A stretch of DNA of 64,000 bases from Sulfurimonas sp. HSL-1656 (GTDB lineage Bacteria > Campylobacterota > Campylobacteria > Campylobacterales > Sulfurimonadaceae), in contig NZ_CP147915.1 of assembly GCF_039645585.1 (NCBI RefSeq), positions 124,001 through 188,000 of the forward strand, written 5' to 3'. Positions within the stretch are counted from its first letter, which is position 1; every line of letters starts with the position of its first letter. Shown one piece after another: positions 1 through 64,000 of this stretch. Position numbers and translations under genes: made by a program. The notes under the pieces were generated by a model. The model did no database searches and was not told the DNA's origin. It saw only the letters and a program-made list of their open reading frames with translations.

Positions 1-2395
1 GCGGCGCGGCGGCGAGGTGGAACTTCGCCGTCAGGTCGAGCTCGTACCGGTCGACGATGGCGGCCGCTTCGAGCATGGACTCGAGGTTGGCGGCGCGGAA
101 AGGGCCGGTGAACTGCATGTTCTTGACGAAGAAGGTGAGAATTTCTGCGAGCGACTCCTCCTCCAAAATCCCCGAGACAAGCTTGATGTGGTCCAGGTTT
201 GCCATGACGTTGAAGGGGACCGTCACGGGGCGCGCGGGTTTGTGGAACTGTTTGTGGATCATGGAGAGGACGTCGGGGCGGATCGCACCGACATGCCCCT
301 TCTCTTTGATGCCGTAGCGGCCGGCCCGCCCGCTGATCTGGTGGATCTCCGAGGCGGTCAGCGGCCGCTGGTTCTCGCCGTCAAACTTGTCGCCCCGTGA
401 GAAGAGGATCGTCTGGATGGGGAGGTTGAGCCCCATGGCTATGGCGTCGGTGGCGACGAGGACCTCCGTCTCCCCTTCGCGGAACCGGCGCGCCTCCTCC
501 CGCCGCACTTCGGGGGAGAGGTTGCCGTAGACGACGCTGACGCGGAAGTGCTGGGCGAGCTGCTGCTTGAGCCGCAGCACCTCTTTGCGGGAAAAAGCGA
601 TGACGGCGGTGGCAGGCTGGATATGGGTGACGGGGGTGGCGTGGGTCATCAGCTCCAGCGGGTTCTTGCGTTCGCAGTGCACGACTTCCAGCGGTTCGCC
701 GAGGTAGTCGGCCAGCTTCTGCACCGCGTCGACGGCATTCTCAGACCCGGTCATAATGACGGTCTTGGCGGGGGCGCCGATAATGGCATTCGCCCAGGCC
801 CATCCCCGGTCCCGGTCGCCGAGCATCTGGACCTCGTCGATGACGCAGACGTCGACATCCGTGTTGAAATCGAGCATCTCGATGGTCGAGCTGATATGCG
901 TCGCCTCCTCGTCGATCAGCTGCTCCTCGCCGGTAATGAGCGAGGCGCCGATGCCGTGTTCGCGCAGGGACTCGTACCCCTCAAGCGCAAGCAGCCGCAG
1001 GGGGGCGAGGTAATACCCGGTGTCGGCTTTTTCCAGCGCCTGCATCGCGCGCCAGGTCTTCCCGCTGTTGGTCGGGCCGGTGTAAAAGATGAGCTTGCGG
1101 CGCAGTTCGCGGGCGAGGGGGAAGAGGTTTTTAAAATCGCGGATGGTGCGGGCGAGCAGCTCCTGGCGCTGGCGGCGCAGAAGGGCGTCGTGGATGTGGC
1201 GCTCCCAGTGAAAGAGGGTCTTGCGCCAGAGCTTGGAGTTGATGGAGAGGTGGTCGCCGAGGTGTTCGGAGAGCTCCGCCTCCAGCCACTGCAGGATCTC
1301 GTCGCGGGAGGGGCTCAGCAGTTTGGCGAGTTCGGCGCATTCGCCGGCGAGGGTCTCGAGCTGCGCGCCGAAGGCTTCGCGCTCGTTTTTCAGCGTCGTT
1401 TCGAGTTCGCCGGTGACGTCGATCGGCCCGCCCGCCCAGACGGCGGCAAGGACGGGATCGCGCAGCAAGGAGAGATGGGCTTCATGTTCGATCGGGTGAA
1501 GGAACCCCTGCGGGATAAAGCTGTCCCGTATGCCCAGAACGATCTCCTCATCGGTCTGCAGCATCGTGCTGAGCGGGGTCTGCCGCTCCAGGATGGCGCG
1601 CAGGAGGGTGTCGGGCAGCGGCGGATGGGTAAGGCGCGAATCGGGCGGGGCGCTCTTGAGGGTCTGGACGATCTGCTCCGGCGCCAGGTAGGGGTGGTCC
1701 GTGCCGAGGGTGGCGAGAAAGGCGCCCAGTTCGGCCTGCTTCTGCTGTGTCACCTCCGCCTTGGCCGTTGTGATCTCCGCGATCAGTTCCGCTTCGTCGC
1801 TGTCGTTCAGGTAGGTGAAGGAGAAGGCCGGGGTTTTCAGGGGATGGATCTTGCGGAACTGCTCCCCGAAAAGGTCGTAATCGAGCAGGGCGTTGAATTC
1901 GAAACGGTCGTCAAGGTCAAAGCGCCCTTCGCACGCCTTCTCGATGCGGGCGCGTTTCTGCTCGAAGCGCAGGTGCGCGAGCTTCGCTTCCATCTTTTCG
2001 GGCGTGATCTTCTTCGTGCGCACTTCGATGAAGCTGTTATGCAGGGCGCGGGCTTCGGAAGGGGTGACATCCATTGTCTCCAGGATGGCGTCGATCTTTT
2101 CGCTGCGCTCGACGGAGGGCTCTTTGGTATTGGGGGAAGGGTAGACCCGCCCCTCGGCGGTAAAAAACGCCGTGATCGCCTGCCGCATTTCGACGTCGGC
2201 GTCGCTCCAGAGGCGGCGCAGCGTCCGGACCAGCTCCTCGCGCTCCCAGCTTTCGGGCACGAACCCGAGTGTCTGGACGAGTTCGCCCAGGGTCGCGGTC
2301 TCGACGCGTTCGATCCCTTCGTCAAAACCGTCGCCGTCGAAATAGCGGCGGATGGAGGCGTTAAGGCGTGTCAGCTTCTTTTTCTTTTTTGCCAT
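1..2395 (-). CDS. SUV3-like DEAD/DEAH-family RNA helicase, 3' end outside window
   Basis: The reading frame runs from an ATG at 2395 to the left edge with no stop, so about 798 residues are visible and the C-terminus is missing. After a basic start (MAKKKKKLTR) come about 430 residues of N-terminal region, then Walker A GPTNSGKT at about residues 440-447 and a DEVQ motif II near residue 517. GPTNSGKT with DEVQ is the signature of the Suv3 branch of superfamily 2 helicases, which unwind RNA and act with exoribonucleases in mitochondria; the bacterial role is less clear. Further on the segment ATDAIAMGLNLP and the segment ISGRAGR match helicase motifs V and VI. A TAAAAT box lies only 5 nt before the ATG, so the messenger may be nearly leaderless. 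The family call is firm. The function in RNA turnover is inferred. Confidence 0.88.
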   Translation of the reverse strand, partial: MAKKKKKLTRLNASIRRYFDGDGFDEGIERVETATLGELVQTLGFVPESWEREELVRTLRRLWSDADVEMRQAITAFFTAEGRVYPSPNTKEPSVERSEKIDAILETMDVTPSEARALHNSFIEVRTKKITPEKMEAKLAHLRFEQKRARIEKACEGRFDLDDRFEFNALLDYDLFGEQFRKIHPLKTPAFSFTYLNDSDEAELIAEITTAKAEVTQQKQAELGAFLATLGTDHPYLAPEQIVQTLKSAPPDSRLTHPPLPDTLLRAILERQTPLSTMLQTDEEIVLGIRDSFIPQGFLHPIEHEAHLSLLRDPVLAAVWAGGPIDVTGELETTLKNEREAFGAQLETLAGECAELAKLLSPSRDEILQWLEAELSEHLGDHLSINSKLWRKTLFHWERHIHDALLRRQRQELLARTIRDFKNLFPLARELRRKLIFYTGPTNSGKTWRAMQALEKADTGYYLAPLRLLALEGYESLREHGIGASLITGEEQLIDEEATHISSTIEMLDFNTDVDVCVIDEVQMLGDRDRGWAWANAIIGAPAKTVIMTGSENAVDAVQKLADYLGEPLEVVHCERKNPLELMTHATPVTHIQPATAVIAFSRKEVLRLKQQLAQHFRVSVVYGNLSPEVRREEARRFREGETEVLVATDAIAMGLNLPIQTILFSRGDKFDGENQRPLTASEIHQISGRAGRYGIKEKGHVGAIRPDVLSMIHKQFHKPARPVTVPFNVMANLDHIKLVSGILEEESLAEILTFFVKNMQFTGPFRAANLESMLEAAAIVDRYELDLTAKFHLAAAP

Positions 2396-2526
2396 AAGCC
2401 ATTTTAGCGGTTTCGGGGTAAATCTTGCTGTGCGGCGCTGATACAAAAGCGCGCACCGTCTGCGGGATGGCTGCCGCAAAGAAAAAGGCGTTATAGTTTC
2501 GCATGCCATTTGCAAGGAGCACCCGG

Positions 2527-2736
2527 ATGAACGAAGAGATCAAATTCGTCCTCGACAACGAGACGGTCGAAGCGCTTCAGACCTACAGCGCCCTGCTGAA
2601 CAAAGCGCCCGCCGTCATCATCAAAGAGGCCCTAAAGGGCTACTTCGAAGCGGCTGAACAGAAGCTCGCCGCGCAGCAGACGGACCCGATGACGGACCTT
2701 GATTACGACGAATTCTGGGACGGGGTCGATCTGTAG
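2527..2736 (+). CDS. small protein, possible ribbon-helix-helix fold
   Basis: This 69-residue protein starts at the ATG at 2527, which has AAGGAG 7 nt upstream; an in-frame ATG at 2503 has no comparable site. The N-terminus alternates polar and hydrophobic residues (MNEEIKFVLDNETVEALQTY) and is followed by a helix ending in IIKEALKGYFEAAEQK. That strand-helix-helix layout resembles CopG/RHH-type DNA-binding proteins, but the similarity is weak and by eye. The acidic tail (DLDYDEFWDGVDL) could contact a partner. No toxin gene lies next to it, so an antitoxin role is not supported. Confidence 0.6.
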   Translation: MNEEIKFVLDNETVEALQTYSALLNKAPAVIIKEALKGYFEAAEQKLAAQQTDPMTDLDYDEFWDGVDL

Positions 2737-2828
2737 GCGAAGCGTCTATTATGAAACGAACCGGATGGTGTCAGAATAACGTACGGCACTAACGTTTCTT
2801 TCAACCCGCCCCTGCTAGAGTAACGCCC

Positions 2829-3152
2829 ATGAGTGAATTTCCCCTGGAATGGACGCAGGAAGAGTACCTGCGCGAAAAGAAACGGCTGGAGGCAGAGGGC
2901 GTCAAGGTCCTGCTGATCGATACGATCCTCAACCCCATCGACCATGCCGAAACGGTGACCTATAATCCGCCGATGCTGGAGCAGGAGCCGGAAGGTTCCG
3001 TCTTCGTCTTTTACTGCGATACGGGCAAGGCCTCCAAAGAGCGTCTGCCGGAGTTCCGCAAGCGTTTCCCCGGCAAGCACTGCATCTCCCTGCGCGGGGG
3101 ACGGGGCTACTGGCGCAAATACCTGCAGGTCAAAGACAATGCTGACACGTGA
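2829..3152 (+). CDS. rhodanese-like domain protein
   Basis: A 107-residue cytoplasmic protein with no signal peptide. The centre reads VFVFYCDTGKASKE, with Cys63 in the place of the rhodanese active-site loop, and is followed by LRGGRGYWRKYL, which resembles the GG-x-x-x-W end of rhodanese domains. Rhodaneses move sulfane sulfur through a catalytic cysteine. The domain is short and the match is by pattern only, so the activity is uncertain. The stop overlaps the next gene by 14 bases, so the two are probably co-translated. Confidence 0.55.
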   Translation: MSEFPLEWTQEEYLREKKRLEAEGVKVLLIDTILNPIDHAETVTYNPPMLEQEPEGSVFVFYCDTGKASKERLPEFRKRFPGKHCISLRGGRGYWRKYLQVKDNADT

Positions 3153-3456
3153 ACACGCCGACGCGTTTCTCGCCTGTCTGGACGAGGAGCGCTACTACGA
3201 CGCCCACGAAGCCCTGGAAGATGTCTGGTTCCCGCTGCGCATGCAGAAGACGCCGGAAGTGTTGTTGCTCAAGGGGCTGATCAATGCCAGTGTCAGTTTC
3301 GAACTGCACAAGCGCGGCCGGCCGCATAAAGCGCCCGGACCGTGGGGCGTCTACATGAAGTACCGCGAATATCTGCCGGAGATCGGCGGGCAGAACCCGC
3401 TCTATTTCGAGCTTGACGATGCCGTCCATGCGGTCCAAAGGAGTCTTGGTGCCTGA
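3139..3456 (+). CDS. DUF309 domain protein
   Basis: This 105-residue protein carries YDAHEALEDVW near the N-terminus and GLINASVSFELHKRG in the middle. These match the two conserved helices of the DUF309 family, with their His-Glu and terminal His-x-x-Gly residues. The family has no established function. The gene overlaps the rhodanese-like gene upstream and the start of the nitroreductase gene downstream, so three genes form one transcription unit. Confident as a real gene; no function is offered. Confidence 0.75.
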   Translation: MLTREHADAFLACLDEERYYDAHEALEDVWFPLRMQKTPEVLLLKGLINASVSFELHKRGRPHKAPGPWGVYMKYREYLPEIGGQNPLYFELDDAVHAVQRSLGA

Positions 3457-4066
3457 ATTTGCCGATGCGATGGCCTTCCGCCACGCCTGCAAGCGCTTTA
3501 CGGAGCAGAAGATCCCCGAAGGGACCTTTGAACAGATCCTCGAATTCGGCAGGATGTCCCCCTCGTCGTTCGGCATGGAGCCGTGGCGCTTTATCGTCGT
3601 CACCGACATGGCCCTGCGAGAGGCGCTGCGCCCGCTCTGCTGGAACCAGCCGCAGATCACCGAGAGCAGCCACCTGCTCATTATCACCGCCGACAACGAG
3701 TGCGTCAAACCGGGCACGGCGTACGTACGGGCGATGTTCGCGCGCCGGGGGCTTCCTGAAGAGGCTTACGAGCGTTACCTAGGCGTCTACGCAAACCACA
3801 TGGGTCCGCAGTTTCACAGCCGCGAAGCGATCGAGGCCTGGACGCACAAGCAGTGCTACCTGGCGGCGGCGAACATGATGACGGGCGCGGCGTCGCTCGG
3901 CATCGATAGCTGTCCCATCGAGGGGTTTGAAAAGACGAAGGTTGAGGCGCTGCTGGCACTGGAACCGGCCCGCTCCGCCGCTCTCATCGTCGCTTTGGGC
4001 TACCGCCTGAATCCTCAGCCGGAGCACTATCGGCTCGACCTCGACACCATCGTCGAACGCCGCTGA
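3449..4066 (+). CDS. nitroreductase family flavoprotein
   Basis: A protein of 205 residues of the NfsB/nitroreductase fold, which reduces nitro compounds, quinones or flavins with NAD(P)H using bound FMN. The N-terminal FRHACKRF and RMSPSSFGMEPWRFIVV match the FMN-binding start of the family; CYLAAANMMTGAASLGIDSCPIEG is the conserved second half; ALGY closes the core. The start was placed at the GTG at 3449 because AAAGGAG lies at 3437-3443, 5 nt upstream; ATGs further upstream lack a site. It overlaps the end of the DUF309 gene. The physiological substrate cannot be read from the sequence. Confidence 0.85.
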   Translation: MPEFADAMAFRHACKRFTEQKIPEGTFEQILEFGRMSPSSFGMEPWRFIVVTDMALREALRPLCWNQPQITESSHLLIITADNECVKPGTAYVRAMFARRGLPEEAYERYLGVYANHMGPQFHSREAIEAWTHKQCYLAAANMMTGAASLGIDSCPIEGFEKTKVEALLALEPARSAALIVALGYRLNPQPEHYRLDLDTIVERR

Positions 4067-4092
4067 CCCCACGCACCCTGCCGATCCGCTTT

Positions 4093-4111
4093 TAGCCGAA
4101 TCGGCTATAAT
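4093..4111 (+). promoter_or_regulatory. dyad overlapping a TATAAT box upstream of nnr
   Basis: TAGCCGA at 4093-4099 and TCGGCTA at 4101-4107 form a perfect 7-bp inverted repeat around one base. The right arm runs into TATAAT at 4106-4111, 20 nt before the nnr ATG. This could be a promoter with an operator across its -10 box, or a hairpin at the end of the nitroreductase message. There is no T run. Confidence 0.45.
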
Positions 4112-4131
4112 ATGGCAAAAACGGAATCCCC

Positions 4132-5523
4132 ATGCAGAACCTATTCGATGAAGTAGACTCCCTGGACAGACGCTGTTATAACAGCTACGGACTCAGCGAA
4201 GAGCTGCTGATGGAGCATGCCGCCGAAGCGATGGCAGTTGCAGTCAGGGGCCGTTTTGCCGCCGGCAGCCGCGTCGTCATCGTCTGCGGCCCCGGCAACA
4301 ACGGCGCCGACGGCCTCGCCCTTGCCCGATTGCTGCACGGCACCTACGGGGTGGAGGTCGTGCTGCCGCTGGAGGTGAAGTCGCCGATGGCCAGGGTGCA
4401 GTTCGAACGGCTGGAGAAGCTGGGCGTACCCGTGGTCAATGCGATCACCCCCTGCGACGTCCTGGTCGACGCGCTCTTCGGCAGCGGTCTGGGACGGCCG
4501 CTTGGGAGCGGGATCATCGGTATGATCAAGCTGATGAACGCCATGAGTGCGTTCAAACTCGCCTGCGACATGCCGACGGGCCTGCGCACGGGAGGCGGTT
4601 GCGATACGGCGGTTTTCCGTGCCGATCTGACGGTGACGATGGGGGCGCTCAAGCGCGGCATGTTCAGCGACGGGGCCAAAAATGCGGTGGGCGAGATCAC
4701 CGTGGCCGAGCTGGGCGTTTCACGTGCGCTGTACGAGCGGGAGAGCAACTGGAAACTGCTGGAGCGCAGTGACCTGCGGCTGCCGCTGCGCGACGAACCG
4801 GACGTGCACAAGGGGAGTTTCGGGCATCTCGGCATCGTCTGCGGCGAAAAGAGCGGGGCGGCCGTCATCGCCGGTAAAGCGGCGCTGCGTTTCGGTGCCG
4901 GACTGGTGACCCTGCTCTCCAACGAAGAGGTCGCCATCCCCTATGAGCTGATGCAGTCGCACCTCCGCCCCGCAACGGTCAACGCCGTCGCCATCGGGAT
5001 GGGGCTGGGGCAGGAGTTCGCCGAACAGGAGCTCAGAGAACGGATCGACGATGACATCCCTCTGGTCTGCGATGCGGATATCTTCGCACACCCGATGCTG
5101 GGGGAACTCCTGAAACGCAAACGCATCGTCCTCACCCCGCATCCCAAAGAGTTCACCACCCTGCTGAGCCGCACGGGGATCGCCACTACCGATGTGCGCG
5201 GTCTGCAGCTGGACCGCTTCGGCTTTGTCGAGGCCTTCTGCCGCGCCTACCCCGACGCGGTGCTGCTGCTCAAAGGTGCCAACGTCATTATCGGGCAGGG
5301 GGATCGGTTCTATGTCAACCCGCACGGTACAAACGCTCTGGCCAAAGGGGGAAGCGGTGACGTCCTCTCGGGCCTTGTCGGGGCCCTGCTGGCACAGGGG
5401 TATACACCGCTGGACGCTGCCGTCCATGCCTCTCTGGCGCATACCGAAGCCGCCGCGCGTTTTGAAAAACAGCCCTACGCGCTGACGCCGGACGATCTCA
5501 TCGAAGGGGTCTGCCGCCTATGA
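4132..5523 (+). CDS. nnr: bifunctional NAD(P)H-hydrate epimerase / ADP-dependent dehydratase
   Basis: The 463-residue protein repairs NADHX and NADPHX, the hydrated damage forms of the cofactors. Residues 1 to about 205 are the YjeF_N epimerase domain, with GPGNNGADGLALARLL at about 53-68. Residues from about 215 on are the YjeF_C dehydratase, with LTPHPKEF and the AKGGSGDVLSG signature near residue 405. Both halves look complete and the length is usual for the fused form. A TATAAT box overlapping a dyad lies just upstream. The stop overlaps the purN start (ATGA), so the two are probably translated together. Confidence 0.95.
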   Translation: MQNLFDEVDSLDRRCYNSYGLSEELLMEHAAEAMAVAVRGRFAAGSRVVIVCGPGNNGADGLALARLLHGTYGVEVVLPLEVKSPMARVQFERLEKLGVPVVNAITPCDVLVDALFGSGLGRPLGSGIIGMIKLMNAMSAFKLACDMPTGLRTGGGCDTAVFRADLTVTMGALKRGMFSDGAKNAVGEITVAELGVSRALYERESNWKLLERSDLRLPLRDEPDVHKGSFGHLGIVCGEKSGAAVIAGKAALRFGAGLVTLLSNEEVAIPYELMQSHLRPATVNAVAIGMGLGQEFAEQELRERIDDDIPLVCDADIFAHPMLGELLKRKRIVLTPHPKEFTTLLSRTGIATTDVRGLQLDRFGFVEAFCRAYPDAVLLLKGANVIIGQGDRFYVNPHGTNALAKGGSGDVLSGLVGALLAQGYTPLDAAVHASLAHTEAAARFEKQPYALTPDDLIEGVCRL

Positions 5524-6113
5524 AGCCGCGCGTTGTTATTTTGTTCAGCGGGGAGGGGACTAACCTCCAGAAACTGCTGGAAACTCTCCCCTCTCACGGC
5601 ATTGAGATCGCTGCTGCGATTACGAACCGGCCGCAGGCCCCCGGCATAAAGCGGGCGGAAGCGTTCGGGGTTCCGGTGGAGGTGATCGACCATACGCTTT
5701 ATGAGAGCCGCGAAGCGTTCGATGCCGTGCTGGTCGAGCGGATAGAACAATACACTCCCCACCTGACGGTGACGGCGGGCTTTATGCGCATTCTGACCCC
5801 CGTATTCACCGACCGCGTCCATGCCGTCAACATCCACCCCTCGCTGCTGCCGAAATACAAGGGGGCACGGGCGATCGAACAGGCTTACGAGAGCGGTGAC
5901 ACCGTCTGCGGCGTCAGTGTGCACTGGGTGACGGGGGAGCTCGACGGGGGTACCGTCATTGCGCAGGCCTCGTTTGAACGGACGGAAGAGATGGATGCAG
6001 ATGCTTTCGAAGCAGCCATTCACGCCCTTGAGTACGAACTGCTTCCCCGGACCATTGCGGAACTGCTGGGCGGCGGGGATGGATTAGAGGCTTCTGTTAG
6101 GGCTTTAGCGTAA
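5520..6113 (+). CDS. purN: phosphoribosylglycinamide formyltransferase
   Basis: PurN transfers a formyl group from 10-formyltetrahydrofolate to GAR in the third step of purine synthesis. The 197-residue protein has the opening VILFSGEGTNLQKLL for phosphate binding, NIHPSLLPKYKGARA with the catalytic His region, and HWVTGELDGGTVIAQ with the catalytic Asp region. Its length is normal. It overlaps nnr by 4 bp and is followed by its own 50-base gap before thiG. Confidence 0.95.
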   Translation: MKPRVVILFSGEGTNLQKLLETLPSHGIEIAAAITNRPQAPGIKRAEAFGVPVEVIDHTLYESREAFDAVLVERIEQYTPHLTVTAGFMRILTPVFTDRVHAVNIHPSLLPKYKGARAIEQAYESGDTVCGVSVHWVTGELDGGTVIAQASFERTEEMDADAFEAAIHALEYELLPRTIAELLGGGDGLEASVRALA

Positions 6114-6166
6114 GATACGTCATAGATTAGCTGTGTTATAACCCGGCATCATTATGGAGAGAGAAT

Positions 6167-6946
6167 ATGAGCGATACACTGAAAATCGGAAAATATGAGT
6201 TCAACAGCCGCCTGATCGTGGGCAGCGGGAAGTACAAAGATTTCGAAACGACGAAGGAAGCGACACTGGCGTCGGGGTCGGAGCTGATCACTGTTGCCGT
6301 GCGCCGTCTGAACATTACAGACCCGAACAAGGAGAACCTGCGCGATACCTTCAAAGGGACAGGCGTACAGTTCCTGCCCAACTCCGCGGGGTGTACGACG
6401 GCCGAGGAGGCGATCACGACCTTCCGCCTGACCCGCGAAGCGACGGGCATCGACTTGATCAAGCTCGAGGTCATCGGCGATACGCAAAAGACCCTCTACC
6501 CCGACGTCCTCGAGACGATCAAGGCGTGCGAAGTCCTGGCCAAGGACGGCTTTACGATCATGGCCTACACCTCCGATGACCCGATCATGGCCAAGCGCCT
6601 CGAAGATGCGGGTGCGCATGCCGTCATGCCGCTGGCGGCGCCCATCGGTTCAGGCCTGGGGATCCAGAACCGCTACAACGTCGTATTCGTCCGCGAAGCG
6701 GTCAGCGTTCCGGTCATCGTCGATGCCGGGATCGGCTGCGCGTCCGATGCGGCGGCGGCGATGGAACTGGGGGCGGAAGGGGTCCTTACCAACACGGCGA
6801 TCGCCCAGGCGAATGACCCGATGACGATGGCGGTGGCGATGAAGCATGCCGTCATGGCGGGCCGCATGAGCTACCTCGCCGGGCGTATCCCGAAACGTCC
6901 TTACGCGACGGCGTCATCCCCGATCGACGGGATGATCCAGTTCTAA
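6167..6946 (+). CDS. thiG: thiazole synthase
   Basis: ThiG builds the thiazole phosphate half of thiamine from deoxyxylulose phosphate, dehydroglycine and ThiS thiocarboxylate. The 259-residue sequence is full length. Lys99 in IKLEVIGD is the expected Schiff-base lysine, and [10 protein letters not shown] and [20 protein letters not shown] are the phosphate-binding loops. A clear GGAGAGAG site precedes the ATG. thiS, thiH or thiF are not adjacent, so the thiamine genes are scattered here. No THI-box riboswitch (CTGAGA core) was seen in the 53-base upstream gap. Confidence 0.95.
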
Positions 6947-7000
6947 GGGAACTACAGTCCTCCTCCACGCGTCAGTATATCTTTCTACATCTCTGTTCCC

Positions 7001-7028
7001 CTTCTTTTTTGCGCATACAAAAAAGAAG
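7001..7028. terminator. candidate bidirectional terminator between thiG and ackA
   Basis: CTTCTTTTTT at 7001-7010 and AAAAAAGAAG at 7019-7028 form a perfect 10-bp stem with an 8-nt loop, between the convergent thiG and ackA genes. The stem itself supplies T-rich 3' arms on both strands. It is AT-rich and so weak as a classical hairpin. The rest of the 209-base gap shows nothing further. Confidence 0.4.
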
Positions 7029-7155
7029 CCGAACCGGGAAGAAAAAAGTATGAAGAGGCTGCCGCGCCGTATAACTTCCTAAATGCCTTTTAAATATCAC
7101 AGCTGTGTTGGGTGTTCCATGGGGGCCAGTCAGCCGTAATGCATTCTGTCTGTCA

Positions 7156-8349
7156 CTATCTTCCCTGTGTGAGGTAGGGCAGGCACTGCCGTGCGATGGA
7201 GTGCTCCTCGTCCGTGGGGATAACGTGCAGTTGGCTTTGGCTGCCTTCGGCGTGGAATGCGCCTCCCTCCTCCGTCAGATTCTCATTTTTCATCTTATCG
7301 GTCTCGATGCCCAGGATATGCAGCCCTTTGCAGACGGCATGGCGCACGGCGGCACTGTGTTCGCCGATGCCGCCGGTAAAGACGACGGCGTCCACGCGGT
7401 CGAGCAGTACGGCGTAGGATCCGATATATTTACGGATGCGGCGGACGAAGAGTTCGAAGGCAAGCAGGGCCTCGGGATCTTCCTCGCGCATCCGGTTTTC
7501 GATATCGCGCATGTCGTTGGTGCCGGCAATGCCTTTGAGCCCGCATTCACGGTTGAGGAGGGTGTCGAGCGCTTCCGCACCCATCCCCGTTTCGCGCGAC
7601 AGGTAGGCGAGCAGGCCGGGGTCGATATCGCCGCTGCGCGTTCCCATGACGAGCCCTTCAAGCGGGGTGAATCCCATCGAGGTATCGATGCTGCGGCCGT
7701 TGCGGATGGCGCAGGCGCTGGCCCCGTTGCCCAGGTGCAGGGTGATAAGGTTGACGGCGTCGAGGGATTTGCCCATCCGCGCCGCGCATTCGGCGGCGAC
7801 GTAAGCGTGGGAGGTACCGTGAAAGCCGTAGCGCCGGACGGAGAGCTCCCTGTAGAAACGCGCCGGCAGGGCGTAGCGGAAGGCGGCGGGGGGCATGGTA
7901 TGGTGAAATGCCGTGTCGAAGACCGCGATCTGCGGGACATGGGGGGCAAGGGCGCGCATGGCCCTTATCCCCTTCGCGTTGGCCGGGTTGTGCAGGGGGG
8001 CCAGCGGGCTGAGGGCTTCGATGGCTTCCAGGACCTTGTCGTCGATGCGCACGGGACCGCTGAACCGTTCGCCGCCGTGCACGACCCGGTGGCCTATACC
8101 CTCAAGGGCGTCGAAACTGTCGATGAACCCGTTATCGATCAGCAGGTCGCGGACCGCGGCAAGTGCGGCGTCGTGGTCCGCGACGGGGAGGTCGAGGCGG
8201 ACGTGCTCCTGGCATCCGTGCAGGATGGCATGGGCATCCTCCCGGCCGATATTTTCCACGAGGCCCGAGACGATCACCTGTTCCGAGCGCATCTCAAACA
8301 GTTTGAACTTCACCGACGAACTGCCGGCGTTGATGACGAGGATCTTCAC
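7156..8349 (-). CDS. ackA: acetate kinase
   Basis: AckA converts acetyl phosphate and ADP to acetate and ATP, or the reverse when acetate is assimilated. The 397-residue protein begins MKILVINAGSSSVKFKLF, the adenosine/phosphate-binding start. It has AVFDTAFHHTMP with the catalytic region, LITLHLGNGASACAI, and the FTGGIGEHS loop near the end. Length is as usual. Its ATG overlaps the pta stop by 4 bp, so ackA is the second gene of a pta-ackA operon. Confidence 0.96.
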   Translation of the reverse strand: MKILVINAGSSSVKFKLFEMRSEQVIVSGLVENIGREDAHAILHGCQEHVRLDLPVADHDAALAAVRDLLIDNGFIDSFDALEGIGHRVVHGGERFSGPVRIDDKVLEAIEALSPLAPLHNPANAKGIRAMRALAPHVPQIAVFDTAFHHTMPPAAFRYALPARFYRELSVRRYGFHGTSHAYVAAECAARMGKSLDAVNLITLHLGNGASACAIRNGRSIDTSMGFTPLEGLVMGTRSGDIDPGLLAYLSRETGMGAEALDTLLNRECGLKGIAGTNDMRDIENRMREEDPEALLAFELFVRRIRKYIGSYAVLLDRVDAVVFTGGIGEHSAAVRHAVCKGLHILGIETDKMKNENLTEEGGAFHAEGSQSQLHVIPTDEEHSIARQCLPYLTQGR

Positions 8350-10451
8350 GAGAGGCTCTCCTGCGCCTGGATGGCGGTAATGGCGACGGTGTTGACGATG
8401 TCGGCGACGCTGCAGCCGCGGCTGAGATCGTTGACGGGACGGTTCAGCCCCTGCAGCACGGGGCCGACGGCGACGGCGCCCGCGGAGCGCTGGACCGCCT
8501 TGTAGGTGTTGTTGCCGGTGTTCAGGTCGGGGAAGATGAAGACGGTCGCCTGCCCCGCCACCGCACTGCCGGGCATCTTCTGCGCCCCGACCTCCGGGTC
8601 GATGGCCGCGTCGTACTGGATGGGCCCGTCCACCGCGAGGTCGGGACGTTTTTCACGGACGAGTTTTGTCGCTTCGCGCACTTTCTCGACGTCGCTGCCC
8701 ACCCCGGAGTTCCCGGTGGAGTAGGAGAGCATCGCCACGCGCGCTTCGATGCCGAAACGCAGGGCCGTTTCCGCCGACGCGATCGCGATCTCGGCCAGCT
8801 GCGCCGCATCGGGGTCCGGGTTGACGGCGCAGTCGGCATAGACGAGGACCCGGGTGTCGAAGCACATGAAAAAGCAGCTCGACACCAGGCTCTGCCCCGG
8901 GGCCGTTTTGATCGTCTGCAGGGCCGGAAGGATGGTCTCACGGGTCGTATGCGTCGCCCCGCTGACCATCCCGTCGCAGGCTCCCTCCGCCACCATCATC
9001 GTGGCAAAGAGGGTGGCGTTGCCCAGGGCGTCATAGGCCGCTTCGAGGCTGACCCCTTTGTGCGCGCGGAGTCTGGCGTAGGCTTTGGCGAGGTGCCGCT
9101 TCTGCTGTTCATCGTCCGGGTCGACAATGGTGGCTCCGCGCAGGTCGAGCCCCAGGGCAGCCGCGCGGGCCGCGATCGTCTCGGCTTTCCCCAGCAGTAC
9201 GATGCCGACGGCCCGCCGCCGCAGCAGGATGTCGGCGGCCCGGAGGATACGGTCGTCGGAGGTTTCGGGCAGGATGATCGTCTTGCGGTCGGCCGCGGCC
9301 CGGGCAAAGAGACGGTGCTCGAACATGGCCGGGGTGACGATCCCGGCTGAGGCCGCGGCCAGCTTGGCTTCGATCAGGCCCGCGTCGACATTCTGGTTGA
9401 AGACCCCCAATGCAGTGGCGATCTTCTTGGGGGCTGCGGCATCGATGCGGGCGGGGAAGGCGCGGACCATCTGGACGGCTTCGATCGTCTCCTTGGGGAG
9501 ATACAGCAGCGGGATCTGCATGGCGTCAAGCCCTCTGAGCAGTTCAATGATGCTTTCCGCGGGAGGCGTTTCACCCGTCAGGAGGACGGCACTGACGGCA
9601 GGGTAGTTTCCGGCGTAGTTGGCCGCCGTGGCCCCGAGGATGATGTCGGCACGGTCCGAAGGGGTGATGATGAGGTCATTGGGGCGGATATGTGTCAGGA
9701 AGTGCTCCAGATGCATGGCGGCGACGCGCGGCTGGTCGATAAGGCGGTGCAGCTGTTCGTCGGTACCGATCAGCACCTCCGCGCCGATACCTTCGGCGAG
9801 CTGGAGGACATTGGGACGGTCAAGGGTCGTCACTTCAGGCAGCAGTACAACCGGTTCGGGGATCTCCGGGCAGATGTTCTGGTCCCGGCGGTGGTTTTCG
9901 TAGAGCGCGGCGTCGCAGCGGTTTGCAAAGAGCATCATGAGCGAGATGCCCTGTTTTTTGATGGCGTAGCTCCAGAGCCGCAGTGCTTCTTTCAGCCCCG
10001 TTTCGTCCATCCCGCGGGCCGGGACGACGCCCACGACGGGCGCCGAAAGGTTTTTGGCGATCTCGACGTTGAGGTCGAAGTCGATCAGCTGAGCGAGCGA
10101 TTCGTTCACCACGCCCTGGCAGAGGACGAAGTCGTACGCTTCCAGGAGGGCGTCATGCCGTTCGATGATTGTCTCCATCAACCGGTCGGTCTTCCCTTCG
10201 GAGAGCAGGGTCTCCGCCTCGGAGACGGTCAGGCCGACGGCACTCTCGTAGGGCTGTTCCAGGGCAAAATGGCTGAGGATGGTCCGGGTATCGGGGTCTT
10301 CGCCGGCGGCATCGGGAATCAGCGGGCGGAAAAAGGCGACCCGGCCGTGCAGGCGCAACAGCAGTTCCGTCATGCCGAGCGCCACTAGGATGCTGCCGGC
10401 ATTTCGGGTTTTGGAGACAATGTAGAGCGAGCGTGCGGTTTCGGCATTCAT
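8346..10451 (-). CDS. pta: phosphate acetyltransferase, long form
   Basis: Pta interconverts acetyl-CoA and acetyl phosphate. The 701-residue protein is the long three-part form: an N-terminal P-loop-like domain lacking a clear Walker motif, a central DRTGG domain, and the C-terminal catalytic PTA_PTB domain beginning near residue 385 (TIILPETSDDRILRA). The segments MSGATHTTRETILPALQ and VAGQATVFIFPDLNTGN are typical of the catalytic site. It sits upstream of and overlaps ackA. GGTAATTTACC, a perfect 11-bp palindrome, lies just upstream at 10455-10465 and may be a regulator site, which is inference. Confidence 0.96.
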   Translation of the reverse strand: MNAETARSLYIVSKTRNAGSILVALGMTELLLRLHGRVAFFRPLIPDAAGEDPDTRTILSHFALEQPYESAVGLTVSEAETLLSEGKTDRLMETIIERHDALLEAYDFVLCQGVVNESLAQLIDFDLNVEIAKNLSAPVVGVVPARGMDETGLKEALRLWSYAIKKQGISLMMLFANRCDAALYENHRRDQNICPEIPEPVVLLPEVTTLDRPNVLQLAEGIGAEVLIGTDEQLHRLIDQPRVAAMHLEHFLTHIRPNDLIITPSDRADIILGATAANYAGNYPAVSAVLLTGETPPAESIIELLRGLDAMQIPLLYLPKETIEAVQMVRAFPARIDAAAPKKIATALGVFNQNVDAGLIEAKLAAASAGIVTPAMFEHRLFARAAADRKTIILPETSDDRILRAADILLRRRAVGIVLLGKAETIAARAAALGLDLRGATIVDPDDEQQKRHLAKAYARLRAHKGVSLEAAYDALGNATLFATMMVAEGACDGMVSGATHTTRETILPALQTIKTAPGQSLVSSCFFMCFDTRVLVYADCAVNPDPDAAQLAEIAIASAETALRFGIEARVAMLSYSTGNSGVGSDVEKVREATKLVREKRPDLAVDGPIQYDAAIDPEVGAQKMPGSAVAGQATVFIFPDLNTGNNTYKAVQRSAGAVAVGPVLQGLNRPVNDLSRGCSVADIVNTVAITAIQAQESLS

Positions 10452-10498
10452 AGCGGTAATTTACCATAAAACTGTTAGTCCTTCATTACCAGCTGGGG

Positions 10499-10504
10499 TA
10501 TAAT
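10499..10504 (+). promoter_or_regulatory. TATAAT box upstream of DUF748 gene
   Basis: TATAAT at 10499-10504 lies 27 nt before the ATG at 10532, and AAGGAG at 10520-10525 is the ribosome-binding site. No good -35 box is visible, which is common for sigma70 promoters in this lineage. Confidence 0.45.
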
Positions 10505-10531
10505 GTGAGCAGAAACGACAAGGAGACAGTT

Positions 10532-13500
10532 ATGAAACGGTGGATCCGGCGCATTCTGGTCGGCGTAGTCTCGGTTTATCTGCTGGCGGCGCTTTTCGCC
10601 GTCCCTTACGTGATACGCACGAAAGTGCCGGAACTGGTAGGGGAAATGACCGGGGGGACGCTGGAGATCGACGGGGCCCAGTTCAACCCTTTCATCCTCG
10701 ACCTGACGGTGGAGGGCATTCGTTTTGCCGACCCCGAGGGGGCACCGCTGGCGAGCCTGCGGCGCCTGGACGTCAATGTCGATGTACTTCACCTGTTGTG
10801 GGGAGAGATCTCCGTCGAATATTTCGGGCTGCGGGGATTGCGGCTCTCCATTGTGCAGGAGCAGGGCGGCGGGTTCAATTTCGACTGGCTGACGCACCTG
10901 GGCAGCGCCGACACGGCACAGACGCCCCCGGCGGAGGCGAACGGCACGGCTATGCCCTCCTTGCGCCTGGAGACGTTCGAGCTGGAAGACGGCGGGATCA
11001 CTTTTACCGACCTCTCCCGCCCCGTGCCGCTGCAGCTGGATTTCTCACCCATCGGCCTTGATCTGCACGATATCGATACGGGGGGCGGCGGCGATAACGA
11101 GCTGCACCTCTTCGCCCATACGGAGGGAGGCGGTCTGCTCGACGTCAAGAGCCGCGTGCACACCTTTGAACCCTTTGCCATCTCGGGAACGGTCGATTAC
11201 GATGCCGGACGGCTCTATGACGCCTGGCACTTCCTGCGCGAGATCAGCGCCCTGGAGGTGGCGGACGGCCGGATGGAGCTGCACTTTACCTATGACGTCA
11301 ACCTGGCGGAGCTGAATGCGACTACCGTCGACGACCTGCGCTTTGCCCTCAACCGCCTTCGCGTCAAACCCAAGGCGGAAAACGCGGATGTGCTGCGGGT
11401 GGCATCGCTGACGGTCGAAGGGGGACCGATCCGGCCGTTCGCGCAGTTCGGCCGCATCGACACGGCGGAGATCGACGGCCTTTATGTCGATCTGAAGCGC
11501 CACAAAGACGGCAGCCTCAACTGGGCGCACTATTTCCCCAAGTCGGATGAATCAAACGTTTCCGCCGCACCGGCCGCGGACACAACGGCGACAGCTTCCA
11601 CCCCGTGGGATCTGCTCATCAACCGCGTGACGCTGCGGCAGATCAGGGGACGTTTCGACGACAGCAGCGTCCGCCCGGCCGTGCACCTTGCGCTGGACGA
11701 TTTCAACCTGACGGCGCGCCGCGTCAGCGCGCTCCCGGCCACGCCGCTTGCCTACGACGCGGCACTGCAGCTCAACAAAACGATGCGCTGCCGGGCGGAG
11801 GGGAGGCTTTCGCATACGCCGCTGGACGCAACCGCCCTGGCATCGTGCGGCGGACTGGATGTGACCTGGTTCAACCCTTACATCGATGCCGCCGCCGATG
11901 CCGCGCTGGCACGGCATGACGTGGTGCTGCGCAGCGCCGTACTGGGCGTGGCCGCGGATGTCGCTGCCCGGGAAACGAACGCGTCGGTCGCCGTCACCGT
12001 CAACGACGCCAATGCAACGCTGCAGTCGCTGCTGCTGACGCCCAAAGGTTCGAAACGGCAGCTTGTCGCCTTCGATGCACTTGCCGTCACGGGGGTGACC
12101 GCGTCGACGGCGGCGAAGCAGGCCGGGGTCGGGCGGATCGTACTTGAGAAGCCGCAGGTGAATCTGCGGCGGGAGCGCGACGGCAGTATCGACGTGGCGC
12201 GGCTGGTCAAAGCGAAACCGGCTGCACCGGCCAAACGCGGTACCGCCCAAAAGGCGCAGCAGGCGGAGACGCCCTGGAGTGCCGCCATCGATAAGATCCA
12301 GGTCCGCAGCGGTGGCGCTTCCTTCCGCGATGCCGCCATCGCTCGCACGACCACGACGCGCTTACAGCGTTTTGACCTGGACGTGAACGGCGTGACCACG
12401 GACCCCTCCCGCGCCATCGGCCTGCAGGGCAGCTTCCGCATCAACGGTGACGGGCGGGTACGTGCGAAAGGGTCGCTTGTGCCGGAACCGCTGAAGGCGA
12501 CGACCGATTTCAGCGTGTCGGGGCTGCGCCTGAAACCCTTCAGCCCCTACGTGGAAGAGGGGATGTTCATCCGGCTCGCCGACGGGCGTGTCGGCCTGAA
12601 GGGGCAGACCCGCTACCGCCCGTCGAAGCGGGCGGCGGACCTGCGGCTGCGCGGCGACTTTACCCTGAACGACCTTCTGGTCAACGATACCCGCGACGGG
12701 ACGCCGCTCGTTTCGATGAAGACGCTGGAGGCGAAGAAGCTGCTTTTTGAACTCTCTCCCGACCAGTTCTATGTCGATAACGTGACGATGGGCGGCTTCT
12801 TCAGCTCGATCCTGATCGATGCGAACAAAACACTGAATCTTGCGACGCTCGTTCGCCCTTCGGAAAAAGCTGCGACGCCGAAACAGGCCGGCAAACCGGC
12901 CGAAGCGGCCAAGCAGCCTTTCCCCGTCCGTATCATGAAGTTTACGCTCTATAACGGGGCCGTGCACTTTGCCGATGAGTCGCTTCCACTCCCGTTCGAC
13001 ACGCAGATCCATGATGTTAACGGCGAGGTGCTGGGGATCTCGACGCTGCCCGAAGACACGACCTACCTGCAGCTGGCGGGGGAGATCGACGAGTACGGTG
13101 CCGCCAAGGCCGAAGGGAGCCTCAATACGGGCGATCCGAAGGCTTTCACGGACATCGGGGTCAACTTCCGCAACATCGAGCTGAAATCCTACACCCCCTA
13201 TTCGGGCAAGTTCGTCGGCCGGGCGATCGACAGCGGAAAGCTTTCGGTGACGCTGCGCTACCGGATCGTCAGGGGTGCGATGCAGGGGGACAACGGGATG
13301 GTCATCAACAAGATCATGCTTGGCGATACCATCGAAAGCAACGATTCGGTGAGCCTGCCGCTTGATTTTGCCATCGCCCTGCTCGAGGACCGCGACGGCG
13401 TCATCGATATCGACATGCCGGTCGAGGGGGATGTGAACAACCCGGAATTCAAATGGGGCAAGGTGGTCTGGAAGGCCTTTGTCAACCTGCTGACCAAGGC

Positions 13501-14110
13501 GGTCACGGCACCTTTTGACCTGATCGGTTCCATGCTGGGTATCAAAGGCGACGACCTTAAAGAGATCGTTTTCGCAGCAGGATCGCCGGCGGTCGACGCC
13601 GTGGCACGGGAACGGCTCGATATGCTGGCCAAGGTGTTGATCAAACGTCCGAAACTCGCCATGACGGTACAGGGGACGTACGACCCGAAAACGGATGACT
13701 ATGAACTGAAGAAACAGGCGCTGACCCGCGAGGTGCTGGTGCACAGCGGCGAGGATGCCGCGTCGACGGAGGATGCCCTCGTGCCCGGCCTGCTTGAGCC
13801 AATCTATGAGGCGCGGTTTGGCAAAGAGGCACTCGAAGCCCTTGAAGAGACGATTGATGAGATGGACCTCGATCGTGCGACGCGAAAACGCCTCTACCGT
13901 CAGCGGATGATCGCTGCGCTGATCGAGAGCCAGCCGCTGCCCGACGGGGCACTGGAGGCATTAGCACGTGCCCGTGCGGAAGCGATACGCAGCTATATGA
14001 TCACCACACACGGCATGGAAACGGGCCGGATCACGGAGCGTGATCCGGAAAGCCTCAGCGGCGAGAAGGGCGAGGTGCCGTCGCACATCGGCCTTGACGC
14101 GGCAAAATAG
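10532..14110 (+). CDS. AsmA-like DUF748 protein, very long
   Basis: A 1192-residue protein with a single N-terminal membrane anchor (ILVGVVSVYLLAALFAVPYVI) and the rest in the periplasm. Repeated beta-rich segments such as LEIDGAQFNPFILDLTVEGIRFADP, and late blocks such as KAFVNLLTKAVTAPFDLIGSMLG, are typical of the DUF748 family. That family belongs to the AsmA/TamB-like group, thought to shuttle phospholipid between the membranes. The C-terminal segment ending in PKLAMTVQGTYDP resembles DUF748 C-termini. The start was set at ATG 10532, 6 nt after AAGGAG. The lipid-transport role is inferred from the family. The gene is followed 19 nt later by the PilT-like gene. Confidence 0.85.
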   Translation: MKRWIRRILVGVVSVYLLAALFAVPYVIRTKVPELVGEMTGGTLEIDGAQFNPFILDLTVEGIRFADPEGAPLASLRRLDVNVDVLHLLWGEISVEYFGLRGLRLSIVQEQGGGFNFDWLTHLGSADTAQTPPAEANGTAMPSLRLETFELEDGGITFTDLSRPVPLQLDFSPIGLDLHDIDTGGGGDNELHLFAHTEGGGLLDVKSRVHTFEPFAISGTVDYDAGRLYDAWHFLREISALEVADGRMELHFTYDVNLAELNATTVDDLRFALNRLRVKPKAENADVLRVASLTVEGGPIRPFAQFGRIDTAEIDGLYVDLKRHKDGSLNWAHYFPKSDESNVSAAPAADTTATASTPWDLLINRVTLRQIRGRFDDSSVRPAVHLALDDFNLTARRVSALPATPLAYDAALQLNKTMRCRAEGRLSHTPLDATALASCGGLDVTWFNPYIDAAADAALARHDVVLRSAVLGVAADVAARETNASVAVTVNDANATLQSLLLTPKGSKRQLVAFDALAVTGVTASTAAKQAGVGRIVLEKPQVNLRRERDGSIDVARLVKAKPAAPAKRGTAQKAQQAETPWSAAIDKIQVRSGGASFRDAAIARTTTTRLQRFDLDVNGVTTDPSRAIGLQGSFRINGDGRVRAKGSLVPEPLKATTDFSVSGLRLKPFSPYVEEGMFIRLADGRVGLKGQTRYRPSKRAADLRLRGDFTLNDLLVNDTRDGTPLVSMKTLEAKKLLFELSPDQFYVDNVTMGGFFSSILIDANKTLNLATLVRPSEKAATPKQAGKPAEAAKQPFPVRIMKFTLYNGAVHFADESLPLPFDTQIHDVNGEVLGISTLPEDTTYLQLAGEIDEYGAAKAEGSLNTGDPKAFTDIGVNFRNIELKSYTPYSGKFVGRAIDSGKLSVTLRYRIVRGAMQGDNGMVINKIMLGDTIESNDSVSLPLDFAIALLEDRDGVIDIDMPVEGDVNNPEFKWGKVVWKAFVNLLTKAVTAPFDLIGSMLGIKGDDLKEIVFAAGSPAVDAVARERLDMLAKVLIKRPKLAMTVQGTYDPKTDDYELKKQALTREVLVHSGEDAASTEDALVPGLLEPIYEARFGKEALEALEETIDEMDLDRATRKRLYRQRMIAALIESQPLPDGALEALARARAEAIRSYMITTHGMETGRITERDPESLSGEKGEVPSHIGLDAAK

Positions 14111-14129
14111 ATTATGGTAGAGTCGAAAC

Positions 14130-15302
14130 ATGATAAACGGAAGCAGTGACCCGGTTCTGATCCTGGAACATTTTTTGGACAAACTCGTCGAGAAAGAGGG
14201 AAGTGACCTCTTTGTCAAAAGCGGCGCCGTCGTGACGGCACGGATCGAGGGGGACCTCACCCCGCTGACGGCCGAGACGCTCAGCGACTCGAAAGTCGAG
14301 GCGATCGCCCGCCACATCCTCGGGGCGCAGTACGAGACCTTCGAACAGCAGTTCGAGTACGACACGATGTACGTGCTCAACGCCGAAAGCCGCTTCCGGG
14401 TGAACCTCTTCTGGCACCTGGACGGGATCGCGATGGTGTTCCGCCTTGTGCCGCTGGAGATCAAGACGCTCGAGGCGCTCAACCTCCCCGAGCAGCTTCA
14501 CCGGCTGACAAAACTGGAGCGGGGCCTGGTGCTTGTCACCGGAACGACCGGCAGCGGCAAATCGACGACGCTGGCGTCGCTCATCGAAGAGATCAACCGG
14601 GAGCGACGCAAGCACATCATCACGATCGAGGACCCGGTCGAATTCGTCCATATCGACAAGAGAAGCGTGATCGAGCAGCGCAACGTCGGGCTGCATACCA
14701 AGGGCTTCAACCAGGCGCTGCGGGCGGCGATGCGGGAGAACCCCGATATCATTATGGTCGGGGAGATGCGTGACATCGAAACGGCGGAAAACGTCCTGCA
14801 GGCGGTCAATACCGGCCACCTCGTCTTTTCGACCCTGCATACCCTCGATGCCAAGGAGACGATCGACCGCCTCATCGCGATCTTCCCGCCGTTTGAACAG
14901 GAACGGGTCCGCCTGAACCTTGCGAGCAACCTCGAAGCGGTGGTCTCCCAGCGCCTGATCCACGACAAGAACGGCGGGCTCGTCCCGGCCTGCGAGATGC
15001 TGTTCCGATCGCCGATGGCATCGCATCTGATCCGTACCAAGCGGGATTTCGAACTCAACGATGTGATGGAAAACGAGCATTCGCACTTTGGTTCGACGAC
15101 GTTCAACCAGGCCCTTTTCGAACTCTGTCTGAACGACGTCATCTCCGAGGAGGTGGCTTACAGCCAGAGCGGCAGCCCGACCGACCTGCAGCTGATGTTC
15201 GCCCAGAGCAGCGAGTACCAGAAAAAGATCGGGAATACGCTCGAGAACATCAAGGATGAAGTGGGTCTGAAGCAGCCGCCGCCGCTCGTGGAACCGGAGT
15301 AG
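14130..15302 (+). CDS. PilT/PilU-type retraction ATPase
   Basis: A 390-residue hexameric-type ATPase that powers retraction of type IV pili. Walker A GTTGSGKSTT lies near residues 138-147, the Walker B region is NPDIIMVGEMRD, and FSTLHTLDAKETIDRLI is the His-box region. The C-terminal AIRNLIRE motif of true PilT is absent. Instead the end (SHFGSTTFNQALFELCLNDVISEEVAY) looks like PilU, the accessory retraction motor. No pilin or assembly genes are nearby. The overlapping spacing with the next two + genes suggests one transcript. Confidence 0.88.
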   Translation: MINGSSDPVLILEHFLDKLVEKEGSDLFVKSGAVVTARIEGDLTPLTAETLSDSKVEAIARHILGAQYETFEQQFEYDTMYVLNAESRFRVNLFWHLDGIAMVFRLVPLEIKTLEALNLPEQLHRLTKLERGLVLVTGTTGSGKSTTLASLIEEINRERRKHIITIEDPVEFVHIDKRSVIEQRNVGLHTKGFNQALRAAMRENPDIIMVGEMRDIETAENVLQAVNTGHLVFSTLHTLDAKETIDRLIAIFPPFEQERVRLNLASNLEAVVSQRLIHDKNGGLVPACEMLFRSPMASHLIRTKRDFELNDVMENEHSHFGSTTFNQALFELCLNDVISEEVAYSQSGSPTDLQLMFAQSSEYQKKIGNTLENIKDEVGLKQPPPLVEPE

Positions 15303-15304
15303 GC

Positions 15305-15796
15305 TTGGAACAGTTCCTAGCACTTTTTACGCCGCAGCCCGGCTACAAAATCCTCGACATCACCGCCCATACGGATGCCCTCACGGAGGCACTGCTGCAG
15401 CGGCTGGGCCCGGTGCACGGGCGTCTGGCGCTGGCCGAGTACCCGGGGGAGCATCTGCCGCTGCCGGAGGGGACGGGGGCGACGCTTCAGCGCCAAAGCG
15501 TCCCCGATTTTGCCAAACCCTTCCGCGCCCTGCCGCGGGATAACGACATCGTCTTTATCCGCGACGTCCTGCACCGCCACAGCCAGCCCGAACGCATCCT
15601 GCGCGCCATCTACACGACCCTGGCCAACGCCGCGGAGGTGATTATCGTCACGGAGGCCGGAGCAGCCGATACCGAGGCACAGCTTGCACTCCTGGAAAAG
15701 GCCGATTTCCGTGCCGGCAACGTCATCGATGATGTCGCCGAAGGGGTGACGGTCGTCATGGGGAAAAAGATGCACATGTGGGGGAACGGGCTCTGA
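15305..15796 (+). CDS. methyltransferase-fold protein without a clear SAM motif
   Basis: The 163-residue protein starts at a TTG at 15305, two bases after the upstream stop, and ends one base into the next gene. KILDITAHTDALTEALLQRLGP and the middle DNDIVFIRDVLHRHSQPERILRAIYTTL follow the layout of class I methyltransferases, but motif I lacks the usual glycine-rich loop. Binding of S-adenosylmethionine is therefore doubtful. Its tight coupling to the following MnmC-like gene suggests a shared role. I do not recognise a named family. Confidence 0.6.
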   Translation: MEQFLALFTPQPGYKILDITAHTDALTEALLQRLGPVHGRLALAEYPGEHLPLPEGTGATLQRQSVPDFAKPFRALPRDNDIVFIRDVLHRHSQPERILRAIYTTLANAAEVIIVTEAGAADTEAQLALLEKADFRAGNVIDDVAEGVTVVMGKKMHMWGNGL

Positions 15797-16560
15797 TGCC
15801 GCGTTTTGACGATGCGCTGCACCAAAGCGTGCGCAGCGAAGACGGTTCGAATACCGCCTATTCGGTCGAGTACGGCGAGCACTACCACTCCACGAAGGAC
15901 GGCGCGCTGACAGAGTCGCTGCAAAAGCATGTCATCCCCGCCTTTTCCTGTTTTGAGACGGCACCGTCGCTGCGCATCCTCGACATCTGTTTCGGGCTGG
16001 GGTTCAATACGCTCGCAACGCTTTACTATATGCGGGAGCAGGGGATCGGCAAAAAGATCGAGATCGTCTCCCCCGAGCTGGACGAGACACTCGTGCGTTC
16101 ACTGGACACCTTTGAATACCCGGAGATCTTCCGTCCCTTTCTGCCGATCATCGCATCCATCAGCCAGACGGGAAGCTATGAAGATGAACGGGTAAAGATC
16201 ACGGTGCTTTTCGGCGACGCGCGCGAAACGCTGCCGACCCTGACGGAGCCCTTCGACATCGTCTACCAGGATGCGTTCAGCCCGGAGCACAACCCGATCC
16301 TCTGGACTTCCGAATATTTTGCCGAGCTGGCGCGCCTGACCCATGATACAAGCGTCATTACGACCTATTCGACGGCCCTTCGGACCCGACTGGCCCTCTA
16401 TGAGAACGGTTTCAACGTCTACCTGAACAAGGGTGAGGGGTTCCGCGACGCAACGGTGGCATGTAAAAGTGGACAGCCGCGTTTCGAGAAGGTCGATATG
16501 GCGCATAAGATCGCCTGCAATCCGGATGTCAAAAGCCTGCGGGATGCCGATCTGGTTTGA
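15796..16560 (+). CDS. MnmC1-like tRNA-modifying methyltransferase (DUF752)
   Basis: A 254-residue protein matching the methyltransferase half of MnmC, which completes mnm5s2U at the wobble position of some tRNAs. The SAM motif LDICFGLGFNT lies near residue 63, and VYQDAFSPEHNPILWTSEYF is the DUF752 signature. The FAD-dependent MnmC2 oxidase half is absent, as in several lineages. Start: the ATG overlaps the previous stop (TGATG). A tRNA-Leu gene lies 47 bases downstream on the other strand, probably by chance. Confidence 0.85.
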   Translation: MPRFDDALHQSVRSEDGSNTAYSVEYGEHYHSTKDGALTESLQKHVIPAFSCFETAPSLRILDICFGLGFNTLATLYYMREQGIGKKIEIVSPELDETLVRSLDTFEYPEIFRPFLPIIASISQTGSYEDERVKITVLFGDARETLPTLTEPFDIVYQDAFSPEHNPILWTSEYFAELARLTHDTSVITTYSTALRTRLALYENGFNVYLNKGEGFRDATVACKSGQPRFEKVDMAHKIACNPDVKSLRDADLV

Positions 16561-16606
16561 ATGGTTTGTGTTTAGAAAGATTTTTTGTTTGGGAAAAGTT
16601 TGATGA

Positions 16607-16694
16607 TGGTGCGCTCGAGAGGACTTGAACCTCCACGGCCGTTAAGCCACTAGAACCTGAATCTAGCGTGTCTACCAATTCCACCACGAACGCA
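16607..16694 (-). tRNA. tRNA-Leu(CAG)
   Basis: An 88-nt cloverleaf with the long variable arm of tRNA-Leu. The acceptor stem TGCGTTC pairs with GAGCGCA, a discriminator-position CCA is encoded, and the anticodon loop TTCAGGT gives anticodon CAG (reads CUG). The T arm GGTTCAAGTCC is intact. Confidence 0.95.
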
Positions 16695-16712
16695 CATTGG
16701 TATTTAAAAGAG

Positions 16713-16728
16713 AGCGTAATTATACGCT
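16713..16728 (-). promoter_or_regulatory. tRNA-Leu(CAG) promoter -10 inside a dyad
   Basis: AGCGTA and TACGCT (16713-16718 and 16723-16728) flank ATTA. On the minus strand the centre reads TATAAT (16724 down to 16719), about 25 nt before the mature tRNA 5' end at 16694. No strong -35 box is visible. Confidence 0.55.
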
Positions 16729-16866
16729 ATATTCCTTAAAATAAACAAAAATCAAAACACCCTTTTTGCGGCAGTTTTCTCTTTGGACCCGTATACATAA
16801 ATCATCTGCGTAAAAAATATTCAGAACCGTTTTGGTTATATAGGGCATATGGTTTACAATCTGACT

Positions 16867-17340
16867 ATGAAAATTTTAGTTTTTGCGTTATTGCTGATCG
16901 TCTCTATTGTGCACGCCGAGCAGAAGAAGACGCATCTGCAGCTCCCTTACACGAAAGCGATGGCCCTGCTTGAGGGGATCCGGCAGGATGCCATCGTACT
17001 GGGAGAGGGGAGTACGGATGTGTATGTCTTCGTCGATCCGCTTTGCCCCCATTCGCGCAAATTTATCAGGATGGTCTCGCAAAATGCGCAGATGCTTTCG
17101 AAATACAGGTATTACATCTACCTCTACAGCATCCCGCGCCTGAACTCCGAGCGGACGGTCTCGGCCATTTTTAGCTCTGAACGGCCGGCGGAAACCCTCT
17201 TGAAAGTCATGGTCGGGCAGGAACCGCACGAGGCGGATGTGACCGGTCCGACGCAGAAACGGGTCGACGAGATCGCGGCCGTCGCCCGTGAAATGGATGT
17301 CTACAAGCGTCCGTATCTTATAGTGGCACTGCGCCCCTAG
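16867..17340 (+). CDS. exported thioredoxin-fold protein with one cysteine (CPHS)
   Basis: A 157-residue protein with a signal peptide (MKILVFALLLIVSIVHA). The segment VYVFVDPLCPHSRKFI has the position and shape of a DsbC/DsbG-like CxxC site, but the second cysteine is replaced by serine. It cannot form an internal disulfide and may act as a binding protein or as a monothiol partner. The ATG at 16867 was chosen over 16849 because it begins the signal peptide. The RND transporter gene starts 9 bases after its stop, so the two are likely co-transcribed. Confidence 0.75.
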   Translation: MKILVFALLLIVSIVHAEQKKTHLQLPYTKAMALLEGIRQDAIVLGEGSTDVYVFVDPLCPHSRKFIRMVSQNAQMLSKYRYYIYLYSIPRLNSERTVSAIFSSERPAETLLKVMVGQEPHEADVTGPTQKRVDEIAAVAREMDVYKRPYLIVALRP

Positions 17341-17349
17341 CGAGGCAAT

Positions 17350-19425
17350 ATGTATTATCAAACCCCGGATGTTACCAGGTATGTCGATGTAGTAACCCGC
17401 TACAGGGGCTACATTATTGCCGCCTACCTCCTGCTTTTTTTCGCGGTGCTGTCGCTCTATCACCCCAAAGTCCTCTCCTCGGACGCGATGTTCTGGCTGA
17501 AGGATTCGGCCGAACTGCACCGGAGCGAAGCGAACCGTTATACCCCCCATCTCCTCTCCAAGCTGACGGTCCATGTCGATGCCTTCGATGAAAAGACCCG
17601 GGAGGCGCTCCACAGGCTCAATGAAAGCCTGGAAGGGCTGAAGGGGGTGGATGAGGTCTACTCGCTCTTCAGCAAGGAGCAGAGTGCGATCGGCGGTGCA
17701 TCCGAGATGGTGGGCGTCGTCAGTACCGGAGAGCTGGATACCTACCGTCTGACGCGGCTGGTCAAGGAGGCGTTCAACGCCTACGGGAACGTCGTCGATC
17801 CCGATTTCAGGACGTTCCGTTTCTTTATCAGCGCGCAGGCCCCCGTTGCGATCGACGGCCTGGCGATCCCGGGGACCTACAGTTATTCGGCGACGCCCGA
17901 GCGTGTCGACTGGGCGGAACTGCTGCGCTACGGCGGGATACTGCTGCTGACCATCTTCCTCGTCTTCAGAGGACTCTTCAAGAACTATATCGCCGCGGCC
18001 AGCGCAACGGTCGTGATCACCCTCAGTACCCTTTTTACCTTCGCGCTGATCTATGTGCTGACGGGAATAGACGCCGTTCATATGACGATGCCTTTCATCA
18101 CGATCAGTATCGTGCTCGTGGACTTTCTCTTTTTCTATTACCGCTGGCATGTTTCCCAGTACAAGATCGACAAACGCAACGCGCTGATCAAGATGCTCAA
18201 CCGCAGCTCCGCGCCGGCGCTCTGGACTTCCGTCATTACGACCCTCGGGCTGGGGAGCCTGCTCTTTATCGATTCGGATATTATCCGGCTGCTCTGTCTG
18301 GGGGTGATTTTCTCCTCCATCGTCGGCTACGTCATCAACCTGACCTTCCTGCCGGCGCTGCTGAGCTATTTCGAGCTGGAACACGCCCATATCCCCTACG
18401 CGAAGATGGGCTATTTTTTCGCGTCGAGCGAGCTGCACTACAACCGGAAGTTTCTCCACCTTTTTTTGGGGGCGACCTTCGGGCTCATGGTGCTGGGCGG
18501 TTCGATGATCTACGGCGAAAGCAGCCGCTTTTTCAACCTCAACGTCGTCAATGACCAGATCCAGCTCAAGATCCCCTATGCGCGGATCGATCTCGAACTT
18601 ATCGGCTCCATCGACCGTTTTACGGAGGCGTTGGAAGAGAAATTCGAAGACAGCCTGGGCGAGGTCGTCTCCCTCGCGTCGATCGTCGAGAACCTCAATG
18701 ACGCCAACTCCCAGACGGACACGCTCGATGACGAGGCACTGATGCAGGCGCTTTTCTACCTCGATCTTTACGGGATGCGGGAGCGTTACTACGATGAGGA
18801 CGCGGTTAACATCCGCATCAACCTCTTTGATGTCGACAAACTGGAACTCATCGACTGGCTGTCGCATTACAGCGCCCTGGAGATCTTCTTCGTGGACAAG
18901 GAGACGCTGCTCGACAGCGCGAAATTCAACAAGACGCTGCTGCTGTCAACATCGCTGTTTTCGGCCCTGCTCGTTATCGGGTTCATCACAGGGTGGATTT
19001 TCCGCTCCGTGCCGATGGTTTTTGTCGGATTCGTCGTCAACGCGGTGCCCATTGCCTGGTTCGGGCTGCTGGTGCGGCTGCTCGACGTGCCACTGAGCCT
19101 GGAGATGCTGATTGCCATGACGATTGCCGTCGGGCTTGCGTCGGACGCGACGATCCACTTCGCGTACAAGTATTTCCGGGCACGCTATTTCGGCCGGAGC
19201 CAGAAGCATGCGCTGGAGAAGATGTATTTCTATTCGGGCATCCCGGTGATTATCGGCTCTGTGGTGCTGATTGCCGTTTTTGCGGCACTCTATCTCTCAA
19301 CCGTGGAGTCGCTGCAGCTCATCGGCCTCTACAGTGCCGTGCTCGTTTTTATCTCGCTGCTGACGGACCTGTTCGTGTTGCCGGTGATGCTGCTCTATAT
19401 CGACCGGTTCGATCGGGGCATATAA
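17350..19425 (+). CDS. RND/MMPL-family transporter
   Basis: A 691-residue membrane protein with an N-terminal transmembrane helix, a periplasmic loop of about 160 residues, a group of about five helices (residues about 195-335), a second large periplasmic loop, and a second helix group to the end. The twofold layout and single-chain length fit the MMPL/hydrophobe exporter branch of the RND superfamily. It has no partner resembling AcrA or TolC here. Its close coupling to an exported thioredoxin-fold protein suggests a substrate handled in the periplasm. The substrate is unknown. Confidence 0.85.
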   Translation: MYYQTPDVTRYVDVVTRYRGYIIAAYLLLFFAVLSLYHPKVLSSDAMFWLKDSAELHRSEANRYTPHLLSKLTVHVDAFDEKTREALHRLNESLEGLKGVDEVYSLFSKEQSAIGGASEMVGVVSTGELDTYRLTRLVKEAFNAYGNVVDPDFRTFRFFISAQAPVAIDGLAIPGTYSYSATPERVDWAELLRYGGILLLTIFLVFRGLFKNYIAAASATVVITLSTLFTFALIYVLTGIDAVHMTMPFITISIVLVDFLFFYYRWHVSQYKIDKRNALIKMLNRSSAPALWTSVITTLGLGSLLFIDSDIIRLLCLGVIFSSIVGYVINLTFLPALLSYFELEHAHIPYAKMGYFFASSELHYNRKFLHLFLGATFGLMVLGGSMIYGESSRFFNLNVVNDQIQLKIPYARIDLELIGSIDRFTEALEEKFEDSLGEVVSLASIVENLNDANSQTDTLDDEALMQALFYLDLYGMRERYYDEDAVNIRINLFDVDKLELIDWLSHYSALEIFFVDKETLLDSAKFNKTLLLSTSLFSALLVIGFITGWIFRSVPMVFVGFVVNAVPIAWFGLLVRLLDVPLSLEMLIAMTIAVGLASDATIHFAYKYFRARYFGRSQKHALEKMYFYSGIPVIIGSVVLIAVFAALYLSTVESLQLIGLYSAVLVFISLLTDLFVLPVMLLYIDRFDRGI

Positions 19426-19632
19426 GGGAGGTCGCGCTCTTCGGGGCATTTTGATGCAGTATTGCAGGCTACTTTTCCTGTTTGTGGTTTGGGTACGGGT
19501 TTGGATTGATTAAGGATCGGGCGGTGCAGAAAACAGCGAAGATCAAAGATGGGCGCAGCCACTGCCTTTTTCGGTCAGCGGTGTAGATGCAATAGTTTCG
19601 TATGGAGGCTCACAAGTTGGCTGTGTGCCCGA

Positions 19633-19661
19633 AAGAAGCCCTTACTCGGAAGGGGCTTCTT
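19633..19661 (-). terminator. terminator overlapping the stop codon of the lipoprotein gene
   Basis: AAGAAGCCC at 19633-19641 and GGGCTTCTT at 19653-19661 form a 9-bp stem. The minus-strand gene stops at 19642, so its last codons and stop lie within the hairpin. Only a short T-rich tail (TTCTTTC) follows. Confidence 0.55.
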
Positions 19662-20313
19662 GTTGCAGGTAGTATCTATTGATATGATGGACGATATCCT
19701 GTGCAATATAGTCGCCGATCGGTGCTTCAATGGCATCAAGCAATATCGGCGTGACATCGTCGTCGTAATTAATAAAGACGATCCCGCCGATGAATGGGAT
19801 GATCCCCACTTCCAACCATCCTATCTCGGTCCATGTTCTGTCCATCTCCGCATGTCTGATATCAAGATCGATCGGTGTTTGATAGGCGTCGATTTTTGTA
19901 TTGTTTGCGTCGGTTAAGAGAATGTCGATATCGAATTTTGCTTTGTAGATGTAACCGTTCCATGCAGGGGTCCAGATCAAGAAACCGGGCCAGTTAATCA
20001 GAAAGTTCCATCCGGAACCATCGTATTGGTGTGTTACCTCGATTTTGGCGATGACATCTGCCGTCACAGTGCCGTTAAAATTATAAGGGTAAAACACTTC
20101 GGCAGAGTAATTGGAGAGAGAGGATACGATGCCGCGGATAATCTGTTCCCCTTCCTTATCGTTTGAGGACGTAACGATTCCAACCTTCGACTTTGCATGC
20201 AGCATATCATGATCCGTATGCTTGTAGTCACCTATATTGATTACTTCCAATTTGTGCGAACATCCTGTTGTCAGCAGCAATACTGCCAACAACCCTAATA
20301 ACATTTTTAACAC
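19642..20313 (-). CDS. lipoprotein, last gene of an AT-rich trio
   Basis: A 223-residue protein with a signal peptide and lipobox LTTGC (Cys18), so it should be lipid-anchored. The middle has an aromatic-rich patch (SGWNFLINWPGFLIWTPAWNG) and FIGGIVFINYDDD, hinting at a membrane-touching hairpin. No family is recognised. Base composition is clearly more AT-rich than the flanking housekeeping genes, as for the two upstream genes. The three genes (21609 to 19642) run in the same direction with small gaps and may act as one surface or envelope module. Confidence 0.75.
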   Translation of the reverse strand: MLKMLLGLLAVLLLTTGCSHKLEVINIGDYKHTDHDMLHAKSKVGIVTSSNDKEGEQIIRGIVSSLSNYSAEVFYPYNFNGTVTADVIAKIEVTHQYDGSGWNFLINWPGFLIWTPAWNGYIYKAKFDIDILLTDANNTKIDAYQTPIDLDIRHAEMDRTWTEIGWLEVGIIPFIGGIVFINYDDDVTPILLDAIEAPIGDYIAQDIVHHINRYYLQQEAPSE

Positions 20314-20381
20314 GAATACTCCTGATGTTTAGATGATGTACCACTTCGGTACGGGTTCATATGGGTGTAATGATTCTGCAT

Positions 20382-20444
20382 AGTCGCGCATCGCGACTGA
20401 CGCACTATGGACGTTTGATGCAAGTGTCCGGCTGTGCGTGCCGG
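20382..20444. other. two hairpins in the gap between lipoprotein genes
   Basis: The 141-base gap 20314-20454 holds AGTCGCG/CGCGACT (20382-20388, 20392-20398; 7-bp stem, 3-nt loop) and CCGGC/GCCGG (20428-20432, 20440-20444). They are GC-rich in an AT-rich neighbourhood and lack T runs. They could stop or process the trio transcript. Confidence 0.4.
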
Positions 20445-20454
20445 GAGTGCGGCA

Positions 20455-21012
20455 TTATTTGACGCTCTCCAAAAATGTTTTGTCAGATAAAAAGGCGTCA
20501 ATCAGCTTTTGCATGGCGACAGGGTAGTTGTCCAAGGCATTTTCGATGGCGATCTGACCAATAAACGAGGAGTCCCATTCATGGTGGATGGAGAGTTCTT
20601 TGTTGTAAACGTTTGTCCCATCATTCTCAACCTGGAACTTTGCACTCAAATCAGCCGTACCGATACTGAAACCGGAGATGTCAACATCGTTACGAATCAA
20701 TGTAGCGGTGATCTTGATCTTGGAGTGTTTGTCATACAGTGCAGCCTGCTGCAAATGTTCTTGCAGTGATTTTTGCAGGTATGTTGTGAAAGAACCCCCG
20801 TACGGGGAAACCATATTAGCGGCTCGTAATGACACCTCTTCGTCAGATTCGTCACTGCTTTCACTGCCGTTGACAGACATTTTCTGCAGATTTTGATCTT
20901 TCAAATAGTTGATAGAGTTGAAGTCAGGCTGGTACGGGTGCCCCTTGATTGAACAGCCGGAAAACAGAAGGACCGAGAATAGAACAGCGGCTATACTTTT
21001 GAAAAAAAACAT
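20455..21012 (-). CDS. lipoprotein, YajG-like by layout
   Basis: A 185-residue protein with a signal peptide and lipobox LFSGC. The mature part carries a serine/acid-rich linker (SESSDESDEEVS), then a domain with FTTYLQKSLQEHLQQAALYD and KITATLIRNDVDISGF. Its order resembles the YajG group of small outer-membrane lipoproteins, but this is a weak impression. It lies 9 bases downstream of the preceding lipoprotein gene and shares its AT-rich composition. Confidence 0.72.
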   Translation of the reverse strand: MFFFKSIAAVLFSVLLFSGCSIKGHPYQPDFNSINYLKDQNLQKMSVNGSESSDESDEEVSLRAANMVSPYGGSFTTYLQKSLQEHLQQAALYDKHSKIKITATLIRNDVDISGFSIGTADLSAKFQVENDGTNVYNKELSIHHEWDSSFIGQIAIENALDNYPVAMQKLIDAFLSDKTFLESVK

Positions 21013-21021
21013 CGGATTACC

Positions 21022-21609
21022 TTATTGAAATTTGTCGGATCGCATTAATTTGTACATCAACTTCAGGTATGCATCTTCGGAAGCCCTTTTTCCGGCGAGT
21101 GAAAAGTCATCTCTGAACTCTTCAAATTCTGCATTCCCCTCCGAAGATACGGTTTCTTCCCAAATTTTTTTCCCGTTGGTATCTATGGCTTGACAGGTGA
21201 TGGCCATGGTGAATTGTGTCGGCGGCCAGGTCAACAGACTGTCCGAAGAGGATGTCGTCTTTATGCTTTGTGTAAAAACATATTTGATGTTCTTGGCTGC
21301 GATGAACTCTTGATCATCCAGTGCCGGAAGCGAGTAGACTCTGGTAAAGACTTTTGACAAGACGGTATTGAATGCACCTTCCGTATCTTTGTATGGCGTG
21401 TACTTGACGTCATCTCCCCCGCCCCCGGGGGTAGTGATCTCGAATGCGCGATCTGCAGGAGAGATGTAATAGCCCACGTTGATGTCAAACTGTTTGCTGA
21501 CTTCGGCACTCCTGATTTTTTCAAGTTCAGGGGTAACGGTGATTTTGTGCGCACAGCCACTGAAAAACAATAGGACGGACAATGAAAAAAATAAATGAGT
21601 GTATTTCAT
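21022..21609 (-). CDS. lipoprotein, first gene of an AT-rich trio
   Basis: A 195-residue protein with a signal peptide and lipobox FFSGC. The body includes ITTPGGGGDDVKYTPYKDTEGAFNTVLSKVF and FTMAITCQAIDTNGKKIWEETV, which looks like a small envelope domain, but I do not recognise the family. It heads the trio. A TATACT box lies upstream at 21676-21681 on the minus strand. The five-tRNA operon begins 270 bases further on, a typical insertion neighbourhood. Confidence 0.72.
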   Translation of the reverse strand: MKYTHLFFSLSVLLFFSGCAHKITVTPELEKIRSAEVSKQFDINVGYYISPADRAFEITTPGGGGDDVKYTPYKDTEGAFNTVLSKVFTRVYSLPALDDQEFIAAKNIKYVFTQSIKTTSSSDSLLTWPPTQFTMAITCQAIDTNGKKIWEETVSSEGNAEFEEFRDDFSLAGKRASEDAYLKLMYKLMRSDKFQ

Positions 21610-21675
21610 CTAAAGAGCCTTATGAATAAGTTTTTGTTGGGCATCGTTTCACCTTTCAGTCTATGTGGTATTAAC

Positions 21676-21681
21676 AGTATA
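21676..21681 (-). promoter_or_regulatory. candidate -10 box of the lipoprotein trio
   Basis: The minus strand reads TATACT here, 67 bases before the ATG at 21609. The -35 region is poor. The rest of the 269-base gap 21610-21878 is AT-rich and shows no other feature. Confidence 0.35.
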
Positions 21682-21878
21682 TGCCTCTTTTTGTCGGCAA
21701 AATACATTTTGTATAACACATTATCATATTATTAACTATCTTAAAGTTTTTATTTGGATTGGGATCGTATGGCAGATGTTCGGTGAAATGGGAATTTGGA
21801 GGATGAGTGCAGACAGAATGTAGTTTTATTTTTTATATAAAGAAGATAAAGAGTAAAGCTGTATAGATGTTGGGGGAG

Positions 21879-21964
21879 TGGTGCGGACGAGAGGACTTGA
21901 ACCTCCACACCTTTTGGGCACCAGATCCTAAGTCTGGCGTGTCTACCAATTCCACCACGTCCGC
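21879..21964 (-). tRNA. tRNA-Leu(TAG)
   Basis: An 86-nt tRNA with a long variable arm. The acceptor stem GCGGACG pairs with CGTCCGC, CCA is encoded, and the loop CTTAGGA gives anticodon TAG. It is the last gene of the minus-strand tRNA operon. Confidence 0.95.
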
Positions 21965-22034
21965 GTGGGAATGTTAAATGTATCTCTTGTTTTCGGAAGA
22001 AAACAAAAGCTTTAATGCCATAGCGGCAAGCGTA

Positions 22035-22059
22035 GAAAATCGGGCTTTGCACGGTTTTC
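22035..22059 (+). repeat. TTT-loop hairpin element, copy C
   Basis: An 11-bp stem GAAAATCGGGC / GCACGGTTTTC with a TTT loop, one G-A mismatch at pair 9, preceded by AAGCGTA and followed by GTTTTC. It lies in the 107-base spacer between tRNA-Leu(TAG) and tRNA-Arg(TCT). Copies A (38455) and B (55011) share the loop, the stem length and the flanks. Confidence 0.5.
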
Positions 22060-22071
22060 GTTTTCAATAAG

Positions 22072-22148
<77 letters not shown>

Positions 22149-22169
22149 ATCTATGATGGGAAACCCCGG

Positions 22170-22246
22170 TGGTGCGCCCGAAAGGATTCGAACCTTTAAC
22201 CGTCGGATCCGAAGTCCGATACTCTATCCAGTTGAGCCACGGGCGC
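22170..22246 (-). tRNA. tRNA-Arg(TCG)
   Basis: A 77-nt cloverleaf with acceptor GCGCCCG / CGGGCGC, an encoded CCA, and loop CTTCGGA giving anticodon TCG (reads CGA). A second arginine tRNA next to it suggests an ancestral duplication. Confidence 0.94.
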
Positions 22247-22307
22247 TTCCATAGTGAAAAAACGTATGGTGTATCAAAAAAAATCTATCGGGAATGTTGT
22301 CAAAACA

Positions 22308-22384
22308 TGGGGTGGGTAATGGGGTTCGAACCCACGACCCCCAGTGCCACAAACTGGTGCTCTAACCGACTGAGCTATACCCAC
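22308..22384 (-). tRNA. tRNA-His(GTG)
   Basis: Acceptor GTGGGTA / TACCCAC, discriminator C73 with encoded CCA, and loop TTGTGGC giving anticodon GTG. The base before the stem (22385) can supply the G-1 that histidyl-tRNA synthetase needs, opposite C73. Confidence 0.95.
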
Positions 22385-22404
22385 CATGAAGAATGTTGTA
22401 GAGG

Positions 22405-22482
22405 TGGTCGGGGTGAAAGGACTCGAACCTTCGGCCCCTTGGTCCCAAACCAAGTACTCTAACCATACTGAGCTACACCCCG
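22405..22482 (-). tRNA. tRNA-Pro(TGG)
   Basis: Acceptor CGGGGTG / CACCCCG, encoded CCA, and loop TTTGGGA giving anticodon TGG. It is the first gene of the Pro-His-Arg-Arg-Leu operon. Confidence 0.95.
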
Positions 22483-22524
22483 ACCTTGTCACCTCACACG
22501 GATAATCCGGATAAGTGAGGCGAA

Positions 22525-22553
22525 ATTATAACCGATGTTAAGCCTGTTGTCAA
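22525..22553 (-). promoter_or_regulatory. consensus sigma70 promoter of the tRNA operon
   Basis: On the minus strand TTGACA (22553-22548) is followed after exactly 17 bases by TATAAT (22530-22525). The discriminator after it is GC-rich (TTCGCCTC), as in growth-rate-controlled stable RNA promoters. The mature tRNA-Pro starts 43 bases downstream. Confidence 0.85.
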
Positions 22554-22602
22554 TACTTTTTTGCTTAAATAGATCGGTAAACAAAGAAGACAGGACACCC
22601 TG

Positions 22603-23946
22603 ATGAAGATAGCACGCTTTAGCCGTATAGGATTCATTCTCGCCGCCGCCGGAAGTGCGGTCGGGCTTGGGAATATCTGGAAATTTCCCTACATTACGGG
22701 GGAATACGGCGGCGGCGCCTTCGTCATGGTTTACCTTTTTACGGTCATGCTCATCGGCTTCTCCATCATGATTGCCGAGCTGCTCATAGGGTTTCTCAGC
22801 CGCCGGGATGCTTTGACGGCGTTTGAAGAGCTGGCACCGCGCCATAAGGAGGCGTGGAAATGGGGCGGGTTGATGGCCTTTTCCGGGCTGCTCATCATGA
22901 CCTTCTACTCCGTGGTAATCGGCTGGATCTTCAACTACATCTTCGTCTCGCTCGGCAATCTGCCCTCTTCGCCGGAGGAAGCGGCGGGGCTTTTTAAGAC
23001 GATGGTGGGCTCGGACATCAAAACCCAGATCTTCTACCATACGCTTGCCTTCGCCATCATCACTGCCATTATCATCCGCGGGATCAAGGGGGGTATCGAG
23101 CGGCTGAATCTGGTCCTGATGCCGATGCTCTTTCTCATTGTCGGCGGGATGTTCCTCTACGCGACGACCCAGGCGGGTTTTTCGCAGGCGTGGGACTTTA
23201 TGTTCAGTGTCGACTGGAGCAAACTTAATTCCGAAGCCTTTGTGACTGCCGTCGGACACGCCTTCTTCACCCTCTCGCTCGGAATGGGCGCGCTGCTGAC
23301 CTACTCCGCCTCCCTCCCCAAGGAGAGCAGCCTTGTCAAAAGTGCCCTTGTCGTCGTGGCCCTCGATACGGGCATCGCTCTGCTGGCAGGGCTGATGCTC
23401 TTCACCTTCCTCTACCAGTACGGTGCGGAACCTTCCGCCGGTCCGGGCCTCGTCTTTATTTCGCTGCCGGCGGTCTTTTACGAGATGGGGACGCTGGGCA
23501 ACGTCTTCGCGGTGCTCTTTTTTATCTCCCTTGCCTTCGCCGGGCTCACCTCCGCCGTCTCCCTCGTCGAACCGATGGTGCAGCTGGCCATAGACCGTTT
23601 CGGCTGGAGCCGTTTCAAGGCCTCGGCGACAATGGGGCTGTTCTTCTACCTTGTCGGCATCGTCGTCATCTACTCGAACAGCAGCGACTACGGTGCGATG
23701 CTTACCTGGGGCGGCAAGAATCTCTTCGACTGGGTCGACTATATCACCGCCTCGATCCTGCTTCCGACCGGCGGACTGATCATGGCGATTTTTATCGGCT
23801 ACGTCATCGAACCCGGCCGCGTCGAAGCGGCGGTGAAGCGGCAGATGGGCTTTGCCTACGGCATCTGGCATTTCAGCCTGCGCTACATCGCCCCGGTGGC
23901 GCTTGTCGTCGTCATGCTGAACATGATGGGTATTTTGAAGTTATAG
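22603..23946 (+). CDS. sodium-dependent NSS-family amino-acid transporter
   Basis: A 447-residue membrane protein of the neurotransmitter:sodium symporter family (LeuT fold), with about 11 transmembrane helices. The signature GSAVGLGNIWKFPY and GGGAF in helix 1 forms the sodium and substrate site. FFTLSLGMGALLTYSASL is the conserved helix-6 to 7 part. It probably imports an amino acid with Na+. The substrate is unclear. It converges on ribE with only 7 bases between them. Confidence 0.92.
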   Translation: MKIARFSRIGFILAAAGSAVGLGNIWKFPYITGEYGGGAFVMVYLFTVMLIGFSIMIAELLIGFLSRRDALTAFEELAPRHKEAWKWGGLMAFSGLLIMTFYSVVIGWIFNYIFVSLGNLPSSPEEAAGLFKTMVGSDIKTQIFYHTLAFAIITAIIIRGIKGGIERLNLVLMPMLFLIVGGMFLYATTQAGFSQAWDFMFSVDWSKLNSEAFVTAVGHAFFTLSLGMGALLTYSASLPKESSLVKSALVVVALDTGIALLAGLMLFTFLYQYGAEPSAGPGLVFISLPAVFYEMGTLGNVFAVLFFISLAFAGLTSAVSLVEPMVQLAIDRFGWSRFKASATMGLFFYLVGIVVIYSNSSDYGAMLTWGGKNLFDWVDYITASILLPTGGLIMAIFIGYVIEPGRVEAAVKRQMGFAYGIWHFSLRYIAPVALVVVMLNMMGILKL

Positions 23947-23953
23947 AAGGGGC

Positions 23954-24565
23954 TTAGTAAAGCGCCGTGAAGCGTTCGGCGGTTTCCCAGTCGAGTTTCG
24001 CATCCTTGTGCGCAAGAAAGTGGGCGATGTAGCGGGCGAACATATCCGTTTCGATATTCACTTTCGTACCGCCGATGTAACTGCCGAAGAGGGTCTCGCG
24101 CATTGTAATGGGAATGATCGTGAGGCGGAAACTGCTTTCGTAAACGTCATTGACGGTGAGGCTGACGCCGTCAATGGCAATGGAGCCCTTGGGGACGATG
24201 TAGGGGATGAACTTCTTGTCGACATCGATGACGACGTCGTAGCTGTTGCCGTTATCGGTGATGCTTTTGACGGTGCCGACGGTGTCCACGTGCCCCTGGA
24301 CGATATGCCCCTCCAGCCGGTCGCCGAACTGCATGGCCGGTTCGATATGCACGCGCCCTTTGAGGTTTTCGGTGGCGATGATCCCCTGCGTTTCGGGGGA
24401 GAGCTCGACGGTGAAACCGTCGCTTTCCAGGGAGACGACGCTGAGGCAGGCGCCGTTGATGGCAACGGAGTCGCCGAGTTTCGGACGGTAGGCGGCCTTG
24501 AGGCTCAGGCGCTCTCCGCCATACCTCTTTACCGTCGCCATCTCCCGGATCAACCCTGTGAACAT
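23954..24565 (-). CDS. ribE: riboflavin synthase alpha chain
   Basis: This enzyme dismutates two 6,7-dimethyl-8-ribityllumazine molecules to riboflavin. The 203-residue protein contains the two lumazine-binding repeats: MFTGLIREMATV at the start, and GHIVQGHVDTVGTV at about residue 95. GDSVAINGACLSV and KGSIAIDGVSLTV are the matching second strands of each half. Length is usual. No FMN riboswitch was seen upstream (24566-24698). Confidence 0.95.
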   Translation of the reverse strand: MFTGLIREMATVKRYGGERLSLKAAYRPKLGDSVAINGACLSVVSLESDGFTVELSPETQGIIATENLKGRVHIEPAMQFGDRLEGHIVQGHVDTVGTVKSITDNGNSYDVVIDVDKKFIPYIVPKGSIAIDGVSLTVNDVYESSFRLTIIPITMRETLFGSYIGGTKVNIETDMFARYIAHFLAHKDAKLDWETAERFTALY

Positions 24566-24698
24566 TATGCGTTGCCTCCAAATTTATAATTCCATATTGT
24601 ACCTAGTCCATGATTGATTTTAATTTCAGGCCAGCCTAAGTGCCTTTTTAATGTTTGGGGAATAGCATTAAAGTTAATATATGTTCAAAAGGACTGTC

Positions 24699-25685
24699 AT
24701 GCGTTTATTGATATTGCCATTGTTGGCCGCTACTATGACAATATGGTTTGCAGGTTGTGGTAGTGGGGATTCTACTGAATCGACAAGTCCAGACGGTGCT
24801 CCATTGAATGTATTGTCAATGTCGCCTGACGGCAATGCAACGGGTATCGTGCCTGATACGAATATTTCTGTAACCTTCAGTGCTCTAATCAGTGCAGCAA
24901 CCATCAATGCAACAAGCTTTGAAATTCAAGACGAGAGTAATAGCAGTGTTGTGGGGAACATTGTCGTTAATGGAGCTAAAGCGATATTTGATCCGGTCGG
25001 GGACTTGTCATTTGGAACAAAATATACGGGGATACTTACAACACAAGTTACCGATGTACAGGGCAATCCGCTTGCACACACATTCAGGTGGAGTTTCACA
25101 ACGATAATTGCACCGGTTCTTTTCAAAACAGGTCAGACGAAAAGCTATGATGAAAACGGTATCGAAGTGATTGATAGCTCTCTCAAAGATGATGGTTACT
25201 ACCAAAAAGGAGATGATCATAATTATTCCCGAGACAACGCCAACGAGATCGTCACTGACCATAGCAGCGGGCTGATGTGGCAGGATGACGCCAATGTTAC
25301 CAGTGTTTCGAAACCCTGGTTGACCAGTTCAAATGCTCTTTTATGCTCGGATTCCGGTGACGCAACATCGTCATCTTGTCTTGATACCTCCGGGGATACG
25401 GCTGCAACTTATTGCGAAAATCTTACCCTAGGTGGGTTTACTGATTGGCGGCTGCCGACACTCAAGGAATTGGAAGGCTTGAGTGATTTTGGCATTTATA
25501 ATCCAGCTTTGGGCCCGGTGTTTCAACATGTTGTGAGCACAGAAAGTTTTTCCATTTATTGGTCTTCTACATCGTATGTGTATTTTCCAAATTTTGCATT
25601 GGGGATAAATTTCTATCATGGGGGTTCGACAAATAATTACAAAGATGCCGACGGATTCATCCGGTGTGTAAGAGTCAAGCAGTAA
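24699..25685 (+). CDS. lipoprotein with Ig-like domain and DUF1566 domain
   Basis: A 328-residue lipoprotein (lipobox FAGC). After the anchor comes a bacterial Ig-like domain (SMSPDGNATGIVPDTNISVTF to FRWSFTT) and then a DUF1566 domain, with GLMWQDD, DWRLPTLKELEGL and YWSSTS. The ATG at 24699 has AAAGGA at 24688-24693; the ATG at 24681 does not. DUF1566 has a C-type-lectin-like look but unknown ligand. It is AT-richer than its neighbours and is followed by a second DUF1566 gene. Confidence 0.85.
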   Translation: MRLLILPLLAATMTIWFAGCGSGDSTESTSPDGAPLNVLSMSPDGNATGIVPDTNISVTFSALISAATINATSFEIQDESNSSVVGNIVVNGAKAIFDPVGDLSFGTKYTGILTTQVTDVQGNPLAHTFRWSFTTIIAPVLFKTGQTKSYDENGIEVIDSSLKDDGYYQKGDDHNYSRDNANEIVTDHSSGLMWQDDANVTSVSKPWLTSSNALLCSDSGDATSSSCLDTSGDTAATYCENLTLGGFTDWRLPTLKELEGLSDFGIYNPALGPVFQHVVSTESFSIYWSSTSYVYFPNFALGINFYHGGSTNNYKDADGFIRCVRVKQ

Positions 25686-25774
25686 TTTTCTCTCCATATC
25701 CCGGCAATTACATTTGTTGAATAGTGTTATGGGTTTATGCGAAGTTATAAATCCCGATCAATAAGGTAGGAAAA

Positions 25775-26212
25775 ATGAAACGAATTCTTTTGATTTTGAG
25801 TGTTTTCATAACAGTGTCGCAAGCTGATTTCAGCCGCGATGCAGACGGTATAGTCACCGACAATATTACAGGTTTGCAATGGCAGGATAACGGCAGTGGC
25901 GGTACGCGAAATTGGCGTGGTGCCATCGATTACTGTGAGTCACTTGTCCTCGGCAGTTTCAGCGATTGGAGGCTGCCAAATATTAATGAACTGTTTTCAA
26001 TTGTTGAAAATACACACCACAATCCAGCCATGGACCCTGTTTTTGAAATGTTAACGGGGGGATATTACTGGTCTTCCACGTCCAGCGCTGTTCTCCCTAG
26101 TAGTGCTTTGAGCATTTATTTTGATGATGGCGCCATGTGGAGTGTTGATAAGGTTAGTGGGGATGTTTTGAGTCACTACGGCTATACTAGGTGTGTAAGA
26201 GGCGGGAAGTGA
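25775..26212 (+). CDS. exported single-domain DUF1566 protein
   Basis: A 145-residue protein with a signal peptide (MKRILLILSVFITVSQA) and then one DUF1566 domain: GLQWQDN, DWRLPNINELFSIV, YYWSSTS and TRCVRGGK. It is the stripped-down relative of the gene 90 bases upstream and probably arose by duplication. No catalytic residues are known. Composition is AT-rich. It converges with the Sel1-repeat gene. Confidence 0.85.
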   Translation: MKRILLILSVFITVSQADFSRDADGIVTDNITGLQWQDNGSGGTRNWRGAIDYCESLVLGSFSDWRLPNINELFSIVENTHHNPAMDPVFEMLTGGYYWSSTSSAVLPSSALSIYFDDGAMWSVDKVSGDVLSHYGYTRCVRGGK

Positions 26213-26236
26213 ATTGAGAGCTGAAGAAAAGAATCG

Positions 26237-26929
26237 TTAAAAAACGATTTTCCCTTCGTCCTGAAGCCCCTTGATGATCTCTTTGGCTTTCTCGTGCCCG
26301 TTATAGGCGGCTTTGCGGCACCACTCGAGCGCCTTGTCGTGGTCCTCTTCGACGCCGAGCCCCTGGTCGTAGAGGAGGCCGAGGTTGAACTGCGCCTGCG
26401 CGAGTCCCGCCTCTGCGGCGCGGGAGAAGCAGACGTAGGCACGCCCGAAGTCCTGGCGGACGCCGTGGCCCTCCTTGTAGAAGACGCCGAGGTTGTTGAA
26501 GGCTTCGCGGTGGCCGCGCTTGGCGGCTTCTTCGTACCAGAAGGCGGCTTCCGAGTAGTTCTGGATGCAGCCCAGTCCCCGTTCGAGCATCATTGCCGTT
26601 TCGTACATCGCCTGCGGGACTTCGTGAATGGCGGCTTCAAGGTAGTATTCGTGGGCTTTGAACTGGTCGTGGGCAACGCCGCCGAGGCCGTTTGCATAGA
26701 GGATGGCGAGGTTGAAGAGCGCGTAGGGCTGTTTCTGTTCGGCGGCTTTTCCGTACCATTTCAGCGCCGCGGCATCATCGACCGCCGTGCCCTGTCCCTG
26801 CTGGTACATGTAGCCTAAAGAGGCCTGCGCATCCGCGTTCCCGGCCTCGGCGAGGTCGCTGTAGAGTGTGAAGGCGGTGGCAAAATCCTGCTCGTTGTAG
26901 GCGTTGTGGGCTTCTTGAATCATGAACAA
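26237..26929 (-). CDS. Sel1-like repeat protein
   Basis: A 230-residue protein made almost entirely of Sel1-type tetratricopeptide repeats of about 36 residues. Six or so can be counted from the pattern A-x-x-x-LG-x-MY-x-x-G-x-G, for example SLGYMYQQGQG, LAILYANGLGG, LGVFYKEGHG and LGLLYDQGLGV. There is no clear signal peptide, so it is likely cytoplasmic. Sel1 proteins are protein-binding scaffolds; the partner is unknown. Confidence 0.9.
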   Translation of the reverse strand: MFMIQEAHNAYNEQDFATAFTLYSDLAEAGNADAQASLGYMYQQGQGTAVDDAAALKWYGKAAEQKQPYALFNLAILYANGLGGVAHDQFKAHEYYLEAAIHEVPQAMYETAMMLERGLGCIQNYSEAAFWYEEAAKRGHREAFNNLGVFYKEGHGVRQDFGRAYVCFSRAAEAGLAQAQFNLGLLYDQGLGVEEDHDKALEWCRKAAYNGHEKAKEIIKGLQDEGKIVF

Positions 26930-26991
26930 ATCCCGGGAATTTTTCCGCGATTGTAGATTAAGGCGGTTTAAGGAGGGGTTAGTCCGGGGCG

Positions 26992-27189
26992 TTAACGCCG
27001 GACTTTACGGTTACCGCGGTTTTTCTCCTTGAGTCGGGTAATAACATCCTTGAGACGCTCTTTTTCCGCGAGCAGTTCGTCGCGGACCAGGTGCTCCTCA
27101 CCGCCGTCCACTTCCGGGTCATACTCCATCACTTCGGGCTCGTAATCTTTGTAGGGATCGTTTTGGGGTGTTTTATTTTCCTTGCTCAT
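26992..27189 (-). CDS. small charged hypothetical protein
   Basis: A 65-residue, acidic-then-basic protein (YEPEVMEYDPEVDGGEEH, then KERLKDVITRLKEKNRGNRKVRR). The second half is likely one long helix. No family is recognised. It is divergent from the glycine-zipper lipoprotein gene at 27343. Confidence 0.55.
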   Translation of the reverse strand: MSKENKTPQNDPYKDYEPEVMEYDPEVDGGEEHLVRDELLAEKERLKDVITRLKEKNRGNRKVRR

Positions 27190-27342
27190 AATTATTATTT
27201 TAAAAGGCGGAGGCTTAGATTCGCCAAAAACGAAAAGACTACAATTGTTTTTAACCGAAGGGCGTTTCGTAAAGGGTCGCTGCCGTTCACGTTATGCTCA
27301 CGTTTTTACACTATACTATCTTCTACAGAGAAAGGAGATCCC

Positions 27343-27792
27343 ATGCGAAGTTTTCTCATCGTAGCGACGGCACTGATGCTCGTGCTCGGCGGTTGTGCCG
27401 GACGCCAGGGGGCCGATTACGACGGCCGGACCTACCGGCAGGTGAAGCATTACCTTGTGGGCGTGGTGGTAGAGGAGCGGCCGGTTCGGATCTCCGATGA
27501 CGGTTCGGGGGCCTTTGTCGGCGCACTGATCGGGGCCATTTTCGGCTCGGCGATCGGCCGCGGGCACGGTCGCGGGATTGCGACGCTGGGCGGCGGACTG
27601 GCCGGTGCCTACGTCGGCGGCGCGGCGGGGCAGTCCAATGCCCAGGAGCTGACCGTGCGGCTCGACAGCGGGGAACATATCGTCATCGTCGCCAAGGGCG
27701 AGCTCCGCTTCCTCCCCGGCGACCGCGTCAAGATCATCAAGCAGGGCAACATGGTCGAACGGGTCGACCGCCTGCCCAACTACCCCTACTGA
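27343..27792 (+). CDS. glycine-zipper outer-membrane lipoprotein, SlyB/Pcp-like
   Basis: A 149-residue lipoprotein with lipobox LGGC. The core has two glycine-zipper helices (GALIGAIFGSAIGRGHG and GGGLAGAYVGGAAGQ), followed by a beta domain with LTVRLDSGEHIVIV and LPGDRVKII. This arrangement is that of the SlyB/Pcp/17-kDa surface antigen family, which guards outer-membrane integrity. The ATG at 27343 has AAAGGAG 5 nt upstream. The 3' end overlaps the convergent cysteine-rich gene by 7 bases. Confidence 0.9.
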   Translation: MRSFLIVATALMLVLGGCAGRQGADYDGRTYRQVKHYLVGVVVEERPVRISDDGSGAFVGALIGAIFGSAIGRGHGRGIATLGGGLAGAYVGGAAGQSNAQELTVRLDSGEHIVIVAKGELRFLPGDRVKIIKQGNMVERVDRLPNYPY

Positions 27793-28217
27793 TCGCGGCG
27801 GCACGCCGCCATGATCCGCTCCCACTCCGTATCGAACATCTTGTCGATATAGGCGCGGTGGTGGGGCACCGTACAGCCGGAGCAGTCCTGGTGGACGGCG
27901 TCGCCGTAGACACCTTCCTTCCCATCCTTTGAGGCGATCGCGCAGCTGCTGTAGACCGTTTTGCCTTCACGCCATTCCATCCCCGCATCGCTGAAACGGA
28001 AATTGGGGCAGGCGCAGAGATAGCAGTTGAGCCCCTCCATATCGTGACACTTTTTCTTTTCCGCGTAGAGCGGGCAGAAGTCCGGCTCGGCCGCCACCAT
28101 ATTCTCAAAATCGAAATAGTCGATGATCTCCGCTTTGCCGAAGCCGCGGGCCAGCAGTTTCTCCATGATCGCCCTGTGTTTCTCGGCATGGGCATCGAAC
28201 CACTCCATATAGGTCAT
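27786..28217 (-). CDS. cysteine-rich small domain protein
   Basis: A 143-residue protein with nine cysteines (48, 57, 65, 68, 70, 92, 112, 115, 139). The order CPLYAEKKKCHDME, NCYLCACPNF and DCSGCTVPHHR matches the cysteine-rich small domain (PF04071 by recollection), a probable metal-binding unit often found fused to or near cobalamin-synthesis genes. It is the last gene of the operon that contains the CobT-like gene. Its ATG overlaps the membrane-protein stop by 4 bp. The metal-binding role is inferred. Confidence 0.75.
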   Translation of the reverse strand: MTYMEWFDAHAEKHRAIMEKLLARGFGKAEIIDYFDFENMVAAEPDFCPLYAEKKKCHDMEGLNCYLCACPNFRFSDAGMEWREGKTVYSSCAIASKDGKEGVYGDAVHQDCSGCTVPHHRAYIDKMFDTEWERIMAACRRDQ

Positions 28218-28801
28218 GCCCCTCTCCTTTTCGCGGGATGGAAGGCCCGGTAGAGATAGTAGATGACCATGATTTCCGCGACCAGCAGCACGTAGTGTAC
28301 GAGGTAGACCTGTGCCTGGCTTTCATCGATGCCTGCGGCGTACTCCACCGTCTTGTAAAAGAGAAACGAAACAAGCATCCCGGCGAGATAGCCTGCCTGC
28401 TTGTAGACATCGAGATAGGTCAGGGCTTTGGCTTTTTCGATCAGGATCGTCTCCGCACGCACCAGGTAGGAACCGAAGGCGAAGGTAAGCTGGTAGCCGG
28501 CATAGACGAAGAGTGCGCTCGCATAGCTGTACGAAAAGAGCAGGAAGTAAATCACGAGAAGAAGCATGACGATTTCGACGGCGAGGGAGATGCGCCAGAA
28601 CCAGGTCCGGTTGAGAATGCGGGTGTAGAAGCGGGCGATGATGAGCATGGCCAGGGCGAGCAGGATACCGCCCAGGGAGTAGACGTAGGGCTGCAGGGGT
28701 GCATAGATGATAAAGATGCTTCCCACCGAGATGCCGGTGAAGAGGGCGTTATAAAACTTGTACCAGATGAAGGGCCTCAGGGCGAGATTTCTGGCCTGCA
28801 T
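28214..28801 (-). CDS. six-helix membrane protein of the corrinoid-like operon
   Basis: A 195-residue integral membrane protein with about six hydrophobic segments, such as VGSIFIIYAPLQPYVYSL, IVMLLLVIYFLLFSY and VYLVHYVLLVAEIMVIYYLY. It could be half of an MFS-like carrier, but no motif confirms this. It sits 3 bases after the CobT-like stop, and its own stop overlaps the cysteine-rich gene. From position it may carry the product or substrate of the operon across the inner membrane, which is inference only. Confidence 0.7.
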   Translation of the reverse strand: MQARNLALRPFIWYKFYNALFTGISVGSIFIIYAPLQPYVYSLGGILLALAMLIIARFYTRILNRTWFWRISLAVEIVMLLLVIYFLLFSYSYASALFVYAGYQLTFAFGSYLVRAETILIEKAKALTYLDVYKQAGYLAGMLVSFLFYKTVEYAAGIDESQAQVYLVHYVLLVAEIMVIYYLYRAFHPAKRRGA

Positions 28802-28804
28802 CGG

Positions 28805-29557
28805 TTACGCTCCGCTCCCGGCCCGTGACGTAATCTGCGCCACGCCCAGCCCCTGCATGGTGCCGTAGGCGACGGTCGCCCCGGCATAGGGTTCTCCTTC
28901 GTGAGAAGGGAGGTCTGCGTAGAGGGCCCGCGGGCGGAAGTCGAGCTGACCCAGCAGCGACAGCGTTTCCGCCCGCTCCGTTTCCGCGATCCCGCCTGTT
29001 GTGCAGAGGGTGAGCTTGCGCGGGTCCATCGGCAGGCCGTCGCGGCGCACGACCCGGTTGGCGATCAGCAGCGCCGCCGCCATCCTGCTTCCGCCGCCGA
29101 GGACGACGGGGAAGCGGCGGCACGCCTCGAGCATGAAGCCCGCGGCGAACATCAGGAAACCGTCCGCCGTGCGGCCGAGCTGTTCGAAGAGCCCCACCCC
29201 GGGAAGCGGTTTGAGAAGGGCCGCGGCGTCCGCCGCATCCGGGGAGACGTTTTCGCCGAGGATGACGTAGTCGCCCGCCGGTTTGTAGTAGCGCCCGAAC
29301 GCGCGCCCCTTTTCAAAAACCGCCTTCGCATCGAAGGCGTTCTCCGGGTCGATGCCGAAGGTTACGGTTTCGTACCTTTCCGGTGCGGACACAAGGCCCA
29401 GGTCGAGGATCTTGAGGGCGGCAAAGGGGGTGAGGGCCTCGACTGACAGGGTTAGCGGACCGGGCGTTGGGGTGTCCGGGCCCGCCGCGGCCAGCAGGAG
29501 GTCGGCACGCCCCGCAGGCAGCGCACTCTTTTCGCGGTCCTGCAGGGTACGGATCAT
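28805..29557 (-). CDS. degenerate CobT-like (TIGR00303-type) protein
   Basis: A 250-residue protein whose frame aligns by eye with archaeal and cyanobacterial CobT, the nicotinate-nucleotide-dependent phosphoribosyltransferase that prepares the lower ligand of cobalamin. KAVFEKGRAFGRYYKPAGDYVIL corresponds to the stretch before the signature, and VVLGGGSRMAAALLIA (151-166) to LAGGTQM. The strictly conserved loop GGTTTALG is replaced by GENVSPDAADAAALL (101-115), and the protein is about 100 residues shorter than usual. It may bind a ligand without catalysis, or use another substrate. It lies between a TonB-dependent receptor and a membrane protein, with gaps of 2-3 bp. Confidence 0.7.
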   Translation of the reverse strand: MIRTLQDREKSALPAGRADLLLAAAGPDTPTPGPLTLSVEALTPFAALKILDLGLVSAPERYETVTFGIDPENAFDAKAVFEKGRAFGRYYKPAGDYVILGENVSPDAADAAALLKPLPGVGLFEQLGRTADGFLMFAAGFMLEACRRFPVVLGGGSRMAAALLIANRVVRRDGLPMDPRKLTLCTTGGIAETERAETLSLLGQLDFRPRALYADLPSHEGEPYAGATVAYGTMQGLGVAQITSRAGSGA

Positions 29558-29559
29558 GC

Positions 29560-31518
29560 CTAGAACTTCAAGGTGGCGCCGACGAGGGCGGTGGTGGTGA
29601 AATTGACGGGGTAGATGGCGTCGTCTGCGACCCAGAGGCCGTTGGGATTGTTGAACATGTTGTTGATTTTAGCAAAAAGCGCATAAGAGGCCGTCTCAAA
29701 GTTGAGGACGACGTCCGTGCTGTTGAAGGCGCGCTGCTTCTGCGCGAAGCTGTTGCCGAAGTCGTTCATCGCGTAGGCCTGCGAACGGTAGGTGTGCGAG
29801 AGGGTAAAGCTGAGCGCGTCCGTCGGCAGGATCGTGAGGGCCGCTTTGAGGGTGTGGGGGCTGACGCCCGGGAGGTCGTTGCCGCCGAAATCCTCGCCGT
29901 TCTGGACCTCTTTGTCGATGACCGCCTGCACGTAGTTGTAGTTGAGGGAGAGGGCGAAGCGTTCGGTCACCTTCCACTGTTCGAAGAGGTCAATGCCGAC
30001 CTTGTGGGAACGGTCGATATTCGTGTTGACCGAGGCGATGTAAGCGGGGTCGCTGTAGTAGTAGATCTCGTTTTCAAGCGCGGCGTAATAGGCGGAGAGC
30101 TTGAACTTGTTCGCCGCCGTCACCGCCGTATAGCCTACCGTAACGGTGTCGGAGGTCATCGGGTCGATAAAGCCGTTGAAGGTGACGATCCCGCTGTAGT
30201 CGCGGTTGAAGAAACGGTCGACGTCGGGCGCCTGGTAGGCGTGGGCGTAGCTGACAAAGAGGGAGCGCTCCGGGCTGAGGCGGAAGTTGTAGCCCGCTTC
30301 GATACCGTGAAGGGTTTCGGAGCGCGACAGGGAGTTGTTCGCGTCGCTGTAGTCGTAGTGGACGGTTTCATAGCGGTAGCCCGCTTTGAGGGTATGGGCC
30401 CCTGTGCGGTACTGTGCCAGCGCGTAGGCCGCCGCATTCTTTTTGGTCGTTTCGCTGGCGATCGCATAGGCCGTCGCACCGCTGTTGCGGTTGCCGTCGA
30501 AGAGTGTGCCGCCGAGGGAGAGCTGCAGCCCGCCATATGTATAATCGAGGGCTAACGTCGCAGTCCGGTAGTCGTAGTTGGCGACGCTTCGGTAGAACCA
30601 GGCGGGAAGGTCGTACACGGACTTCTTCTTCTCCACGGAGGTGTCGAACGAGACGGAGAGGTCTGCTGTCGGGAAGAGGGTCAGCCCGGTGCTGAAAGCG
30701 TCGGTGTCGTACTGCTGGTAGGCCGGGTTGGGAAAGGCGCCCGGCTGGGCGGGATCGTCGTTGAACTCGCTTTGCGTCAGGGTGCTGCCGTAGGCGGCGT
30801 CGATACGGCTTGCCTGCGCGCCGAGGCGGAACTCGAAAAGGTCACCCGGCGTCAAGGCCAGATCGAAGGTGCCGTTGGCCAGCTGCTGCTCGTCACGGTT
30901 CTGCGCCGTATCGATGTGGCGTGTGCCGGCGGTGTGGTAGGCTTCACCGGAGGCGGAAACCGTCAGAAGGTCGTCGCTGTGGCCGACCCGGAATGCTGCG
31001 TCGTAGGTGCCGTAGAGACCGCCGTAGAAACTGACTTCCTTCGTATTGTCGTTTCTGGTGACGATATGGATCGCCCCGGCACTGGCACCGTCGCCGCCGA
31101 GGACGATCCCTCCGCCCTTGACGATCTCGAGGCGTTCGATGTCGGCGGGGGCGATGGAGCTGAGCAGCTGCGGGACCATGTCGACGTTGTTGAGCCGGCG
31201 GCCGTTAAGGGTGACGACGATGTTCTGGTAGCCGTTCTCGATGCCGTAGCCGTGCAGGTCGAGGCGCTGGGCCATCGGGTTGCCGTAGGAGGGCAGTGCA
31301 AAGAGGGAGGTCTGCAGGGTGATGAACTCGTAGAGTGACCGGGCATGGCTCTTTTCGATCTCCTCGGCCGTATAGACCTCGACACTGTCGGCGGCGTTGA
31401 GCTCGGTGCTGTGCAGGGGGCTGGAAGTGACGGTCAGCGCTTCGAGGGTGATGCCTTGGGCGTTGAGGGCAGAGCCTGCGAGGGCTGCCGCGGCGAGGGA
31501 GAGTGCAATTTTTTTCAT
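29560..31518 (-). CDS. TonB-dependent outer-membrane receptor, BtuB-like
   Basis: A 652-residue protein with a signal peptide (MKKIALSLAAAALAGSALNAQ), a TonB box region (LEALTVTSS), a plug domain (HGYGIENGYQNIVVTLNGR, RLEIVKGGGIVLGGDGASAGAIHIVT) and a C-terminal beta-barrel ending in the aromatic LVGATLKF. It imports a bound substrate using TonB energy. Genes beside it (CobT-like, cysteine-rich domain) suggest a corrinoid rather than an iron chelate. The start follows AAAGGAACCCT, and the ATG overlaps the stop of the small gene upstream (ATGA). Confidence 0.92.
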   Translation of the reverse strand: MKKIALSLAAAALAGSALNAQGITLEALTVTSSPLHSTELNAADSVEVYTAEEIEKSHARSLYEFITLQTSLFALPSYGNPMAQRLDLHGYGIENGYQNIVVTLNGRRLNNVDMVPQLLSSIAPADIERLEIVKGGGIVLGGDGASAGAIHIVTRNDNTKEVSFYGGLYGTYDAAFRVGHSDDLLTVSASGEAYHTAGTRHIDTAQNRDEQQLANGTFDLALTPGDLFEFRLGAQASRIDAAYGSTLTQSEFNDDPAQPGAFPNPAYQQYDTDAFSTGLTLFPTADLSVSFDTSVEKKKSVYDLPAWFYRSVANYDYRTATLALDYTYGGLQLSLGGTLFDGNRNSGATAYAIASETTKKNAAAYALAQYRTGAHTLKAGYRYETVHYDYSDANNSLSRSETLHGIEAGYNFRLSPERSLFVSYAHAYQAPDVDRFFNRDYSGIVTFNGFIDPMTSDTVTVGYTAVTAANKFKLSAYYAALENEIYYYSDPAYIASVNTNIDRSHKVGIDLFEQWKVTERFALSLNYNYVQAVIDKEVQNGEDFGGNDLPGVSPHTLKAALTILPTDALSFTLSHTYRSQAYAMNDFGNSFAQKQRAFNSTDVVLNFETASYALFAKINNMFNNPNGLWVADDAIYPVNFTTTALVGATLKF

Positions 31519-31892
31519 AGGGTTCCTTTGGAAATGGATAAGGGGGTCAGGGGGTAGGGCACTGCGGGCGGCGACAGGGTCGAACGGGTATAGCGGAAGG
31601 GGTTTCGGGCACGACGTGGGCGGTTATGGCTGCGCAGGTGTCTGCAGGCAAGGCGGTGAAAATGGAGGTTGCAATGGCAGGGGCGGTGCCGGCCGCCGGG
31701 AAGCTCCGTCGTGGCGGGTTCCAGTGCCGCCTCGTCCTCTTCGAGACACGCCTCGTCGTCGCTTTCGTCACTGACCATGCCGTGGTGCGCAAGGGTGCGG
31801 TTCTCACGGTGCTCCAGGGTGGTGACGGCACTGTAGGCCTGGATGGCGCTGAGCGTAAAGTAGCGTTTTCCGAACCCTCTTGGTGCGCGCAT
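31515..31892 (-). CDS. unrecognised 125-residue protein upstream of the TonB receptor
   Basis: This frame begins at an ATG with AAGGAGG 4 nt upstream, one of the best ribosome-binding sites in the window, and its stop overlaps the receptor start by ATGA. Both points favour a real, coupled gene. The N-half (GKRYFTLSAIQAYSAVTTLEH) looks protein-like and is followed by an acidic stretch (DESDDEACLEEDEAALE). The C-half is rich in His, Cys, Arg and Pro (HRPCHCNLHFHRLACRH), which could bind metal. No family is recognised. A TATACT box lies upstream at 31918-31923 on the minus strand. Confidence 0.5.
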   Translation of the reverse strand: MRAPRGFGKRYFTLSAIQAYSAVTTLEHRENRTLAHHGMVSDESDDEACLEEDEAALEPATTELPGGRHRPCHCNLHFHRLACRHLRSHNRPRRARNPFRYTRSTLSPPAVPYPLTPLSISKGTL

Positions 31893-31917
31893 CCGGCCTC
31901 CTTGAATGAATAGCGGA

Positions 31918-31923
31918 AGTATA
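31918..31923 (-). promoter_or_regulatory. candidate -10 of the receptor operon
   Basis: TATACT on the minus strand, 25 bases before the ATG at 31892. The leader would be short, which leaves no room for a cobalamin riboswitch. Confidence 0.4.
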
Positions 31924-32008
31924 GCACAGAGGGCGCCCGGAAGGGCCCGGTGTACAGGTTTCTTAGATGATTTAGGATAGTATGACCGAAAAGCATCGGG
32001 AGTAGGAA

Positions 32009-33313
32009 ATGGTCATCGAAGAGGATCTCGCGGCGCTGTCCCAGCGCTTTCATCGTCACACGCTCTGCGGCATGCGGCTGCTTTGGCTGATGTCGCTGCC
32101 GCTGCTGCTCTGGCTCTTCGCCATGGCGGGGTTTACGGGGCTTGTCAACTTCAAGGTTGAATTGCACAGCGTCATTATGATGGGCGCCATTTTCCTGATC
32201 TGGCTCTTTTTCGCCCCGCACAACGCCTACTACGCCGCGTGCAAACTCCGCCGCGGTTTCGGCAGCATCCAGCGGGCATTGGCCGCCTTCATCAACAAGA
32301 ACCTCCTCGCCGTCGCCGGGGTTGAGAAGGCGGACGCGACCCTGGACGACTTCCTGGCCGAGTCGGCGGGGACGATGCGCAACGAGAACTTCTCCTCCGT
32401 GGCCGCCGGGATCTTCCCGACGCTGGGGATCCTGGGGACCTTTATCAGTATCGCTATTTCCATGCCGGACTTCTCGGCCCAGACCTCCGAAGTGCTCGAG
32501 CAGGAGATCTCGCGGCTGCTCGGCGGGGTGGGGACGGCCTTCTACGTCTCCATCTACGGTATCTTCCTCTCCATCTGGTGGATCTTTTTCGAAAAGAGCG
32601 GCATCAGCCGTTTCGAACGGGACGTGGCGGAACTCCGCGAAGTAACACGCCCCTTCTTCTGGGAGAAAAAGGAGATCGAGCAGACCTATTACCGCAAGAG
32701 CCTGGCCCATTTCGAGAAGCTTGATACCCTCTATGACACGATGGCTTCGCGCGATTTTGTGGCGGAGGTGAACCGTACCCTGGAGCAGCGCCTGCATATT
32801 TTCGGCCAGATCATCGAGCGGGAGCAGCAGGCGGCGGAAGCGCTCGGGAAGCTGATGGCGCAGAGCGGTTCGCTGTTCGAACGCACGATGCAGGAGCAGA
32901 CCGCCTCGGCGGAGGCGCTGCAGCGCGTCGGCCTGGGCGTGGAGCGTTTCGCGGCGCAGATGCGCGAAGAAGATGAACGGATGGAGCAGCGCCGGCAGAG
33001 CCTCTCAAGGGAGTACCAGCACGGCGTCACCGTCGCGGAGACCCTGGGTGGGGAGATCGCGCGGCTCAGCGAGGCGCTGGCCAACCTCAACGCCGGCAAT
33101 GTCAAAGAGCTTTACAGCGGGGTGCTTGCCAACATCGAATCGATGAAACAGGAGATCGACCGGGTCGGCGTGCAGTTCGACGAGCATATCCGGGGCTTTG
33201 ACGCGCAGTTTCTCGAAAAACTGCAGCGCACCCTGAAGCTGATCGATTCGGAGACGGCCCAGATCGTCGAGCAGATCGCCCGGCTGAACAAAAGCGACGG
33301 GGAGACGCGTTAA
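32009..33313 (+). CDS. MotA/TolQ/ExbB-type proton channel with long tail (ZorA-like)
   Basis: A 434-residue protein with four hydrophobic segments at about residues 22-45, 52-70, 130-152 and 175-200, and then about 220 residues of charged helix likely forming a long coiled coil. FSSVAAGIFPTLGILGTFISIAIS and LLGGVGTAFYVSIYGIFLSIWW are the MotA-like core helices. Four helices plus a long cytoplasmic tail is the layout of ZorA of the Zorya defence system and of some stator proteins. Its partner is the next gene, 2 bases downstream. The gene is not flanked by flagellar genes. Confidence 0.82.
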   Translation: MVIEEDLAALSQRFHRHTLCGMRLLWLMSLPLLLWLFAMAGFTGLVNFKVELHSVIMMGAIFLIWLFFAPHNAYYAACKLRRGFGSIQRALAAFINKNLLAVAGVEKADATLDDFLAESAGTMRNENFSSVAAGIFPTLGILGTFISIAISMPDFSAQTSEVLEQEISRLLGGVGTAFYVSIYGIFLSIWWIFFEKSGISRFERDVAELREVTRPFFWEKKEIEQTYYRKSLAHFEKLDTLYDTMASRDFVAEVNRTLEQRLHIFGQIIEREQQAAEALGKLMAQSGSLFERTMQEQTASAEALQRVGLGVERFAAQMREEDERMEQRRQSLSREYQHGVTVAETLGGEIARLSEALANLNAGNVKELYSGVLANIESMKQEIDRVGVQFDEHIRGFDAQFLEKLQRTLKLIDSETAQIVEQIARLNKSDGETR

Positions 33314-33315
33314 AT

Positions 33316-34467
33316 ATGCGGCGGCGGGACAACGGGGGACAGGAGCAGAATTTCTGGATCTCCTATGCCGACCTGATGGCGGGGCTGCTCTTCGTCTTTA
33401 TCCTGCTGGTGGGGGCGATTGTCGTCAAGACGGTATTGATGCGCTCGGATCTTTTTGCGATCCGCGCGGACCTGCAGGCGCAGAAAACGGCGCTCGGGCT
33501 GAGCGAGAAGGCGCTTTCCGAGAAGAAGAAACGGCTGCGGGAGATCCAGGCGCTGCTGGCAGCCTCCCGGGAGGCGAACGCCCACCTGAGCATGGAGCTG
33601 GCTTTGCTGCAGAGCGAAGCGGAGGGGCTGCGCATCTCCGTGGACGATATGAACGCGACCCTGCATGAGCGGACAACCGCCCTGGCGCTGACCCGGGAGG
33701 AGATGGAGCAGCTCAAAGCCCTGCTGCTGGAGACGGAGACGCAGCGCGCTACCCTGCAAAGCGAGGCGGAGCGGCTCACGTCGGAGCTGGAGACGGCCGA
33801 GAAACAGCACACCGAAGATACGAACCTGATCAAGCTGCGCGATGACGAGATGGCGCAGCTGGAGAAGGCGCTGCTGCTCAAAAGCCGTGCCTACCAGAAG
33901 GTGGTGGAGGATCTGAACCTCACCCGCATCAAGATCAAGAACCTTACGGGGATCAAGGTCAAGGTTGTACAGCATCTCAAAGAGGAGCTGGGCGACTCCA
34001 TCAGCATCGATCCCAAGAGCGGTTCGCTGCGTTTTGCGTCGAACGTGCTTTTCAACCAGGGGGAGGCGACGCTCAAACCCGAAGCGAAGCAGGAGTTGAG
34101 CCGGGTGCTGGGGCACTACATCGATGCCCTGCTCAGCGACAAGCAGATGCGCCGCTATATCGACCGGATCATTATCGAGGGGCATACGAACTCCGACGGC
34201 AGCTACCTTTTCAACCTGGAGCTCTCCCAGCAGCGGGCCTTGGCGGTGATGACCTTCCTTTACACTCAGTACCCGAAGAACCGGCAGCTCTTCAGGCAGT
34301 ACCTCAGTGCCAGCGGCCGCAGCTTCACCGAGCCGGTGCTGGGCGCGGACGGCAAAGAGGACAAGCAGGCGTCGCGCCGTATCGAGATCAATTTCCGGAT
34401 CAAGAACGAGGAGGCGGTGCGGGAGCTGATGAACTACCTCAACGCACAGGGGGACGGCGGTGCGTAA
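33316..34467 (+). CDS. MotB/OmpA-type stator partner (ZorB-like)
   Basis: A 383-residue protein with one N-terminal membrane helix, FWISYADLMAGLLFVFILLV, whose Asp19 is in the position of the proton-carrying Asp of MotB. A long coiled coil of about 150 residues follows. The C-terminal OmpA-like domain (IIEGHTNSDGSYLFNLELSQQRALAVM) should bind peptidoglycan. With the upstream gene it should form a proton-driven unit anchored to the wall. ZorC/ZorD/ZorE effectors are not here, so a complete Zorya system is not claimed. Confidence 0.85.
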   Translation: MRRRDNGGQEQNFWISYADLMAGLLFVFILLVGAIVVKTVLMRSDLFAIRADLQAQKTALGLSEKALSEKKKRLREIQALLAASREANAHLSMELALLQSEAEGLRISVDDMNATLHERTTALALTREEMEQLKALLLETETQRATLQSEAERLTSELETAEKQHTEDTNLIKLRDDEMAQLEKALLLKSRAYQKVVEDLNLTRIKIKNLTGIKVKVVQHLKEELGDSISIDPKSGSLRFASNVLFNQGEATLKPEAKQELSRVLGHYIDALLSDKQMRRYIDRIIIEGHTNSDGSYLFNLELSQQRALAVMTFLYTQYPKNRQLFRQYLSASGRSFTEPVLGADGKEDKQASRRIEINFRIKNEEAVRELMNYLNAQGDGGA

Positions 34468-34606
34468 CGAGGAGCTTCTGGTCCGGCCCGAAAAGCTCGA
34501 GGCCCTGCGCAAAGAGCTGACGTTGCAGGCCGAACGCCGCGAACGCGCACGCAAAATCCTCACGCCGACGCGGAAAAAGCCGTGGTGGCGCCGCCTCTTC
34601 TTCTAA
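34460..34606 (+). CDS. 48-residue basic protein translationally coupled to the ZorB-like gene
   Basis: The frame begins at a GTG that overlaps the end of the ZorB-like gene by 8 bases, with an AGGGGG site about 6 nt upstream. The protein is a single charged helix (PEKLEALRKELTLQAERRER) that ends in KKPWWRRLFF, an amphipathic aromatic-basic tail suited to lying on the membrane surface. The overlap and the site support it as a real third gene of the operon. Its role is unknown. Confidence 0.55.
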   Translation: MRNEELLVRPEKLEALRKELTLQAERRERARKILTPTRKKPWWRRLFF

Positions 34607-34618
34607 CGCCCCCTGCGC

Positions 34619-34624
34619 TATAAT
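34619..34624 (+). promoter_or_regulatory. TATAAT box of the NFACT gene, probable leaderless start
   Basis: TATAAT ends 7 bases before the ATG at 34632, so the transcript would be expected to begin at or next to the start codon. An upstream in-frame ATG at 34623 lies inside the box and cannot be used from this promoter. Confidence 0.5.
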
Positions 34625-34631
34625 GCGCCCT

Positions 34632-35978
34632 ATGAAACTCTCCCACCTGCGCCAGATCGCCGAGTACCTTCGGGACTTCAAACATATCAATGCCATCCAC
34701 CGCGTGAATGACACGACGATCAAGCTCGTCCTGGGGGAGACGAGCCTCTATGCGAACATGCAGAAGGGGCATAGCTACCTGGCGATGTGCCGCCACGACA
34801 TCCGGCGCAGCAAGGTCTACCAGGCCCCCTTTGACGTCATGCTGGCCAAGCGGTTCAACCGCGCCGTTATTACGGACATTTCGCTTTATAACGACGACAA
34901 GATCCTCCGTATCGAAGCGGCGGTCAGTGGGGCATACAAGCACTCCAAAACGATTCTGCAGCTTGAATTTACCGGCAAAACGACCAACGCGATCATCCTC
35001 GACGAGGATGAGGTCGTCCTCGAGGCGCTGCGCCATATCGATGCCTCCACCTCCTACCGGGTCGTGCGCGTCGGCCAGCCCCTGCTGCCGCCGCCGCCTC
35101 CGGCATTTACGCCGAAAGAGTACCCGCTCGATAACGTGGAAGCCTATCTCTACGAGGTGTGCGACCGGGAGCAGGCAGAGCGGCTGGCGGCGCTGAAGAA
35201 ACAGAAGGTCGGCCTGCTGCACAAAAAGCTCCGGCGGCTCGAAAAACACCTGGACGCCCTGGAAGATGAAGCGGCACTCGAGGCGGAGGCGGCGCGGTTG
35301 CAGCACCTGGGCAACCTCACCCTGGCCAACCTCTACAAGATCAAGCCCTACCAGACGAAACTGATGCTGGACGATTACGACGGCAGCAGTGTCGAAGTGG
35401 AGCTGCCCAAGGCCTTCGCCTCGGCCCACCAGGTGAGCGACCACTTCTTCAAGCTGGCGAAGAAGACGAAGCAGAGGGCGGCGCATATGCATATCGAGCG
35501 CGAGGGGCTGGAGGGGAAAGCAAGCCATTTCGAGCACTTTATCGCGACGGTCGAAGGGGCGGCGACGGTCGAAGAGATTGCCCGCCTCTTCCCGCCCAAA
35601 CAGACGGGGCGCACCAAGGAGAAGAGTGACGATGCCGTCGAGACCTTCTGGATCGAGGGGTACAAGGTGCAGCTGGGCAAGAACGAACGGGGCAACATTT
35701 TGCTGCTGCAGCGCGCCCGTGCCCGGGACATCTGGCTGCACCTGAAGGGCCGGCCCTCGACCCACGTCATTATCACAACCGACAAGCAGAAGGTGCCGGG
35801 CAGCGTCCTCGAGGCGGCGGCAAAGCTCTGCGTCGACTTCTCGGTGATGAGCCCCGGGGTCTTCGAGGTCGACTACACCCCGCGGCGCGAGGTGAAGATC
35901 CAGGAGGGGGCGAATGTGCTTTACAACAAGTACGAAACGATCGCTGTCTCCAAACAGGCCGCTGTCCCCGGGCCATAG
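34632..35978 (+). CDS. NFACT family protein (RqcH/FbpA-like)
   Basis: A 448-residue protein with the NFACT-N domain (KLVLGETSLYANMQKGHSYL), a central charged coiled coil (residues about 180-300), and the C-terminal NFACT-R/DUF814 domain (ARDIWLHLKGRPSTHVII, GNILLLQRAR). RqcH proteins bind the 50S subunit and add alanine tails to stalled chains. Members in this lineage keep the overall layout, but the activity has not been shown here. It likely has its own promoter (TATAAT at 34619) and a near-leaderless message. Confidence 0.85.
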   Translation: MKLSHLRQIAEYLRDFKHINAIHRVNDTTIKLVLGETSLYANMQKGHSYLAMCRHDIRRSKVYQAPFDVMLAKRFNRAVITDISLYNDDKILRIEAAVSGAYKHSKTILQLEFTGKTTNAIILDEDEVVLEALRHIDASTSYRVVRVGQPLLPPPPPAFTPKEYPLDNVEAYLYEVCDREQAERLAALKKQKVGLLHKKLRRLEKHLDALEDEAALEAEAARLQHLGNLTLANLYKIKPYQTKLMLDDYDGSSVEVELPKAFASAHQVSDHFFKLAKKTKQRAAHMHIEREGLEGKASHFEHFIATVEGAATVEEIARLFPPKQTGRTKEKSDDAVETFWIEGYKVQLGKNERGNILLLQRARARDIWLHLKGRPSTHVIITTDKQKVPGSVLEAAAKLCVDFSVMSPGVFEVDYTPRREVKIQEGANVLYNKYETIAVSKQAAVPGP

Positions 35979-36019
35979 GGGGTACAGCCTACTTGTTGTA
36001 TAATCCCTTTAAAAACGGG

Positions 36020-36778
36020 ATGAAAATGGCAGCAACGGAGACGACAAAAAGGGTAGTAACGGGAGCCGCACTGATCGGGGCGGTTGTCCTGCTGGGCTGG
36101 ATTGACAACTTCATCCTGATGTGGGCGGTCCTCGGCGGCGTCTACCTGCTCGCCTTCTACGAGGCGGCCAACCTCTACGGCCTGCACCATAACGCCTCTT
36201 TCGCCTTTGCGGCGATGCTCTGGCTCCTGGCCGCCGTCTACCCTTACGCGGACGACCTCTTCGTGTTGATGGGCGTTGCCTTCGCCGCCTATGCCGCCTA
36301 CAAACCCCGTACCGACTGGCGTCTCTTCCTCCCCTTTGCGTACCCGACGGCGGGGATGCTCTTCTTCCTGACCCTCTATAAAGACTACGGCCTGGTGGCA
36401 ATGGCATGGCTGATCGTCGTCGTCGCCGCGGCCGACATCGGGGCCTACGTGGTCGGCAAAAGCATCGGCAAGACGAAGTTCTCCGAAACGAGTCCGAACA
36501 AGACGCTCGAAGGCGTCATCGGCGGGGTCGTCATCGCTACCGTTGCCGGGGTTTTCGTGGGGCTGCGCGTCGTGAATCTTGAGGTCGCTATTGCCGTGTC
36601 GCTGGCGACGGCGGTCAGTGCCGTGTTCGGCGACCTCTACGAGAGCTACCTCAAGCGCAAGGCCGGCGTCAAAGACAGCGGCAACGTCCTGCCGGGCCAC
36701 GGCGGGGTACTCGACCGTATCGACGGCTACCTCTTCGGGGCCGTCGTGATGGTGATTTTGCTGCGGGGCCTCGTCTAG
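36020..36778 (+). CDS. cdsA: phosphatidate cytidylyltransferase
   Basis: CdsA makes CDP-diacylglycerol from phosphatidic acid and CTP at the inner membrane. The 252-residue protein has about seven membrane segments and the family signature (GDLYESYLKRKAGVKDSGNVLPGHGGVLDRID) at about residues 197-228. A TATAAT box at 35999-36004 lies 15 bases before the ATG at 36020. The gene is followed directly by dxr, with one base between the stop and the GTG. Confidence 0.95.
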   Translation: MKMAATETTKRVVTGAALIGAVVLLGWIDNFILMWAVLGGVYLLAFYEAANLYGLHHNASFAFAAMLWLLAAVYPYADDLFVLMGVAFAAYAAYKPRTDWRLFLPFAYPTAGMLFFLTLYKDYGLVAMAWLIVVVAAADIGAYVVGKSIGKTKFSETSPNKTLEGVIGGVVIATVAGVFVGLRVVNLEVAIAVSLATAVSAVFGDLYESYLKRKAGVKDSGNVLPGHGGVLDRIDGYLFGAVVMVILLRGLV

Positions 36779-36779
36779 C

Positions 36780-37853
36780 GTGATTATTCTCGGTTCGACC
36801 GGCTCCATCGGTGTCAACGCCCTGGCGATTGCCGAGCGCTTTTCGCTCAACGTCGAGGCCCTCGTTGCCGGCAACAGTATCGACCGGCTCAACCGGCAGA
36901 TCGAGAAGCACCGCCCCAATTGGGTCGTCATCGCGAACGAAGCGGATATCCCCAGGGTCAACCACCCCAACGTCCTGAGCGGCGAGGAGGCGATCCTGCG
37001 GGTGATCGAGGAGGCGGATTCCGAGTTCGTCGTCAATGCCCTGGTGGGCTTCCTGGGGCTTCGCCCGACCCTCAAGGCGCTCGAGCGCGGCAAAAAGGTC
37101 GCCCTGGCGAACAAAGAGTCCCTGGTAGCGGCGGGGGCCTTTATTGATACCTCCCGCATCCATCCCATCGACAGCGAGCATTTCGGGCTCTGGTACCTTC
37201 TCAATGACAGCCGCCCGGTGAAAAAGATGACCATTACCGCCAGCGGCGGGGCGTTCCGGGACTGGCCGCTTGAGAAGCTCTCAACGGCGACGCTGGAAGA
37301 CGCCCTCAAGCACCCCAACTGGTCCATGGGGCAGAAGATCACCATCGACAGCGCCTCAATGATGAACAAGCTCTTCGAACTGCTCGAAGCGCGCTGGCTC
37401 TTCGGGGAGCTCGATTACGACGCCATCATAGAGACCCGTTCGCTCATCCACGCCTTTGTCGACTTCGCCGACGGTTCGACGACGGCGCACATTGCCGGGG
37501 CGAACATGCAGCTGCCGATCGCCTACGCCCTGATGGGCAAGGTCGAGGAGCAGATCCTTGAGCCCGTGGACCTGCTGAAAGTCGGCGGCCTGGAGTTCCG
37601 CGAGATCACGCAGGAGCGCTACCCGGTCTGGCAGATCAAGGAGGCGCTGCTGCGCGAACCGCAGCGCGGGGCTGTCGTCAATGCCGCCAACGAGGCGGCC
37701 ATCGCGCAGTTCATTGCCGGGAAGATCGGTTTTCTTGACATCTCCCGCCGGGTCGTCGATGCCTTTGAGCATTTTGACCGGGTTCCGGGGAGCGTCGAGG
37801 AGGTCTTTGCCATCGACGAAGAGGTACGCGCCTACGTGGGGGCAATGTCATGA
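36780..37853 (+). CDS. dxr: 1-deoxy-D-xylulose-5-phosphate reductoisomerase
   Basis: Dxr makes 2-C-methyl-erythritol phosphate, the first committed step of the MEP isoprenoid pathway. The 357-residue protein starts at a GTG. It has GSTGSIGVNALAI for NADPH at the N-terminus, ALANKESLVAAG, TASGGAFRDWP, and HPNWSMGQKITIDSASMMNK with the metal-binding residues. It is somewhat shorter than the usual 390-400 residues but typical of this lineage. It overlaps the following hydrolase by 4 bp. Confidence 0.95.
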   Translation: MIILGSTGSIGVNALAIAERFSLNVEALVAGNSIDRLNRQIEKHRPNWVVIANEADIPRVNHPNVLSGEEAILRVIEEADSEFVVNALVGFLGLRPTLKALERGKKVALANKESLVAAGAFIDTSRIHPIDSEHFGLWYLLNDSRPVKKMTITASGGAFRDWPLEKLSTATLEDALKHPNWSMGQKITIDSASMMNKLFELLEARWLFGELDYDAIIETRSLIHAFVDFADGSTTAHIAGANMQLPIAYALMGKVEEQILEPVDLLKVGGLEFREITQERYPVWQIKEALLREPQRGAVVNAANEAAIAQFIAGKIGFLDISRRVVDAFEHFDRVPGSVEEVFAIDEEVRAYVGAMS

Positions 37854-38389
37854 GCAAAAAGGTCCTTCTGCTGCACGGCTGGGGCGGCAGCGACTACCCG
37901 CACTGGCAGAGCTGGCTGGCGGGAGAGCTGGCCAAAAATTACGGCACCGTGAGCTTCCCGCTGCTCGACCATCCCCACTTCCCCTCCAAGAACCGCTGGA
38001 TGCGTCAGGTGAAAGCGTTGCTGGAGGCGTTCAAACCCGACGTCGTCATCTGTCACTCCCTGGCGAACACCCTCTGGTTTCATCTCTGCCATGAGGGGGA
38101 GATCGCACCGGTAGAAAACCTCTTTCTCATCGCCCCGCCGCGGCTTGACTGCGAGATCGAGACGATCAAGAGCTTCTTCCCGGTCACGCCGCCTGCAAAC
38201 CTCTTTGCCGAAAACGTGCAGCTGGTGACGTCGACGACGGACCCCTATATGACGCCGGAGGAGGCGCAGGCCCTGCAGCGCGCACTGAATGTCCCCATGA
38301 CGGTACTGCAAGACGCCGGCCATATCAACGCCGACAGCGCTTACGGCGAATGGCCATGGATCCTGGAACGAGTCAGGGAGTGTATATAG
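37850..38389 (+). CDS. RBBP9/YdeN family serine hydrolase
   Basis: A 179-residue alpha/beta hydrolase of the RBBP9/YdeN group. VLLLHGWGGSDYPHWQSWL is the start of the fold, ICHSLANTLW holds the nucleophile Ser of the HS-x-x-N site, the Asp is in TTDPYM, and the His in DAGHINADSAYGEWPW. The substrate is unknown; RBBP9 relatives act as aminopeptidases or acyl hydrolases. The gene closes the cdsA-dxr run. Confidence 0.88.
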   Translation: MSKKVLLLHGWGGSDYPHWQSWLAGELAKNYGTVSFPLLDHPHFPSKNRWMRQVKALLEAFKPDVVICHSLANTLWFHLCHEGEIAPVENLFLIAPPRLDCEIETIKSFFPVTPPANLFAENVQLVTSTTDPYMTPEEAQALQRALNVPMTVLQDAGHINADSAYGEWPWILERVRECI

Positions 38390-38454
38390 TGTCGATTTGT
38401 AAGAAGCGCAAGGCGCTGTGAGCTTGCTGCTGAAGCAAACCCAGTGTTAACGCA

Positions 38455-38479
38455 GCCGCCGGGGCTTTGCTCCGGTGGC
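38455..38479 (+). repeat. TTT-loop hairpin element, copy A
   Basis: GCCGCCGGGGC (38455-38465), TTT, GCTCCGGTGGC (38469-38479) form an 11-bp stem with G-T pairs at positions 4 and 9. It follows a smaller hairpin AGCGC/GCGCT at 38405-38417 and the spacer GAAGCAAACCCAGTGTTAAC. It ends 31 bases before tsaD. Copy B at 55011 has the same loop and the same two wobble pairs with different stem sequence. Confidence 0.65.
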
Positions 38480-38510
38480 GTATCAAAAATAAAATGGAAA
38501 AGGCCTCTTT

Positions 38511-39488
38511 TTGATTTTATCAATAGAAAGCAGCTGCGACGACAGTTCTATCGCGATCACCGAGATAGCGACAAAGAAACTCGTCTACCATAAGAAGATC
38601 TCCCAGGAGCTGGAGCATGCCGTCTACGGCGGGGTCGTGCCGGAGCTGGCGTCAAGGCTGCACGCCGAGGCGCTGCCGAAGATCCTGGAGGAGTGCAAGG
38701 GGTGGTTCGGGCAGCTCAAGGCCGTTGCCGTCACGAACGCACCGGGGCTCTCCGTCACCCTGGTCGAGGGGGTCACGATGGCCAAGGCACTCAGCCTGAC
38801 GCTGGACATTCCGCTTATCGGCGTCAACCACCTCAAGGGGCATATCTATTCGCTCTTTATCGGGAAAGAGACACGGTTCCCGCTGACGGTGCTGCTCGTC
38901 TCCGGTGGGCATACCCAGGTGATCGAGGTGGGGAGCCTGGAGCGGATGGAAACGGTGATGCGGACCATGGACGACAGCTTCGGGGAGAGCTTCGACAAGG
39001 TCGCGAAGATGATGGGGCTGGGCTACCCCGGCGGGCCGGTCATCGAGAAGCTGGCCCTGGGGGGTGACCGGGAGCGCTACCCCTTCCCCATCCCGCTGCA
39101 GAAGCGGGGGGAGATGGCGTTCAGCTACTCGGGGCTCAAAAACGCCGTCCGTCTGGCCGTCGAGGAGGGCAGCGAAGCGGATTACCCCGACATCGCGGCC
39201 TCGTTCGAGCACATCGCGACCGAGCACCTCTTTCGAAAGTTACGAAAATATTTCAAAACCCGGCCGCCCAAACGCTTTGCGATCGTCGGGGGCGCCAGCG
39301 CCAACCGCTACCTGCGCGGGCGCATCGAGGAGCTGTTGTCACCTTACGGCGCCGAACTGCTGTTGGCGGAACTGCAGTACTGCTCGGATAATGCGGCGAT
39401 GATCGGGCGGATCGCCGTCGACCTTTACGAAGCAGGGGCATTCACCTCTATCGCCGAGCTCCATAGCGCACCCAAATCTGATTTTTAA
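38511..39488 (+). CDS. tsaD: tRNA N6-adenosine threonylcarbamoyltransferase, catalytic subunit
   Basis: TsaD moves the threonylcarbamoyl group to A37 of ANN-decoding tRNAs (t6A), with TsaB and TsaE. The 325-residue protein begins at a TTG at 38511. It has [13 protein letters not shown] at the N-terminus, [11 protein letters not shown] (metal site, with HLKGH where many have HMEGH), and the ASHK/ATPase core [11 protein letters not shown] and [11 protein letters not shown]. Length fits the shorter Campylobacterota form. Copy A of the hairpin element lies just upstream. Confidence 0.93.
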
Positions 39489-39551
39489 ACTCAACTTAAG
39501 AGTTCCCAGGTTGGGGTCTATTAAGACAAAAGTTATCCGAATTATGTAAAA

Positions 39552-39577
39552 CTCCTGCATCTCAAAAAAAACAGGAG
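39552..39577 (+). promoter_or_regulatory. hairpin masking the tpx ribosome-binding site
   Basis: CTCCTG (39552-39557) and CAGGAG (39572-39577) pair across a 14-nt A-rich loop. CAGGAG contains the tpx ribosome-binding site, which is 8 nt before the ATG at 39586. If both arms are transcribed, the site could be opened and closed. Confidence 0.4.
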
Positions 39578-39585
39578 CCCTAATT

Positions 39586-40089
39586 ATGGCAACTACAATG
39601 CTCAAAGGTAACACAGTTAACCTCGCAGGTAACGAAGTAAACGTTGGTGATAAAGCACCGGAAGTTACAGTCGTAAACTCTAACGGTCTGGCAGACAAAG
39701 TTGTCGGCGGCGCGTCTGGCAAAAAACAGCTGATCGTTGTTGTCCCGTCCCTCGACACACCGGTTTGTGCTACAGAAACTCGTAACTTCAACAAGCAGGC
39801 TGCTGAGCTCGGCGATATCGATCTGACTATCGTTTCCATGGACCTTCCGTTCGCAGGCGGACGCTTCTGTTCTACAGAAGGTATCGAAAACCTGACAGTC
39901 GCTTCCGACTTCCGTAACAAAGATTTCGCGAACGCTTACGGTGTTCTGATCGCTGACGGCCCGCTGGCAGGCGTTACTTGCCGTGCTATCTTTGCAGTTG
40001 ACGCTGACGGTATCGTTACTTACAAAGAGATCGTACCGGAAATCACTGAAGAGCCGAACTACGACTCTGCACTCGCAGCCGTTAAATAA
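39586..40089 (+). CDS. tpx: thiol peroxidase
   Basis: Tpx reduces hydrogen peroxide and organic peroxides with electrons from thioredoxin, in the cytoplasm or periplasm. The 167-residue protein has VPSLDTPVCATETRNF with the peroxidatic cysteine and the Thr of the active site, and PLAGVTCRAIF with the resolving cysteine. Length and both cysteines are canonical. Codons are dominated by GTT, GCT, TCT and GGT, unlike the GC-ending neighbours, which fits very high expression. Confidence 0.97.
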   Translation: MATTMLKGNTVNLAGNEVNVGDKAPEVTVVNSNGLADKVVGGASGKKQLIVVVPSLDTPVCATETRNFNKQAAELGDIDLTIVSMDLPFAGGRFCSTEGIENLTVASDFRNKDFANAYGVLIADGPLAGVTCRAIFAVDADGIVTYKEIVPEITEEPNYDSALAAVK

Positions 40090-40100
40090 TCGCTCTCCCC

Positions 40101-40132
40101 GCCCCCTCGGGGGCAACCCTTCCCCTTTTTTT
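40101..40132 (+). terminator. candidate tpx terminator
   Basis: GCCCCC (40101-40106) and GGGGGC (40109-40114) form a very stable 6-bp hairpin. A run of seven Ts follows at 40126-40132 after 11 bases, which is further than usual. Confidence 0.5.
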
Positions 40133-40202
40133 CTCCAATCTTTTTTCTTGTTACCCCAATCTGTGATATAGTCCGCCTTCATAATACTGGAGGTTAAAAA
40201 AT

Positions 40203-40964
40203 ATGAAATTATGGTTTAAAATCGTTGCCTTGACGGCACTCTCCGCCGTGCCGGTCCTGTCCGATATTTTAAGAGTGGAAGCGGGCGGCGGCGCGTGGAT
40301 GCAGACGCCGAAGGGTACCATCGCCTATGAGACATCGACGGATTCGGGCAGCAGTACGAACCGCGAGGATCAGACCCAGCGCGGGTATGCCTGGCTCTAT
40401 GTCAAACACCCCGTACCGGTACTGCCGAACCTGCGGCTGGAGTACTGTAACATCAGTACGGACGGTGATGTAACGGTTACACTGGGCTCGCTGATCCCTG
40501 TGACGACATCAAGCACCAGCAGCTTCGATACAAACGAATACGACGCCGTCCTCTACTATAATCTTCTGGACAACACGTTCTGGACGACCCTGGATCTCGG
40601 CGTGGACATCAAAGCGCTCGATTACCGGTTTGACGTCGCCCCGACGAACGACCTGATCGCGTACGGCGGTTACAGCAAAAGCGGTACCCTGGTCCTGCCG
40701 CTTCTCTATGCGAGGGCTCGGTTTGAAATCCCCGGGACGGGGCTTGGCATCGAAGGGCTCGGCAGCTACGTCTCCTATCAGAAGTCGCACGTGTATGACG
40801 CCCGCGTCAAGGCCGACTGGACGATGACGTTCGTGCCGGGCATCCAGCCGGGTGTCGAGGCGGGTTACCGGATCCAGAAGATCACGATCAACGTTGACGA
40901 CAAAGCGATCGACGGCGATATCGACTTCAGCGGCCTCTACGTTGGCGCATTCCTGCGTTTCTGA
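40203..40964 (+). CDS. TIGR04219-family outer-membrane beta-barrel protein
   Basis: A 253-residue protein with a signal peptide (FKIVALTALSAVPVLS). Family features are RVEAGGGAWMQTPKG, YVKHPVPVLPNLRLEYCNIS, and an ending SGLYVGAFLRF with the terminal aromatic residue expected of a barrel. The family is known as outer-membrane beta-barrels of unknown function. The next gene is its paralogue. Confidence 0.9.
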   Translation: MKLWFKIVALTALSAVPVLSDILRVEAGGGAWMQTPKGTIAYETSTDSGSSTNREDQTQRGYAWLYVKHPVPVLPNLRLEYCNISTDGDVTVTLGSLIPVTTSSTSSFDTNEYDAVLYYNLLDNTFWTTLDLGVDIKALDYRFDVAPTNDLIAYGGYSKSGTLVLPLLYARARFEIPGTGLGIEGLGSYVSYQKSHVYDARVKADWTMTFVPGIQPGVEAGYRIQKITINVDDKAIDGDIDFSGLYVGAFLRF

Positions 40965-41005
40965 TATACTCTGTTTTTGATAACTTTGTAATAATGGAGT
41001 CAATG

Positions 41006-41689
41006 ATGTCTATGAAACTGAAAACGGCGGCGGCACTGGTCGCGGCACTTTTCTCTCTGAACGCGTCGGCGGATTTTGTGCGTGCCGAAGCCGGTATCGG
41101 TGCTTTCAATGCTGCCCCGGGCGGGTCCTTTGAAGACAAAAGCGGTTCTCCCAGCTTTGATCTGAAAGATGACCTTGGTATCGATACGGAGAACGACCTC
41201 TACGTCTGGGCCTACGTCAAGCACCCGGTACCGGTCATCCCGAATGTCCGCCTGGAGTACCTGAACCTGACCCACAACCCGGACGGGAGCAGCGCGTTCA
41301 ACGTCAGTGAACTTGACGGGATCCTCTACTACAACATTCTGGACGATACCTTCTTCGTCACCGTCGACATCGGGCTCGACATCAAATACGTGACTTCAGA
41401 CAGCAAAGGCTTCGATGATTCCGAGACCCTGGCGCTTGCCTATGCCCGCGCACGGGTGGAGCCGCTCGATTCACTTGGCCTGGAGACCCTGGTCAAGGTG
41501 ACGAACTACCAGGACAACAAAGGGTACGATTTCCGTATCAAGGCGGACTATACGATGACGTCCCTCCCCGTTATCCAGCCGGGTCTGGAGATCGGTTACC
41601 GCATCCACAAGGTGCAGTACGCGATCGGTGATTTCATCAACAAGGGTGAATATACCGGCGTCTACGGCGGCCTGATGCTGCGCTTCTAA
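41006..41689 (+). CDS. TIGR04219-family outer-membrane beta-barrel protein, paralogue
   Basis: A 227-residue protein with a signal peptide (KTAAALVAALFSLNASA), then FVRAEAGIGAFNAAPGG, YVKHPVPVIPNVRLEYLNLT and a C-terminal YTGVYGGLMLRF. It is clearly a duplicate of the gene 41 bases upstream and somewhat shorter. The ATG at 41006 was chosen because GGAG lies 6 nt upstream; ATGs at 40994, 41003 and 41012 are alternatives. Its last bases overlap the convergent murB stop. Confidence 0.88.
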   Translation: MSMKLKTAAALVAALFSLNASADFVRAEAGIGAFNAAPGGSFEDKSGSPSFDLKDDLGIDTENDLYVWAYVKHPVPVIPNVRLEYLNLTHNPDGSSAFNVSELDGILYYNILDDTFFVTVDIGLDIKYVTSDSKGFDDSETLALAYARARVEPLDSLGLETLVKVTNYQDNKGYDFRIKADYTMTSLPVIQPGLEIGYRIHKVQYAIGDFINKGEYTGVYGGLMLRF

Positions 41690-42474
41690 AGCCAGCGCCG
41701 GTCGATAACAATCACTTCCCGCTCCAGCAGGATGCCGGTGGCCTCCTGCACGCGCTGCTGCGCCAGTTCCAGCAGCGCCACGGCTTCCTCAAACGTCCCC
41801 CTCCCCAGATTGACCAGAAAATTAGCATGCATGGTGCTGAAGGCCATATCGCCGATGCGGTACCCCTTGAGACCGACGGATTCGATCAGCCTCCCGGCAT
41901 AATCCCCCGGCGGGTTTTTGAAAGCGCTGCCGGCGCTGGGGTCGGTGGGCTGATTGGCCCGCATCTGTTTGAACAGTTCGATCTTTGAGGGGTCGAACCC
42001 CGGTTCGATCTCGAAAGTCGCTTCGAAAACGACCTCGTCGATCCCCGTGGTGCGGTAGCCGTGGGGAACTTTCGCCTTGGCGTGCCAGCCGCTCTTTGTA
42101 CGCAGGGCGATGAGGCGGTTGAAGATCTCATACTCCTTCAGCCCGGCGTTCATCTTCAGCATGCCGCCGAGGGTGCCCGGAAGGTGGGAGAGGAATTCAA
42201 AATGGGCGATGTCATGTTTCTTGCAAAAAGAGACGATCTTGCCGCCGGGGGTTGCGGCCCCGATATGCAGAACACCGTCTACGATGCGGATGAAGTCGTA
42301 GGTCTTGGAGAGCTTCATCAGCGGGGGGAGGTCGGTGCCGAAGAGCACGTTGTTGGCGCCCCCGATCAGGTAGGCACCGTCGGGGTAGTCGTCGCCCTCG
42401 ATCATGTAGACGTCGGCGACGGGCCCGATACGGATGGAACTCAGTTTTGAGAGATCAATCGATTTGTAGGGCAT
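41686..42474 (-). CDS. murB: UDP-N-acetylmuramate dehydrogenase
   Basis: MurB reduces UDP-GlcNAc-enolpyruvate to UDP-MurNAc in peptidoglycan synthesis, with FAD and NADPH. The 262-residue protein starts with the FAD-binding domain (SSIRIGPVADVYMIE, LIGGANNVLF), then LPGTLGGMLKMNAGLKEYE, and the MurB C-terminal domain with PSAGSAFKNPPGDYAGRLIE. It is one base downstream of mqnD and probably co-transcribed. It is on the short side but typical of this lineage. Confidence 0.94.
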   Translation of the reverse strand: MPYKSIDLSKLSSIRIGPVADVYMIEGDDYPDGAYLIGGANNVLFGTDLPPLMKLSKTYDFIRIVDGVLHIGAATPGGKIVSFCKKHDIAHFEFLSHLPGTLGGMLKMNAGLKEYEIFNRLIALRTKSGWHAKAKVPHGYRTTGIDEVVFEATFEIEPGFDPSKIELFKQMRANQPTDPSAGSAFKNPPGDYAGRLIESVGLKGYRIGDMAFSTMHANFLVNLGRGTFEEAVALLELAQQRVQEATGILLEREVIVIDRRWL

Positions 42475-42475
42475 A

Positions 42476-43339
42476 TCAGCTGTGGCGGAAGTCCAGGTAC
42501 TCGCGGGGGATCGTATACTCTTCGGCCCGGATGGGCGCGTCGTAAAAGCCGTGTTTGAAACCGAGTTCGTAAAGTTTGTCGATCGCCTGGTACTGCAGGG
42601 GGCTCAGCTCGACGGAGTCGTCGTTGGCATAGAGCTCCAGGTAGCGGTCCAGCGTCGGGGCGTCGATGCGCACGAGGTTGTTCTCCAGCAGCAGTTCGCA
42701 GAGCTCCGATTTGCGTTCGCGGGCGACGCGGACGGCGTCGGTGAGCGTCTGTTCATATGCGATGGCCGACGTCAGCGGCAGGGAGCGCCTGATCGCCATG
42801 CCTCCCAGCGGCAGCGGCAGGTCGGGTCCGGCCAGTGCCTGCCAGACGTCCCACAGTTCGCGTTCGACCTCGAGGGTGTCGTCGAAGGTGAGGATGCTTT
42901 CATGGATGAGCACGCCGGCGTCGACGGTGCCGTTCTTGACGGCATCCTCGATTTCGAGGAAATTCATGTAGACAATGCGCGCGTCGGGGTAGGCGATGCG
43001 GAAGAGCATCGCATTGGTCGTATAGCGGCCGCTGAGGGCAACTTTGAAGCGGCGCTTCAGTTTTTCGCCCTTGCGCTTGATCAGTTTGGGGCCGTACCCC
43101 TCGCCGAAGCTGACGGCGGTCCGCAGCAGGGCATATTCGTCTCGGATATGCGGGTAAAGGGCGAAGCTGATGGCGGTGATGTCGTAGGTGCCCGCCAGGG
43201 CCTCGACGTTGAGGGTTTCGATATCGAGGGGGATGTTGTCGAAGGCAACGTCGGGCTGCGTTACCCATCCGAATTTGACGGCATAGTACATGAAGATGTC
43301 GTCGGCATCCGGGGAATGGGCAATCAGCATTTTTTTCAT
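42476..43339 (-). CDS. mqnD: 1,4-dihydroxy-6-naphthoate synthase
   Basis: MqnD acts in the futalosine route to menaquinone, converting cyclic dehypoxanthine futalosine to 1,4-dihydroxy-6-naphthoate. The 287-residue protein has IAHSPDADDIFMYYAV at the N-terminus, ITAISFALYPHI, ALSGRYTTNAML, and LIHESILTFDD, all characteristic of the family. The ATG at 43339 begins MKKMLIAHSP; the ATG at 43354 is an alternative. The presence of this route fits Campylobacterota and supplies the quinone for the cbb3 oxidase. Confidence 0.94.
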   Translation of the reverse strand: MKKMLIAHSPDADDIFMYYAVKFGWVTQPDVAFDNIPLDIETLNVEALAGTYDITAISFALYPHIRDEYALLRTAVSFGEGYGPKLIKRKGEKLKRRFKVALSGRYTTNAMLFRIAYPDARIVYMNFLEIEDAVKNGTVDAGVLIHESILTFDDTLEVERELWDVWQALAGPDLPLPLGGMAIRRSLPLTSAIAYEQTLTDAVRVARERKSELCELLLENNLVRIDAPTLDRYLELYANDDSVELSPLQYQAIDKLYELGFKHGFYDAPIRAEEYTIPREYLDFRHS

Positions 43340-43366
43340 AAAAGAACCTCGCATATTATTACGCCC

Positions 43367-43390
43367 ATTTTAGCCAATGCGCGCTAAAAT
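43367..43390. promoter_or_regulatory. divergent -10 boxes in a dyad between mqnD and recA
   Basis: ATTTTAGC (43367-43374) and GCTAAAAT (43383-43390) are an 8-bp inverted repeat. On each strand the outward reading is GCTAAAAT, so both arms can serve as -10 boxes in opposite directions, minus toward mqnD and plus toward recA. The mqnD ATG lies 28 bases from its box. Confidence 0.4.
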
Positions 43391-43414
43391 GCCGGAACGA
43401 ATCAGACCTGAAAA

Positions 43415-43460
43415 TATGACAGTTTGAAATAATATTTCTAACAAATTTCATATTGTCATA
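43415..43460. promoter_or_regulatory. 16-bp imperfect inverted repeat upstream of recA, putative operator
   Basis: TATGACAGTTTGAAAT (43415-43430) and ATTTCATATTGTCATA (43445-43460) match in 13 of 16 positions as an inverted repeat around 14 bases. The outer TATGACA/TGTCATA and inner TGAAAT/ATTTCA half-sites are perfect. It ends 34 bases before recA. No LexA-type box is seen. Confidence 0.55.
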
Positions 43461-43494
43461 AAATGATCCAAAACGACTAAAGGGTTGTACGCAC

Positions 43495-45797
<2,303 letters not shown>

Positions 45798-45801
45798 ATC
45801 C

Positions 45802-45821
45802 GTGCCGCATTCTTGCGGCAC
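45802..45821 (+). other. 8-bp hairpin between eno and the ftsB-like gene
   Basis: GTGCCGCA (45802-45809) and TGCGGCAC (45814-45821) form a perfect stem with the loop TTCT, 4 bases after the eno stop and 9 bases before the next ATG. No T run follows, so it may be a processing or stabilising element, or an impediment to translation of the next gene. Confidence 0.5.
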
Positions 45822-45830
45822 TCCCTTGCA

Positions 45831-46124
45831 ATGCAGCCTACTGATACTCCGACCAAAGAAGACGAAATAGGGTATGCTTCGCCCGACATCGTCGAACGTT
45901 ACCTCGGATTTAAAACTAAACATTTTCTGCTTGCACTGGCCGGTGTCGTCCTCGGTGCTTTTTACCTCAGCAACCTTCTTTTCGGAAACGCGTCACTTGA
46001 AGTTCTGCTCCAGTTGGAGAATTATGAAGGCCATTTGGCGAGTGAAATTGCAAGATTGAAGCAAGAAAATGCGACACTGCAGAAAGAGTATTTCGAACTC
46101 AAAGAGCTAGAACCATCGGAGTAA
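45831..46124 (+). CDS. FtsB-like septum-formation initiator protein
   Basis: A 97-residue bitopic protein with a cytoplasmic head, one membrane helix (HFLLALAGVVLGAFYLSNLLFG), then a periplasmic coiled coil (SEIARLKQENATLQKEYFELKE). This is the layout of the FtsB/DivIC septum-formation family, which links FtsQ and FtsL in the divisome. The gene follows eno in this lineage. It is probably translated from the recA-eno transcript, as no separate promoter was found. Confidence 0.8.
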   Translation: MQPTDTPTKEDEIGYASPDIVERYLGFKTKHFLLALAGVVLGAFYLSNLLFGNASLEVLLQLENYEGHLASEIARLKQENATLQKEYFELKELEPSE

Positions 46125-46128
46125 ATGC

Positions 46129-46581
46129 GTGAAACGATTTCTGATCCTGCTGACCCTTGCCGCCGCGACGCTGCTGAGCGGCAGAGAAAACCCCTTTATG
46201 CCATCTGCCTCTCTGCCGGAACCCGAACCGGTCAAGGCAGTGGAAGCACCGGTAGAGCCGGAACAACCGGTTGCGCCAGCAACGTCCCAGACCGTGAATT
46301 TCCAACAGGCGCGCTTTCTCTTCACGGAAGGGAACGTCCGGATCGAAAGCCGCGACAGGCTTGCAAAACACTTTGTCATTCGCGAACCGACACGGATTAT
46401 TCTGGATTTTGAAGCGAAAACGGATTTTCCGACACGCAAGCGTGCCCTGAACGTTGCACCGTTCAGCGAAATCCGTATGGGAACGCACCCCGGCTATTAC
46501 CGCGCCGTCATCGAGCTGAAGCGCGCAGCGGATTATACGATCGAACCTTCCAAGTACGGCTATACCCTTCTTCTGAAGTAG
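46129..46581 (+). CDS. AMIN-domain periplasmic protein
   Basis: A 150-residue protein with a signal peptide (MKRFLILLTLAAATLLSG), a proline/glutamate-rich linker (residues about 27-58), and an AMIN domain (FLFTEGNVRIESRDRLAKHF to YGYTLLLK). AMIN domains target proteins to the cell wall or septum and occur in amidases and secretins. The gene starts 4 bases after the FtsB-like gene, which supports a cell-division or wall context. Confidence 0.85.
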   Translation: MKRFLILLTLAAATLLSGRENPFMPSASLPEPEPVKAVEAPVEPEQPVAPATSQTVNFQQARFLFTEGNVRIESRDRLAKHFVIREPTRIILDFEAKTDFPTRKRALNVAPFSEIRMGTHPGYYRAVIELKRAADYTIEPSKYGYTLLLK

Positions 46582-46593
46582 TCTGCCGCCCAC

Positions 46594-46614
46594 ACCCCGT
46601 TTTTCTAACGGGGT
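46594..46614. terminator. bidirectional terminator between the AMIN gene and metH
   Basis: ACCCCGTT (46594-46601) and AACGGGGT (46607-46614) form an 8-bp stem with the loop TTTCT, between convergent genes. T-rich sequence follows on the plus strand. Confidence 0.65.
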
Positions 46615-46623
46615 ACTTCTTCC

Positions 46624-49600
46624 CTAGATATTGTAGTACGTCGCTTCCTTGTGGTGGACGACAATGGCTGATGTCGACTGCTCCGGATGGATCTGGAAGG
46701 TCTCACTCAGTTCGATCCCGAACTCTTCGGGTTTCAGCAGATCAAAGAGCGGGCGGTTGAGCTCCAGGTCGGGGCAGGCGGGGTAGCCGAAACTGTAGCG
46801 TGCGCCCTGGTAGCGGTTCATGCGGACATCCGCAAGGGTCGGCCCCTCATCGTCGGCGATGTTGAGATCGAGCCGGATCTGCTTGTGGGCAATCTCCGCC
46901 AGGGCCTCGGCCAGTTCGACGCCCAGGCCGTGGACCTGGTAGTACTCGTTGTATTTCCCCGCATCATAGAGCTCTTTTTCATAGGCGCTGAGACGGCTGC
47001 CGGCACTGACGCAGGTGAGTGCGAGGACATCGTGTCGGTCGTGGCGGAAGAAGTCGCTGAGTGCGCGGTGGGGCTGTTTGCGCTGGCGCGGGAAGGTAAA
47101 GGCGCATTCGGCATCACCGATGATCTGCTCAAGCGGTTCGCGACTGGCATCGGTATCGCGGTGCCACCCCTCCGTTTCCGGGAAAACGAGCAGGGTGTTG
47201 TCATCGGAACGGGCCGGCCAGTAGCCGTAGAGCACCGTCGGATCAAAGAGGCCTTCGTCCAGGAAGAGTGCTTTGAGCTTCTCGTAGGCAGGCCATACAA
47301 GCTCGTCGAGCTGCTTCTCATAAGCTTCCTTGTCCATACCCTTGGAACTGTACCCCCAGCGCTGTTTGAAGAGGATCTTGTGGTTGATCCACTCGAACGC
47401 CATTGCTTTTTGCGCCTCGGTCAGCTTCAGCTCACGCCGCCCCCAGAACGGCGGGGTCGGAATGCGGACTTCTCTTGAGGGCATCTTCAGTTCGGCGAAC
47501 GGCGGGATGACAACAGCCTCTTTTTTGGTCTGCTCGGCCATCTCCGGTGCCTCGGGGTGAAGGTTGGTGTCCAGGTTCCCCGCTTCGATGCGGCTCATCG
47601 CGGTGACGCCGTCAAAGGCGTCTTTGCAGTAGAAGATCGGGCCGTCGTAACTGGGGCGGCAGAAGTCCTCGATAAAGCTGCGCGTGAGCGCCGCACCGCC
47701 CAGCAGGATGGGGACGGTGATCCCCGCCGCTTTGAGCGCTTCGAGGTTCTCTTTCATTACCTGGGTCGATTTGACAAGTAAACCGCTCATGCCGATAGCG
47801 CTGGCGTTGGACTCCTGCAGCGTCTTGACGAAGTTGTCCAGTTCGACCTTGATCCCGAGGTTGATTACCTTGTAGCCGTTGTTGGTGAGGATGATGTCGA
47901 CGAGGTTTTTGCCGACGTCGTGGACATCACCTTTGACGGTGCCAAGCACGAGGGTCGTGTCGACGGCTTTGTCGACTTTGGGGAGGTAGGGGTTGAGGTG
48001 GTCGACGGCTGCTTTCATCGTCTCAGCGCTCTGCAGGACGAAAGGCAGCTGCATCTGCCCCGAACCGAAGAGCTCACCGACGACTTTCATGGCATCGATC
48101 AGGATCTCGTTGACGATCTTTTCCGGGGCGATCTCGCTCCTTGCCGCCTCGACGAGGGGGATCATCCGCTCCTTGTCGCCGTCAAGCAGGAGCTTCGCGA
48201 TCTTCTCCTCGGTGCCCAGCGCATTGTAGGCTTCATCTTCCGCCGCACTATCGACGGCTTCCTTGTGGCTGAAGTGCTCGATGAAATCAAAGAGCGCCTG
48301 CCCGTTAGGTTTACGGTCGAAAAGGAGGTTTTCGCAGGCGGCGAGGTCCTCCTCATTGATCTTGGCCATCGGGATGATGTGTTTGACGTTGATAATGACC
48401 GAGGTGAGCCCCGCTTCGATACAGTGGTGCAGGAAAACGGAGTTGAGGTAGGGGCGGGCGTCTTTGTCCAGGCCGAAGGAGATGTTCGAAAGTCCCAGGA
48501 TCGCCCCGACCTCCGGGTGGCGGGTGCGGAGTTCGCGGATCGCCTCGATGGTCTGGACCGCCGCGTCGCGGTACTCCTCGTCCCCGCTGCCCACGGTGAA
48601 GGTGAGGACGTCGAAAACGAGGTCCTCGGGGTTGAGGCCGTGCTTCTCGGTGGCCAGGGTGTAGATACGTTCGGCCACCTCGAGTTTGCGCTCGACCGTT
48701 TTGGCCATCCCCTCTTCGTCGATCGTCAGACAGACGAGGGCCGCCCCGTACTTCTTCGCGAGCGAACAGACGGCATCGAATTTCTCGATCCCGTCTTCGA
48801 GGTTGACGGAGTTGATGATGGGTTTGCCGCCGATCAGCTTGAGCGCCTCTTCGAGGGCAGGGGTCTGCGTCGAGTCGGGCATCAGCGGCAGCGCGATCTT
48901 CTGGGCGTAGAGGCCCATGACCTTGTTCATGTCCTTTGTTTCGTCGCGCCCGGCAAAGCCGACGGAGACGTCGAGGACGTGGGCCCCGGCGCGGACCTGC
49001 TGCTGGCCGACGCTGAGCGTGCCTTCGTAATCCTCGGCCAGGAGGAGTTCGCGGAACGCTTTGGAGCCGGTGGCATTGGAGCGTTCACCCACGAGCAGCG
49101 GGGCGGGCTCCTGCATCAGCGGGACGCTGTTGAAGAGCGAGGCGAGCGAGGTCGGCTGGGAACCGGAGGGCGCTTTGGGCGTGATGGCATGCACCCGGTC
49201 GGCGAGCGCCTTAATGTGCTGGGGCGTCGTTCCGCAGCAGCCGCCGAGGAAACTGACGCCGTCGAATTCGAGGAAAGATTCCTGCCGGTCGGAAAACTCG
49301 TCGGGTCCCATCGGGTAGTAGGTGTAGCCGCCGCGGTTCTGCGGGAGCCCCGCGTTGGCGTGGATGGAGATGGGTTTGCCCCAGACGTCGCTCAGCGCTT
49401 TGACGTGCTTGGTGTACTGCTCCGGGCCGGTACCGCAGTTGAAGCCCAGCGAGAGGATGTCGAAGGGCTCCATAATGACGGCCAGGGTCTGCGCGTCGGT
49501 CCCGATGAGCATGGTGCCGGCCAGCTCGATGGTTCCGGAGACCATGACGGGGAGGTCGGTGCCGCGCGACGCGTTGGCCGCCTGGCAGGCGTGCAGGGCC

Positions 49601-50115
49601 GCCTTGATCTGCAGCGGGTCCTGGCAGGTCTCGAGCAGGAAAACATCGCAGCCGCCGTCGATGAGCCCCTGGGCGCACTCGGTGTACCCTTCGAGCATCT
49701 CGTCGTAGTGGATATGGCCCAGGGAGGGGAGTTTCGTCCCCGGACCGATGGAACCGAGCACATAGCGCGGGTGCTCGGGGGTGCTGAACTGCTCACACAC
49801 CTCTTTGACGCGCTGGGCCCCGGCCTTGGAGAGTTCGTAGGCGCGGTGTCCGATGCCGTACTCGTCCAATACCCAGGAGAAGGCTCCGAAAGTATTGGTC
49901 GTGATCATGTCGGCACCGGCGTTCAGATAAGCGTGGAAGATATCGCGCATGATCTCCGGCGCGGTGACGTTGAGGAGCTCGTTACACCCCTCGTTGCCTT
50001 CCCATGCCGCTTCGGGGATCTGGTCATGGCGCTGCTGCAGCTGCGTACCCATGGCGCCGTCGATGATGATCGGCCGCCGTTTGATGGTCTCTAGAATAGC
50101 GTTTTTTACGGACAT
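46624..50115 (-). CDS. metH: cobalamin-dependent methionine synthase
   Basis: MetH moves a methyl group from methyl-tetrahydrofolate to homocysteine through bound methylcobalamin. The 1163-residue protein carries the four modules in order: homocysteine-binding (GGCCGTTPQHIK with the zinc cysteines), pterin-binding (LVGERSNATGSKAF), cobalamin-binding (GDVHDVGKNLVDIIL with the axial histidine) and the AdoMet reactivation domain at the C-terminus. All are complete. A TAAAAT box at 50136-50141 lies upstream on the minus strand. No cobalamin riboswitch was found. It is a consumer for the proposed corrinoid locus at 28-32 kb. Confidence 0.97.
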   Translation of the reverse strand: MSVKNAILETIKRRPIIIDGAMGTQLQQRHDQIPEAAWEGNEGCNELLNVTAPEIMRDIFHAYLNAGADMITTNTFGAFSWVLDEYGIGHRAYELSKAGAQRVKEVCEQFSTPEHPRYVLGSIGPGTKLPSLGHIHYDEMLEGYTECAQGLIDGGCDVFLLETCQDPLQIKAALHACQAANASRGTDLPVMVSGTIELAGTMLIGTDAQTLAVIMEPFDILSLGFNCGTGPEQYTKHVKALSDVWGKPISIHANAGLPQNRGGYTYYPMGPDEFSDRQESFLEFDGVSFLGGCCGTTPQHIKALADRVHAITPKAPSGSQPTSLASLFNSVPLMQEPAPLLVGERSNATGSKAFRELLLAEDYEGTLSVGQQQVRAGAHVLDVSVGFAGRDETKDMNKVMGLYAQKIALPLMPDSTQTPALEEALKLIGGKPIINSVNLEDGIEKFDAVCSLAKKYGAALVCLTIDEEGMAKTVERKLEVAERIYTLATEKHGLNPEDLVFDVLTFTVGSGDEEYRDAAVQTIEAIRELRTRHPEVGAILGLSNISFGLDKDARPYLNSVFLHHCIEAGLTSVIINVKHIIPMAKINEEDLAACENLLFDRKPNGQALFDFIEHFSHKEAVDSAAEDEAYNALGTEEKIAKLLLDGDKERMIPLVEAARSEIAPEKIVNEILIDAMKVVGELFGSGQMQLPFVLQSAETMKAAVDHLNPYLPKVDKAVDTTLVLGTVKGDVHDVGKNLVDIILTNNGYKVINLGIKVELDNFVKTLQESNASAIGMSGLLVKSTQVMKENLEALKAAGITVPILLGGAALTRSFIEDFCRPSYDGPIFYCKDAFDGVTAMSRIEAGNLDTNLHPEAPEMAEQTKKEAVVIPPFAELKMPSREVRIPTPPFWGRRELKLTEAQKAMAFEWINHKILFKQRWGYSSKGMDKEAYEKQLDELVWPAYEKLKALFLDEGLFDPTVLYGYWPARSDDNTLLVFPETEGWHRDTDASREPLEQIIGDAECAFTFPRQRKQPHRALSDFFRHDRHDVLALTCVSAGSRLSAYEKELYDAGKYNEYYQVHGLGVELAEALAEIAHKQIRLDLNIADDEGPTLADVRMNRYQGARYSFGYPACPDLELNRPLFDLLKPEEFGIELSETFQIHPEQSTSAIVVHHKEATYYNI

Positions 50116-50279
50116 GATCTGCTTTTTTTAGGCTTATTTTAGCGCAGGGGAGCATAAAAGCGGATGAGCTATCGGTGGTGTATTTGTGACATAAAAGAGC
50201 GTTTTTTTTTGAAAATCACAAACGTGTATACACTATTCTAAACATTGTCCTGTTAAAATAGTTGGAAAAAAGGTGTTGC

Positions 50280-52850
50280 ATGCGCATCGGTGCGGTTCTC
50301 TTTGCGATTCTGCTCTTTTTCCTGCCGCTCTTCGCGCATCAGCATGATGACGACAAAGTGCTGCTGCAGCTGCAGTGGCTACCCCAGTTCCAGTTTGCCG
50401 GCTACTTTGTCGCCAAGGAGAAAGGATTCTACTCCGAGGCGGACCTCGACGTCGAGATCCGGCCGATGACGGCGGAGATGGATGTCGAACGCGAAGTGCT
50501 GAGCGGCCGGGCACAGTTCGGGACGGGACGGACATCCCTGCTGGTGAAGTACGACAGGGGCGAACCGCTTGTGGCGATGGCGGCGATCTTTCAAAGCTCC
50601 CCGATGGTACTGCTCGCACGGGAGGACTCCGGCATCCGAAAGATCGAGGACCTGCGCGGCAAACGGGTCATGATGACCAGCGACGTCCAGACGGCGGCAT
50701 CGGTCCAGGCCATGCTGCGCAATGCGGGGATGCAGGAAATGGAACTCAACCTGATCCCCCATACGTTCGACCCGTTATCACTCGAGCGGAACGAAACGGA
50801 TGCGATGGCGGCTTACTCTTCCAATGAACCGTTTGTGCTTTCGAACAGGGGGGTCAAGACCTTCGCAATCGATCCAAAGGTGGCCGGTTTCGATTTTTAT
50901 AACGACATCCTTTTCACCTCCCAGTCGGAACTGCAGCAGCACCCGGAGCGCGTCAAACGCTTTTACGAGGCGAGTCTGAAGGGGTGGCGCTATGCCTTTG
51001 AGCATATCGATGAGACGGCCAGGCTGCTGTTTGAGAAGTACAACGTTCAGCATAAAAGCCTTGAGGCGCTGCGGTTTGAAGGAAAGACCCTCAAATCGTT
51101 TGCGCTCAAAGAAGATACGCCCCTGGGGGATCTGAGCCCGGACCGACTGCTGGCGATCTATCAGGCTTACACGCTGTTGGGGTATACGAAGGGCATGCGT
51201 ACCCTGGATGCGTTTCTCTATCACCCGGAGCGGCTGCTGCTCACGCCGCAAGAGCAGGCGTGGCTGAAAAAGCACCCGGTCATCAATATCGGCGTGGACT
51301 CGGAGTGGCCCCCGGTCGAGTTCCTGTCGCGCAAGGGCGCGTACGGGGGGATCTCCTACGGTTTTATCCAGCGTGTCGCGGAAAAACTGGGGGTGCGCAT
51401 TGAACTGCAGCGCAAGCGGAGCTGGCAGGAGGTCGATACGGCCTTGAAACAGCGGGAGCTTGACGTCGTGACCGCGATGACGGCGACGCCCGAAAGGCAT
51501 GCATATGCGAACTTCACCCGTCCCTATCTGACACTGCCGATGGTGATCGTCGGCGGGGAATCGTTCCAGTACGTCGGCGGGCTGGCGGCGCTCAAAGGCA
51601 AACGCGTCGCCGTCGTGAGGGATTATACGGCCGACTTCTTCTTGAAACGCGATTTCCCGCAGATCAAACGGATCCAGGCCGACTCGCTCTCCGATGTGCT
51701 GAAGCTGGTCGCGTTCGGAAAGGCCGATGTCGCGGTGGACGCCCTGGCGGTTGCCAGTTACCTGATCGCGAAAGAGGGGCTCAACAACCTCCGCATCGTG
51801 GGGCAGACGCCCTACCGCTACGAGATAGCCATGGGCGTCCGCAGCGACTGGCCGATGCTGCAGACGCTGATCCAGCGCGCGCTCGACAGTATCGGGGAGG
51901 AGGAGCGCGAAGCGATCTACCGCGAGTGGGTGCCGACGGTCTACAAACACCAGTTCGACTACGCACTGCTCTGGAAGATCCTGGCCGTGCTCGCCGTCAT
52001 CGCCCTGCTGTTCGGGTACAAGTATATCCGTCTTGAAGAACTGGTGCGCCGCCGCACCAGCGAACTGACCGAACTCAATGCGACGCTGAACGAGCGGATC
52101 GAAGAAGCCGTGGGGGAGAACCGGGACAAAGAGCGGATGATGATCCAGCAGGCGAAAATGGCGACGATAGGGGAGATGATCGAATCCATCGCCCACCAGT
52201 GGCGCCAGCCGCTCAACGTCATGGGCATCGGCATCGCCAACCTCGATCTCAAACGGCAGCTCGGCACCGTAGACGAGGAGGAGCTAGACAGGTTGATCAA
52301 TATCGTCCACCGGCAGGTAGAGTACATGTCCCAGACAATCGACGATTTCCGCAATTTTTTCAAGCGGGACAAACAGCTTGAAACCGTCAGCCTGCGCACG
52401 CTTGTCGATGAGGTGCTGGGGCTGGTGACACCGGCACTGGAACAGAAAAAGATCGCTGTTGATGTGGACGTTCCGGAGCGCATCGAGGCGACGCTCTATC
52501 CGAATGAGCTCAAACAGGTGATCCTCAACATCGTCAGCAACGCAAAGGATGTCCTGATGCAGCATCCCTTCGGCGTGAAGAAGATCATGATTACGGCGGA
52601 GGAGCAGGGGGACGCCGTTGTGCTCTCCATTGCAGACAACGGCGGCGGTGTGCCGGAGGAGATCATGGACAAGATCTTCGACCCCTATTTCACCACCAAG
52701 TTCGAATCGCAGGGAACGGGCATTGGGCTCTATATGTCGAAAATCATCGTGGAGAAGAACCTCAAAGGGCGGATTTCGGTGGAAAACAGGAACGGGGGCG
52801 CAGAGTTTGTGATCCGGCTGCCCAAAGGGGAAAAGACGCGGTCGGCCTGA
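50280..52850 (+). CDS. hybrid sensor histidine kinase with NMT1/THI5-like and SBP3-like sensor domains
   Basis: An 856-residue membrane protein starting at ATG 50280, with AAAAAGG 7 nt upstream. After a signal peptide (MRIGAVLFAILLFFLPLFA) comes an NMT1/THI5-like domain (LQLQWLPQFQFAGYFVAKEKGFY), known for binding pyrimidine precursors of thiamine. Then at about residues 330-560 comes a periplasmic type-3 solute-binding domain (INIGVDSEWPPVEFLSRKG). One membrane helix follows (LAVIALLFGYKYI), then HisKA with His639 (IESIAHQWRQPLN) and HATPase (NIVSNAKDVL, DNGGGVPEEI, GTGIGLYMSK). The linker has no PAS or GAF domain. No response regulator lies beside it. Confidence 0.9.
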   Translation: MRIGAVLFAILLFFLPLFAHQHDDDKVLLQLQWLPQFQFAGYFVAKEKGFYSEADLDVEIRPMTAEMDVEREVLSGRAQFGTGRTSLLVKYDRGEPLVAMAAIFQSSPMVLLAREDSGIRKIEDLRGKRVMMTSDVQTAASVQAMLRNAGMQEMELNLIPHTFDPLSLERNETDAMAAYSSNEPFVLSNRGVKTFAIDPKVAGFDFYNDILFTSQSELQQHPERVKRFYEASLKGWRYAFEHIDETARLLFEKYNVQHKSLEALRFEGKTLKSFALKEDTPLGDLSPDRLLAIYQAYTLLGYTKGMRTLDAFLYHPERLLLTPQEQAWLKKHPVINIGVDSEWPPVEFLSRKGAYGGISYGFIQRVAEKLGVRIELQRKRSWQEVDTALKQRELDVVTAMTATPERHAYANFTRPYLTLPMVIVGGESFQYVGGLAALKGKRVAVVRDYTADFFLKRDFPQIKRIQADSLSDVLKLVAFGKADVAVDALAVASYLIAKEGLNNLRIVGQTPYRYEIAMGVRSDWPMLQTLIQRALDSIGEEEREAIYREWVPTVYKHQFDYALLWKILAVLAVIALLFGYKYIRLEELVRRRTSELTELNATLNERIEEAVGENRDKERMMIQQAKMATIGEMIESIAHQWRQPLNVMGIGIANLDLKRQLGTVDEEELDRLINIVHRQVEYMSQTIDDFRNFFKRDKQLETVSLRTLVDEVLGLVTPALEQKKIAVDVDVPERIEATLYPNELKQVILNIVSNAKDVLMQHPFGVKKIMITAEEQGDAVVLSIADNGGGVPEEIMDKIFDPYFTTKFESQGTGIGLYMSKIIVEKNLKGRISVENRNGGAEFVIRLPKGEKTRSA

Positions 52851-52864
52851 GTGCTTCAGCGGAT

Positions 52865-52975
52865 TTAATCGACCATCCAGGACGTCGATACGGTATGGCG
52901 GAGGCGCTGCATTTTGTCCCGTTCGGCCGGGGTGAGGTTGGAAGCGGAGCCATCGGTTTTGTGGCTGTAAATCAT
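52865..52975 (-). CDS. 36-residue hypothetical small protein
   Basis: This short frame begins at an ATG with AAAGGA 6 nt upstream, a good site for a free-standing gene. The product is MIYSHKTDGSASNLTPAERD followed by KMQRLRHTVSTSWMVD. It lies in the gap between the sensor kinase and the DUF507 gene, on the opposite strand. No family is recognised, and conservation must decide whether it is expressed. Confidence 0.4.
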   Translation of the reverse strand: MIYSHKTDGSASNLTPAERDKMQRLRHTVSTSWMVD

Positions 52976-53158
52976 GGGGTTTCCTTTCAATATGCATAAG
53001 GATATGCATTTTCCGTGCATGATACTGCATCCGGGTCAACGCGCTGTTACGGGAAGGTTGCATGTTCTAACCTCCTTGTAATGGAATACCCGCTAAAATA
53101 GCGAAAAAATCTGGGTGCACGTTCCTGCAAAAACGGGGCGCCCGCAAGGGTATGGGCT

Positions 53159-53710
53159 ATGAAAGTGACACTCGCGCAGATTCCGTTTCTCGCCAACCGC
53201 GTCGCCGTCGAACTGGCGCGCAGCGGACTGGTGACGATGACGCAGGGGATGGACCCTATTGTCGCCGAAGCGAAAAAGATACTCGAAGAGAGCGTAAAGC
53301 AGGAGGCGGCCCTCGAAGCGCGCGTCAAGGAGATCGTCAACGATAACGAAGACGAGATCGACTTCTACCAGGCGGATGACCGCCAGCTCTTCTTCATGAT
53401 CAAGAAGAAGCTCGCACCCGAGTACGGGGTCATCCTCTCTTATGAAGACCGCTTTTCGGACCTGGCGCACAAGATCCTCGACGCGATCTACGAGGAGGAC
53501 CTGATGAACTACGACGTCAGCGAAAACCGCCTCAAAAACATCATCTACGACGCGATCACCTCCTTTATTGCGGACAACGATGAGATCGAGCGTGCGGTGA
53601 ACGAGAAGATGAAGTCGTTCCAGAAACAGCTCATCCCGGGCACGGATGAGTACGAACTGCGGTTTGAAAAACTCTACCGCGAAGAGCTGACCCGGAGGGG
53701 GCTTGCATGA
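53159..53710 (+). CDS. DUF507 family protein
   Basis: A 183-residue cytoplasmic, mainly helical protein of the DUF507 family. Features seen are VAVELARSGLVTM, a long acidic coiled segment (AKKILEESVKQEAALEARVKEIVNDNEDEIDF) and a repeat-like second half (AHKILDAIYEEDLMNYDVSENRLKNIIYDAI). The function is unknown. It overlaps the carA start by 4 bp, an order typical of Campylobacterota. Confidence 0.85.
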   Translation: MKVTLAQIPFLANRVAVELARSGLVTMTQGMDPIVAEAKKILEESVKQEAALEARVKEIVNDNEDEIDFYQADDRQLFFMIKKKLAPEYGVILSYEDRFSDLAHKILDAIYEEDLMNYDVSENRLKNIIYDAITSFIADNDEIERAVNEKMKSFQKQLIPGTDEYELRFEKLYREELTRRGLA

Positions 53711-54834
53711 AAACAGCATGGATCTATCTTGAAAACGGCACCTATTTCGAAGCGATGAGCTTCGGTGCCGAGACGACGGCGGTCGGCGAGATCGTTTTCA
53801 ATACGTCGATGAGCGGCTACCAGGAGATTGCGACGGACCCCTCCTACGCCGGACAGTTCGTTACGTTCACGATGCCAGAGATCGGCAATGTCGGTGCGAA
53901 CGCCGAAGATATGGAGAGCACGGCAGCGCACGCGAAGGGGATTATCGTCCGCCAATACCAGCCGCGCTACTCCAACTTCCGCGCCGAGGAGTCCCTCGAC
54001 GCCCTGCTGAAGCGCCACGGTGTCATGGGGATCTGCGATATCGATACCCGCTACCTTACGAAGATGCTCCGCAGCGAGGGGGCGATGATGATGGTCGCCT
54101 CTACCGAGATCAGCGACAAAGATGAGCTGAAAAAGGTGCTCGAGAGCTCTCCGCGCATCGAAGAGGTGAACTACATCGAGCAGGTAAGCACCAAAGAGGC
54201 TTACAAGCATACGAACGGCACCTACGATGCGGTCAATTTCCGTTACAACGACGCGCCTGATGTGCAGGCACGCATCGTCGCGATGGACTTCGGCGTCAAA
54301 CGCAATATCCTGAATGAGCTGACCCAGGCGGGGATCGCCGTCGAGGTCGTACCGAATTCCATCGAAGCCGAGATATTGATCGCGCGCTACGAGGCCAAAG
54401 AGATCGACGGCGTGTTCCTCTCCAACGGTCCTGGGGATCCGCTCGTGCTGAAACGGGAGCAGGAGACGATCAAGAAACTGATCGCGCACAAAGTCCCGAT
54501 GTTCGGGATCTGCCTCGGGCACCAGCTGCTCTCCATCTCCCACGGTTATGACACCTTCAAGCTCCGGTTCGGTCACCACGGCGGCAACCACCCGGTGAAG
54601 AACGTCAAAACGGGCATGGTCGAGATCACGGCGCAGAACCACAACTATAACGTGCCTGAAAACATTACCGACATCGCTTCGGTCACGCACACGAACCTCT
54701 TTGACGGTACGATCGAGGGGCTGCGCTACAATGACGCCCCGATCTTTTCGGTGCAGCACCACCCCGAAGCGAGCCCGGGCCCGAAAGACAGCGAATACGT
54801 CTTCGGCGAATTCCTCACGCTCATGAAGCGCTAA
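53707..54834 (+). CDS. carA: carbamoyl-phosphate synthase small subunit
   Basis: CarA hydrolyses glutamine and passes ammonia to CarB to make carbamoyl phosphate for arginine and pyrimidines. The 375-residue protein has the N-terminal CPSase domain (TSMSGYQEIATDPSYAGQ) and the glutaminase domain with Cys in MFGICLGHQLLSI, and His/Glu in QHHPEASPGP. Length is typical. carB is not adjacent. A promoter and structured leader for the next gene follow immediately (54862-55048). Confidence 0.95.
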   Translation: MKTAWIYLENGTYFEAMSFGAETTAVGEIVFNTSMSGYQEIATDPSYAGQFVTFTMPEIGNVGANAEDMESTAAHAKGIIVRQYQPRYSNFRAEESLDALLKRHGVMGICDIDTRYLTKMLRSEGAMMMVASTEISDKDELKKVLESSPRIEEVNYIEQVSTKEAYKHTNGTYDAVNFRYNDAPDVQARIVAMDFGVKRNILNELTQAGIAVEVVPNSIEAEILIARYEAKEIDGVFLSNGPGDPLVLKREQETIKKLIAHKVPMFGICLGHQLLSISHGYDTFKLRFGHHGGNHPVKNVKTGMVEITAQNHNYNVPENITDIASVTHTNLFDGTIEGLRYNDAPIFSVQHHPEASPGPKDSEYVFGEFLTLMKR

Positions 54835-54861
54835 TTTAATATTCCGGTAACGTATCTGGGC

Positions 54862-54867
54862 TATACT
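54862..54867 (+). promoter_or_regulatory. candidate promoter upstream of the TauE/SafE-like gene
   Basis: TATACT preceded by GGGC lies 28 bases after the carA stop, flanked by ATCTG/CAGAT. Transcription from here would give a leader of about 175 nt into the gene at 55049, containing several hairpins. Confidence 0.4.
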
Positions 54868-54906
54868 CAGATGCAAGAAGATCAGAACAAGGCAAAAAGC
54901 ACCAAG

Positions 54907-54978
54907 GGTGCGCGGGCACCATAGAGGCACTTCCTTCGGTCGCCTGCTGCCGAAGCATGCAGCGGAGCGAAATTTCGC
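54907..54978 (+). other. three hairpins in the TauE/SafE-like leader
   Basis: The leader holds GGTGC/GCACC (54907-54911, 54916-54920), CTTCGG/CCGAAG (54934-54939, 54950-54955) and the 12-base palindrome GCGAAATTTCGC (54967-54978). Together with copy B at 55011 they make the stretch unusually structured. A cis-regulatory RNA or a small RNA is possible. No known riboswitch class is recognised. Confidence 0.4.
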
Positions 54979-55010
54979 AGCGTAGCGAGGACAAACAATC
55001 AGAAAGCGTA

Positions 55011-55035
55011 GGCGAAAGGGCTTTGCTCTTTTGCC
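55011..55035 (+). repeat. TTT-loop hairpin element, copy B
   Basis: GGCGAAAGGGC (55011-55021), TTT, GCTCTTTTGCC (55025-55035) form an 11-bp stem with G-T pairs at positions 4 and 9. It is preceded by AAAGCGTA and followed by GTAT. Stem positions 2, 5, 6 and 7 differ from copy A at 38455 with the opposite base changed to match. Confidence 0.65.
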
Positions 55036-55048
55036 GTATGGAGCGACA

Positions 55049-55777
55049 GTGACATCAATAGAGTGGACGGCTATTATTACCTTTGCCCTCCTGGGCTCCA
55101 TCGGTCACTGCATCGGGATGTGCGGGGGCTTCATTGTTACCTATACGACCGCAAAGATCAAACCCCGCTTCTCCAAAACCCGGAGCGCTTTTTATCACTT
55201 CCTCTATAATATCGGGCGTGTGACGACCTATACGCTCTTCGGTGCGCTCTTTGGCTATTTCGGTTCGTTCTGGGACGTCAGCCCCCTGGCACGATCCATT
55301 ATGTATGCCGTCGCCGGGGTCATGATGATCCTCATGGGCCTCTCCTTTGCCGGGAAACTGAAGTTTCTCACCTCTATTGAAGTGCCTATCACAAACTACA
55401 GCTGGTTCAAGCGGGTCTTCACGGCGCAGCTGACGTCGGCCACGCCGATGAGTTTTTATATCCTGGGCGTGCTCAACGGCCTTTTTCCCTGCGGCCTCGT
55501 CTACACGATGCTCGTCACGGCGACGACGACGCAGTCGGCGCTCTACGGTGCCGCCGTCATGGCGATTTTCGGGCTCTTTACGATCCCCACTCTCTTCTCC
55601 TTCGCCTACGTGGTAGGGATTTTCTCCCAGACCAAGTTCCGCAGCGTCATGATCCAGCTCGCTGCCGTGACGGTCATCGCTTTCGGCGGCTGGACGCTGA
55701 TGAAGGCTTACGTTCAGTTCGATAAGTGGTATAATGCCCCGCAGACACAGCTGCAAAACGGCAAGTTACCTTCTTAA
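55049..55777 (+). CDS. TauE/SafE-family membrane protein
   Basis: A 242-residue protein with about six membrane helices. SIGHCIGMCGGFIVTYTT and LNGLFPCGLVYTMLV contain the paired cysteine motifs of the DsbD_2/UreH-like TauE/SafE family. In many proteobacteria a member of this family sits beside the cbb3 genes and is thought to help copper or redox delivery for oxidase assembly; ccoN starts 268 bases downstream. The start was placed at GTG 55049 (GGAG 5 nt upstream); a TTG at 55031 would fall inside copy B of the hairpin element. Confidence 0.82.
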   Translation: MTSIEWTAIITFALLGSIGHCIGMCGGFIVTYTTAKIKPRFSKTRSAFYHFLYNIGRVTTYTLFGALFGYFGSFWDVSPLARSIMYAVAGVMMILMGLSFAGKLKFLTSIEVPITNYSWFKRVFTAQLTSATPMSFYILGVLNGLFPCGLVYTMLVTATTTQSALYGAAVMAIFGLFTIPTLFSFAYVVGIFSQTKFRSVMIQLAAVTVIAFGGWTLMKAYVQFDKWYNAPQTQLQNGKLPS

Positions 55778-55960
55778 CATGTCAAAAATAGGTTGAATAT
55801 CGTTATATAAACTATAACTTGATACGATTTTACCCACGAAGATGAAATTAAACTTAAAAAATTCGTCAAACTGACAATATCTCTCACATTTTAAAAAATT
55901 TAAGATTCATTAAATATTTCCACTGTTAATATGATGGGGTCAAATAGTCTCGGAAAGGGA

Positions 55961-56018
55961 GCATCTGCAAAACCGAAAGTATGCTTGCGGTTTTGCAGGT
56001 GCCCGTCCGGGGCCTTTT
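55961..56018 (+). promoter_or_regulatory. cco leader: 15-bp hairpin followed by a terminator-like hairpin
   Basis: GCATCTGCAAAACCG (55961-55975) and CGGTTTTGCAGGTGC (55988-56002) pair over 15 positions with one G-T wobble. Next GCCC (56001-56004) and GGGC (56010-56013) make a second hairpin followed by CTTTT. The two structures share bases 56001-56002, so the outer pairs compete. The rest of the 268-base gap is AT-rich; a TATGAT box at 55930-55935 is a weak promoter candidate. Confidence 0.5.
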
Positions 56019-56045
56019 ACGCTTTGAAATCTAAGGAGGCTTGTA

Positions 56046-57524
56046 ATGGAAAATCGTCCATTGGAGTACGACTATACAATTGCCAAATTGTGGATGTTTA
56101 TGACAATTGTATTGGGTATTGTCGGAATGCTGATCGGTGTCGTCCTGGCATGGGAACTGGCATTTCCGAGTGTGAACCTGGTTTTGGGAGAAGGACTCGC
56201 TGAGTATACGAACTTCAGCCGTCTGCGCCCGCTGCACACCGATGCAGTTATCTTCGGGTTTACAGTTAGCGGTATCATGGCGACGTGGTTCTACGTCGGT
56301 CAGCGTGTACTGAAGGTGTCTATGGCGGAATCGAAGTTCCTGATGGTAACAGCGAAACTGCAGTTCGCCCTCTATCTTCTCGCCGTCGTAGCGATTGTCG
56401 GCTCACTGCTGCTGGGGATCACGACATCGAAAGAGTATGCGGAATTTGAGTGGCCGATCGATATCCTGATCGTCGTTATCTGGGTTCTGTTCGGTATTCA
56501 GATCTTCGGTCTCATCGGTATCCGCCGTGAGAAATCTCTGTATATCTCTGTCTGGTACTACATCGCGACGTTCCTCGGTATCGCTATGCTTTACCTCTTC
56601 AACAACATGGAAGTTCCGACAGCGCTGGTCTCCGGTGCAGGTGCATGGTATCACTCTGTTTCTATGTATGCCGGTACGAATGACGCCCTCGTTCAGTGGT
56701 GGTACGGTCACAACGCCGTTGCATTCGGTTTCACGGTGCCTATCGTTGCGATGATCTACTACTACCTCCCGAAAGAGTCCGGCCAGGCAGTTTACTCTTA
56801 TAAACTCTCCCTGCTCGCATTCTGGGGTCTGATGTTCGTCTACCTTTGGGCCGGCGGTCACCACCTGCTCTTCTCTACGGTACCTGACTGGATGCAGACA
56901 ATGGGTTCTGTCTTCTCTGTCGTTCTGATTCTGCCGTCTTGGGGTTCTGCGATCAACATGCTCCTCACGATGAAAGGTGAGTGGAACCAGGTTGCAACCA
57001 ACCCGCTGATCAAGTTCATGGTTCTTGCGTCTACGTTCTACATGTTCTCTACGCTCGAAGGTCCGATCCAGGCGATCAAATCTGTTAACGCTCTGGCGCA
57101 CTTCACTGACTGGATCGTCGGTCACGTTCACGACGGTGTTCTCGGCTGGGTTTCCTTCATGATCATTGCAGCACTCCTGCACATGGCACCGCGTGTTTAC
57201 AAGCGCGAGATCTACTCCAAGTCTCTGATGAACACGCAGTTCTGGATCCAGACACTGGGCGTTGTCCTGTACTTCACCTCCATGTGGATTGCCGGTATTA
57301 CGCAGGGTATGATGTGGCGTGCACACGATGAATTCGGTAACCTCGCTTACTCCTTCATCGATACCGTTACGGTTCTTCACCCGTACTACACGATCCGTGC
57401 TGTTGGTGGTACACTCTACCTCCTCGGTATGTTCATGTGGGCATGGAATATGTACAAAACTGCGACTGCCGGTCGCCGTGTTGAAGAGAGCGAACTGCAA
57501 AATGCTTCGCCGATGGCAGCGTAA
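56046..57524 (+). CDS. ccoN: cbb3-type cytochrome c oxidase subunit I
   Basis: CcoN is the catalytic, heme b/heme b3-CuB subunit of the high-affinity oxidase. The 492-residue protein has about 12 helices with histidine ligands in RPLHTDAV, WWYGHNAVAFGFTVP, AGGHHLLFSTVPDW and VGHVHDGVLGW. The start follows AAGGAGG. The gene heads the cco operon and uses TCT, GGT and GTT codons far more than the flanking genes, fitting very high expression. The leader carries a strong hairpin. Confidence 0.98.
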   Translation: MENRPLEYDYTIAKLWMFMTIVLGIVGMLIGVVLAWELAFPSVNLVLGEGLAEYTNFSRLRPLHTDAVIFGFTVSGIMATWFYVGQRVLKVSMAESKFLMVTAKLQFALYLLAVVAIVGSLLLGITTSKEYAEFEWPIDILIVVIWVLFGIQIFGLIGIRREKSLYISVWYYIATFLGIAMLYLFNNMEVPTALVSGAGAWYHSVSMYAGTNDALVQWWYGHNAVAFGFTVPIVAMIYYYLPKESGQAVYSYKLSLLAFWGLMFVYLWAGGHHLLFSTVPDWMQTMGSVFSVVLILPSWGSAINMLLTMKGEWNQVATNPLIKFMVLASTFYMFSTLEGPIQAIKSVNALAHFTDWIVGHVHDGVLGWVSFMIIAALLHMAPRVYKREIYSKSLMNTQFWIQTLGVVLYFTSMWIAGITQGMMWRAHDEFGNLAYSFIDTVTVLHPYYTIRAVGGTLYLLGMFMWAWNMYKTATAGRRVEESELQNASPMAA

Positions 57525-57542
57525 GAAAGAAGGAGGGGAAAA

Positions 57543-58235
57543 ATGTTTCACTGGTTAGAAAAGCACCCGTTCTTTTTCGCGGTAGCCGTTTTTGTCACGA
57601 TTGCGTTTGCAGGTCTCATCGAGAACCTGCCGAACTTTGCGGAAGCTTCCCAGCCGACGATCGGTACGAAACCGTACTCGACGCTGGAACTGGCAGGCCG
57701 CCATGTTTATATCAAGAACAGCTGTAATGCATGCCACTCTCAGCTGATTCGTCCGTTTAAATCCGAGACTGACCGCTACGGTCACTACTCACTTAGCGGT
57801 GAGTATGCGTATGACCGTCCGTTCCTCTGGGGTTCCAAGCGTACCGGTCCGGACCTGATGCGTGTCGGTAACTACCGTACGACAGACTGGCATGAGAACC
57901 ACATGAAAGATCCTGAAGCGATCGTTCCGGGTTCTATCATGCCGGCCTACCGCTGGATGTTCAAAAACCTGGCGGACATCGATACCGCTTACGCGGAGCA
58001 GGTCACGGTCAACAAGGTCTTCAACGTACCTTACAACAAGCCGATCCCGACAGCGGACGGCGGAACGGCAACAGTCAAACTGGCCGGTTCACTTGACGGT
58101 GCGAAAGCTGATGCGCTTGCTGAAGCCAAGATGATTGCAGCAGACATGAAAGATCAGGATGTCAAAGATATGGTCGCCAACGGCCAGGTTCCTGAGATTG
58201 TTGCGCTGATTGCATATCTGAACAGCCTGAAGTAA
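57543..58235 (+). CDS. ccoO: cbb3-type cytochrome c oxidase subunit II (monoheme)
   Basis: CcoO is the membrane-bound monoheme cytochrome c of the oxidase. The 230-residue protein has one N-terminal membrane anchor (PFFFAVAVFVTIAFAGLIEN) and a CxxCH heme site in SCNACHSQLIRP near residue 60. GSIMPAYRWMF supplies the methionine ligand region. The spacing of 18 bases to ccoN and a strong ribosome-binding site (GGAGGGG) are typical for the operon. Confidence 0.97.
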   Translation: MFHWLEKHPFFFAVAVFVTIAFAGLIENLPNFAEASQPTIGTKPYSTLELAGRHVYIKNSCNACHSQLIRPFKSETDRYGHYSLSGEYAYDRPFLWGSKRTGPDLMRVGNYRTTDWHENHMKDPEAIVPGSIMPAYRWMFKNLADIDTAYAEQVTVNKVFNVPYNKPIPTADGGTATVKLAGSLDGAKADALAEAKMIAADMKDQDVKDMVANGQVPEIVALIAYLNSLK

Positions 58236-58246
58236 GGATGTAGCGC

Positions 58247-58462
58247 GTGGATGTCAACACCTTTTCGGCGTACGCCTACTTCTTCTTTACGGTGTTCCTG
58301 GTGGTAGTGCTCTATAGCTACATCTACCACCTCTACAGCAGCGAGAAGAAGGGCCGTCGCAACTACGAGAAGTATGGTGATATGGCGCTCAATGACGACA
58401 TTACCGATAATCCGGTAGAAAGCGTCTCGGAAAACGAAGAGACGAAAAAAGAGGAGGCATAA
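58247..58462 (+). CDS. ccoQ: cbb3-type cytochrome c oxidase small subunit
   Basis: A 71-residue single-helix protein starting at GTG 58247. The membrane segment FFFTVFLVVVLYSYIYHLY is followed by a charged tail (ENEETKKEEA). CcoQ stabilises the oxidase complex, and the position between ccoO and ccoP is standard. The next gene starts immediately after the stop. Confidence 0.92.
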   Translation: MDVNTFSAYAYFFFTVFLVVVLYSYIYHLYSSEKKGRRNYEKYGDMALNDDITDNPVESVSENEETKKEEA

Positions 58463-59380
58463 ATGAATAAGCTGTATATCTTAGGTGCCCTGTTCATCGT
58501 GGTCCTGCTTGGATTCACATGGCAAATGGCCGGCGGCGATCTCGGCGGCAAGGACTATATGGGTGCACTGGCGCTTCTGGGTGCTGCGGCTACTGCGATC
58601 ATCGCGGTTGTTGTTGTTACCAAGTACGTTCGCCAGATGCAGACAGATACTGCGACGGGTGAGCTTGCAGAAGAGAACTGGGACGGTATCGGTGAGTATA
58701 AAAACGAACTGCCGTTCGGTTGGGCAATTATCTTCGCCGGTCTGGTAATCTGGGCCGTTTGGTACTTTATCGCCGGTTACCCGGTCAACGCCTATTCACA
58801 GATCGGTGAGTACAACGAAGAAGTCGCGACACACGATGCGGAATTCAATGCGAAGTACGCAGATATGGGCGAGGAAATGAAGGTCGAGATGGGGAACTCT
58901 GTCTTTATCGTCCAGTGTGCACCGTGTCACGGTCTTGCGGCAGACGGTATCGACGGCAAAGCCGCGAACCTGAACCAGCGCCTGGAAGTGACAACGGTCA
59001 AATACGTGATCGAAAACGGTTCCAACAATCAGCTGCTCGGTACGGAAATGCCGATGCCGGACCGCAACGGTCTGTTCAATGCGAACACCGGCGCGCTGAT
59101 CACGGACGCGGAGATCGATACGGTTTCCAAGTACGTTGCTAACGGCATGAAAGGCGAAGGTGCCGATATCTTCGCCGGTACCTGTGCGGCGTGCCACGGT
59201 GCGGACGGTATGGGTCAGCCTTACGTTGCACCGAGCGTCGCGACGTTCACGCCGGAACTGGTTGTCAATGTTCTGAACCACGGTAAGAAGGGTGCGATCG
59301 GTGCAATGCCGGCATTTGCAAACCTGACTGACGTTCAGAAAGAAGCGCTGGGTGCATACGTGACCAGCCTGAGTAAATAA
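58463..59380 (+). CDS. ccoP: cbb3-type cytochrome c oxidase subunit III (diheme)
   Basis: CcoP is the diheme cytochrome c that feeds electrons to CcoO and CcoN. The 305-residue protein has two membrane helices (residues 1-50 region and FAGLVIWAVWYFIAGYPV) and two CxxCH sites, VQCAPCHGLAADG and GTCAACHGADGMGQP. The C-terminal methionine-rich loops (AIGAMPAFANLT) are axial-ligand candidates. Length is usual. Confidence 0.97.
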   Translation: MNKLYILGALFIVVLLGFTWQMAGGDLGGKDYMGALALLGAAATAIIAVVVVTKYVRQMQTDTATGELAEENWDGIGEYKNELPFGWAIIFAGLVIWAVWYFIAGYPVNAYSQIGEYNEEVATHDAEFNAKYADMGEEMKVEMGNSVFIVQCAPCHGLAADGIDGKAANLNQRLEVTTVKYVIENGSNNQLLGTEMPMPDRNGLFNANTGALITDAEIDTVSKYVANGMKGEGADIFAGTCAACHGADGMGQPYVAPSVATFTPELVVNVLNHGKKGAIGAMPAFANLTDVQKEALGAYVTSLSK

Positions 59381-59390
59381 GGAGCGATAG

Positions 59391-59603
59391 ATGGAAAATA
59401 CGAATAGAGGTGTTTTCGCGCTTGACGGCGTCACCGGTATGCTCATCGCAACGGTCCTGCTCCTTGGTATCTTGGTGTATCTCACGATGATGGCACTGGG
59501 AGCTCAGCAGGCCAACGCGGACAAGTTCTACAAAATTGAGAACGAGAAGTCGATCCAGATGATCAACAAAGAGAACGCTGCAAAACGCGTTATGGTTAAC
59601 TAA
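59391..59603 (+). CDS. DUF4006 family protein of the cco operon
   Basis: A 70-residue protein with a single membrane helix (MLIATVLLLGILVYLTMMAL) and a charged tail (KFYKIENEKSIQMINKENAAKR). It belongs to DUF4006, a small family found next to the cbb3 genes in Campylobacterota. A role in oxidase assembly is inferred from position only. Confidence 0.85.
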   Translation: MENTNRGVFALDGVTGMLIATVLLLGILVYLTMMALGAQQANADKFYKIENEKSIQMINKENAAKRVMVN

Positions 59604-59615
59604 GAGGAGGGGAAA

Positions 59616-59717
59616 ATGAAATTTGATATGAACTTTATCATCACGGCGCTGCTCGTTGTCAGCGCGGCAGTTACCCTCTGGGCGGTACTGACGCCGAACC
59701 ATCTTTTCGTCGGTTAA
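59616..59717 (+). CDS. 33-residue single-helix protein of the cco operon
   Basis: A very short frame with a strong ribosome-binding site (GAGGAGGGG) 4 nt before the ATG. The product is nearly all one membrane helix (NFIITALLVVSAAVTLWAVL) with a short tail NHLFVG. It lies 12 bases after DUF4006 and 10 bases before the next gene, all in the same direction. Such tiny subunits are common in oxidase complexes. No family is recognised. Confidence 0.65.
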   Translation: MKFDMNFIITALLVVSAAVTLWAVLTPNHLFVG

Positions 59718-59727
59718 GGAAACTTAA

Positions 59728-60429
59728 TTGACCTTTCCAAGAGGGCTAGCGGCCCTCATCCTCATCCTGTTTACTTCCCTGAGTCTTCATGCGAAATTTT
59801 TATATAAAGACGATGTCGTTCACAACGAGCTGTTTGCCGAGCAGATCGAATCGTACGGTGCGGAGCTTTATGCCAAAACCGGTGTTTCACTCTATCTGGT
59901 CATGTTGCGCGACCTGGATACCAACCAGACGATTGCCGACCTGGAGAAATCGCTCGCGGGTGAACTTCAGGAGCCTTTTGTCGTACTGACCTTCGTCGAG
60001 CTGCAGAAGAAGGTCGATATTCTCGCCCGGCCGCTCTCTTTATATAAGGATTTTGACAAGCAGCAGGTGCTCAGCCCCAACGCTTCGTTTGCCGCCGCGC
60101 TGATCAGCGCCGTCATGTTCGGCCGCAGTTTGGCCGATTACAAGGAGATGCTGAGCCATTACGGCGGCACGATCCTGCCCGTCCTGGCGGAAAAGGCCAA
60201 GGGACCGGATATTGTCAAAAAGTACTCCGTCGCCATGTACAACGGCTATGCCGATATCGCGGACCAGATCGCGGCGACCCACAATGTCGAGCTGAGTGCA
60301 TCGGCAGGAAATGCAGGTAAAATTTTTCTTGATGTTCTGCGTTTGGTCTTTTATGGCATCATTCTCTATGCACTTATAATCTATATAAGAAATAAGCTGG
60401 GGAAAAGGAAAAAAACTGATGAGCAGTAA
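59728..60429 (+). CDS. TPM-domain-like exported membrane protein of the cco operon
   Basis: A 233-residue protein that begins at a TTG. It has a signal peptide (GLAALILILFTSLSLHA), an N-terminal domain with FLYKDDVVHNELFAEQIESYGAELYAKTGVSLYLVML resembling TPM-type domains, and a single C-terminal helix (LRLVFYGIILYALIIYI). TPM-domain proteins assist photosystem or oxidase assembly in other bacteria, so a chaperone-like role in the cbb3 complex is plausible, but it is inferred. Confidence 0.65.
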   Translation: MTFPRGLAALILILFTSLSLHAKFLYKDDVVHNELFAEQIESYGAELYAKTGVSLYLVMLRDLDTNQTIADLEKSLAGELQEPFVVLTFVELQKKVDILARPLSLYKDFDKQQVLSPNASFAAALISAVMFGRSLADYKEMLSHYGGTILPVLAEKAKGPDIVKKYSVAMYNGYADIADQIAATHNVELSASAGNAGKIFLDVLRLVFYGIILYALIIYIRNKLGKRKKTDEQ

Positions 60430-60925
60430 TCCCGGAAGAAAGTGGCCATGGATCGTTGTCGGAGGTATCCTGGGTGTCGTGGGTCTGAGCTACTGGACGG
60501 TCAAGATCGCACTGGATAACCCGGTGCAGATGAGTGATCTCGATATGCAGGATTACCGTCACTTCGAACACGACGCCAATACGATCATCCGCAACAAGAT
60601 CGCCTTTGACAAGCAGTATGAGCTTACCTACGTAACGGAAACGTTCAAAGCTGACGGAGCGACGGTGAAATTCAGACTGCTGACCCGCGACGGCGCCCCT
60701 GTCGACGACGCAAACATCACGCTTCGCCTGACCCGTCCCGGCACCCACGAGTTCGATATGCCCGTCGGTATCGGCACAGTCGAGAGCGGCATCTACACCT
60801 TCGAGACGGTCACCCTCCCCAAAGAGGGGCGCTGGGACATCCTTGCCCAGGTCAATATCGGTGACGATAAGCGTTACCTGAACCTCAAAGCCGATACGCG
60901 CTATCCCAACGTCTTCGAATACTGA
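60419..60925 (+). CDS. FixH family protein
   Basis: A 168-residue protein with an N-terminal helix (WPWIVVGGILGVVGLSYWTV) and a periplasmic beta-sandwich. VTETFKADGATVKFRLLTRDG, GTHEFDMPVGIGTVESGIYTFETV and EGRWDILAQV match the FixH family (PF05751 by recollection), required for cbb3 oxidase assembly. It overlaps the TPM-like gene by 11 bases and closes the cco operon. Confidence 0.88.
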   Translation: MSSNPGRKWPWIVVGGILGVVGLSYWTVKIALDNPVQMSDLDMQDYRHFEHDANTIIRNKIAFDKQYELTYVTETFKADGATVKFRLLTRDGAPVDDANITLRLTRPGTHEFDMPVGIGTVESGIYTFETVTLPKEGRWDILAQVNIGDDKRYLNLKADTRYPNVFEY

Positions 60926-60941
60926 CGCCAAGACATCTTTT

Positions 60942-60986
60942 CCCCTTTTTCAGAACGGTAGCGTTATACTCCTAGGCAAAAAGGGG
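60942..60986 (+). promoter_or_regulatory. inverted repeat around the addB promoter that can mask its ribosome-binding site
   Basis: CCCCTTTTT (60942-60950) pairs with AAAAAGGGG (60978-60986). The second arm is the addB ribosome-binding site, 5 nt before the GTG at 60992. TATACT at 60965-60970, in between, would place transcription start near 60977. Transcripts beginning there lack the first arm, but read-through RNA from the cco operon contains both. Confidence 0.5.
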
Positions 60987-60991
60987 CCCCT

Positions 60992-63328
60992 GTGACGACG
61001 GTACTGCCGACTTCCCGCGCCATCCGAGAACAGCAGCTCGGGATGCGCACCCAGAATGCCTTTCTGCAGCGCTTTATGACGATGGGCGAACTGATGGCAC
61101 GGGCGGTGGTCGTCGAGGGGTTCGGGAACGTCGACCCGGACACCCGGACGCTGACCCTGCTGGAAGCGGCCGATTTCGACGCCTTCTCCGAGCTCAAGAT
61201 CGAGCGCAACTTCTTTACGTTCACCCGCAACGCTTCTTACCTGTTCCGTTTTTTCGAAGAGCTCTCCGGTGAACTTGTCGATATCGATGCGCTTGACACG
61301 GCCGATACCTACGGGGATTTCGCCGAACATATCGCGATTTTGAAGCTGCTGCGCGAGCGCTACCGCACACTCTGTTTTGAGCGCAAGATCCTCGACCGTA
61401 TTTTCGTCCCGGAGCTCTACCGGCTCAACCGTGCCTGGGTAGAGGGACAGGGTGCCATGGAGGTGGTGGCCGAAGGGTACCTGACGAATTTCGAGCTGAA
61501 AGTGCTGCAGGAGATCGCGTCGCTGGTGCCGCTGACGCTGCGTTTCGATGCGACGCCCTATAACGGCAAAATGCAGCAGAAACTTTCCGCGCTCGGGGTG
61601 GAAACCGAGGCGGGCTTCCAGTACGTGATCGCGCTCGACCGCCTGCGTATAGAAGAGACAATGCCGCTGCCCAATGACGCGCGTATCCAGGCGATGCCGC
61701 TCTCGGAGCGTATTCTGCAGTCGGCCTTTATCAAGCAGAAGGTGTACGAGATGATCGGGGAGGGGATCCCTCCGGAACGGATCGCCGTCGTCCTTCCGGA
61801 CGAGGGGTTCGTTCCGCTGCTGCGGGGATTCGATGCGGAAGGAAACTTCAACTTCGCGATGGGCGAAGGGCTGCAGGAGAGTCTCTTTGTGCGGCGATGC
61901 GAAGCCCTGATGGCCTATGCGGAGCATCCGGGTGTCGAGAATACGATGCGGCTTGAACGGCTCTTCGGCGAGGGGTACCGGACGGTCAGCGGCGTCTACA
62001 GCGACGGCTGCGACAATGTACGTTTTACGGAAGTGACGGAGGCTCTGCTGGAGGGGGAAACGGAAGCGGCCGCTGCCGTGGTGCGCGAAGAGCGTTTCTA
62101 TTTCGAGCGCCTGATCCCGAGGCTGGGGGAGAGCTCGCTGCGCTCCCTGCTGCACCTCTTCGTCAACCGGGTCCGGGGGCGGAGCCTTGACGACGTGCGG
62201 GGCGGGAAAATCACCGTGATGGGGGTGCTTGAAACACGGGCCTGTATGTTTGACGGGGTGATCATCGTCGATTTCAACGACGCTTTCGTCCCCCACCGAA
62301 GCGACAAAGACCTCTTTATCAACTCCGTGGTCCGCGGACGGGCGGGGCTGCCGACGACGGCGGAGCGCGAGGCGCTGCAGAAGCAGTTCTACTACCAGCT
62401 CATCTCCCGCGCCAAACGGGTGGAGATCAGTTACGTCTCCAACGAGACGACCCTGCCGAGCCGTTTCCTCAAGGAGATGGGCATTGAAACGGGGCGGCGC
62501 TACGCGGACGATGCCTGGGCCGATATCCTCTTTTCCCGAACGCCGAAGCGTACGTTGCCTGTCGAAGCCATCGAGGCCGATTACGATTTTACCGTGCGCC
62601 CGCTCTCGGCAACGGCGCTGAAAAGTTTCCTGGAGTGCCGCCGTCGTTTCTACCACCGTTATGTCGCCGCCGTCGCGCCGCACGAGTTGCCGCGGGAGAT
62701 GCCGGAGGAGCATGCGATCGGCAACGCGCTGCATAATGCCCTGCGCGACGTCTATGCAGAGCAGGAGGCTTTCAGCGATGCCAAAACGCTTAAGGCCGCC
62801 GTCGCCCAGGCCTTGGCTTTTCACAGCGGCAGCACGCCGCTGGAGCGCTTCCTGGAACAGCTGTGGCTCAAAAAGCTGGAGCCGTTTTTCGAACGGGAGA
62901 TCAACCGCTTTGCCGAGGTGCGTGTCAAGGCGTGCGAAACGAAGCTGACGATGGGGTATGCCGGGCTGACGCTTGAGGGACGGATCGACCGGATCGACCA
63001 CGGGCCGGAGGGGCTGGAAGTCCTCGATTACAAAAGCGGGAAGTACCCTCTTTACACGGTTAAAAGTGTCGAAAACGCCACGGATTTCCAGCTGGAGTTC
63101 TATGCTCTGCTGGCAGCGCAGCTGGGCGAGGTCGACTATGCGGGCTACTACGACCTGAACAGCGGGGAGATCGTCCGTGACCCGCTGCACGGGCGCAAGC
63201 GCGAACTGCTCGACGGGCACCTGGAGATGCTCCGCGATACGAAGCGTTTCAGTTTCGACATGACCGAGGAGCTCTCTTCCTGCCGTTTCTGCGACTATGC
63301 GCACCTCTGCCAAAGGGAGATGCAGTGA
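60992..63328 (+). CDS. addB: AddB-like PD-(D/E)XK nuclease
   Basis: A 778-residue protein starting at GTG 60992. A helicase-like region without a Walker A comes first, then the nuclease at the C-terminus with LEGRIDRIDHG and EVLDYKSGK, the D-x-K catalytic site. Cysteines in FLECRRRF and SCRFCDYAHLC form the four-cysteine iron-sulfur cluster seen in AddB. The product, with AddA, resects double-strand breaks to make RecA substrates. It overlaps the next gene by 4 bp. Confidence 0.85.
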   Translation: MTTVLPTSRAIREQQLGMRTQNAFLQRFMTMGELMARAVVVEGFGNVDPDTRTLTLLEAADFDAFSELKIERNFFTFTRNASYLFRFFEELSGELVDIDALDTADTYGDFAEHIAILKLLRERYRTLCFERKILDRIFVPELYRLNRAWVEGQGAMEVVAEGYLTNFELKVLQEIASLVPLTLRFDATPYNGKMQQKLSALGVETEAGFQYVIALDRLRIEETMPLPNDARIQAMPLSERILQSAFIKQKVYEMIGEGIPPERIAVVLPDEGFVPLLRGFDAEGNFNFAMGEGLQESLFVRRCEALMAYAEHPGVENTMRLERLFGEGYRTVSGVYSDGCDNVRFTEVTEALLEGETEAAAAVVREERFYFERLIPRLGESSLRSLLHLFVNRVRGRSLDDVRGGKITVMGVLETRACMFDGVIIVDFNDAFVPHRSDKDLFINSVVRGRAGLPTTAEREALQKQFYYQLISRAKRVEISYVSNETTLPSRFLKEMGIETGRRYADDAWADILFSRTPKRTLPVEAIEADYDFTVRPLSATALKSFLECRRRFYHRYVAAVAPHELPREMPEEHAIGNALHNALRDVYAEQEAFSDAKTLKAAVAQALAFHSGSTPLERFLEQLWLKKLEPFFEREINRFAEVRVKACETKLTMGYAGLTLEGRIDRIDHGPEGLEVLDYKSGKYPLYTVKSVENATDFQLEFYALLAAQLGEVDYAGYYDLNSGEIVRDPLHGRKRELLDGHLEMLRDTKRFSFDMTEELSSCRFCDYAHLCQREMQ

Positions 63329-64000
63329 GCGGGTTTGTCCCTTTCCAGGCCCTGATGGCCAGTGCCGGCAGCGGCAAGACCTTCAGCCTCGTCGTACGCT
63401 ATCTCAGCCTCCTCTTCATGGGGGAGAGCCCCGACGAGATCGTCGCGCTCACCTTTACGAACAAGGCGGCCAATGAGATGCAGGAGCGTCTGATCGAAGC
63501 GCTGACGCATCTGCACGAGCGGGATGAACTGGAAGAGATCGCCGCACTCTGCGGCACGGACGAGGCGGCGATCCTGCAGCGGCGGCCGGAAGTCCTGAAG
63601 CGCCTCTTGGGCGCGGACACGAAGGTGATGACCATCGACAGCTTCTTCGCGCGGATTCTGCGCAAGTTCGCGCTGCACGCGGGGATCATGCCGAACTTCG
63701 GCACCTTCGAGGCACAGCACGAGCTGAAGGTGATGGCGCGTTTTCTGAAACTGTGCGAGATCGAGGGGAAGGAGAGTACCCTGGTGGCGATGGCACAGAT
63801 CAGCGCGAAACGGGTCAGCGACATCTTCGGGCTGCTAGACGACCTCTATGCGAAGGCGCCGCAGCTGCGCCACTTGCAGTTCGAGGCGGAGGCGATGGCC
63901 CCGCACGAGGTGAAGGCGATGGCGCTGCATACACAGCTGGTAAAACTGTTCGAAGGCAAGGCGCTGAGTGACCGGGGGCGCAAGGCGCTGGAAGCGGAGA
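63325..64000 (+). CDS. addA: AddA/RecB-like UvrD-type helicase-nuclease, truncated by the window end
   Basis: The frame begins at GTG 63325, overlapping the addB stop by 4 bp (GTGA), with AAAGGGAG about 5 nt upstream, and runs off the right edge. About 225 residues are visible. ASAGSGKTFSLVVRYLSLL is the Walker A, IVALTFTNKAANEMQERL is motif Ia, and VMTIDSFFARILRKFAL is the motif typical of RecB/AddA helicases. The C-terminal nuclease is outside the window. Confidence 0.88.
   Translation, partial: MSGFVPFQALMASAGSGKTFSLVVRYLSLLFMGESPDEIVALTFTNKAANEMQERLIEALTHLHERDELEEIAALCGTDEAAILQRRPEVLKRLLGADTKVMTIDSFFARILRKFALHAGIMPNFGTFEAQHELKVMARFLKLCEIEGKESTLVAMAQISAKRVSDIFGLLDDLYAKAPQLRHLQFEAEAMAPHEVKAMALHTQLVKLFEGKALSDRGRKALEAE

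Follow-up and report, generated by a model that had tools for sequence, protein, structure and literature searches.

Two distant intergenic hairpins of Sulfurimonas sp. HSL-1656, A and B, are the 3' hairpin of a larger element of about 84 nt that contains two pseudoknots. It is practically certain that this element represents a real, dispersed and structurally constrained repeat family of free-living Campylobacterota. Its copies are dispersed, and the two-pseudoknot fold is kept on one strand; as to its mover and mechanism, we infer a non-autonomous REP-like mobile element that works in the form of a folded single DNA strand, an explanation that we consider somewhat probable. Three copies lie in the window, i.e., the whole stretch of 64,000 nucleotides analyzed here (positions 124001–188000 of a genome consisting of one contig of 2,556,179 bases, 2.56 Mb). 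The features of the window are as follows:

21987..22063, + strand: third copy, variant type 2, missed by the sequence-only reading; 5' hairpin 21987–22006, AAGCTTTA at 22007–22014, pseudoknot GCC/GGC, hairpin 22035–22059
37850..38389, + strand: serine hydrolase gene (PF06821) before copy A
38406..38416, + strand: copy A, 5' hairpin GCGC-AAG-GCGC (sequence; aligned family)
38421..38437, + strand: copy A, pseudoknot 1, helices AGC (38421–38423)/GCT (38429–38431) and TGCT (38425–38428)/AGCA (38434–38437) (covariation, 59 copies)
38438..38452, + strand: copy A, pseudoknot 2, helices AAC (38438–38440)/GTT (38446–38448) and GT (38444–38445)/AC (38450–38451) (covariation)
38452..38484, + strand: copy A, GTAG-type tag (GCAG, 38452–38455), TTT-loop hairpin (38455–38479) and GTATC (sequence, covariation)
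38511..39488, + strand: TsaD-domain gene (PF00814) after copy A
53707..54834, + strand: carbamoyl-phosphate synthase small chain gene before copy B
54898..55040, + strand: copy B, whole enlarged element (sequence; G005 orthologous site)
54899..54911, + strand: copy B, 5' hairpin GCACC-AAG-GGTGC (sequence)
54963..54994, + strand: copy B, palindromic insert GCGGAGCGAAATTTCGCAGCGTAGCGAGGACA, present in other copies as well, in either orientation (sequence; other copies)
55011..55035, + strand: copy B, TTT-loop 3' hairpin (sequence, covariation, covariance model)
55031..55777, + strand: DsbD_2 membrane protein gene after copy B

Hairpin A is GCCGCCGGGGC-TTT-GCTCCGGTGGC and hairpin B is GGCGAAAGGGC-TTT-GCTCTTTTGCC. 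The features first noticed in them from the sequence were all found again when it was reread: the 11-bp stem and TTT loop, the G-T combinations at pairs 4 and 9 in both copies, the compensatory differences at stem pairs 2, 5, 6 and 7, the GTAT directly 3' of both hairpins and the small upstream palindrome, which is the 5' hairpin listed above. Copy A has the canonical form, with its 5' hairpin 16 nt after the stop codon of the serine hydrolase gene. Copy B is enlarged by two inserted hairpins (about 54918–54941 and 54955–54990) and its pseudoknot 2 is decayed or lost, while its orthologue in genome G005 has the short canonical form. The DsbD_2 gene probably has its true start at a GTG near 55050, so that the hairpin of copy B would abut the gene start. 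The third copy sits between tRNA genes of the opposite strand.

The kinship of A and B exceeds chance. A search of the genome for the loop motif GGGCTTTGC gave several intergenic matches with a common upstream block, AGCGTTAGCGTAG, and with an outer stem that varies freely and always keeps its complementarity. In an alignment of seven copies with one gap column, 96% of the stem cells are paired, against up to 76% in shuffled alignments and about 50% in slid versions. Compensatory changes thus persist beyond the original pair of copies: six of the 11 pairs are altered on both sides, which was reached by 0–2 of 500 shuffles. These seven copies served to build a covariance model of 50 nt (R1, the core of the element), which revealed 24 copies in the genome (E-values from 5.6e-12 to 0.0025). 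Both outcomes that would have spoken against the initial observation, a lack of additional copies and differences without compensation, are excluded.

The conserved unit of about 84 nt was delimited in 93 copies that lack an insertion in the upstream part. From 5' to 3' it consists of the 5' hairpin, pseudoknot 1, pseudoknot 2, the GTAG tag, the 11-bp TTT-loop hairpin and CGT. The 5' hairpin has a variable stem (GCGC-AAG-GCGC or GCGCGGTTTAYCTGCGC). Pseudoknot 1 is of the H-type, RGC-N-NNNY-GCY-GA-RNNN, and in it the RGC of GYGRGC pairs with the GCY located in the loop of the small stem NNNY-GCYGA-RNNN. Pseudoknot 2, also H-type, is AAC-NN-AGY-GTT-A-RC, where AAC pairs with the GTT in the loop of AGY-GTTA-RC. 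The tag and 3' hairpin follow the pattern GTAG-NNNNNN-GGGCTTTGCTC; the tip of the 11-bp stem is GGGC-TTT-GCTC, and CGTNY follows it. In addition, we found a second subtype composed of a hairpin, AAGCTTTA and GCC...GGC; pseudoknot 2 holds in it too, the middle pair being CG 12 times and GC four times among 18 copies from complete genomes.

Covariation was evaluated in an alignment of 59 copies. In this alignment 98.7% of 1357 cells are paired (97.5% in the 11-bp stem), compared with 30–45% in slid-structure controls, and all five helices covary. Double changes were found in 16 of 23 pairs and in 281 cells, while shuffles gave 85 ± 8. They affect all four pairs of the S2 helix of pseudoknot 1, and the R-Y pair of the same pseudoknot is GC in 32 copies and AU in 27, with zero exceptions. 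In 41 copies from complete genomes that were not picked by pattern, the Y-R pair of pseudoknot 2 is CG 25 times and TA 16 times. The pseudoknots are not a search artefact, since their helices lie outside model R1. The tag (columns 61–64 of alignment A3) has G, A and G at its first, third and fourth positions in 59 of 59 copies, with T in 58 and C in one at the second. With the near-invariant loop-adjacent G-T pair set aside, there are 53 G-T and three A-C mispairs. Such an excess would not arise from a cruciform of double-stranded DNA and therefore indicates that one strand folds, either as RNA or as single-stranded DNA; selection on a structure of one of these two kinds, as suggested from A and B, is thus borne out by both the covariation and the G-T excess.

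When relatives were searched with model R1, 37 of the 60 contained copies, at most 40 in a single genome. Class-wide, 45 of 298 genomes were positive at E ≤ 1e-4; the positive ones fall into four families, with genus g37 heavily loaded, and genomes bearing the element have one to four dozen copies. We also scanned 84,980 species genomes with an exact pattern and obtained matches in 65 contigs, of which 64 are titled as Campylobacterota and the remaining one (L148) only as 'bacterium'. The genera matched were Sulfurimonas, Sulfuricurvum, Sulfurovum, Sulfurospirillum, Hydrogenimonas, Nitratifractor, Arcobacter and unnamed relatives. No match was obtained in phage and plasmid records. Among viral contigs one of 17 pattern matches was genuine, a canonical copy (L196, 5684–5733) flanked by structural genes in a phage contig of 25.7 kb, which is a possible vehicle between hosts. 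None of the 4227 Rfam models matched at the gathering threshold, and none matched over the element at E-values up to 5 in six loci. In the literature searched on Sulfurimonas, Sulfurospirillum and Sulfurovum no description of the element of about 84 nt was found; the GTAG REP consensus of Sulfurovum (PMC3733652) entered this comparison by mention and not as sequence.

It should be mentioned that all 24 copies of the genome lie within the first 68% of the chromosome, and none was found in the last 0.81 Mb (1745637–2556179), for which the chance under uniform placement is about 1e-4. The corresponding region does carry copies in G004 and G007.

The element comes and goes between close relatives. 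We compared individual sites in four complete, syntenic genomes of the same genus (G000, G004, G005 and G007) with flanks of about 90% identity. G000 and G004 have copy A, and G005 and G007 lack it; copy B is missing from G007 only, the other three having it; and the copy at 27051 is shared by G000 and G007 and was not seen in G004 or G005. Five further sites were tested, of which four could be aligned, and all four were polymorphic. At site B the 3' end falls at CGTAT, and at other sites the flanks diverge beyond the element. For most empty sites the difference exceeds the element itself, and no clean or consistent target-site duplication was found at the compared sites. Apart from mostly single copies, we observed head-to-tail tandem arrays with a unit of 74–92 nt. 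Given this turnover, the copies look like tiny mobile elements. At the tRNA-spacer site (21987–22063 of the window), G000 and G005 contain the second subtype and G004 and G007 the first, in the same orientation; one subtype has been replaced by another there.

In the preferred explanation, the element would be spreading inside each host lineage, or would have done so until a short time ago, as a small mobile element comparable to REP elements and IS200/IS605 ends. Its strand exposed on the lagging-strand template would fold, a trans-acting nuclease or transposase would recognize the fold together with GTAG and excise or insert the element, and insertion would take place mostly beside gene ends. 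The orientation of the copies relative to replication fits this scheme. Of 180 copies from nine complete genomes, 122 have the folded strand on the lagging-strand template and 58 have it on the other, with the same direction in all nine genomes. After collapsing to one genome per genus, with arrays and rRNA-linked copies merged, the bias was 58:27 (p = 0.001). The origin was placed near coordinate 1, in agreement with the GC skew sampled in G000, G022, G031 and G055, and this position was assumed for the others. Such a bias fits elements that, like IS608 and ISDra2, use the single-stranded DNA of the replication fork (PMC6006769). The direction of genes is an unlikely cause of it, because in the Sulfurimonas genome 12 copies are antisense to both neighbors and only five are sense. 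Several points weigh against the mobile single-stranded DNA explanation: the pseudoknot helices are short (2–4 bp) and G-T pairing is free, both being commoner in RNA than in DNA; no mobilizing enzyme was found among the classes searched; there is no clean target duplication; and the lagging-strand bias is modest.

Rather unlikely, in our opinion, is that the element acts as RNA, its copies being kept because this RNA is of use to the host. It would then be a small RNA or an element of mRNA stability or processing, and its pseudoknots would be the binding site of a protein or small molecule. The compact H-type pseudoknots, the strong covariation and the G-U tolerance are typical of RNA, and in copies A and B and one further copy the folded strand is lower in energy than its complement. 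Against this, element orientation is independent of genes, as follows from the antisense preference just described and from the low-GC genomes, where the downstream gene is on the same strand in 16 of 31 cases. The 3' end of the element in the Sulfurimonas genome is often a few nucleotides from the stop codon of an opposing gene. No neighbor gene family recurs except at orthologous sites, the 3' hairpin is not followed by a U-run, sites turn over fast between species, and Rfam contains no match. Gene-independent orientation, the lack of a recurring gene class and site turnover all disfavor a small RNA or mRNA regulator; accordingly, of the two options offered by the sequence-only reading, the REP-like dispersed element stands as far as dispersal is concerned, and the stand-alone small RNA is disfavored.

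We give a low probability to the suggestion that this is an old, once mobile family that is now only inherited and lost, with its present turnover due to deletion and recombination. It would explain the sites common to several species, namely prfA/glmM (L038, L064, L146) and dnaK/grpE (L047, L071, L119), and the decay of some copies, such as B. Four identical copies in G035 (L257–L260) were considered as a recent transposition and rejected, since each of them, as read by eye, directly precedes the start of a 23S rRNA gene; their identity is ascribed to gene conversion that homogenizes them with the rRNA operons, as an old family would allow. The opposite is indicated by single genomes in which copies at unrelated sites are nearly identical (L092, L105, L116, L125, L130) and have 3' tails peculiar to that genome, by long identical tandem arrays and by the fold, which is fully conserved in most copies.

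It is similarly improbable that the element truly belongs to the GTAG-REP/RAYT system as a REP whose RAYT was lost from the Sulfurimonas genome, the pseudoknots being a decoration on the REP hairpin. According to the published rule, REPs have GTAG (GYAG) 0–2 nt 5' of a hairpin with a stem of 7–20 bp and a loop of 2–5 nt (PMC6006769; see also PMC3733652). In all 59 aligned copies GTAG or GCAG stands immediately 5' of the hairpin, and the stem of 11 bp (10–11 bp) and loop of 3 nt lie within these ranges. GTAG and CGTC repeats are also recorded for Sulfurovum NBC37-1 by Di Nocera et al. (2013), in a mention known here without the sequence (PMC3733652), and REPtrons can be lost. With GTAG-REPs, including E. 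coli REPs and their RAYTs (Di Nocera et al., 2013; Quentin et al., 2018), the element has in common dispersed, intergenic locations beside gene ends, a GTAG/GYAG abutting a short-loop hairpin, compensatory stem changes, G-T pairs and single-strand logic.

The differences are considerable. A REP unit has 20–40 bp; the element is longer, at about 84 nt, and its tag is preceded by a conserved 5' hairpin and two pseudoknots. REPs form pairs in opposite orientation (BIMEs) and number in the hundreds; the element occurs mostly as single copies or in head-to-tail arrays, which are rare in REPs, and in tens of copies. For REPs, one or more copies are expected no farther than about 1 kb from a RAYT gene, whereas at 20 Y1_Tnp loci, a subset of the Y1 loci, we found neither element copies nearby nor a flanking pair of GTAG hairpins, and a looser search of three Y1 loci and one 20-kb region detected no element either. 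It had been suggested that the genome be checked for a RAYT; Y1_Tnp (PF01797; RAYT/IS200) is absent from it. Across the 60 relatives Y1_Tnp and the element show no correlation (Fisher p = 1.0), and 12 genomes with at least 10 copies, this one and 11 others, lack Y1_Tnp. Because of the misfit in size, copy number, tandem orientation and RAYT linkage, we describe the element as working like a REP or an IS200 end and do not file it as a REP. Similarly, it resembles IS200/IS605 and their non-autonomous derivatives in the subterminal one-strand fold, the preference for the lagging-strand template and the tiny non-autonomous units, and differs from them in that the genome has no Y1 transposase, no linkage was seen at the loci searched and no conserved target tetranucleotide was found.

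Retrotransposition of a structured RNA in a SINE-like way via reverse transcriptase, to which the RNA-like fold alone would point, is hardly credible and largely refuted unless a non-RVT_1 enzyme acts, as RVT_1 is absent from the Sulfurimonas genome and from G004, G005, G006, G007, G021, G022, G035 and G055, with 20–40 copies each. Thus, neither Y1 HUH/RAYT proteins nor reverse transcriptase track the element.

A search for Y2 HUH (IS91-like) transposases was negative in all 60 genomes, the control genomes being equally silent. Integron attC sites are, like the element, folded single-stranded recombination sites near stop codons and in tandem arrays; unlike the cassette arrays of attC, the element is dispersed. 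This candidate was rejected, since there are no RYYYAAC/GTTRRRY arms closing one long imperfect hairpin and the integrase is patchy. The AAC and GTT of the element are 5 nt apart in a pseudoknot, and GTTARCG does not fit GTTRRRY. Integron integrase (TIGR02249, above the cut-off) was found in only 13 of the 60 relatives, and the Sulfurimonas genome gave no match above the cut-off. The integrase gene of G007 (contig 1, 973383–974324) is among the genuine Campylobacterota integron integrases, and there is no element at its locus. BOX, ERIC and similar repeats are also modular, structured and intergenic, with optional inserted modules; BOX and ERIC are set apart from the element by another sequence and phylum, and neither is known to carry two conserved pseudoknots.

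REP-like repeats are common, and their movement and purpose are still debated. The present family combines a rich, statistically supported single-strand fold and clear gain and loss between close species with the absence of a RAYT, which makes the question of what moves REP-like elements without a RAYT testable in culturable chemolithotrophs. We put forward as a tentative possibility that this is a new protein-free mobile nucleic acid of about 84 nt, in which a tandem-pseudoknot single strand could be the signal for an undiscovered mobilizing enzyme in several Campylobacterota families, and which could enter phages. The structure model allows the elements to be annotated across Campylobacterota, where they are now unannotated intergenic sequence.

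Two further observations concern sequences associated with the element. The palindromic module TAGCGNAGCGGAATTYCGCARYGNAGYGAGGACAA, located at 54963–54994 of the window, was also revealed inside the copies of L052, L059, L061, L040 and L051 in either orientation, and probably represents another dispersed repeat that these genomes contain. In L050, upstream of the copy at 640632 of the Sulfurimonas genome, a microsatellite-like run of GAGTTAA heptamers follows straight after a stop codon and precedes the element.
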